A stretch of 34,365 bases of DNA from an uncultured Parvibacter sp. (GTDB taxonomy: Bacteria; Actinomycetota; Coriobacteriia; Coriobacteriales; Eggerthellaceae). Below the pieces are notes generated by a model. It was not told the origin of the DNA, did not search any database, and was given only the letters and a program-made list of their open reading frames with translations. Below are positions 1 to 34,365 of the stretch, piece by piece (position 1 is the first letter of the stretch; every line of letters starts with the position of its first letter). The stretch covers positions 1-34,365 of the forward strand of contig CANSTH010000011.1 in assembly GCA_947649875.1 (NCBI GenBank), in the 5' to 3' direction. The translations under genes were made by a program, and so were the position numbers.

Positions 1-246
1 TTCGGCCAATGCACCTACTGCGGCCACTGCCAGCCCTGCGTGGTGGGCATAAACATCGCCACGGTGAACAAGTTCGCCGACCTGGCAAAGGCGCAGCCGG
101 AAGTGCCCGAGAGCGTGCGCCAGCACTACCTGGCGCTGGACAAGAACGCCAGCGATTGCATCGGGTGCCAAAGTTGCGAACCCAACTGCCCCTTCGGGGT
201 GAAGATTGCCGAGCGTATGGAGGAAACAACCCAGCTGTTCGCCTAA
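1..246 (+). CDS. C-terminal end of aldo/keto reductase family protein with 4Fe-4S domain (5' truncated by window)
   Basis: Frame 1 reads FGQCTYCGHCQPCVVGINIATVNKF...CIGCQSCEPNCPFGVKIAERMEE; CxxCxxC and CxxCxxxCP iron-sulfur motifs typical of the C-terminus of these reductases. Confidence 0.7.
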   Translation, partial: FGQCTYCGHCQPCVVGINIATVNKFADLAKAQPEVPESVRQHYLALDKNASDCIGCQSCEPNCPFGVKIAERMEETTQLFA

Positions 247-278
247 AACGCACAGCGAATGCCCCCGATGCGCTAAAC

Positions 279-317
279 CGTGATGCCCTGCAACCGTCTT
301 GGCTGCAGGGCATCACG
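279..317. terminator. Perfect 14-bp inverted repeat hairpin between convergent genes
   Basis: cgtgatgccctgca (279-292) / tgcagggcatcacg (304-317), 11-nt loop, just downstream of both convergent stop codons. Confidence 0.7.
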
Positions 318-346
318 GGTATTGGCTACAAAGCAAATTGCAGTTC

Positions 347-1387
347 TTAGGATCGAAAACGAACCGGAGTTGGGGGCTTCAGGACAGAGGCAACAGGGGC
401 TGCAGATGGGACAGAAAAGCTCGGCGCACCATGAGGCTCCGCAGGGGCGGCCACCGGGGCTTGAGATTCCACGGCAAGTGCTGGCGCCGTGGATAGCTCC
501 GAATTGTCCTCGCGGCCGTCAACGCAGGTAGCGGCCACGATGGTAGCCACGATGATCGCTGCCCCCATAAGGCCAGCACCCGAGAGCGTCTCCCCTAAAA
601 GCAGGAAGGCGAACAGAGCCGTGAGCACCGGCTCGCCTGTTAGCAGAAGCGAAACCGTGGTGGAAGACAGCCGGCCCAAGGCCAACGTCTGCAGCAGAAA
701 TGTGAGACAAGTAGACAACAGCGCCAAAAATGCGATGACGCCCCAAGCCACCGGCTGCACCGCCGCCACGTCGAGCGCCGGCTCGAAAGCCAACGCGCAT
801 CCAAGGCAGAGGGCGAACGAGACGAATATCTGGGTTCCCGCCACCGTTATGGCATCCAGCTGGGCCAATGCCTGTTTGCCGAACACAAGCGCCGCCGCCA
901 ACCCAATGGAGGCCACCAAGGCAAAAGCCTCCCCCAAGCCGAAGGTGAGACTTCCCCCTTGGCTGCACAGAAGGCATAGCCCCACAATTACGGCCACCTG
1001 AAACGGAATGAGCGCCCTTGGGTAGCGGGTGCGGTAAGCCAGCAACGATAAAATGGGCGTGAACATTATCGGCAGCGCCAGCAGAAAGCCAACGTTTGTG
1101 GCAGTGGTAAGGTCTAACGCCACGTTGCAGAACAGGTACGAAACCGCCATTCCCAGTGCCGCCGGCAGCCATGCCCGCACTTTCGCAGTGTGCAGCTGCC
1201 CCACCATGCGGCGACCGAAGAACACGGCGAACACGAGCGCAGCTAGGCCAAAACGCACGGCCAGGCACCACATGGGCGTAATGGACTCGTAGGCGAACTT
1301 GGTCACCGCACTGCCGAAGCCGAAGATAACCACCTCTAGTATCACGAAGGCAACATAGGGCCAACGCGCATTTTTCCAGTGTTCCAT
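347..1387 (-). CDS. DMT/EamA family transporter
   Basis: About 10 hydrophobic segments, EamA-like motifs (VLEVVIFGFGSAVTKFAYESITPMWCLAVRF; GEPVLTALFAFLLLGETLSGAGLMGAAIIV); start placed at MEHWKNARWP. Confidence 0.85.
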   Translation of the reverse strand: MEHWKNARWPYVAFVILEVVIFGFGSAVTKFAYESITPMWCLAVRFGLAALVFAVFFGRRMVGQLHTAKVRAWLPAALGMAVSYLFCNVALDLTTATNVGFLLALPIMFTPILSLLAYRTRYPRALIPFQVAVIVGLCLLCSQGGSLTFGLGEAFALVASIGLAAALVFGKQALAQLDAITVAGTQIFVSFALCLGCALAFEPALDVAAVQPVAWGVIAFLALLSTCLTFLLQTLALGRLSSTTVSLLLTGEPVLTALFAFLLLGETLSGAGLMGAAIIVATIVAATCVDGREDNSELSTAPALAVESQAPVAAPAEPHGAPSFSVPSAAPVASVLKPPTPVRFRS

Positions 1388-1591
1388 CACTTCCCCTTCC
1401 TGCTTGCTAATGGCGCGAGAGCGCACGTTCTCAAACCCCATGCCGGGGCTTTTTTGTTTCTGGATGAGGAACGGCTGCTATAGTAAGCTTCCCATTGTGA
1501 AAAGTAAAACGAGACTTCTTGTAAAACATTTAAAGAAGTTCTTATACTTAGGGGACCATCACAGGCCGCGCCGTTAGAACTAGGAGAATCG

Positions 1592-2482
1592 ATGGCCAAC
1601 CAAAAATACGATGCCTTCCTTGCAGTGGCACGCCTGGGCAGCTTCAAGGCAGCCGCACAAGAACTGGGCTACACCCAAGCGGGCGTCAGCTACCTGATAA
1701 ACGCCCTCGAAAAGGAGTTCGGGGTTCCGCTGTTCGTGCGCGATTACGGCGGCGCTCACCTCACCGCCGACGGTCAGGAAGTGCTGGGGCTGGTGCAGCA
1801 GATAAGCGCCGATGAGAACGCCCTGGCCACCCGCCTTCACGAGTTGGCCCACCGGGAATGGGGGCTGGTACGGGTAGGGGCGTTCACCAGCGTGGCCATC
1901 GAGTGGTTCCCGCAAATTGCCAAGGTATTTCTTGCCCAGTACCCGAAAATCGACCTCAAGCTACTGTGCATCGATGACGAGGAGGAGCTGCGCAGTGCCA
2001 CCTGGGAAGGGCGCGCCGATTGCTTCTTCTCCATTGCCCCCCAGCTGCCCAACATGACCGCAGTGCCCCTGCACACCGACCCACTGCTGGTAGTACTGCC
2101 ACCGGATCATCCTCTGGCTGGGGCAGAAGTGTTCCCCACCGATGCGCTGGCCAGCGAGCCCTATATCCAGCTGCAGGGAAACGCCCGCCCTTCTGAAATG
2201 GAAGTGCTCTTCGAGGCAAACGGCATAACCCCCAACGTGCGCTTCACCGTAGACAGCGACTACGCGGTGATGTCAATGGTAAGTGCCGGCCTGGGGTTCT
2301 CGGTACTGCCCAGCCTCATCCTGAGCCACCCTCTGTTTCCCCTTGCCGTGCTGCCGGCCGAGAAAGAGTGCTTCCGCCACATATCGCTGGCCGTGCGCTC
2401 ATGGGAAACCGCTTCAACTGCCACCCGAGCATTCGTCGAGACTACGCAGGCCTGGGTGGCAGAGCGCTACGCGAACCAATAG
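1592..2482 (+). CDS. LysR family transcriptional regulator
   Basis: N-terminal wHTH: YDAFLAVARLGSFKAAAQELGYTQAGVSYLINALEKEFGVPLFVRDYGG; SD taggag before ATG; divergent from EamA gene. Confidence 0.93.
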   Translation: MANQKYDAFLAVARLGSFKAAAQELGYTQAGVSYLINALEKEFGVPLFVRDYGGAHLTADGQEVLGLVQQISADENALATRLHELAHREWGLVRVGAFTSVAIEWFPQIAKVFLAQYPKIDLKLLCIDDEEELRSATWEGRADCFFSIAPQLPNMTAVPLHTDPLLVVLPPDHPLAGAEVFPTDALASEPYIQLQGNARPSEMEVLFEANGITPNVRFTVDSDYAVMSMVSAGLGFSVLPSLILSHPLFPLAVLPAEKECFRHISLAVRSWETASTATRAFVETTQAWVAERYANQ

Positions 2483-2546
2483 GCTACCCCCAAGATGGAC
2501 GTCTGCATGGCGTTTTTCTTTGCCGAACACTAGGGAGGACAGCAAG

Positions 2547-2963
2547 CTACTCCTCCCCCACCTCGGCTTTCCAATCGAAATCGGGCGGCGGCCCAAGCGG
2601 GGCATCAGCTTCATCGTCAGCCCCTTCCCTGTCGAATGCCATCCGGCCGTCCCACTGGAACTTCTCCATCAAAACGCGGCCTTCTTCATCGAAGGCCACC
2701 CCCTCTGCCGCCAGCATCTTTCGTTGCTCGTCAGGACCGCCGAACGCGAATCCGGTGGCCATGCTTCCGTCTTTGAACACCACTCGGTGACAGGGAGTGC
2801 ATCCAGGCCCACTGCCCGGATTGGGGTTGCCGTGCAGCGCATAGCCCACATAGCGGGCGGAACGCGGTGCCCCGACAAGACGCCCTACCTGGCCGTAGGT
2901 GGCCACTTTCCCTTGAGGGATCTGCCGCACCACCGAAAACACCCGCTCTGAAAAATCGCCCAT
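2547..2963 (-). CDS. MGMT family (methylated-DNA-cysteine S-methyltransferase-like) protein
   Basis: VFSVVRQIPQGKVATYGQVGRLVGAPRSARYVGYALHGNP...TPCHRVV with PCHRV active-site motif. Confidence 0.93.
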   Translation of the reverse strand: MGDFSERVFSVVRQIPQGKVATYGQVGRLVGAPRSARYVGYALHGNPNPGSGPGCTPCHRVVFKDGSMATGFAFGGPDEQRKMLAAEGVAFDEEGRVLMEKFQWDGRMAFDREGADDEADAPLGPPPDFDWKAEVGEE

Positions 2964-3021
2964 CCTGCACCTTTCGCCACGCAGCTTGCAACTTGAACCA
3001 TTATAGAAGAGGCACGCCGAT

Positions 3022-3061
3022 GCCCAGGGCCCAGAATAAACGCCTATTCTGGGCCCTGGGC
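3022..3061. promoter_or_regulatory. Perfect 17-bp inverted repeat with 6-nt spacer
   Basis: gcccagggcccagaata-aacgcc-tattctgggccctgggc in the divergent MGMT/MFS intergenic region. Confidence 0.6.
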
Positions 3062-3088
3062 TTACAGAAGTGCAAGCTGCACTCGCTT

Positions 3089-3107
3089 ATTATATGATCC
3101 ATATAAT
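3089..3107. promoter_or_regulatory. AT-rich palindrome, 8-bp arms
   Basis: attatatg-atc-catataat between two CAGAATA dyads. Confidence 0.45.
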
Positions 3108-3151
3108 CTTTGACGATACAAGCGGCTTTTTTGGACCTCTAAGCCATTTTT

Positions 3152-3178
3152 GGCCAGAATAAGCGCCTATTCTGGGCC
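3152..3178. promoter_or_regulatory. Second copy of CAGAATA-N6-TATTCTG dyad
   Basis: ggccagaata-agcgcc-tattctgggcc; same core and nearly the same spacer as the 3022-3061 dyad. Confidence 0.55.
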
Positions 3179-3349
3179 GAGGCGCTCGCGAAAGTGTACT
3201 CCACCATTCCCAAGCCACTCTTCAGCGCCCACACAGGGCCGCTTCCTTTTCGGTTTCGTACCGCCAGAGCAACGACTGCCGCCGCGTGCCTGTCACTTTG
3301 CCAAGAGTGGCCTAGATTTGAGGAAACAATACTCGCAAAGGAACATACC

Positions 3350-4858
3350 ATGGCCAGCAGCAACTTGACTACACCCGCCCCGGCCGTCAACTCCGCCGGC
3401 GTGCCCGTTACCACTCCCAATCAGGGGGCTCTGGACGCCGTGGCTAAAGGCAGTATCCCGACGGGGCGGGCCATGTGGGTGATGATGGCGCTCATGCTGG
3501 GCAGCAACTTGCTGGCTTCCTTCAACCAGTCGCTCATGAATGTCGCCCTCGACGACGTGGCCACCGAGTTTCACGTAAGTCTTTCAGTAGCCAACTGGAT
3601 GGTGCTGGGGTTCACCATCGTGGCCGCTACCACCATCACCATGGCGGCATCGCTGCTCAAACGCTACGGCATCCGTCGAGTGATGGCCTTCGGCTATCTT
3701 GCCTCGCTAGCAGGCTCGCTGCTGGGATTCTTCGCCTGGAACTTCTTCCCCATGCTGGTGGCCCGCCTCGTCCAGGCGCTCACTGCGGGGCTGTTCTTCC
3801 CCGTGGTCACCAGCGTCATCCTCACCATGGCGCCCACGGGCAAGAAGGGCATTATGCTAGCCATCAACAGCGGCGTGATTGGGGCAGGACTTGCATTTGC
3901 GCCCCTGGTGGCCGGCCTGCTTATCACCTACACCGGGCTGCGCACGCTGTTTTTGGTTCCCGCCGTGATGTCGTTGGCGCTGCTGGTGCTAGGGTATTTC
4001 TTCCTGCACAACATCTATCAACGCCAAAACCGTCCCATTGATGCGCTCAGCGTGGTTTTGAGCTTTGCGGGCCTGGGGCTTTTCATCTACGGCTTGAACG
4101 AAGTCACCCGCATGCTTGTGCCGTCGCTGGCATTCATGGCTGCCGGAGCCGTCGTGATAGGGCTATTCGCCCGGCGGCAATTCCGCATAGAAAACCCGTT
4201 GCTCAACCTAAGCCCCCTCAAACACCGCAACTTCGTGGTGGGAGAAACACTGATGATGCTGGGCTACATGGGATCCATCTACATGAGCCTGCTGGTGCCT
4301 CTTTATCTGGAAGGCACCGCCGGCTACAGCGCGTTCATCGCTGGCTGCCTGCTGGCAGCCCCCATCCTGTGCTATGCGGGCGCTTGCTTCGTAGGAGGTC
4401 GCATCGAGGACAAACACGGCATCTGGCCGCTGGTACCTGCCGGATTCCTGCTCATCCTGGTGGCCTTCATCGGCATGAAAGCGTTCTCTTCCATAGGAAT
4501 AGCCCTTGCCGTAGTGGCCTGTGCGGCGGCTGCCTACATTGGTGTAGGGCTGGTGTTCCCCACCCTTAAGGCATCAGACCTGGGGGTGCTGCCACCAGCC
4601 ATCTATTCCTTCGGGTCCTCTATCCACTCAACCCTGGTGCAGATTGCCGGCTCGGTGGGATCGGCCCTGTTCGTGGGCATCATGTCCGCCGATGCCGACC
4701 GCCTCATGGCCACCGGCGTCACCAAGGCCAGCGCCTATGCATCAGGGTTTTCCCACACCGTAATCATCAGTATCGTCATCTTGGTTGTAGCCCTTGCGGG
4801 TTCTATAGTGTTCGCGCGAATGATGGCGAAGCACAATCAACGTCCCAACAAAGCATAG
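3350..4858 (+). CDS. MFS transporter, DHA2-type (about 14 TM)
   Basis: FNQSLMNVALDDVATEFHVSLSVANWMVLGFTIVAATTITMAASLLKRYGIRRVMAFGYLASLAGSL; start at MASSNLTT with SD aaagga. Confidence 0.9.
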   Translation: MASSNLTTPAPAVNSAGVPVTTPNQGALDAVAKGSIPTGRAMWVMMALMLGSNLLASFNQSLMNVALDDVATEFHVSLSVANWMVLGFTIVAATTITMAASLLKRYGIRRVMAFGYLASLAGSLLGFFAWNFFPMLVARLVQALTAGLFFPVVTSVILTMAPTGKKGIMLAINSGVIGAGLAFAPLVAGLLITYTGLRTLFLVPAVMSLALLVLGYFFLHNIYQRQNRPIDALSVVLSFAGLGLFIYGLNEVTRMLVPSLAFMAAGAVVIGLFARRQFRIENPLLNLSPLKHRNFVVGETLMMLGYMGSIYMSLLVPLYLEGTAGYSAFIAGCLLAAPILCYAGACFVGGRIEDKHGIWPLVPAGFLLILVAFIGMKAFSSIGIALAVVACAAAAYIGVGLVFPTLKASDLGVLPPAIYSFGSSIHSTLVQIAGSVGSALFVGIMSADADRLMATGVTKASAYASGFSHTVIISIVILVVALAGSIVFARMMAKHNQRPNKA

Positions 4859-4885
4859 GTTTCTGGTTCGGTAGTCTTCCGGAGG

Positions 4886-5010
4886 TGGGCCGGTTCGACA
4901 GGCCTGCGCTCGACGCTCCGCTAGTCGTAGCCGAACTCGGGCTCCGCCCGAGTGGATCTCCTCCGCGCTCCGCTTGGCCGGACCTCGCTCCGACCTGCCG
5001 AACCGGCCCA
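4886..5010. repeat. Long imperfect palindrome I of an intergenic element
   Basis: tgggccggttcgacagg (4886-4902) pairs with cctgccgaaccggccca (4994-5010), one mismatch; internal hairpin actcggg-ctccg-cccgagt (4935-4953). Confidence 0.6.
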
Positions 5011-5051
5011 TCCAGGATGTTGATCTAGCAGATTGACCGGGATAACGCTTT

Positions 5052-5172
5052 GCGGGGAAAGGGCGGGGGCGGTCAAACCGAGCGAGTTCCGCACGACGCG
5101 AAAGCGCCAGTGGCGCTTTCGCCAAAGCAGGACTGTCTGAGCGAATTTGATTGCCCCCGTCCTTTCCCCTGC
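5052..5172. repeat. Long imperfect palindrome II of the same element
   Basis: gcggggaaagggcgggggcggtcaaa (from 5052) pairs with tttgattgcccccgtcctttcccctgc (to 5172); central hairpin gaaagcgcc...ggcgctttc (5100-5120). Confidence 0.6.
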
Positions 5173-5384
5173 TCCAATAAACCTATAGGTTTCCGGCGAC
5201 ATCCTCCCAAAACGGGCCGGTTCTTATCATGTAAGATTTTGTTCACTAAAAGTGGCGAAAAAACTTATATATCCCCAGTTCAGAGCCATATGAAGAGAAA
5301 CTTGTTTCCTTGAATTGGCCCCTGTTCTCCCCCTACACTTTAGTCACGGAAAAAGGCATTTTCCAAGAAGGAGAAGGAGGAGAA

Positions 5385-7889
5385 ATGACCGATTCTTCGC
5401 AACCGCTTAACCGCATTTCCCGCCGAAGCTTTTTGAAGGCTTCGGGGGCCGCGGCGGGCATACTGGGAATAGCAGGGGCTTCCTCGGTGCTGTCGCTGGC
5501 CGTTGAGCAAGGCAACGCCAACGCCCAACCTTCCGAGTACATTGCCCGCACCTACCACCAGGTGCACTGCGGCGGCATGTGCTCGCTGGCCTGCACGGTA
5601 CGCGACGGGCGCCTGGTGAAGGTGCAACCTAATGGGGTGGGCAACCCCGACTTCCAGACCATTTGCCTGAAGGGCATCTCGGAAGTGTCCCATATCTACG
5701 GCACCGGCCGGGTGCAAGCGCCGATGAAGCGCACCGGGGCCCGCGGCGCCGGCGAGTTCGAGCGCATCAGCTGGGATCAGGCGCTGGACGAGATCGCTGC
5801 TGCCATCAAAGAGGCCCAGGCGGCCCACGGCAACGATGCAGTGCTGGTAATGACCACCGATGAGGCGGACTTCGGCTTCCTGGCCCCCATGCTGGGAGCC
5901 CAAACCGGCGGCATGTCCGGCATCGACGTGGGAATTGGAAACGGCCTCGACCCGGCCACGGGAATGGGCGCTGGCTACGCCATGAGCGCCCCCGAGGCCC
6001 GCGACTGGCAGCGCTCCAAGCTGGTGCTCACCGTGGGCTCCAATTACTGCGAATCCAGCTTGCCCAACGTTTTCACTTTCCTGGATGCCAAAGAGGCGGG
6101 CGCTCATATGGTTACCGTAGACCCCCACTACTCCACGACCGCCTCGAAATCCGACGAGTGGATTCCCATTGAGCCGGGCACAGACGCGGCGCTGTTCTTG
6201 GGGATGACCTCTTATATCTTGGCCAATGGGCTGGCCGACGAAGAGTTCATGAAACTGCACACTAGCCTGCCCTTCCTGGTAGACCAGGCCAGCGGCCAGC
6301 TGGCCCGTCACCACGGTACCACAGCCATCGCCACGGCGGCCAACTTCGCCACCGACTCTGTCGCTGCCGCCGGAGAGCTGGGCGAGATATCGGTGGGCGG
6401 CAGCCCCAACGAGGGAGCCTCCGATGGAGCCACCCCGGCGGTCCCGGAAACCGGCGAGGAGAATCCCTTCTACGTTATCGATGCCGCCACTGGCGTTCCC
6501 ATGCCCTACAACAGCTGCGACAATCCCCAGCTGGAAGGCACCATCACCATCGGGAACAGCAGCTATGCGACCGCCTACAGCCTGCTGCTGGACACCCAGG
6601 CACCCTTCACCACCCAATGGGCAGCAGAAATCACCGGCATCCCGCAGGAGCGCATCGAGGCGCTGGCGAAAGAGTACGCCGAGGGCCCCTCGGCTCTGGC
6701 GCTGGGCTGGGGTGGCAACGACAAGATGACCAATGCCGACATCGCCGGCCACGCCGCCGCTATCCTCACTGCCGTCACCGGCAACATCGGCAAGCCCGGC
6801 GCCGGCGTGGGGGTTTACGTGGGTCCCTCTTACAACGGCTACAGCGCACCGCTGGGCAGCTGGGCCCTCCCGGAGGACTGGGCCGTGGCCTCCTCCACCT
6901 TGAGCCTCTACGACATGCCCTTCAAGCAGAACAACGTCCATGGCGCCATCTTCTGCGGCGACTTCGTGGCCCAGCATGTAGCGGCCATGGACAACCTCAC
7001 CCAGTGGGTGGATACCCTGGACTTCGTGGTGAGCATCGACCCCTACTTCACCGAGGGCGCAAAATGGGCCGACTACGTGCTGCCCGCCACCTCTCGCTTC
7101 GAGTACGACGAGCCCTTCGGCAATGTGAAGAGCGGCTACAGCCAGATAGTCATCCAGGAGAAGGTGATCGACCCGCTGTTCGAGGCGAAAACGGACCTGT
7201 GGATCACCCGCGAGATAGCCAAGCGACTCGGCCTGGAAGCGGGGCTGCCCGCCACCGCCGTGGAGCGCTGCAACGCCATCTTGGCCAGCTCGGCCGAAGA
7301 GTGGGTGTCCAGCCTTACCGTGGAGCAGATTTCCGAAAACGGCGCCGTGTGGCCGGTGCCCGACCGCGATACCATCCGTGAGGTAGTGCCCGATCTGGTA
7401 TTCCCCACCACTTCCGGCCGCATGGACGTGTACTACGACAACCTGGTGGAGTACGGCCAGGAACTGCCCCAATGGGAGGCCTGCACCGAAATCGCCGACG
7501 AGGCGCTGCGGGCCCAGTTCCCCCTGCAGCTGTCCAACGTGCGCACCCGCTTCCGCATCCACAACCAGTTCTACGACGCCGACTGGCTGCAGCTGCTGTA
7601 CGAGCCGCTGATCATGATCAACCCCGAGGACGCCAGCGCCCGCAACCTTTCCACCGGCGATGTGGTGAAGGTGTACAACAACCGCGGCAGCTTCCAGGTG
7701 AAGGTGGCGGCCAACAACGCCATCCGCCCCGGCTCGGCCCGCATCTACGAAGCCGCCACCGCCCTGCACAACGTAGAGGGCAACCTGCAGAGCACCACCA
7801 ACGACACCCTCATCCAGCGCGGCAGCGCGCTGATGTGCGGCCCGGTCATTCCGTTTTCGGACACCCTGGTGGAAATCGAGAAAGCTTAA
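5385..7889 (+). CDS. Tat-exported molybdopterin-dependent oxidoreductase, DMSO reductase family catalytic subunit
   Basis: Tat motif SRRSFLKASGAAAGILGIAG; 4Fe-4S CGGMCSLACTVRDGRLVKVQPN...CLKG; RISWDQALDEIA; MoPt-binding motifs; SD ggaggag before ATG. Confidence 0.92.
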   Translation: MTDSSQPLNRISRRSFLKASGAAAGILGIAGASSVLSLAVEQGNANAQPSEYIARTYHQVHCGGMCSLACTVRDGRLVKVQPNGVGNPDFQTICLKGISEVSHIYGTGRVQAPMKRTGARGAGEFERISWDQALDEIAAAIKEAQAAHGNDAVLVMTTDEADFGFLAPMLGAQTGGMSGIDVGIGNGLDPATGMGAGYAMSAPEARDWQRSKLVLTVGSNYCESSLPNVFTFLDAKEAGAHMVTVDPHYSTTASKSDEWIPIEPGTDAALFLGMTSYILANGLADEEFMKLHTSLPFLVDQASGQLARHHGTTAIATAANFATDSVAAAGELGEISVGGSPNEGASDGATPAVPETGEENPFYVIDAATGVPMPYNSCDNPQLEGTITIGNSSYATAYSLLLDTQAPFTTQWAAEITGIPQERIEALAKEYAEGPSALALGWGGNDKMTNADIAGHAAAILTAVTGNIGKPGAGVGVYVGPSYNGYSAPLGSWALPEDWAVASSTLSLYDMPFKQNNVHGAIFCGDFVAQHVAAMDNLTQWVDTLDFVVSIDPYFTEGAKWADYVLPATSRFEYDEPFGNVKSGYSQIVIQEKVIDPLFEAKTDLWITREIAKRLGLEAGLPATAVERCNAILASSAEEWVSSLTVEQISENGAVWPVPDRDTIREVVPDLVFPTTSGRMDVYYDNLVEYGQELPQWEACTEIADEALRAQFPLQLSNVRTRFRIHNQFYDADWLQLLYEPLIMINPEDASARNLSTGDVVKVYNNRGSFQVKVAANNAIRPGSARIYEAATALHNVEGNLQSTTNDTLIQRGSALMCGPVIPFSDTLVEIEKA

Positions 7890-7904
7890 AAGGAGGTTTG
7901 AGGA

Positions 7905-8522
7905 ATGACTCGTTTAGCAATCGCCATCAACCTTGACCGCTGCGTGGGCTGCCACACCTGCACCATGGCCTGCAAGATGCAGAACAACGTGCCGGAAGGG
8001 CTGCTGTGGAACCGCGTGCTCACCACCAACTGCGACGTGGTGGACGGCGCCGAGGGCACCTACCCCAACGTAAGCCGCGTGTACACCCCCATCGCCTGCC
8101 AGCACTGCCAAAACGCCGCCTGCCAGCGGGTGTGCCCCACCGGCGCCACCTATAAGGACGAGAAGGGCCGCGTGGAAATCGACTACGAGAAGTGCATCGG
8201 CTGCCGCATGTGCATGGCCGCCTGCCCCTACAACGCCCGCGTGTTCAACTGGCAGACCCCCGTGCGCACCACCGGCGCCAACTACGGCGATGCCGCCGTG
8301 CCGGTGCGCCCCAAGGGAGTGGCCGAGAAGTGCACCCTGTGCAAGGAGCGCACCGACAACGGCGAAGAGCCCATGTGCGTGGTGTGCTGCCCCGCCCACG
8401 CCCGCATCTTCGGCGACTTGGACGACCCCGACAGCGAGGTGTCGCGCCTGGTGCGGGAGCGCCACGGCTATCAGATGCTCGAGGACATGGGCACCAATCC
8501 ATCGGTGCACTACATCGGTTAG
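7905..8522 (+). CDS. 4Fe-4S dicluster electron-transfer subunit (DmsB/NrfC/PhsB-like)
   Basis: RCVGCHTCTMACKMQNNVPEG, CQHCQNAACQRVCPTGATYKDEKG, KCIGCRMCMAACPYNARVF, CTLCKERTDNGEEPMCVVCCP. Confidence 0.95.
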   Translation: MTRLAIAINLDRCVGCHTCTMACKMQNNVPEGLLWNRVLTTNCDVVDGAEGTYPNVSRVYTPIACQHCQNAACQRVCPTGATYKDEKGRVEIDYEKCIGCRMCMAACPYNARVFNWQTPVRTTGANYGDAAVPVRPKGVAEKCTLCKERTDNGEEPMCVVCCPAHARIFGDLDDPDSEVSRLVRERHGYQMLEDMGTNPSVHYIG

Positions 8523-8532
8523 GAGACAACTT

Positions 8533-9711
8533 ATGCAACTCATCAAGCGATACAAAGTGGCCTCGGCGCTGCTGGCGGCGCTCGTGGTGGTGGGCGTTGG
8601 CTGCTGGATCTACCAGCTGCTGCAGGGCCTTACCGTGACCGGCATGAACAACGGCACCTCGTGGGGCCTCTACATCACCAACTTCATGTTCTTCGTGGGG
8701 CTTTCCGCCGGCGGTCTGATTGTGGCCTCCTCCGCCAGTGTGTTCCACATCGCCAAATTCAAGCAGGTGGCACTGCCCGCCATCATCCTCTCCACCGTGT
8801 GCATCTGCGCTGCCGGCATGTTCGTGCTCATCGATTTGGGCGGCGTGCAGCGGGTATGGCGGCTGATTACCGGCCCCAACCCCACCTCGCCTTTGCTGTG
8901 GGACGTGTGCGTAATCACCTGCTACCTTATCATCAACATCTGCTACCTGACGTTCATGGCCAGGGGCAACAACCGCGCCGTCACCATCACCTCCCGCTTC
9001 GCCCTGCCCTGCGCTATCCTGGTGCACTCGGTAACCGCGTGGATCTTCGGCTTGGAGATTGCCAAAGAGGGCTGGAACTCCGCCATCCTGGCCCCCATCT
9101 TCGTGGCCAGCGCCATGGACTCCGGCCTGGCCCTGCTCCTGCTGGTACTGTCGGCCCTGAAGAAGGCCCGCATCTTCGACACTTCCCGCGACCTCATGGC
9201 CTCGCTGGCCGGCCTTCTGGCCACCTGCATCGCGGTGGACGCCTTCTTCATCTTCTGCGAGCTGCTCACCATGGGCTACAACGGCACCCACGGCGCCACC
9301 GTCATCCTGAACGAGCTGTTCTTCGGCGCCACCGCCCCCTTCTTCTGGTTCGAGGTGGTGGGCGGCCTGGTGGTGCCCTTCTGCATCCTGGTGTTTCAGA
9401 AGAACCGCGAAAAGCCGCTGCTGGTGAACATCGCCTGCGCGCTGGTGGTGCTGGGCGTGTTCTGCAAGCGCGTGTGGCTGCTGTTCACCGCCTTCATCAC
9501 CCCCAACCTCATGGGCGCACCGGGGCTCATCTCGGGCTCCAGCGAGGCCATTCGCGAAACTGGCACCGCCTCGTTCGCCGTACTCAGCTCCTACGCCCCC
9601 ACCGTGTTCGAGGTGCTCATCGTGGTTGGAGTGCTTGCCCTGGTGGTGCTGGCCTTTCTGCTGTTGGCGGGGCTGCTGCTTAAGCCCGGCAAGCCAAAAG
9701 CATCCGAATAG
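8533..9711 (+). CDS. NrfD/PsrC-like membrane subunit
   Basis: Multi-TM protein; NGTSWGLYITNFMFFVGLSAGGLIVASSASVF typical of NrfD family; directly follows DmsB-like gene. Confidence 0.92.
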   Translation: MQLIKRYKVASALLAALVVVGVGCWIYQLLQGLTVTGMNNGTSWGLYITNFMFFVGLSAGGLIVASSASVFHIAKFKQVALPAIILSTVCICAAGMFVLIDLGGVQRVWRLITGPNPTSPLLWDVCVITCYLIINICYLTFMARGNNRAVTITSRFALPCAILVHSVTAWIFGLEIAKEGWNSAILAPIFVASAMDSGLALLLLVLSALKKARIFDTSRDLMASLAGLLATCIAVDAFFIFCELLTMGYNGTHGATVILNELFFGATAPFFWFEVVGGLVVPFCILVFQKNREKPLLVNIACALVVLGVFCKRVWLLFTAFITPNLMGAPGLISGSSEAIRETGTASFAVLSSYAPTVFEVLIVVGVLALVVLAFLLLAGLLLKPGKPKASE

Positions 9712-9796
9712 TGGGCAAACTGAAAGGAAGGGGCTGGCCCCGGCCTTTCGCCCATCGGCTATAATGGCAGCACTCAAGAGCCCTTAAGGCTGTATC

Positions 9797-9836
9797 GGGG
9801 AAACGCGTCGCCTGTGGTTCGGCGGCGCGTTTCCCC
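9797..9836. terminator. Strong hairpin between redox operon and MarR-like gene (terminator, attenuator or operator)
   Basis: ggggaaacgcgtcgcc (9797-9812) / ggcggcgcgtttcccc (9821-9836), one mismatch in 16 bp, 8-nt loop; followed about 8 nt later by SD aaggagg. Confidence 0.5.
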
Positions 9837-9862
9837 TTGTGTGCAAGGAGGCAAGAGCTGCC

Positions 9863-10759
9863 ATGGATGCCCAGAAGGCGCACTTCGTCACCCTCTGGTG
9901 TGCCGCCATCTCGAAGTTCGAGAAGGGGCTGGGGCGGGCTTTGGCCCCCACCCTCACTGCGGCCCAGTATCGCGTTTTGGCCTCCCTTGCCCTTCCGGAA
10001 GCGGACCAGGGCACCAAGGCCCGCCTGGCCTGGACCGCCTCCATGCGTCCCGACGAGGTGGAGGCCGCTCTGGAGGACTTGGCCCAGGCTTCTCTGGTGG
10101 CGCTGCCCTCCCCCCATGACCCCCGCGGTGCCGCCCGCCTCACCAATACCGGCCGCGAGGCGCTGCAGCGGGCCAATGGCGCTGTGACCGAATGGGAGCA
10201 GCAGTGCGCCGAAGCGCTGCAGCCCAGCGAGCAGCAGCTGCTGGCCTCCGTTTTGGCCCGCGCCCTCACTGTGCCCGGCAGCTACTACGCCCGCCACCTG
10301 CAACCGGGCGCCCAGGGGCTTTCCCCAGTACAGCGAGTTACCGTGCTCCACGCCATCCATCAGGCCATGGCCCATGCCATACGGAAGAACACCGACCTCT
10401 CCCTTACCGACTTCCGCTTTCTGCTGGAGCTGTATCCGAAAAAGCAGCGGGGCGACAAGCGGCTGCGGGCTAGGGAAATTGTGAGTTACTTGCGGGTGGG
10501 GCGCTCCTATGTTACAACTGCCTCCCTGCGGCTGGAGCAGGAGGGCCTCATCGAGCGCATTCCCGACGAGCAAGACGCCCGGGGCATCCTTTTCCGGCTC
10601 ACTCCCCAAGGCGCCCAGGCAGTGCAGGCCGCCGGAGACGACATCTTCGTGCTGCTCACGTCGCTTTTCGGGAATCTTATGGAAGACCGCCGATTCCTGC
10701 TGCTCATGAAACATTGGCTAAGGGCAGAGGATGAGGCGCTTGCGACTAAGAGGCCCTGA
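9863..10759 (+). CDS. Tandem MarR-like (two wHTH) transcriptional regulator
   Basis: First MarR-like repeat ...LTAAQYRVLASLALPEADQ...MRPDEVEAALEDLAQASLVALPSPHDPRGAARLTNTGREAL; second ...LSLTDFRFLLELYPK...LRVGRSYVTTASLRLEQEGLIERIPDEQDARGILFRLTPQGAQAV; SD aaggagg. Confidence 0.75.
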   Translation: MDAQKAHFVTLWCAAISKFEKGLGRALAPTLTAAQYRVLASLALPEADQGTKARLAWTASMRPDEVEAALEDLAQASLVALPSPHDPRGAARLTNTGREALQRANGAVTEWEQQCAEALQPSEQQLLASVLARALTVPGSYYARHLQPGAQGLSPVQRVTVLHAIHQAMAHAIRKNTDLSLTDFRFLLELYPKKQRGDKRLRAREIVSYLRVGRSYVTTASLRLEQEGLIERIPDEQDARGILFRLTPQGAQAVQAAGDDIFVLLTSLFGNLMEDRRFLLLMKHWLRAEDEALATKRP

Positions 10760-10763
10760 CCCT

Positions 10764-13169
10764 ATGAAAACCGCCCCCGACAAAACCGTGCTCCAATCGT
10801 GCGGGTTCAACTGCGGCTCCCGCTGCCAACTGCGCCTTCATGCGGAAGACGGACAGGTTGCGTGGGTGGAATCCGACACCGGCCCCGATGCCCCTGACGC
10901 TCCCCAAATGCGCGCCTGCCTGTGCGGTCGCGCGTGGGGTCACTGGGTGAACAGCCCCCATCGGTTGGACTATCCGCTGAAACGGGTGGGGCCCCGCGGC
11001 TCCGGGCAGTTCCAACGCATCAGCTGGGACGAGGCATTGGACGAGATTGCCGCGCAAATCAAGCGCATCACCGCCGATTTCGGGCCCGAGGCCATCTTCT
11101 TCCCCTATGCTTCGGGTATCTTGGCCAGCGGGCAATCGCCGCTGGAGCGGGCGATAGACTGCTACGGCGGCCACTTGCGTCTGCATTCCGACTACAGCAG
11201 CGCGCAATTGCAGGCCGGGACGATGGCCCTGTTCGGCGACGACGGCTATTACAGCGGCTCGCCTTTGGAAGAGGCCGCCAACTCCGATGTGCTGGTGCTG
11301 TTCGGCTCCTCGATGTTCGCCACCCGCCAGGGAGGCGCCGCGGGCGGCCACTATCTCAACCAGCTGCGAGAGCAGGCGGCCGCCGAGGGGCGCCCCTTCA
11401 AGGTGGTGTCCATCGACCCTCGCCACACCCCCGAGGTGCGCGGCGCCCAAGACCAGTGGATACCGCTGCGCCCGGGCACCGATGCCGCCTTCGTGGCCGC
11501 CGTCATCCACGAGCTGCTGATAGACGGCCTGGCCGACGAGGAGTTGCTGCGCAGCCATTGCGTGGGCTTCTTCGAAGACACGCTGCCCCCGGGCACCCCG
11601 CCCCACAGCAGCTACAGCGACTACGTTTTGGGGCGCGGCCCCGACGGCACCGAGAAAACCTGCGCCTGGGCGGCCGCCATCACCGGTTGCCCCGCCGCCA
11701 CTATCCGCCAATTCGCCCGCACGCTGGCCCAGGCCAAGAGCGCCTTCATCACCCAAGGATGGGGGCCGCAGCGCAGCGAGTACGGCGAGCAGACCAGCCG
11801 CGCCATATGCCTCTTGGCGGTGGCCAGCGGCCACTTCGGACGCCCCGGCACCAACAGCGGCGTCCATGAGCCGATGCGCCCCTACACCCCCTCGCTGCCG
11901 GGCGGCCGGGAGAACCCCGTGCGCGCCGCACTGCCGGCGTTCCTGTGGACCGAGTGCCTGCAAGGGGGCGGCATCACTCAGGCCCAAGGGCTGCGAGGCG
12001 CCCAGCAGCTGCCCTTCCCCATCAAGATGATCGTCAACCATGGCGGCAATTGCCTCACCAACCAGCATGCCGCCATCAACGCCACCCACGACCTACTGGC
12101 GGACGAGAGCCGCTGCGAGTTCATCGTGGTGTGCGATGTGATGCTGAACGACTCCGCCCGCTATGGCGACATCGTGCTGCCCGAGCTGGCCCTGGGCGAG
12201 CGGGAAAACGCCGTGCTCTCCGGTTTCGGCGACCGGGTGAGTTGTTTGCGCCATGGCGAGAGCTGGAGCCACTTCACCGGCGAGCGCCGCGATCCCTGGA
12301 GCATCGGGCGCGCCCTGGCCGAAAGGCTGGGAGTGCTGGAAGCCTTTGAAGAAGGCGCAGGGGACGGCGACGAAACGCTAGCGGCGCGAATGGCCAGCGA
12401 AGGGCAGGTGTTCGCCGCCTCTTCCGCGGACTCCGCCGGCCACACGGGCGAAGACGACAACGGAAAGGCCGCTGCTTCTGCCGGCCGTGCAGACGAGGAC
12501 GCCCGGAGGCTACCCGCCCCCGGACATGAGATGCGGGCCCTGCGCGCGCCACTGCCCTGCGCCTACGGGGCCTTCCGCGCCAATCCCACGGCGCATCCGC
12601 TGCCCACTCCCTCCGGCAAGATAGAGGTGTACTCAGAGGCCCTCGCCCGCATGGCCCAGACGGCCCAGCTGCCCGATGGCCAAGTCATCAGCCCCATACC
12701 CGCCTATCTTCCAGCCGCAGAAGGGCCTGGTTCCCCCACCGCCGAGCGCTTCCCGTTGCAGCTCATCACCTACCACGGCTACCAGAGCATCCATTCCAAC
12801 TTCTCCCACCTAGCCATCGTGGAGTCGGTAATGCCCCACGCCCTTCAGGTGAACCCTGTGGATGGGGCGGCAAACGCCTTGGTGGAGGGCCAGCCAGTAG
12901 TGGTGGAGAACGATCGCGGAGCGCTGGTGGCCCGCGTGCACCTTACCCCCTGCATCATGCCCGGCGTGGTGGCGCTGCCCAACGGCGCCTGGCACAACGC
13001 CGACATGGCCGGCTCGCGGCTGGACTGGGGCGGATGTGCCAACACCCTCACCTCCTTGCGCCCCAGCCCCATCGCCCGGGGCAATGGCCAGAACAGCTGC
13101 CTGGTAAGGCTGCGCCCCCTTACCGCCGAGGAGCAGGCAGCAGGAAGGGAGCGGGGCTATGACTGCTAA
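10764..13169 (+). CDS. Molybdopterin-dependent oxidoreductase, DMSO reductase family, no recognisable Tat signal
   Basis: MKTAPDKTVLQSCGFNCGSRCQLRLHAEDG...CLCGRAWG; RISWDEALDEIAAQIKRI; LHSDYSSAQLQAG; PLQLITYHGYQSIHSNF. Confidence 0.9.
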   Translation: MKTAPDKTVLQSCGFNCGSRCQLRLHAEDGQVAWVESDTGPDAPDAPQMRACLCGRAWGHWVNSPHRLDYPLKRVGPRGSGQFQRISWDEALDEIAAQIKRITADFGPEAIFFPYASGILASGQSPLERAIDCYGGHLRLHSDYSSAQLQAGTMALFGDDGYYSGSPLEEAANSDVLVLFGSSMFATRQGGAAGGHYLNQLREQAAAEGRPFKVVSIDPRHTPEVRGAQDQWIPLRPGTDAAFVAAVIHELLIDGLADEELLRSHCVGFFEDTLPPGTPPHSSYSDYVLGRGPDGTEKTCAWAAAITGCPAATIRQFARTLAQAKSAFITQGWGPQRSEYGEQTSRAICLLAVASGHFGRPGTNSGVHEPMRPYTPSLPGGRENPVRAALPAFLWTECLQGGGITQAQGLRGAQQLPFPIKMIVNHGGNCLTNQHAAINATHDLLADESRCEFIVVCDVMLNDSARYGDIVLPELALGERENAVLSGFGDRVSCLRHGESWSHFTGERRDPWSIGRALAERLGVLEAFEEGAGDGDETLAARMASEGQVFAASSADSAGHTGEDDNGKAAASAGRADEDARRLPAPGHEMRALRAPLPCAYGAFRANPTAHPLPTPSGKIEVYSEALARMAQTAQLPDGQVISPIPAYLPAAEGPGSPTAERFPLQLITYHGYQSIHSNFSHLAIVESVMPHALQVNPVDGAANALVEGQPVVVENDRGALVARVHLTPCIMPGVVALPNGAWHNADMAGSRLDWGGCANTLTSLRPSPIARGNGQNSCLVRLRPLTAEEQAAGRERGYDC

Positions 13170-13833
13170 GCGCGCTACCACCGCCGCCCCAAAAGGGGCA
13201 GCCCCGTCGCCAGACCGGGAGCAGTACGGCTTCACCTTCAACCAGAACCGCTGCTCGGGGTGTCGCACCTGCGAACTGGCCTGCAAGGATTACCATCATC
13301 TGGAAGGCGATGTGGCCTTTCGCACCATCCATGAGTTCGTGGGAGGCGAATGGCATCAGAACAACGACGGCAGCTGGGACCAGGACGTGTTTTCGTTCTA
13401 CGTGTCCATGTCTTGCAACCATTGCAGCAATCCCGCCTGCCTGCGGTTCTGCCCATCGGACTCCATTTCCAAAGACAGCAACGGGTTCGTGGTGGTGAAC
13501 AGCGATACCTGCGTGGGCTGCCAATCGTGCATGGTGGCCTGCCCTTACCACGCCCCTCGCTTCGACGAGGCCAGCGGCCACACAGTGAAGTGCGACGGCT
13601 GCCGCGACCGCATAGAGGCGGGGCTCAAGCCCATCTGCGTGGAGGCGTGCCCGCAGCGGGCGCTGGAATTCGGCCCCTACTCCCATCTCTCCGACAACGC
13701 TGACGTGGTAGAGCAGGTGGGCACCATGCCCAGCCCCGACATAACGCAGCCCAACTACGCCATTATCCCGGCCCCTCACGCCCAAGGCACCACCGGCAGC
13801 AACGCCCAACTAATCAACTGCCGCGAGGTGTAG
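13159..13833 (+). CDS. 4Fe-4S ferredoxin-type electron-transfer subunit (DmsB-like)
   Basis: NRCSGCRTCELACKDYH, CNHCSNPACLRFCPSDSISKD, TCVGCQSCMVACPYHAPRFDE; start overlaps upstream stop (atgactgctaa). Confidence 0.93.
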   Translation: MTAKRATTAAPKGAAPSPDREQYGFTFNQNRCSGCRTCELACKDYHHLEGDVAFRTIHEFVGGEWHQNNDGSWDQDVFSFYVSMSCNHCSNPACLRFCPSDSISKDSNGFVVVNSDTCVGCQSCMVACPYHAPRFDEASGHTVKCDGCRDRIEAGLKPICVEACPQRALEFGPYSHLSDNADVVEQVGTMPSPDITQPNYAIIPAPHAQGTTGSNAQLINCREV

Positions 13834-13836
13834 GCG

Positions 13837-14412
13837 TTACTGCATCGGATCCAGCAGGATCCTGTTCCCCGATTGCGAGAATTCGAACAACCAGTCGGTT
13901 AGCTCCTCAGGAGAAACCTTCAGCCCCGATCGCAGCCATTCGGTGATAACCCCCACGTTTGCGCCGGCGGTGAAATGGGCCGCGTAGCGGTACTTCTCGC
14001 TGCAATTGCCCGTCTCGCCGCGGAACAAATCGATGCTGGCGGCGGCCAGCACCTCCCGCATCACCTGGCCGATGATGCCGATACGACCCTGCACTACCGC
14101 CGACGCATAGAAGTCCCGGTTGTCGTAGATGGTCTCCAGCATCCGCTGCGTGAGCATCTTTCCGCCGGCCGTCCCCGAACCCATGGGCAGAAGATCCATC
14201 ATGGTGGCAATGGGCGTCACCACATCGCCGCGCACGATGCTCCGCAGCACCCCTTCTTTCCCATCAAAGTAAACATAGAGAGTCTTGCGCGACACACCGG
14301 CACGCTCGCAGATGTCCACCACGGTAATCTTGTCGTAGTCGGTCTCCTGCAAGAGCCCCTTGAAAGCCTCCATTATGCGGGTCGGCGTGTCTTCCCCTCC
14401 GCGTTTATCCAT
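13837..14412 (-). CDS. TetR/AcrR family transcriptional regulator
   Basis: IMEAFKGLLQETDYDKITVVDICERAGVSRKTLYVYFDGKEGVLRSI. Confidence 0.92.
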   Translation of the reverse strand: MDKRGGEDTPTRIMEAFKGLLQETDYDKITVVDICERAGVSRKTLYVYFDGKEGVLRSIVRGDVVTPIATMMDLLPMGSGTAGGKMLTQRMLETIYDNRDFYASAVVQGRIGIIGQVMREVLAAASIDLFRGETGNCSEKYRYAAHFTAGANVGVITEWLRSGLKVSPEELTDWLFEFSQSGNRILLDPMQ

Positions 14413-14425
14413 TGTTCCCCCTCTG

Positions 14426-14478
14426 TAGAATGGCAGGTAACAACAAACCCTCTTTGTTACCCATCGAAACCCATTCTA
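14426..14478. promoter_or_regulatory. Nested palindromes, probable TetR operator region
   Basis: Outer TAGAATGG (14426-14433)/CCATTCTA (14471-14478); inner GGTAACAA (14436-14443)/TTGTTACC (14454-14461); between divergent tetR and 4Fe-4S/AOR operon. Confidence 0.6.
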
Positions 14479-14579
14479 CGTTCTCTGTCACTGTCGTGTC
14501 CAGAGCCTTTCACCTCACCATGGCTTCAACAGGAATCGCAGAGGAGGCGATTCCGCTCTTTTGAGAAGGGGGACGATCA

Positions 14580-15599
14580 GTGAAGAATCTCCAACCCATC
14601 ACCGAGGAAGGCTTGTCGCGGCGAAACTTCCTCACCGGCGCCGGCATAGTGGCCGGCGGCGTGGCGGCGGCCGCAATGCTGCCAAACATCGCCCATGCCG
14701 AAGAGTCTGTGGCTGCCCAACCGCTGCCGGGCGCCACCAACGGCAACAAGCTGTGGGAGGGCACCCAGCTGGCACTGGGACGCGTGGTGCACAATCCCGA
14801 CATCTGCTCCGGCTGCCGCACCTGCGAAATCGTATGCTCCACCTTCCATGAAGGAAAGGCCAGCTCGTACCGCTCACGACTGCAATGGGACAAGGCGGTG
14901 ATGGACGCCTGCATCACCGACATCCACACCTGTCGCCAATGCGCCGGCCCCGAGTGCGTGGCGGTGTGCCCCACTGGCGCCCTGTCCATCGACCCGGAAA
15001 CCGGCGCCCGCGTGATCGACGAGGAAGTGTGCGTCGGCTGCCGACTGTGCGAAGGGGCCTGCCCGGTAAAACCCTCCATGATTCGCTACGACGAGCGCAC
15101 CAGCACCTGCTTCAAGTGCGACCTGTGCGGTGGCGACCCCCAGTGCGTGAAGTTCTGCCCCACCGGCGCCCTGCAATCCTCCTGGGATATTCGATCCGCC
15201 GAAGAGGAAGACGACGGTTTCTGGGAAATCGAGGTTACCGGCGATGCCAAGACCTTCGCCCATATCGAGAAGCCCACGCTGGTGCTTTCCGATGTGTCCG
15301 GCGGCATTCAGTTCGATGGCGTTGTGTGGACCAGCCACGCCACTCAGTTCAACATCATCATGGCCACCTTCGATGCCACCGCCGAAGCCTACGACAAGAG
15401 CGGCAACTCGGTGGGCACCTCCGACAGCAGCGCCCATATGGAAATCCCCGAAATGCAATCGGCGGAATTCTCGCTGTTCATCCCCACATCCGCAAAGGTG
15501 GCCGACCTGGGGCACATGGCATTGCGCATCGAGAGCGCCTACATAACCAACGCACCGGGCGAAGAAGCTGCGGCTGACGGCGCCGCCCAGACGGCATAG
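14580..15599 (+). CDS. Tat-exported 4Fe-4S protein with C-terminal extra domain
   Basis: GTG start; Tat motif LSRRNFLTGAGIVAGGVAAAAMLP; four Cys clusters incl. CSGCRTCEIVC, CRQCAGPECVAVCPTGAL, CVGCRLCEGACP, CFKCDLCGGDPQCVKFCP. Confidence 0.9.
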   Translation: MKNLQPITEEGLSRRNFLTGAGIVAGGVAAAAMLPNIAHAEESVAAQPLPGATNGNKLWEGTQLALGRVVHNPDICSGCRTCEIVCSTFHEGKASSYRSRLQWDKAVMDACITDIHTCRQCAGPECVAVCPTGALSIDPETGARVIDEEVCVGCRLCEGACPVKPSMIRYDERTSTCFKCDLCGGDPQCVKFCPTGALQSSWDIRSAEEEDDGFWEIEVTGDAKTFAHIEKPTLVLSDVSGGIQFDGVVWTSHATQFNIIMATFDATAEAYDKSGNSVGTSDSSAHMEIPEMQSAEFSLFIPTSAKVADLGHMALRIESAYITNAPGEEAAADGAAQTA

Positions 15600-15609
15600 G
15601 AGGAAAACC

Positions 15610-17565
15610 ATGGCAGATTTGTACGGATATACCGGTAAGATTCTAGTGGTGGACCTCACCAGCGGGGAAACCTCCACACTGGACACCACCAACTACACCG
15701 ACTTCATCGGCGGCCGCGGCATGGGCGCCAAGCTGCACTGGGATCTGGTGGGCCCCGACGTGAAGGGCACCGACCCGGAAAACGTGCTGGCCTTCACCAC
15801 CAGCCCCACCACCGGCACCCCGTGTCCCGGCGGCCAAAAAACCTGCGTCACCGGCGTGGCGCCCCACATGTACCCAGTGGAGACTTACCTGAAAAGCGTG
15901 TTCGGCGGCATGTGGGGCCCCGAGCTGAAGTACGCCGGCTGGGACGGCGTGGTGTTGAAGGGCGCTTCTGCTACCCCGGTGTACATCCTCATCCAGGACG
16001 ACCGGGTGGAAATCCGCGACGCCGACGATTTATGGGGATTGGACACCCAGTCCACCGAGCGCATGTTGTGGGACCGCTTTGACGACAAGCACCGCATCGT
16101 CACCATCGGCCCTGCCGGTGAAAATCTGGTAAGCGATGCCGTCATCCTTTCCGACGACTCCAATACCGCAGGCAAGGGCGGTTTCGGCGCCGTAATGGGC
16201 TCTAAGAAAGTGAAGGCCATCGTGGTACGCGGCACCGGCGAGGTAACAATGGCGCGCCCCGAGGAGTTGCTAGAGCTGGCCTATGAGAGCCAACGACTGA
16301 TCACTCGCAAGGAAACCGAAGCGCAACCATCACACCCCTACCGCGGCAGCCTGTTCGGCCCGCTTTCCACCGAAGGCAATGACATCTGGAAAGAGGGGCA
16401 AGAGGGCAAAAATGTGCGCACCGGCCTGGCCGGCTGCATGATGTGCCCCATTGCCTGTGGCATGTCCATCAAGTTCAAAGACGGCTACAGCGAATCCACC
16501 GGCCACATCATGTGCGTAGAATGCAACGCCGAGCCAGAAGAAATGGTAGTGGAAAACGAGAACTGGGGTCGCGCCGCCTTCTCGCGCCTGAAGGAAATGG
16601 ACAAGATGGGCTACTCGGTGTGGTCCATGCACTTGGACATCTGGCCGCTGTTCACCTACGGGGTGCTGAAACCGGAGGACCTGGAAATCGATGCCCCGGT
16701 AGGCTCTAAGAAATTCTCGAAAGAGCTTGTGCGCAAGATCAGCATGCGCGAAGGGCTGGGGGACGAGCTGGCCAAGGGCCGCGCCCACTTCCTCAACGAG
16801 TTCATTGGCACCGACCAAACCAAGCTCATGTACCAGATGCAGGCGGTTACCTCTGGCCAAAGCCGTCTCACCTATAACTACGGCGCCAACTTCTACGGCC
16901 CCATTGGCTGGGTGGGCTGCTGCGTTTCCCGCGGCCGCGACAACGACCAAACCTGGGCGTTCTCCAACACCATCACCGACCCGCGCGTGGTAGCGCCGGG
17001 AAGCAAAGCCTACATGCAACTGCAGCAGGATATCGGCAATATGCTGTGGGATACCGACCAAGGGGCCATCGACAACGCCAATCGTGTGGTGTCCGACAAA
17101 ATTGCCCCCATGGCCTATACCGCCCACAACTTCAAGTGCTGGGTAGACACCGTGGGCAGCTGTTCCCAGTTCATGCCCCATATTTCCATGTATTCCGACA
17201 ACTATATGGGCAAATGGGATATCCGGCGCCAACTGGTGTCGGCAGTTTCCGGCCTGGACATCGACTCCGATGAAAAGGAAAACGAGTACTGCGACCGTAT
17301 TTGGATGCTGGAGCGCTGCATCGGCGCCCGCCAGGGGCAAACCAAAGAAGACGACTGGATGTACGACTGCATATTCGAGGATCCCTCCTATAAGGACTGG
17401 GGCCTTACCCGCGAAGGGCTGCGAAGCGCCATCGATCAGTACTACGAGATTCGCGGCATCGACGTGGAAACCGGGCTGCCGAGGCGCTCGACACTGGAGC
17501 GGCTGGGGCTCAAGGACGTGGCCGACCGCATGGAAGGTGAGTACGGCATCGCGCTGCCGGCCTAA
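15610..17565 (+). CDS. Aldehyde:ferredoxin oxidoreductase family enzyme (YdhV-like tungsto/molybdopterin oxidoreductase)
   Basis: YGYTGKILVVDLTSGETSTLDTTNYTDFIGGRGMGAKLHWD; GPAGENLVSDAVILSDDSNTAGKGGFGAVMGSKKVKAIVVRGTG; GCMMCPIAC; C-term GLPRRSTLERLGLKDVADRM. Confidence 0.93.
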   Translation: MADLYGYTGKILVVDLTSGETSTLDTTNYTDFIGGRGMGAKLHWDLVGPDVKGTDPENVLAFTTSPTTGTPCPGGQKTCVTGVAPHMYPVETYLKSVFGGMWGPELKYAGWDGVVLKGASATPVYILIQDDRVEIRDADDLWGLDTQSTERMLWDRFDDKHRIVTIGPAGENLVSDAVILSDDSNTAGKGGFGAVMGSKKVKAIVVRGTGEVTMARPEELLELAYESQRLITRKETEAQPSHPYRGSLFGPLSTEGNDIWKEGQEGKNVRTGLAGCMMCPIACGMSIKFKDGYSESTGHIMCVECNAEPEEMVVENENWGRAAFSRLKEMDKMGYSVWSMHLDIWPLFTYGVLKPEDLEIDAPVGSKKFSKELVRKISMREGLGDELAKGRAHFLNEFIGTDQTKLMYQMQAVTSGQSRLTYNYGANFYGPIGWVGCCVSRGRDNDQTWAFSNTITDPRVVAPGSKAYMQLQQDIGNMLWDTDQGAIDNANRVVSDKIAPMAYTAHNFKCWVDTVGSCSQFMPHISMYSDNYMGKWDIRRQLVSAVSGLDIDSDEKENEYCDRIWMLERCIGARQGQTKEDDWMYDCIFEDPSYKDWGLTREGLRSAIDQYYEIRGIDVETGLPRRSTLERLGLKDVADRMEGEYGIALPA

Positions 17566-17612
17566 ACGCCAGTCAAACGGCCATTTGATTTCTGCACAAC
17601 ATAGGAGGGGAC

Positions 17613-18167
17613 ATGGACGAGAAAGTACGGGCCATCCAAGAGCGACTGCGACAGCAGTTCGGTGCCTCGATGGTGCCCGGGCAACGCTTCGACGGCGTGC
17701 CGCTGGTGGCATTCGACGAGGTGGCAGGGCTTCCTACCGGGGGCGAAGCCTTCGTGGACAACCTGCTCGCGGAGCTGAAGCGCCGCGGATGGCGGGTGGC
17801 CCACGTAGTGCGGCAGCTGGCGGAGGGCGTCGATGCCCCGGAGGCCAGCGAGCCCGTTACTGAACCGGACGCATCGGTAACGGTGGGGCAAGGGCGCCTG
17901 ACCATTTCCCGTCCCATTCCCCCCGCCGATGCCCTCGATGCCGCCGTGGATGCGGTGCGGGAAGGCTACGACATCGTGATCGGACAGAACTTCGGTTTCG
18001 CCATCGTGCCCCGCGTGCTGCTCACCCGACGGGTGCAAGAGGGCTTCAACCTGGGGCTCCCCAATGTGGTGGCCTATGTGTCCGACAGCGGACTGGACGT
18101 GGCCATCCCCCACTTCACTGCGCTGGAAGTCGAGCGGCCGATCTCATCGAACAAACCCTGGGGCTAG
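17613..18167 (+). CDS. MobB-like protein with degenerate P-loop
   Basis: VPLVAFDEVAGLPTGGEAFVDNLLAELKRRGWRVAHVVRQ, YDIVIGQNFGFAIVPRVLLTRR, NVVAYVSDSGLDVAIPHF follow the order of MobB motifs; SD ggagggg. Confidence 0.55.
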   Translation: MDEKVRAIQERLRQQFGASMVPGQRFDGVPLVAFDEVAGLPTGGEAFVDNLLAELKRRGWRVAHVVRQLAEGVDAPEASEPVTEPDASVTVGQGRLTISRPIPPADALDAAVDAVREGYDIVIGQNFGFAIVPRVLLTRRVQEGFNLGLPNVVAYVSDSGLDVAIPHFTALEVERPISSNKPWG

Positions 18168-18198
18168 AAAAAGCTCTGGATACCTTAGAGGAGTAATT

Positions 18199-19197
18199 AT
18201 GGGAGAAATTGCATTGCAAACCTCATGGGGCGTGCAGATTGCTCTCTACCTGTTCTTGGGCGGCCTAGCCGGCGGCACTGCGCTGGTAACTGGCATTGTC
18301 CAACTGAAACAGGGCGAGAGGTTCAAGAACCTGGTGCGCTTCGGGGCATGGGCGGCGGTGCTGCTTCTGCTGGCAGGCGTGCTGTGCCTGGTGACGGAGG
18401 TTACCATGCCGCTACGGGCCATGCAGCTGTGGCGCGCTTTCACCAACCCCATATCCTGGATGACCATCGGCGCCTGGCTGCTGGTGGCCGGCATCGTGGC
18501 AACGGGGCTGTTCGCCCTTGCGGCCACCCCGGCCATCGGGGGCAAGGTGCTGGGGCAGAAGGCCCCTTCCTTCAAGCGGGTGCTGGCCATCATATCGGCC
18601 GTATTGGGCGCCTGCATCGCCATCTACACCGGCATCCTGCTGTGCGTGCTGCTGAACCATCCGCTGTGGAACACCCCGCTTCTGCCGGTTCTGTTCACCG
18701 TTTCCGCCTTCGATACCGGCATTGCCCTCATCTGCACCTACCTGTGCCTGGGCAAGCCCTTGGGGGCGGCGAAGGAAGCGCCTGCGAAAGACACGCCTTC
18801 CGAGCCTGATGCGGTCGACGGCGAGAAAGCCGCCACGGCCATGAAGGTCACAGAAGATGCTGCCGTCCTTGCCAAGATGACCGCTCTGCTGGAGGAGTGC
18901 AGCGTTGGGCTGATTGCCGCCGAGGCCGTTGTGCTTGCTGTGCTGCTGCTTATGACCAGTGGCGCCGGCGAGGCTGGGGCGCTTTCCGCTTGGGTGCTGA
19001 CCGCAGGGCCCCTGGCCGTGCCCTTCTGGGTGATTCTCATCGTGGCGGGCCTGGCAGTGCCGCTGGTGCTGGAGCTTTTACAGCTCAAGGGCAACCATGC
19101 GAAGTGGATGGCACTCGCCTCCCCCTTGCTCATCTTGGTGGGCGGCTGCGCACTGCGCTTCCTTATCCTGTACGCTGGCCTTCCCCTTGCCCTGTAG
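18199..19197 (+). CDS. NrfD-like membrane anchor subunit
   Basis: WGVQIALYLFLGGLAGGTALVTGIVQL plus about 8 TM segments; SD gaggag before ATG. Confidence 0.85.
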   Translation: MGEIALQTSWGVQIALYLFLGGLAGGTALVTGIVQLKQGERFKNLVRFGAWAAVLLLLAGVLCLVTEVTMPLRAMQLWRAFTNPISWMTIGAWLLVAGIVATGLFALAATPAIGGKVLGQKAPSFKRVLAIISAVLGACIAIYTGILLCVLLNHPLWNTPLLPVLFTVSAFDTGIALICTYLCLGKPLGAAKEAPAKDTPSEPDAVDGEKAATAMKVTEDAAVLAKMTALLEECSVGLIAAEAVVLAVLLLMTSGAGEAGALSAWVLTAGPLAVPFWVILIVAGLAVPLVLELLQLKGNHAKWMALASPLLILVGGCALRFLILYAGLPLAL

Positions 19198-19210
19198 GAG
19201 GCGACTTGCT

Positions 19211-20050
19211 ATGACTTCTATTCAAACTGCTACGCCCCGCTCATCGGTAAGCCGCCGCAACTTCTTGGGCGCGCTGGGGGCTGCCGGCGCCGGGCTTGTG
19301 GCCGCCGCTGCGGCAACGGCCGTGCCCGCCCTTGCCGCCGACAACCTGTCGGGCAAGAAGGGCATTCTGTTCGACGCCACCAAGTGCGTGGGCTGCCATT
19401 ACTGCGAAGTGGCCTGCAAAAAGGCCAACGGGCTTACCTGCGATGTGGCCCTGGACTTGAAGGCTCTCCCCGAAAGCGCCGTTCCCAGCGGCATGAAATC
19501 CGCCGATGTGCTGTTCGGCAAGAACCGCCCAGCGCCCGTAACCGAAGACGACCGCGATGCTAACCGCTGGCTGCGGGTGGTGCGCACCACCGTCGCTGAC
19601 GGCGACAGCAAAGTGGAGCTGAACATGCGCCACTCCTGCACCCACTGCGGCCTATGCGCCAGCGTGTGCCCCTCCGGCGCCATGAATAAGCGCGAGGACG
19701 GCATTATAGACGTGGACCGCGAGCTGTGCATCGGCTGCGGCTACTGTTATCAGGCCTGTCCCTTCGACATTCCCCACTACCCGGCCGAAGGCGACCGAGC
19801 GGTGACGAAATGCACCGGCTGCGCTGGTCGCGTGGACGAGGGGCTGGAGCCCGCCTGCGTGTCCATCTGCCCCACCGGCGCCCTGGCCTTCGGCGATCGC
19901 GCCTCAGTAGCCGCCTCGGGCGAAGCACGCGCGGCGGAGGTCGGCGGCAACGCCCACCTCTTCGGCAAGACTGAGCTGGGCGGCATCGGGGTGATGACGG
20001 TGACAGCCCACTCCAGCCAGGACAGCGGACTGCCGCCCCTGCCCAACTAG
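19211..20050 (+). CDS. Tat-exported 4Fe-4S dicluster protein (HybA/NrfC-like)
   Basis: Tat motif VSRRNFLGALGAAGAGLVAAAAATAVPALA; KCVGCHYCEVACKKANG, CTHCGLCASVCPSGAM, LCIGCGYCYQACPFDIPHYP, CTGCAGRVDEGLEPACVSICPTGAL. Confidence 0.93.
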   Translation: MTSIQTATPRSSVSRRNFLGALGAAGAGLVAAAAATAVPALAADNLSGKKGILFDATKCVGCHYCEVACKKANGLTCDVALDLKALPESAVPSGMKSADVLFGKNRPAPVTEDDRDANRWLRVVRTTVADGDSKVELNMRHSCTHCGLCASVCPSGAMNKREDGIIDVDRELCIGCGYCYQACPFDIPHYPAEGDRAVTKCTGCAGRVDEGLEPACVSICPTGALAFGDRASVAASGEARAAEVGGNAHLFGKTELGGIGVMTVTAHSSQDSGLPPLPN

Positions 20051-20060
20051 CCCTCCCCTC

Positions 20061-20099
20061 GGGGCGTCCGCATCCCCCTGACATTTCAGCGGGCGCCCC
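20061..20099. terminator. Hairpin in 4Fe-4S/fdhD intergenic region
   Basis: ggggcgtccgc (20061-20071)/gcgggcgcccc (20089-20099), one mismatch, followed by ttt. Confidence 0.5.
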
Positions 20100-20110
20100 T
20101 TTCCGCACAA

Positions 20111-20140
20111 ACAGCGCCCCAACCCCCCACGGGGCGCTGT
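20111..20140. terminator. Second hairpin in 4Fe-4S/fdhD intergenic region
   Basis: acagcgcccc-aaccccccac-ggggcgctgt, perfect 10-bp arms. Confidence 0.5.
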
Positions 20141-20276
20141 CTGCAAGAACGTCAAGGCAGCATGGGGCATTTACGGTGCGGTTTCACCGCGTTCAGCAGG
20201 GCGGATTGCCTGCGGCCACCCGACACAGGCGCGCTTGCCCCCCATCTTCGCCTTTCCCGTATCCGAGGTGATTCCC

Positions 20277-21191
20277 GTGAAAGCCATCGGCTGTTCCCCC
20301 GCCCAACCGACGCTTGCCAGCTGCGAGTACGCCCTGTGCCGCCCCGACGGCAGCGCCTCGGCGGTGCAAAGCCAAACCCAACACGAGCACCTGCTGAGTA
20401 TCGTGATGAACGGCCAGCTGGCCTTCACCCTCACCTGCACTCCGCAGTACCTGTTGGAACTGACACTGGGGCGGCTGTTCAGCGAGGGGCTGATAAGCGA
20501 CATCAGCGACGTTGCCTCTATCCACGGCTGTCAGAAGGGCGATGTGGTGAAAGTGAAGCTGCAGGACGGCGCCCGGTTCGAGCAGGCGAAAGCCGTTCGC
20601 GTATCTACCTGCAACGACGCCCGCGAGGCTCACTTGGCAAGGCGGCGCCGTCTAGAGCTTCCGCCGCTGGAACCCGCCGTCTTCGACCGCCGTTGGGTGT
20701 TCGCCGCCGCCGAGGCCTTCGCCCAGGACACCCCCATGCACCAACGCTCGCGGGGCGCCCACAGCTGTTCTTTGGCGCAAGGCGGGCGTATACTGTTCTC
20801 GTGCGAGGATCTGGGCCGCCACAACGCCTTCGACAAGGCTATAGGCTGGGGGCTGCGCAACGGGGTGGACTTCCGCCGCTGCTTCGCCATAACCAGCGGC
20901 CGCGTGCCCACCGACATGGCCGCCAAAGCGGTGCGCGCGGGCATTCCCGTGCTGCTGTCCGCCTCGGTGCCCACCGATGCAGCCCTGCAACTGGCCCACG
21001 AGAAAAACCTCACCATCATCGGCCGCATCAAACCCGATGGCGTAGCAGTCTATCACGACCCCACGGGCTCGATGGCCATGCCTTACCACATATCTTCCAG
21101 CGTCACCAAACGGCAGCCTGCCTTCTGCGCTTCGGCCCTGCACTCTTCAGTGAATCCCGCCTTCGAGAACAGAAGCAGTTGCAGGGGCTGA
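20277..21191 (+). CDS. fdhD: FdhD-family sulfurtransferase (Mo/W cofactor sulfuration)
   Basis: GRILFSCEDLGRHNAFDKAIGWGLRNGVDFRRCFAITSGRVPTDMAAKAVRAGIPVLLSASVPTDAALQLAHEKNLTIIGRI; GTG start with SD gaggtg (an upstream TTG at 20235 is possible). Confidence 0.9.
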   Translation: MKAIGCSPAQPTLASCEYALCRPDGSASAVQSQTQHEHLLSIVMNGQLAFTLTCTPQYLLELTLGRLFSEGLISDISDVASIHGCQKGDVVKVKLQDGARFEQAKAVRVSTCNDAREAHLARRRRLELPPLEPAVFDRRWVFAAAEAFAQDTPMHQRSRGAHSCSLAQGGRILFSCEDLGRHNAFDKAIGWGLRNGVDFRRCFAITSGRVPTDMAAKAVRAGIPVLLSASVPTDAALQLAHEKNLTIIGRIKPDGVAVYHDPTGSMAMPYHISSSVTKRQPAFCASALHSSVNPAFENRSSCRG

Positions 21192-22498
21192 CCATGCTGG
21201 ATTAGCGAGGCGCGATGCTGAAGGGTACGGAGCACGTCATCGCCTACCGGCTTCGACTGCCATTTGCACTCGCCGCAAATGAGGGTTCCGTCATCGCACT
21301 GGGCCACAACGTCTATCTCGGCCTGAGCCTTGCGGACAGGATCGGTTCCCCACCAGCGGCCCACATTTAAAATGAAAGGAACATCGTCCCTCATGGATTC
21401 TTCAAGCAGCCATTGTCGACACACTTCTTCAAAAACCGGCCCCGTGTAGGTGGCAAGATGCTCGCGGACTATCAGCTGCGCCACTTCACGCTCACGTCCT
21501 ACCTGCAAGGGCGTAAGATACTGGGGGACAAACCGGTACCAAAACCGAAAGAGAGGATCGCTCACGACGTAACGAACCTTCTTCCTGCTGGCGTCCACCA
21601 TGGGCTCTTCGCGACGAATAATCCCCAGCTCGATAAGCGACTTGAGATAGCTGGTGGCAGCAGTGCGCTCGATGCCCGCCCCATCGGCAATATTGGTGAG
21701 CTTTCCTTCTCCACCGGCAATCGTCTGAATAATTGCCTTGTATTTTGCTGGTTCCCGCATCTCCTGCTGCAGAAAGGCATCCGGCTCCCCAAAGAGAAAG
21801 CTGTCGATGCCTAACACGTTTTGGGCAATGTTCTGCTCTACCGAAAGACCGGTATCGAACTGTTCCAAGTAAAGAGGCACTCCACCGGCAATCCCATACC
21901 ACGCAACATTGTCCTCAACAGAAGCGCCGGACAAAAGCTGGCACGCCTCCCTGAAGCCGAAGGGCTCGACTTTAATTTGCGCCGTACGTCGCCCGTAGAG
22001 GGGGCTCTTGTACCCCAGCACCTGATGTTCCATGAAACTCATCGACGAGCCGCATAGGATAAGGAACAGATTACTAGCCTCCCGGTTCTTGTCGATAAGA
22101 TGCTGCAAAACGGAGGAAACGGATTTGTCGCTCTGGGCAAGATAAGGGTATTCGTCGATGACGAACACCAGCCGTTGCTGGCTGGCAAGCGAGAACACAT
22201 AAGAGAAGGCGTCCTCGAATGCGGGAAAGACGGCTACCGGTTTGTCGGTTAGCTCGAATGAGCCGAAGTTGCCCGACTCTGCGAATTCGGCGATAGCCTT
22301 GCTCAGCGCCACGAGATTTTCTTTGGCAGTTGATTCGCGGGCCGAAAAGAAAATAGCCCTTTTCCCCTCCACAAATTGGTTGATGAGGCTAGTCTTTCCC
22401 ACGCGCCGCCGCCCGTAAACAACCGGCATCTGAAAACCTGGAGCCCCATACAGTCTTTCAAGGGTGTCCAATTCCCGCTGCCTGCCAACAAACTTCAT
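21083..22498 (-). CDS. AAA ATPase / DUF234-type ATP-binding protein
   Basis: MKFVGRQRELDTLERLYGAPGFQMPVVYGRRRVGKTSLINQFVEGKRAIFFSAR; VFVIDEYPYLA; C-terminal EIDVVAQCDDGTLICGECKWQ nuclease-like motif. Confidence 0.85.
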   Translation of the reverse strand: MKFVGRQRELDTLERLYGAPGFQMPVVYGRRRVGKTSLINQFVEGKRAIFFSARESTAKENLVALSKAIAEFAESGNFGSFELTDKPVAVFPAFEDAFSYVFSLASQQRLVFVIDEYPYLAQSDKSVSSVLQHLIDKNREASNLFLILCGSSMSFMEHQVLGYKSPLYGRRTAQIKVEPFGFREACQLLSGASVEDNVAWYGIAGGVPLYLEQFDTGLSVEQNIAQNVLGIDSFLFGEPDAFLQQEMREPAKYKAIIQTIAGGEGKLTNIADGAGIERTAATSYLKSLIELGIIRREEPMVDASRKKVRYVVSDPLFRFWYRFVPQYLTPLQVGREREVAQLIVREHLATYTGPVFEEVCRQWLLEESMRDDVPFILNVGRWWGTDPVRKAQAEIDVVAQCDDGTLICGECKWQSKPVGDDVLRTLQHRASLIQHGQPLQLLLFSKAGFTEECRAEAQKAGCRLVTLEDMW

Positions 22499-22507
22499 GC
22501 CATCACC

Positions 22508-22548
22508 TTTTGTATAGTTACGTTTATACTATTTACGATTATACAAAA
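22508..22548. promoter_or_regulatory. AT-rich promoter/operator region of the ATPase gene
   Basis: ttttgtata (22508-22516)/tatacaaaa (22540-22548); direct repeats ttacgtttatac (22518-22529) and ttacgattatac (22533-22544); minus strand contains TATAAT. Confidence 0.5.
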
Positions 22549-22659
22549 TAGGCAATCCTTGACAAGAGAATCCACAGCGGGAACACGAGGCTATAGCGCA
22601 CCGGCACGATGTCGCAACGACACGGTCTCACCCGGTCACAAAAACCAACCAGCCGCGCC

Positions 22660-23778
22660 CTATTCCCCCGACTGGTCCTTCACGAAGGTTTGCACGCTGA
22701 TGGAGGCAACGGCGCACAAAAGGCCGCCCACCACCCATGCCATCCAGAAAAACGGAGTGCGGTAATCGGGCACAAATAGCATCACCAGGCCGGCTATGGT
22801 GGCCACCACCATGATGAGGCCGCACAGGCCACCGGTCAGCTGGCTCTTGCGCCGTTTGCGCTCAAGGCGGGCACGGACGCGGGTCAGCTCCTCATCGGAG
22901 GCCTCTGTTACTCCCAGCAAATTGCACAGCTGCTCATCGGTGTACATGGCGCGCAGCGCCGCCACGTCCTCATAGGCCAGGATCTTTCCCTCATCGCTCT
23001 CGGCGATGGTCTGCTCGCGGGCCTCGTTGTAATTGGCAATGTTCAGGCGCCCCAGCATGATGCCGCCGTATACAATAAGGGCAGCACCCACCGCCACCAG
23101 AGCTATAAGCCCCGCAGCAGCCAGCTGCTGCGCTACCTCAGAAGCCTCATCGAAGAAGATGCACAGCACAACTCCGCCAAAGATGCACAAGATGCCGCCC
23201 ACCAGCTGCCACACAAACGCCTGCTGCGTTCTCTGGCGGTCCTCTGCGGTGTAGAAGTCCTGCAGGAAGGGATGGCTGCGCTGAAACTCTGCATGTCGGA
23301 ACGCAGCGGTCACCAACAGCGCTACGCCAATGCCAATGCCGAGGAACAGGGGGATGGCACCCAGTGCCTCGATGCTGGCCGGCCCCTGAAGATCACCGAT
23401 GCCAGCAATGGCCACAAACAGCGCTGCCCCCATAACGATGCTGAAGACGCCCAAAGCAAGGCGCCGGGCGAAAGCGCGCATATGTTGGTCGTAGCCGCAC
23501 ACATCCTGAGGTGGCGCGCCAGCAGAGGCGCGCATAGCTTGGGCCTTGGCCCTTGCGGATCCAGTAGGAGGCTGGCCAGTGAGGTCCCCTTGCACTAAAT
23601 CATCCAAGCTGCACTCGAATATCTGGCACATCTTCAGCAGCTTGTCCATCTCAGGGTAAGAGCGCTCGGCCTCCCATTTGGTTACCGATTGGCGGCTCAC
23701 CCCCAGCAGCATGGCCAGCTGCTCTTGGGTCATGGAGTGAGTGGCGCGCAGGTACTGCAAGTTCTCGCGGAAGCTCAT
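22660..23778 (-). CDS. XRE-family HTH protein with C-terminal transmembrane segments
   Basis: MSFRENLQYLRATHSMTQEQLAMLLGVSRQSVTKWEAERSYPEMDKLLKMCQIFECSLDDLVQGD, followed by about 6 hydrophobic helices. Confidence 0.88.
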   Translation of the reverse strand: MSFRENLQYLRATHSMTQEQLAMLLGVSRQSVTKWEAERSYPEMDKLLKMCQIFECSLDDLVQGDLTGQPPTGSARAKAQAMRASAGAPPQDVCGYDQHMRAFARRLALGVFSIVMGAALFVAIAGIGDLQGPASIEALGAIPLFLGIGIGVALLVTAAFRHAEFQRSHPFLQDFYTAEDRQRTQQAFVWQLVGGILCIFGGVVLCIFFDEASEVAQQLAAAGLIALVAVGAALIVYGGIMLGRLNIANYNEAREQTIAESDEGKILAYEDVAALRAMYTDEQLCNLLGVTEASDEELTRVRARLERKRRKSQLTGGLCGLIMVVATIAGLVMLFVPDYRTPFFWMAWVVGGLLCAVASISVQTFVKDQSGE

Positions 23779-24155
23779 GGTTCTTCGCTTTCTTATGATG
23801 TGCGGTGCCGCTTGGAAGTCGCGCACCGCGAACGGTCGGGAATGTTGATCAACAGCGCCCACTTTACCGGTTGCCGCGCCGTCCCGCCACCAACTTCCGG
23901 CATCATTTTCGCATATTTTCAGGTGCCTTGCGGTTGCTTTCCCCAGATGAGAAGCCATTGGGCCCATAGACGCAAGACCGGCAAAAACCAGCATCCGCAA
24001 TCTGGGGGGATCAGCAGTGCTGGGGCTGCACCTTCGCCTGAACGGATGGCTCGCACGCGATTGCAGCGCAGGCAGAGATAGAATCTCTGCCCTACGATGG
24101 GCCACTTGAAGTCTTTCTGCCCCAGCCATGATGAACCACTTGGAACCTTGGTGTT

Positions 24156-25556
24156 CTAGCTGGATGCCGAAGGGTAGGCCACTGCACCAGTGGCAATGCA
24201 GATGACGCACAGCAGCATAAACGCGCAACCGATGGCCACCAATATGACCCCCAGGATAAGGCCCCTCTTGAACGTTTGGCCCTTCATGAAGGGAATGTGG
24301 CGCCGTAGCCAACGCTTGTCCAGCAACGCGTAGGCAATGCCGGAGAAGCAGGGCCAGAAGAACCCAATGTACTCCATGAGCAGAAACCACAAGGGTAATT
24401 GCTGGTCGTTCTGATTGGGATTCACCACCGCTACCGTACTGGCCAGCATGAACAGCCCCCAGGTAAGCAGCACCAACACGTTCCACACCATGCCCACCAC
24501 GATAGATGCCCGGTAGGCAGTAGAAGGGGAAGCTGGCGCCTGGGAAGAAATGCCAACCGGAGAGGACGCATCTGCAGCATTTGGGCTGGTTGATGCCGCC
24601 GAACATGCCGTTCCCACCACAGGAGAGGCGAATGCGGCCAAAGGCGCCTCAGAACCGGACGCTCCAGACGGCGGAAAAGCGGCGGACGAAGGAGGAGCCA
24701 ACGGCACTCCGGCCGCTTGCCCCTGTCCGGCCTGGGCACGATGCGGCATCTCCGCCTGGGCAGCGGCCATAAACGCCGCTTTTAGCTCTTGCACCGACTG
24801 GAAACGGGACGCAGGATCGAACGCGCAGGCGCGGGCCAGCACACCGCGCACAAGCGGCGGAATCTCCGGATCGGGGAATCCAGCGCGCACCACCGCTGGC
24901 GACGGCTCCCGCTCGGTGAGCAGGAAGTACAGAATCATCCCCAGCGCATAGCCATCGCTGCGCACGTCAGTTTGGCCGTAGCCGAACTGCTCGGGCGGCG
25001 CATAGGAGCGAGTGCCGAAGTGAGTGGTATCGCTATCGGCGCCGTCCCGGTAAGGGCGGGCAATGCCGAAGTCCAGCACCGTCAGCTGCCCCTCTCCCAC
25101 CAGCACGTTATCGGGTTTCAGGTCGCGATGGATGAGCGGTGAGGGCGCAAGCGAATGCATCTCGGCAACGCCATCGCACAACAGCGGGAACCAGCGAAGC
25201 GCCAGCTTGAGCGAGGGGTCGCAGGCAAACACCTCGTCCCGCAGCGTGCGGCCGGCCACGAATTCCATCACCACTATCAGCTCGTCGTCGCGACGATGCA
25301 CGTCGTAGATACGCGGCAGATGTAAGAAGCGCCGCCCCGCCCGCTGGGCCTCTAGCAAGTGATAATAGCCCTTCCCCATTTCCGCATCGCAGTTGATGCG
25401 CTTGCGCACAAACGGCCCCAGCTGCGCGTCGTTGGCCCCCACAAAATAAACCACTTCGGTGGTCTCGTGGGGCGACTGCTTTAGCACCCGTTGCACGCGA
25501 TAGCAGTCATCGCGTGCAAGGGCATCCAAGTATGTGGCAAGGGGATCGTTTTCCAT
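24156..25556 (-). CDS. Serine/threonine protein kinase with C-terminal TM segments
   Basis: IHRDLKPDNVLVGEGQLTVLDFGIARPY; GTRSYAPPEQFGYGQTDVRSDGYALGMILYFLLT; start at MENDPLATYLD. Confidence 0.92.
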   Translation of the reverse strand: MENDPLATYLDALARDDCYRVQRVLKQSPHETTEVVYFVGANDAQLGPFVRKRINCDAEMGKGYYHLLEAQRAGRRFLHLPRIYDVHRRDDELIVVMEFVAGRTLRDEVFACDPSLKLALRWFPLLCDGVAEMHSLAPSPLIHRDLKPDNVLVGEGQLTVLDFGIARPYRDGADSDTTHFGTRSYAPPEQFGYGQTDVRSDGYALGMILYFLLTEREPSPAVVRAGFPDPEIPPLVRGVLARACAFDPASRFQSVQELKAAFMAAAQAEMPHRAQAGQGQAAGVPLAPPSSAAFPPSGASGSEAPLAAFASPVVGTACSAASTSPNAADASSPVGISSQAPASPSTAYRASIVVGMVWNVLVLLTWGLFMLASTVAVVNPNQNDQQLPLWFLLMEYIGFFWPCFSGIAYALLDKRWLRRHIPFMKGQTFKRGLILGVILVAIGCAFMLLCVICIATGAVAYPSASS

Positions 25557-25653
25557 GGAGCCCATCATACCAAAAGCGCAGGACAGGCGCGCCCATGCCT
25601 CATCGGACTTCTGCCGATTCCACCGGCGCTCGATGCGACGCAAATGATATCCG

Positions 25654-26097
25654 TTAGCTGAGAGTAGGCTCGCCGAAGCGGTACAGGTCTTCCTCCACTT
25701 GCTGCAGCGATGCCCCGCGGTCGATGGAGAAGATGATGATGGCGTCGCGGCGGCTCTTGCAGTACAGCTCGTTGGCGCCGCCCGCCTTCAGCAACCGGTT
25801 AGTCTCTCGCAGCGTGCAGCCCATGGCCAGGGCAATCTTCAGCAGGTTGTCCCGCGAAGCCCGTCGCGCACCGGTGAAAATCTGATAGCCGAAGGTCTCG
25901 TTGATGCCCGCTTCTCGCACCACCGCCGCACGCTTCAGCCCCTTCGCCTCCAAGAGCTGGGCCAAATAGCCGCTCAAGCTGCGCTCCCCTACATCGGCTT
26001 TCTTGATGAAGGCACGCGGGTCGGGAGCTCTCAAAAGCTCTGCAAGCATGTCTTCTGTGAGCGGCTCTTCCACGCGCTTCTTTCTCCTTCGTCCCAT
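25654..26097 (-). CDS. HTH (XRE-like) protein adjacent to kinase
   Basis: MGRRRKKRVEEPLTEDMLAELLRAPDP...LSGYLAQLLEAKGLKRAAVVREAGINETFGYQIFTGARRASRDNLLKIALAMGCTLRETNRLLKAGG. Confidence 0.8.
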   Translation of the reverse strand: MGRRRKKRVEEPLTEDMLAELLRAPDPRAFIKKADVGERSLSGYLAQLLEAKGLKRAAVVREAGINETFGYQIFTGARRASRDNLLKIALAMGCTLRETNRLLKAGGANELYCKSRRDAIIIFSIDRGASLQQVEEDLYRFGEPTLS

Positions 26098-26307
26098 TTC
26101 AGGCTCCGAACGGCAGAGGGTGGGGGCATTGGCCACCTTGTCTCGGTCTGCGCCGCTTCACGCTGCTGCAGAAACGTGGCGAATCGCCCGACCTCTGTCG
26201 TCTTCTCATTGTAACGGCAGATCGCCGCCCGAGGGAACAGCCCCCCGGTGCGGCAACCTGAAAACATCGCGGCATTCCACTGCTACTACCACTGTGCAAA
26301 ATTGCAA

Positions 26308-26470
26308 GATTTGTACGCCATTCCGATTAGTCGAATACCATTTTCAACGGCTCATTTGGGTGAGTGCGCCATTATGCCAGGTCACAGCCGTGTGCGAGAT
26401 TCGAAACGAGGGATACCTTCTCGATCGTCGTACAAATCTCGCTTTTTTGCGCGCCGAAGCGTACAAATCT
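26308..26470. promoter_or_regulatory. Three copies of CGTACAAATCT motif upstream of HTH/kinase genes
   Basis: agatttgtacg (26308-26318, inverted), cgtacaaatct (26429-26439), cgtacaaatct (26460-26470). Confidence 0.45.
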
Positions 26471-26518
26471 CATCTTTTCGGCCATCTGGATTCCGTTGAC
26501 CTTCGCACCCAGATGCCG

Positions 26519-27238
26519 TTAGCTCAGCGAGAACGTCTTTTCTGCAAGCAGCTCATCGCTGAAACTGAACAGCTCTTCCACCTCAACGGTCACATCGCTG
26601 GTATCCGTCAGCTCGTAGGCCAGCGCGTAGGTAACAGAGGCGCCCGGCTTAATCTCGCTCATCGACTTGCTGCTTTCCGCGCCGTCCACGCCGATGGCGC
26701 CCTCCAGCTGCATGCCATTCTGGAATGCCTTGGCACTTACCGCCACCAAGGGGCTAACGGCTTCATCGGAGTTGTTGACGAAGGTATAAGACACCAGGAT
26801 AGCCGGGTTGCCCTGGTAGTCATCCACTGTACGGGTCTCGCCGATGGTCACCTGGTAGTCGGCCGCCTCGCCGCCGCTCTGGGCTGCTTCCGGCTGCTGG
26901 GCTTCTGACCCCTGAGTCCCTTGGGCCGACTGCTGTGCCGCCTGCCCCGAGTCACCCTGCCCCTTGCCAGCGGCATCGGAGGCAGCCCCCGCACTGCCGT
27001 ACATCACCGCAGTCACCAGCAGCGCGATGATGCCCAACACTAACCCGGCAATGGCAATGCCCTTGCCGCCTTTCGTGCCCTTCACCGTTTGCCACACGCC
27101 GATGCCGCCAAAGATGATGGCCAGCAGCACGAACGGGAACGACAGCAGGTTCAGCAGCGGCACGAACGAGCTGACCAGCGCAATGATGCCGCATACCAGG
27201 CCCGCCACTGCAAGACCGGAGGTTGATTTCTTCTCCAC
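26519..27238 (-). CDS. DUF4190/DUF5067-like membrane-anchored protein
   Basis: SGLAVAGLVCGIIALVSSF...GGIGVWQTVKGTKGGKGIAIAGLVLGIIALL then extracellular DYQVTIGETRTVDDYQGNPAILVSYTFVNNSDEAVSPLVAVSAKAFQNGMQLE. Confidence 0.8.
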   Translation of the reverse strand: MEKKSTSGLAVAGLVCGIIALVSSFVPLLNLLSFPFVLLAIIFGGIGVWQTVKGTKGGKGIAIAGLVLGIIALLVTAVMYGSAGAASDAAGKGQGDSGQAAQQSAQGTQGSEAQQPEAAQSGGEAADYQVTIGETRTVDDYQGNPAILVSYTFVNNSDEAVSPLVAVSAKAFQNGMQLEGAIGVDGAESSKSMSEIKPGASVTYALAYELTDTSDVTVEVEELFSFSDELLAEKTFSLS

Positions 27239-27363
27239 AATAAGTCCCTTCTCCTTTTGAGCTCTTGCTCATTACAAGACAAGGAAGAAGGGTGTCGGTT
27301 CGCCGCCCGCGTTTCATTAGCTGCCAGCTAAGGTGGCGAAGGAACGTATTGCCAGCGGAGCAG

Positions 27364-28032
27364 CTAAAACGAGCGCAGAGTGGGGTCGGTTTTGGGGGTG
27401 GTGGCCACGAACTTCAGGTAGTAGATGGCATCCAGCACGGCGGGGATGCACAGCAGGAGCAACGTGAGGGCCGCCTCGATGAGCAGATAGCTCATGTCGT
27501 ACGTGACCGAGTACAGGAAGTTCGCCCAAAAGCCGGCGCGATCGGGCGGATAGAACAGGTTGGCGGAAAGGACGTAACAGCCGCCCAGGCAGAACACTCC
27601 CAACAGATAGCCGGCCCGCAGCCCGAAGCTGTCGCGGGCCACGCCGTCTTCCTCCCATTGCACATGGCGCCGGTTCAGCAACAGCCCGCCCAGCGCGAAT
27701 GCCCCATAGGCCACCGGGTACTCCAGCAGCAGGGCACCGGGATTGTAATTGATGAACTCGCCGGTGAGGTAGGTTACCCCCAACTTCAAGAAGCCGAACA
27801 GCACCCCTATGCAAAACCCGTAGCGGGGACCGTAGAAGAAGGTGATCAGCCACAGGAACAGCAGGCTGAAACAGGTGACGGCGCCGCCATCGGGCAGCAC
27901 CACCGGCTTCACAGCCGACAGCAGAGTGGCCATAGTCAGCAGCACTACCGTCCAGAACAGGCGGTTGCCCCGCAGCCGATCAACGGGGCGAAGGCGGAAG
28001 TTCGGGCGCGTATCGATGGTTTCCATGGGCAC
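27364..28032 (-). CDS. ThiT-like membrane protein (putative ECF S-component family)
   Basis: VLPDGGAVTCFSLLFLWLITFFYGPRYGFCIGVLFGFLKL...LLEYPVAYGAFALGGLLLNRR...FWANFLYSVTYDMSYLLIEAALTLLLL; pattern resembles thiamine transporter ThiT. Confidence 0.6.
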   Translation of the reverse strand: MPMETIDTRPNFRLRPVDRLRGNRLFWTVVLLTMATLLSAVKPVVLPDGGAVTCFSLLFLWLITFFYGPRYGFCIGVLFGFLKLGVTYLTGEFINYNPGALLLEYPVAYGAFALGGLLLNRRHVQWEEDGVARDSFGLRAGYLLGVFCLGGCYVLSANLFYPPDRAGFWANFLYSVTYDMSYLLIEAALTLLLLCIPAVLDAIYYLKFVATTPKTDPTLRSF

Positions 28033-28035
28033 CTC

Positions 28036-30039
28036 CTAATACCTGCGAGCTTCCAAATGACGCTTGCGGCGATGGTTTACCAGCACCACCAGCACCAGCA
28101 GCAACGTGCCACTCAAAATGCCGAGGTTGATGGTGGTCTCGGCGTATACCGCCTGAATGCCCATCTCCTGGTAGAAGCCCTGTAGCAGCTCGATGAACAA
28201 CGGCTGCAGCTGCGCTACCGCCAGCAGAATGGCCACGAAGTTTATCACCATGCCGTTGCGGCTCTCGGTGATGGCCGCCCGCGATGCCACCACGTGCTCG
28301 AGGTATTCCTGCTGCTCGTTGTAGGCATCGTGCAGCTGTTGATTGCCGAAGGCCTCCCGCAGCTGCGCCGCCTCCAGCTGCGACGACAGGTACTTGAAGT
28401 TCTGCATCTCCCAAAACCGTACCGTGGCACCGTATTCGCGGTCGATGATCAGCTTCGTTTCCGGCGTGATGTTGGTGCTCTCCTCCAAAATGCCCGTCAC
28501 CCGCTTCGCCGCCTTCGCCAGCGCCGTGTTCTGGAACAGCGTGAGGATGACGATGAACAGATAGTCGGCGAAGCCATCGATGCGCTCCTCGATGGCGGGG
28601 GCGAACTTTTTGTCGATGTACACCACCGCCCGCTGCGAAAGGTACACCTCATAATGGGCGAATTGGGAGCGGTTGCTGCAGCTGCTCTGCTGGATGCACT
28701 CGCTTTCGATGCAATACTCACGCTCGAAGTTGTGATAGGCCTCCCCCACCAGCATATCCTGTAGTTCCCGCAGGTCAGCGGGCTTTCGGGAAAGGCACAG
28801 GGCGCATACGCCGTTGCCGCAGGTATGCAGCCCAAACTTCTCCAACAAGTACCCGGCGAAGAAGATGTCGGGCGGCAACGGCTTTTCCGCCGTATCGTCC
28901 ACCGGGCTGTTGCCTTTCGCGCCCTTCGAGCCGGCCGCCTTCCCCTCTTCCACCTTCTCCTGCCCGGCAGGGCGCATCATAGCCCTCCAGCCCAGGGCCG
29001 ACACGCATTTGCCCACGTCCGGCGGCATCGCTACCTTCAGGTAGTCGAACGACATCTGGTCTTCCATCTGGGTAAACGAGTAGGAGAAGCTGGGCAGCAG
29101 TGTGCACAGCACGTACATGTGGGTCTTCGGATGGGCTATCAGCACGCTGTGGCCGCGGGCATGGCCGATAACCGTTTCCTGGGCCGGATCTTCCAGCCCG
29201 CTGTACTCATCGGTGGTCTGCAGAAAGTCGAAGCTGCCGATGTAGGCCAGCTCCAGCTCTCCCACCACCTCGTTGCTGCACTCGTAGGCGATGCAGTCTT
29301 TCAAGTCATCGATAAGCTCTTCCGCCAGAGCACGGTCGGCAGCTGTGCCCGGCAATACGGCGTGGCCCGCTCGATAGTCTTCCAGAAAATTCTCCAACCG
29401 CAGGTTGTCGCGGTGGTCGGCCATGGGCATCAGCAGGTACATATCGCCCTTGTAGCCCCTCACCTCCAGCTGCCCTGCCAATAAGTGCCGCAGCAGCTTG
29501 CCGTCGCAGATGTACACGGTGTTGCCGTCCTCCAGTGTGCGCACCTCGCGGAACAGGTAGTTGACCAGCGCTTTCTTCCCGTGGGGCGAAACCGCCGTGC
29601 CCACGATGTCGGTTATGGGAAGGCCCTCGCTTTCCAGCCGGTTGAGGTACTCCACCCAGCCGTTGGACAGCAGCTTTATCACCTCGGTGCCCTGGTAATC
29701 GGGGTGCACCGCCAACGAGATGACGAACAAGTGGTTGGCATCGGTGCGATAGGGCGCCACCTCTTCCGGCAAAATGTCATCGTCACGGATTACCGGACAG
29801 CGCTCCAGATTGTCGAGATAGAGCCCCTCTTCGCAGGGAAAGAAGTTGATGTAGCCGGCCAGACGGCCGGTTTCATCGTCCTCCACGAACACGAAGGAGC
29901 GGCGGTTTTTCAGGTAGCGATCCACCGTTTTCTGCGGGTCGCCCCAATACTCCTCGCTATAGCAGGTCTGGTCTACCGGCACCAGCTTGTCCAGATAGGC
30001 CGCGTCCACCTCTTCCCCGAAGCGCACCGTAAAGCTCAT
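28036..30039 (-). CDS. Large GNAT-like N-terminus / C-terminal transmembrane fusion protein
   Basis: N-term VDQTCYSEEYWG...FVFVEDDETGRLAGYINFFP...LFVISLAVHPDYQGTEVIKLLSNGWVEYL (GNAT-like); C-terminal two TM segments (MVINFVAILLAVAQLQPLFIELL; LGILSGTLLLVLVVLVNHRRKR). Confidence 0.7.
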   Translation of the reverse strand: MSFTVRFGEEVDAAYLDKLVPVDQTCYSEEYWGDPQKTVDRYLKNRRSFVFVEDDETGRLAGYINFFPCEEGLYLDNLERCPVIRDDDILPEEVAPYRTDANHLFVISLAVHPDYQGTEVIKLLSNGWVEYLNRLESEGLPITDIVGTAVSPHGKKALVNYLFREVRTLEDGNTVYICDGKLLRHLLAGQLEVRGYKGDMYLLMPMADHRDNLRLENFLEDYRAGHAVLPGTAADRALAEELIDDLKDCIAYECSNEVVGELELAYIGSFDFLQTTDEYSGLEDPAQETVIGHARGHSVLIAHPKTHMYVLCTLLPSFSYSFTQMEDQMSFDYLKVAMPPDVGKCVSALGWRAMMRPAGQEKVEEGKAAGSKGAKGNSPVDDTAEKPLPPDIFFAGYLLEKFGLHTCGNGVCALCLSRKPADLRELQDMLVGEAYHNFEREYCIESECIQQSSCSNRSQFAHYEVYLSQRAVVYIDKKFAPAIEERIDGFADYLFIVILTLFQNTALAKAAKRVTGILEESTNITPETKLIIDREYGATVRFWEMQNFKYLSSQLEAAQLREAFGNQQLHDAYNEQQEYLEHVVASRAAITESRNGMVINFVAILLAVAQLQPLFIELLQGFYQEMGIQAVYAETTINLGILSGTLLLVLVVLVNHRRKRHLEARRY

Positions 30040-30095
30040 GGGCTCCTCTTTCACACTCCCGCTTATATATCGCCTGCCACCAAGCCGGCTTGTCG

Positions 30096-30467
30096 CTATT
30101 GCCCCAAGCCCAATGCTTCGGCCCACGCGGCTTCCCTGAAGCCGGGAACAATCGCAGCATCGGTTACCAGCAGCGGGCGCTTTACCAGCATGCCGTTGGT
30201 GGACAGCAGCTCGATCTGCTCCTCCTCGGACATGTCCGGCAGCTTTTTGGCCAGCTCCATCTCGCGATAGAGCATCCCGCTGGTGTTGAAGAAGCGCCGC
30301 AGGGGCAGCCCACTGCGACGGTGCCATTCCAGCAGCTCATCGGCGGTGGGGCGCTCGTTCACGATGTCGCGGTCGGCAAATTGAACGCCATGCCCTTCCA
30401 GCCACTGTTTCGCCTTCTTGCACGTGCTGCATTTCGGGTATTCCACAAACAATACGTCCTGCGCCAC
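30096..30467 (-). CDS. ArsC/Spx-family thioredoxin-fold protein
   Basis: VLFVEYPKCSTCKKAKQWLEGHGVQFADRDIVNERPTADELLEWHRRSGLPLRRFFNTSG; MLVKRPLLVTD. Confidence 0.93.
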   Translation of the reverse strand: MAQDVLFVEYPKCSTCKKAKQWLEGHGVQFADRDIVNERPTADELLEWHRRSGLPLRRFFNTSGMLYREMELAKKLPDMSEEEQIELLSTNGMLVKRPLLVTDAAIVPGFREAAWAEALGLGQ

Positions 30468-30575
30468 AACTGCTCCTTCCTTTAGCTGCGGCTATGGTAC
30501 CACGACTACATCGATACAATAGCCAGCCAGCGGATTCCCGCACGCCCCAAGACGAGGGACGATGACGCGCCCTAT

Positions 30576-31550
30576 CTACCTCTCGAACGGGCCGTTTACG
30601 CAGTTTTCGGGACGTTTGCCCAATACGGCGTCGATGGCGTTTTGGGTGCAGCGGGTGCGTAGCTCTATGGCCGACTCTTCCGACCAATAGGCGGCATGGG
30701 AGGTGAGCACCGTGTGCGGGGCTTCGCAGATGGGGGCGTCGAACGCCACTGGCTCCTGCTCGAACACGTCGATGCCGGCGCCCCAGAGCCGCCCCTCCTG
30801 CAGCGCTTGGGCCAGAGCATCGGTGTCCACCACCGCGCCGCGTGAGGTGTTCACCACGATGGCATCGGGCTTCATGGTGGCAATGCGCCGGGCGTTCAAC
30901 AGGTGATAGGTTTCCGGCACCAGCGCCGTATGGAAGCTCAGCACATCGGCGCGGGCGATGAGGTCGTCCAGCGCCGCATAGGGAAAGCCCTCGGGGGTCA
31001 AGCGCCCCGGCACCCCTTTTCGGTCCCAAACCACCACATCAAACCCCATGCCACGGGCCTTGCGCGCCACCGCCCGGCCGATGGAGCCGTAGCCCACCAC
31101 GCCGAAGGTGCGGCCGTGCACCTGCCCCAATGGGCGGCGCTTGCGGAAGTCCCATATGCCGTTTCGCATATCGGCGTCAATCTCGTTGATGCGCCGCAGC
31201 ACGCACAGCGCCAGCGCCAAGGCGTGGTCGGACACCACTTCGGTGCCGTAGCCGGGCACGTTGCACACCAAGGTGCGGTTCTTCGTGGCGGCGGCCACGT
31301 CGATGTTGTCCACCCCGGTACCGGTTTTGCTGACCACGCGCAGGTGCGGCAGCGCCTCGAACACCTCGGCGGTGAAGCTGCCGTAGGAGGTTATGGCGCC
31401 ATCGGCCCCCTGCAGGTGCTCGATTATCTCGCGAGGGCTGCGGGCATCCGCATCGTTGAAGGCGGCGAACCTGATGCCCGCCGCTTCTACCATCTTCCGC
31501 TCGAATTCCGAATCGCCGAAATCGGTATCGGTGACTACGATCTTTGCCAT
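30576..31550 (-). CDS. D-isomer-specific 2-hydroxyacid dehydrogenase
   Basis: VVSKTGTGVDNIDVAAATKNRTLVCNVPGYGTEVVSDHALAL; TFGVVGYGSIGRAVARKARGMGFDVVVWD; VVNTSRGAVVDTDALAQALQEGRLWGAGIDVFEQEP. Confidence 0.94.
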   Translation of the reverse strand: MAKIVVTDTDFGDSEFERKMVEAAGIRFAAFNDADARSPREIIEHLQGADGAITSYGSFTAEVFEALPHLRVVSKTGTGVDNIDVAAATKNRTLVCNVPGYGTEVVSDHALALALCVLRRINEIDADMRNGIWDFRKRRPLGQVHGRTFGVVGYGSIGRAVARKARGMGFDVVVWDRKGVPGRLTPEGFPYAALDDLIARADVLSFHTALVPETYHLLNARRIATMKPDAIVVNTSRGAVVDTDALAQALQEGRLWGAGIDVFEQEPVAFDAPICEAPHTVLTSHAAYWSEESAIELRTRCTQNAIDAVLGKRPENCVNGPFER

Positions 31551-31566
31551 TGTTTACCCCTTCCGC

Positions 31567-32865
31567 CTACGCCAGCCGCAGCGCCAATTCCCGTACGGCA
31601 ATGCCTTCGGGATAATTCTCCAGCACGTTGAAGGAGATGGCCGGCAACGTGCCAGCGCCGGCCACCAGCGGCAGATGCCGGGGATGGAACTGCAGGCTCT
31701 CCTCATCGGGGTCTTCCTGGTATGGCACGCCGGCAGCTTTCAGCAGCTGCTTCGTAACCGCCATGTCGCCGTCGAACACTTTAGCGGTCTTCCAGAAAAA
31801 GTCCTCGTCGTCGAACAGCCATAGTGCGCCGTCCAGCCGCGCCTGGGTATTCTGCTGATGCATTTGCATGCGGTTTTTGTTCTCAAGCGAACAATAGTGG
31901 ATGCCCAGCTCAAGCCCTTGGTCCATGGCCCAATCCAGCAGCTGCAGGCAAGCCAGTTCACTACCGGCCACTGGCAGGCCGCCGGCATAGCTGTACTCAT
32001 AGGGAATGGCGAAGGGCGGGTTGGCAATCTGGTAACCACGGGCCGCAAAGGGCGCCCAATCGCCCATAGGGTAGCCGAATTCCAATAGGTTGATGCCGAA
32101 GGCGCCGATTGCGTTCATTCCCAACAGCAGCCCCTTCATCTCCTCCAGCATGTCGGGGGCCACGGGCATTTCCACCATCACATCGGGGATGAACTGCTTG
32201 GCCATGGCCAGACGGCGGATGGCTTCTTCGAAGGCGCCCGGCTCGTCCGGTTTCACCGAGAGCCGCAGTTCTTGCAGTCCGGCATCGGCCAGCTGTCTTG
32301 CCAGCCCCTCGTCCAGAAAATCGCCATCGGAGTAGAGGCGCAGGTGCGCCTGCGGGGCCGCCTCATGCACGTGAGCGAAGAAGGCCAGCGCCTCTTGGAC
32401 ATGCAGCAGCGGCTCGCCGCCGGTGAGGGCCACATGGGTCACCGGCACGGCGCCCTCCAGAAACTCGTCCACTTCTTGGCGCCAGTTCTTCTTCAGCAGC
32501 CGATCCGCCTCGTAGTTCACCTGGTTTTTGTTGAAGCAGAAATAGCAATCGCGGTTGCAGGCCAGCGAAAGGTAGAAGGTGCGGCTGCCGGGGTCGTCGG
32601 CGCAGGCCACGCAGGCACTGGAGAGCGGCCCGGTGGAGATGCTGGCTCCGCCGTTGCGGAAGCGGGCGCCCTGGGAGCGCAACTGCTTCAGCAGCGCTTG
32701 ACGCTGGGGCAAGTCGGCATCACGAGAAGCGAAGTCTACGCCGAAGCCAGCCAGACTGTCGATGTATTCCCGTTGGATGGCATCATATTCGGAAAGCCAC
32801 GCCGCCAACGTGGGGCGGACGGCTATGGCGTCTTGCACGGAAGAGCCGGCAGCGGTGTCTTGCAT
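31567..32865 (-). CDS. Radical SAM protein
   Basis: FYLSLACNRDCYFCFNKNQ (CX3CX2C), HVALTGGEPLLH; upstream CVACAD. Confidence 0.9.
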   Translation of the reverse strand: MQDTAAGSSVQDAIAVRPTLAAWLSEYDAIQREYIDSLAGFGVDFASRDADLPQRQALLKQLRSQGARFRNGGASISTGPLSSACVACADDPGSRTFYLSLACNRDCYFCFNKNQVNYEADRLLKKNWRQEVDEFLEGAVPVTHVALTGGEPLLHVQEALAFFAHVHEAAPQAHLRLYSDGDFLDEGLARQLADAGLQELRLSVKPDEPGAFEEAIRRLAMAKQFIPDVMVEMPVAPDMLEEMKGLLLGMNAIGAFGINLLEFGYPMGDWAPFAARGYQIANPPFAIPYEYSYAGGLPVAGSELACLQLLDWAMDQGLELGIHYCSLENKNRMQMHQQNTQARLDGALWLFDDEDFFWKTAKVFDGDMAVTKQLLKAAGVPYQEDPDEESLQFHPRHLPLVAGAGTLPAISFNVLENYPEGIAVRELALRLA

Positions 32866-32992
32866 AGAGGAGGCCTCCTCTTGTTCGAAAATGAGCCCTA
32901 CGCGGGGCGATTATGGGTGTTGCCAAAATTATAGCGAAGGCAGGCGCTATAAGCCCAGCCACGGCTCGCAGCCACAAGAACCACAGGGCACT

Positions 32993-33682
32993 CTACTGGC
33001 GGCGCAGAGTGCGCAGGTGGGCCTTCTGCTCGGGCGTTATGCGGCGGCTTTCGATGGCTTTCTGGATAGCTTTGTTATGGGTCCATGTGTCCAGATGCCC
33101 CTTCTCGATGAAGGGCAGCGCCGCTTCCGGCTGCTTCGCCAGCGCCTCGGCGAAATACCAGGCGCGCATCATGTTCACATAGTATTCCCCGGAGCGCAGG
33201 TCGGCCACTGCCCGCATCTGCCGCACGTGGAAGTGCTCCCCTAAGAACAGCTGCATCAGCATGCCGATGCCGTAGCGCACCGTGTAGGGATGCGCAGACC
33301 CCATCCACTTAAGCGCTAGTTGTTGGGCCCACGCGGGGTCTTTCCCCAGCTTGCGCGGCGACATCTGGTCGCAGGTGGCCCAGTTGTCCACGTAGGGAAG
33401 GAAGCTCTCTATGGCCGTTGCCATCTCATCAATGCTGCCGCGGCTGCTTATGATGAAGGCGTGCAGCTGGTTCTCCTCGAAGGTGCGGTGGGGAACCGCT
33501 GTCAGGAACTCCTCCACGTCCGGCCGCTTGGCCAGCTGTTGCGCAAAAGAGCGCAGCGCCGGCGTGCGCACGCCGATAATGGAGTCGGGCTCGATGGAGG
33601 GAATCAGCTTCGCCTGGAACTTCTGATATTCCGCATCACGGTTCTGCGCCAGAAACCCCTGTATGTCATCGGCAATTGTCAC
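32993..33682 (-). CDS. DNA alkylation repair (AlkD-like) HEAT-repeat protein
   Basis: IGVRTPALRSFAQQLAKRPDVEEFLTAVPHRTFEENQLHAFIIS...VDNWATCDQMSPRKLGKDPAWAQQLALKWMGSAHPYTVRYGIGMLMQLFL. Confidence 0.9.
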   Translation of the reverse strand: MTIADDIQGFLAQNRDAEYQKFQAKLIPSIEPDSIIGVRTPALRSFAQQLAKRPDVEEFLTAVPHRTFEENQLHAFIISSRGSIDEMATAIESFLPYVDNWATCDQMSPRKLGKDPAWAQQLALKWMGSAHPYTVRYGIGMLMQLFLGEHFHVRQMRAVADLRSGEYYVNMMRAWYFAEALAKQPEAALPFIEKGHLDTWTHNKAIQKAIESRRITPEQKAHLRTLRRQ

Positions 33683-33994
33683 GGGCTCGCTCCTTTACAT
33701 GTCCACTCTTACCTAAAGTGTAGACCCTTTGATCAACCGGCTTGTCAGCAATACTAGCAAACACGCCTTAAGAGACTGTCTGCTACTCGCCCTCCCCTTC
33801 AAGCCTCCCCATCGCCATCTGTTTGCTCTATCGAAACAAGAACACATCGGAGCGATTTCGGGCTCCTTCTTCAAGCTAGGGCGTGAACCCCGCGATGCTG
33901 AAGACCGTGAATACGGGAGAGGTTTTCGCAAACGAAGAGAATACAGCTATTGCTCGTGTGCCGCACGGAACTATCGCCTCCACCTCGGCAAAAA

Positions 33995-34025
33995 GATACT
34001 TCAAAGCATAATACTTTGAAGTATC
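33995..34025. promoter_or_regulatory. Perfect 12-bp inverted repeat built from two ATACTT-N2-AAG(T/C)AT units
   Basis: gatacttcaaag-cataata-ctttgaagtatc. Confidence 0.5.
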
Positions 34026-34061
34026 ACCATATAAACAAGCAAAAGCTCATGCCCACAGCAG

Positions 34062-34089
34062 AAGTGCCCCGAATTGCTCCGGGGCACTT
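34062..34089. terminator. Hairpin terminator-like structure downstream of the NrfD gene
   Basis: aagtgccccg (34062-34071)/cggggcactt (34080-34089), perfect 10-bp arms. Confidence 0.65.
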
Positions 34090-34117
34090 GCATGAAGGGG
34101 CATCGAACGGATGGGGG

Positions 34118-34365
34118 CTACTCCTGCTCGGCCGGCTTGAGCGGCAGGAACTTGAGCCCCAGGAAGAAGACGAGGAAGGCGAGGCCGACCACGCCCAGGG
34201 CTATGCCGAACTCGAGCGGGGTGGGCCAGTAGACCATGCCCGCGTAGGCCTGGGCCATGTTCCCCTCCCAGTTGGTCACCGTGAAGGGGGTCATCACGGC
34301 GGGCAGGTCGACGTTGGGGATCTGGAAGCCGCCGACGAGCAGCTGGGCGCGCTTGCAGAAGATGG
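34118..34365 (-). CDS. C-terminal part of NrfD-like membrane subunit (truncated by window edge)
   Basis: Manual minus-strand translation: IFCKRAQLLVGGFQIPNVDLPAVMTPFTVTNWEGNMAQAYAGMVYWPTPLEFGIALGVVGLAFLVFFLGLKFLPLKPAEQE*. Confidence 0.75.
   Translation of the reverse strand, partial: IFCKRAQLLVGGFQIPNVDLPAVMTPFTVTNWEGNMAQAYAGMVYWPTPLEFGIALGVVGLAFLVFFLGLKFLPLKPAEQE

Follow-up and report, generated by a model that had tools for sequence, protein, structure and literature searches.

The gene cluster at 14580..21191 of the window (the whole stretch of DNA analysed, 34,365 nt) likely encodes a quinone-linked enzyme complex that sits at the cytoplasmic membrane and faces outwards. The initial annotation had proposed a Tat-linked, NrfD-anchored unit with a catalytic subunit of the AOR family, and this core proposal is supported by the protein families, by the Tat motifs and by the co-inheritance of the parts. 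The idea of a Tat-linked, membrane-associated AOR-family enzyme is already published and the proposal was to that extent anticipated, since Class V WORs have been defined (June 2026) by a small subunit with a Tat signal or a TM domain and by membrane association (PMC13328260). The present locus adds a different large-subunit clade, a co-inherited NrfD/FeS2 module, an extended small subunit, a MobB-like protein without a P-loop and an argument concerning FdhD.

Layout and conservation of the locus

Six genes on one strand had been described in the order given below, and the open reading frames, all on the + strand, and the Pfam and NCBIfam families agree with this description. The features are as follows; L003 designates the corresponding locus of a second species of the genus.

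13837..14412, - strand: TetR-family regulator, divergent; an ortholog (68% identity) has the same place in L003
14436..14461, no strand: palindrome GGTAACAA-N10-TTGTTACC, candidate TetR operator; intergenic, palindrome kept in L003
14580..15599, + strand: FeS1, WorS-like tetra-[4Fe-4S] AOR partner; GTG start, N-terminal Tat signal SRRNFLTGAG...AHA
15610..17565, + strand: AOR-superfamily catalytic subunit, WorL-like; AFOR_N/AFOR_C, no signal peptide
17613..18167, + strand: MobB-like protein without the P-loop lysine (GLPTGGEA)
18199..19197, + strand: integral membrane protein of the NrfD family, which would form the quinone interface; PF03916 1.8e-35, ortholog in L003
19211..20050, + strand: FeS2, second Tat-signalled tetra-[4Fe-4S] protein, HmcB/HybA-like; Fer4, predicted link between FeS1 and NrfD
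20061..20143, + strand: strong GC-rich hairpin pair 3' of the FeS2 gene, terminator-like without a T tract; equivalent in L003
20277..21191, + strand: FdhD, predicted cofactor sulfurtransferase; GTG start, probably its own transcript

The catalytic subunit scores above the cut-off with both AFOR_N (2.8e-65) and AFOR_C (3.7e-31) and belongs to the AOR/WOR superfamily. Fer4 domains are present in FeS1 and FeS2, and FdhD is matched by its Pfam family (7.6e-57) and passes TIGR00129 (150.9 vs 140.9 bits). From FeS1 to FdhD, the intergenic gaps are 10, 47, 31, 13 and 226 nt. The six genes had been taken for a single operon; the tight spacing is consistent with this for the first five and the inclusion of FdhD is not retained. 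Strong hairpins are predicted in the 226-nt gap (z -4.9) and likewise in its L003 counterpart, so that FdhD, for which an alternative in-frame TTG start exists at 20235, is probably transcribed separately from the five-gene unit that precedes it. The region between the TetR and FeS1 genes contains a leader hairpin, two pairs of which are compensated in L003, and a scan of the region with Rfam gave no credible match.

A comparison of gene neighbourhoods across Coriobacteriia, suggested in the initial annotation, showed that the full set is shared with the second species and that parts of it are co-inherited. L003, from an Eggerthellaceae MAG (JAAVZC010000001.1), repeats the six-gene series, order included, with 60-83% identity, and it also keeps the TetR gene and the upstream DmsAB-like genes. 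The arrangement is therefore not due to chance. Both genomes in which the full set occurs (the window genome, G000, and G080) are incomplete (86% and 93%), and no cultured strain was found to carry it. In a search of 400 genomes of the class, clear orthologs of the AOR were found only in G000, G080, G009, G008 and G422; orthologs of the AOR, FeS2 and the MobB-like protein were all absent from the search of G079, the third genome of the genus. G009 and G008 show a FeS1-AOR-FdhD arrangement with no FeS2 ortholog and no NrfD adjoining it, indicating that this AOR clade can do without the NrfD module. The corresponding 6.3-kb contig of G422, a genome of another family, is cut inside FeS2 and reads FeS2 - short ORFs - FeS1 - AOR. 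This contig stops before the expected place of NrfD, for which the rest of the genome gave no usable match, and a FdhD match of only 33 residues (E 0.15) was not counted. Finally, G084 has a FeS1 ortholog and an AOR reading frame missing most of its middle, by deletion or by an assembly fault, and this AOR was left out of the trees.

Phylogeny and active site of the AOR-family subunit

AOR-family genes are present in 105 of the 140 genomes of the family, and about 60 of their neighbourhoods were gathered and annotated. Two trees were built, one with 63 AOR sequences and one with 61 including solved-structure anchors; their root is arbitrary and several branches are long. The sequences form five groups: the true YdhVs (E. 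coli and 11 from Coriobacteriia); the aldehyde-oxidase types, with Pf AOR, 9mqx and FOR; the L038 type, which has no Tat partners; a large group of Tat-FeS/AOR pairs from Coriobacteriia; and the five-member window group, sister to these pairs (96/91).

The AOR had been said to resemble E. coli YdhV, and a kinship with it is not supported. The two proteins share 26% identity and lie in different clades, and a grouping of the window group with YdhV was rejected (p-AU 0.004), as was one holding YdhV, the window group and the sister clade together (p-AU 0.017). Moreover, the genus possesses separate true YdhVs, about 50% identical to the E. coli protein; G080 encodes two of them in addition to a window-type AOR. 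These observations bear on the possibility that the window AOR is an ordinary Class V member with a changed anchor, Class V WORs being stated only in clade 41 (YdhV), with no known activity reported, and listed from carriers that include Eggerthella and Gordonibacter (PMC13328260). A Tat-signalled small subunit and a membrane partner fit the Class V definition (PMC13328260), and a Cys ligand is common to the window AOR and YdhV. On our trees the AOR nevertheless falls outside the YdhV group, which may be narrower than the published clade 41. With the low identity, the rejected topologies and the presence of true YdhVs in the same genomes, we consider ordinary clade 41 membership unlikely.

The [4Fe-4S] ligands of the AOR are C276, C279, C283 and C518, i.e. 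a CxxCx3C motif and a distant Cys. In a 67-sequence alignment, Cys302 falls in the column of BamB Cys322, which is a tungsten ligand (PMC12096430), and is thereby a putative metal ligand. Outside the aldehyde-oxidase group, a Cys stands at this position in each of the 52 sequences, none of which has the equivalents of Pf Glu313 and His448 together; conversely, the aldehyde-oxidase-type sequences have Glu and His in 15/15 cases and Cys in 0/15 (functional roles of the three positions from PMC12096430). The window AOR thus differs from strict aldehyde oxidoreductases, defined by the Glu313/His448 equivalents and no protein metal ligand, and C302 places it in the Cys-ligated branch that includes BamB and YdhV. 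As this Cys is present and the Glu/His pair is absent, the enzyme is unlikely to be an aldehyde oxidase. A review confines the Cys ligand to BamB and YdhV (PMC12096430); judging from the alignment, it would reach three further groups, unless the YdhV clade of the review is wider than our tree group.

An exported aldehyde oxidase that delivers electrons to menaquinone would agree with the retained AOR fold and [4Fe-4S] ligands, and no activity is commoner in the superfamily than aldehyde oxidation (PMC13328260). We nevertheless regard it as very improbable: the Glu/His equivalents of the aldehyde-oxidase types are replaced by a Cys ligand, and CsWOR41 of C. somerae oxidised 0 of 46 aldehydes (PMC13328260).

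Export signals, membrane anchor and candidate maturation genes

Tat motifs had been predicted on both FeS partners, and SRRNFL is indeed present in each. FeS1 also exceeds the TIGR01409 Tat cut-off (26.9 vs 16.7 bits), and FeS2 has SRRNFLG together with a hydrophobic stretch that ends in ALA. The AOR, which starts with MADLYGYTGKIL, has no signal peptide, as previously noted, and TatC is encoded in the window genome. By its Tat signal, FeS1 conforms to the definition of a Class V WOR small subunit. It is also extended at the C-terminus by about 130 aa, and its orthologs in L003, L072, L035 and L081 have kept both the motif and this extension. The FeS partner carries a Tat motif in the 4 intact members of the window clade and in 27 of the 29 sister-clade pairs, as compared to 0 of 7 aldehyde-oxidase-type and 0 of 6 L038-type pairs, in a count that missed TRR-x-V-L, the form shown by most Coriobacteriia YdhV partners. 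AlphaFold2 models computed from two-sequence alignments (window and L003) had a mean pLDDT of 31 for FeS1 and 41 for the MobB-like protein.

The NrfD-like nature of the anchor was confirmed by its PF03916 match, and its gene adjoins that of a Tat-FeS protein, as in NrfD quinone modules. That NrfD takes the place of the YdhU cytochrome is correct as a comparison between clades: YdhU is a PF01292 cytochrome b561, as are the three sister-clade 4-5 TM neighbours that were examined (3/3). Among 399 genomes of the order, only 3 contain an FeS2 ortholog (E <= 1e-40), and in all of them it lies inside this AOR locus, which is the best argument for assigning FeS2 to the AOR itself and not just to the neighbourhood.

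Could the AOR be a soluble cytoplasmic enzyme and the Tat-FeS and NrfD genes an unrelated module, adjacent by chance? To our knowledge, all characterised AORs are cytoplasmic; this one has no signal peptide, and NrfD paralogs are abundant (about 30 matches per genome). Against this, the Tat signal is borne by the direct FeS partner of the AOR, encoded 10 nt upstream, in the window clade and in the sister clade, and FeS2 is co-inherited with the AOR across families. We therefore hold a chance association to be quite unlikely and favour the exported, membrane-linked complex.

A single FdhD, that of the locus, was found in G000, and likewise in G080, both genomes being incomplete. No match to formate dehydrogenase alpha (TIGR01591, E <= 1e-100) was obtained in either, and matches were present in G079, G009 and G056; G079 and G009 encode elsewhere a different FdhD (40% identical). 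Since it is the sole FdhD found and no formate dehydrogenase was found, FdhD most likely serves the AOR in the window genome. Reschke and colleagues are said to have reported in 2019 that the cofactor of E. coli YdhV is bis-Mo-MPT with a Cys and, probably, a sulfido group as further ligands. A sulfido ligand of this type could be supplied by FdhD.

The description of the third gene product as MobB-like was refined. It is a weak MobB relative, alignable over the MobB domain (NCBIfam), in which the P-loop GxxxxGK[ST] is altered to GLPTGGEA (GLPNGGET in L003) and the lysine lost, making GTP binding doubtful. A role in maturation is plausible by analogy with Methylorubrum, where both MobB and FdhD are needed for tungsten formate dehydrogenase (PMC13197769). 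BLAST gave no match to E. coli YdhW, the sequences being unlike, and equivalence with this protein was rejected. Weak MobB-like matches elsewhere in the class were also discarded: the three examined (L076, L079 and L080) are true MobBs adjoining moeA, two of them also adjoining moaA.

Proposed mechanism and relation to known systems

In the proposed mechanism, the AOR would fold around a bis-pterin Mo/W cofactor in the cytoplasm. FdhD, and perhaps also the P-loop-less MobB-like protein, would finish this cofactor, FdhD adding the sulfido ligand. The AOR would then be carried out by the Tat signal of FeS1, by analogy with the hitchhiking on Tat partners established for hydrogenases and formate dehydrogenases (PMC10924467). 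On the outer face, electrons would be exchanged along the path AOR - FeS1 - FeS2 - NrfD - menaquinone. A menaquinol-driven reductase seems slightly more likely than an oxidase, and simple aldehyde oxidation appears unlikely because the Glu/His pair of the aldehyde oxidases is absent. One observation counts against a complex: the recombinant large subunit of C. somerae was recovered without the small subunit (PMC13328260). A more specific proposal, which we advance only tentatively, is that the clade represents a further Cys-ligated AOR lineage outside BamB/YdhV, acting as an extracytoplasmic, menaquinone-linked reductase through NrfD, in which an FdhD dedicated to it and a MobB adaptor lacking the P-loop would finish the cofactor with a sulfido ligand and possibly a dinucleotide form, unlike in the aldehyde oxidases of the family.

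The locus resembles the E. coli YdhY/YdhV-YdhWXUT system and CsWOR41 in that an AOR-family large subunit is combined with membrane partners and with a small subunit bearing four clusters and a Tat signal. With Class V WORs it also shares the Cys ligand and a nearby FdhD, which adjoins CsWOR41 in C. somerae (PMC13328260). It differs from Class V by its large-subunit clade and by NrfD and FeS2 replacing cytochrome b561, and from the Ydh system by a MobB-like protein in the stead of YdhW and by the C-terminal extension of the small subunit. In the sister-clade pairs of Coriobacteriia (L058, L060, L067, L082 and others), a Tat-FeS partner likewise adjoins a Cys-ligated AOR, and in many of these loci a membrane protein is adjacent; however, the anchor is of the PF01292 type, the FeS partner is shorter, and the second Tat-FeS protein, NrfD and a nearby FdhD are lacking.

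More distant systems share single elements. Class II benzoyl-CoA reductase BamBC has the Cys322-type ligand, no Glu/His pair and an FeS partner subunit, but it is a bifurcating complex of the cytoplasm that includes flavin and selenium-type subunits, and it is distant in the tree. NrfCD and HmcB-type modules likewise pair a Tat-signalled four-cluster FeS protein with an NrfD membrane protein, whereas the catalytic partner in the window is of the AOR family and not a DMSO-reductase-family enzyme or a cytochrome c. The MobB of moeA-mobB-moaA clusters aligns with the window protein over the MobB domain, but the latter has no P-loop lysine and sits in an AOR cluster.

We know of no physiological reaction for membrane-associated AOR-family enzymes, one of which is carried by E. 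coli and by many gut bacteria. The present locus is a compact, regulated variant with few candidate subunits and with candidate maturation genes. It indicates that small subunits with a Tat signal, and the Cys ligand, also occur outside the YdhV and BamB clades, contrary to earlier descriptions (PMC13328260, PMC12096430), and therefore that non-aldehyde, probably respiratory AORs form a wider group than these descriptions allow.

Inverted repeats at the AOR cluster

The leader of the AOR cluster contains a hairpin that is found, without mismatch, only once in each of the two genomes, that of the window and that of L003, the locus of a second species of the genus carrying the same six genes in the same order. 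The two versions differ by two compensated pairs and the loop is purine-rich in both. A very strong palindrome lies between FeS2 and FdhD in L003 (z -10.1); it has no counterpart in the window and resembles a repeat element of small size.

Window 14532-14554: leader hairpin, GGAATCGC-AGAGGAG-GCGATTCC
L003 counterpart: GGAGCCGC-GGAGGAG-GCGGCTCC
L003:12505-12622: long palindrome, GTTGTCATCCTGAGCGGAG ... CTCCGCTCAGGATGACAAC

AOR and FdhD variants in other Coriobacteriia

The AOR-linked FdhD paralogs of genomes G009 and G008 lack the Cys at the usual FdhD place: they have TSGFGG at the position that TCCTGN occupies in G009's canonical FdhD. In G084, the first 100 AOR residues are fused directly to the last 20, beside an intact Tat-FeS ortholog, reflecting either a large in-frame deletion or an assembly fault.

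L035:7444-8280 and L036:1-834: AOR-linked FdhD paralogs (G009/G008)
L072:4624-4989: shortened AOR reading frame (G084)

Neighbouring respiratory genes and NrfD

A module with a Tat-signalled enzyme (window 5310-9711, +) lies upstream of the AOR cluster.

5310-7889, +: DMSO-reductase-family enzyme, Tat-signalled
7905-8522, +: FeS protein
8290-9711, +: NrfD-like frame, multi-TM (by eye)
9839-10759: MarR-like regulator, next after this frame (by eye)
10731-13833, +: DmsA-like enzyme and DmsB-like protein

The DmsA-like enzyme has no Tat signal and no anchor gene adjoins the pair in the window; the pair also precedes the AOR cluster in L003 (60 and 73% identity).

True YdhV genes, which group with E. 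coli YdhV, are divergent from a YdhY - DmsA-like - YdhX - NrfD set at L040, L043, L047, L048, L054, L055, L056 and L073, so that the Coriobacteriia true YdhVs of these eight loci also adjoin NrfD. About 30 NrfD matches were found per whole genome in three genomes of the genus (G000, which holds the window, G080 and G079), a large expansion of respiratory modules.
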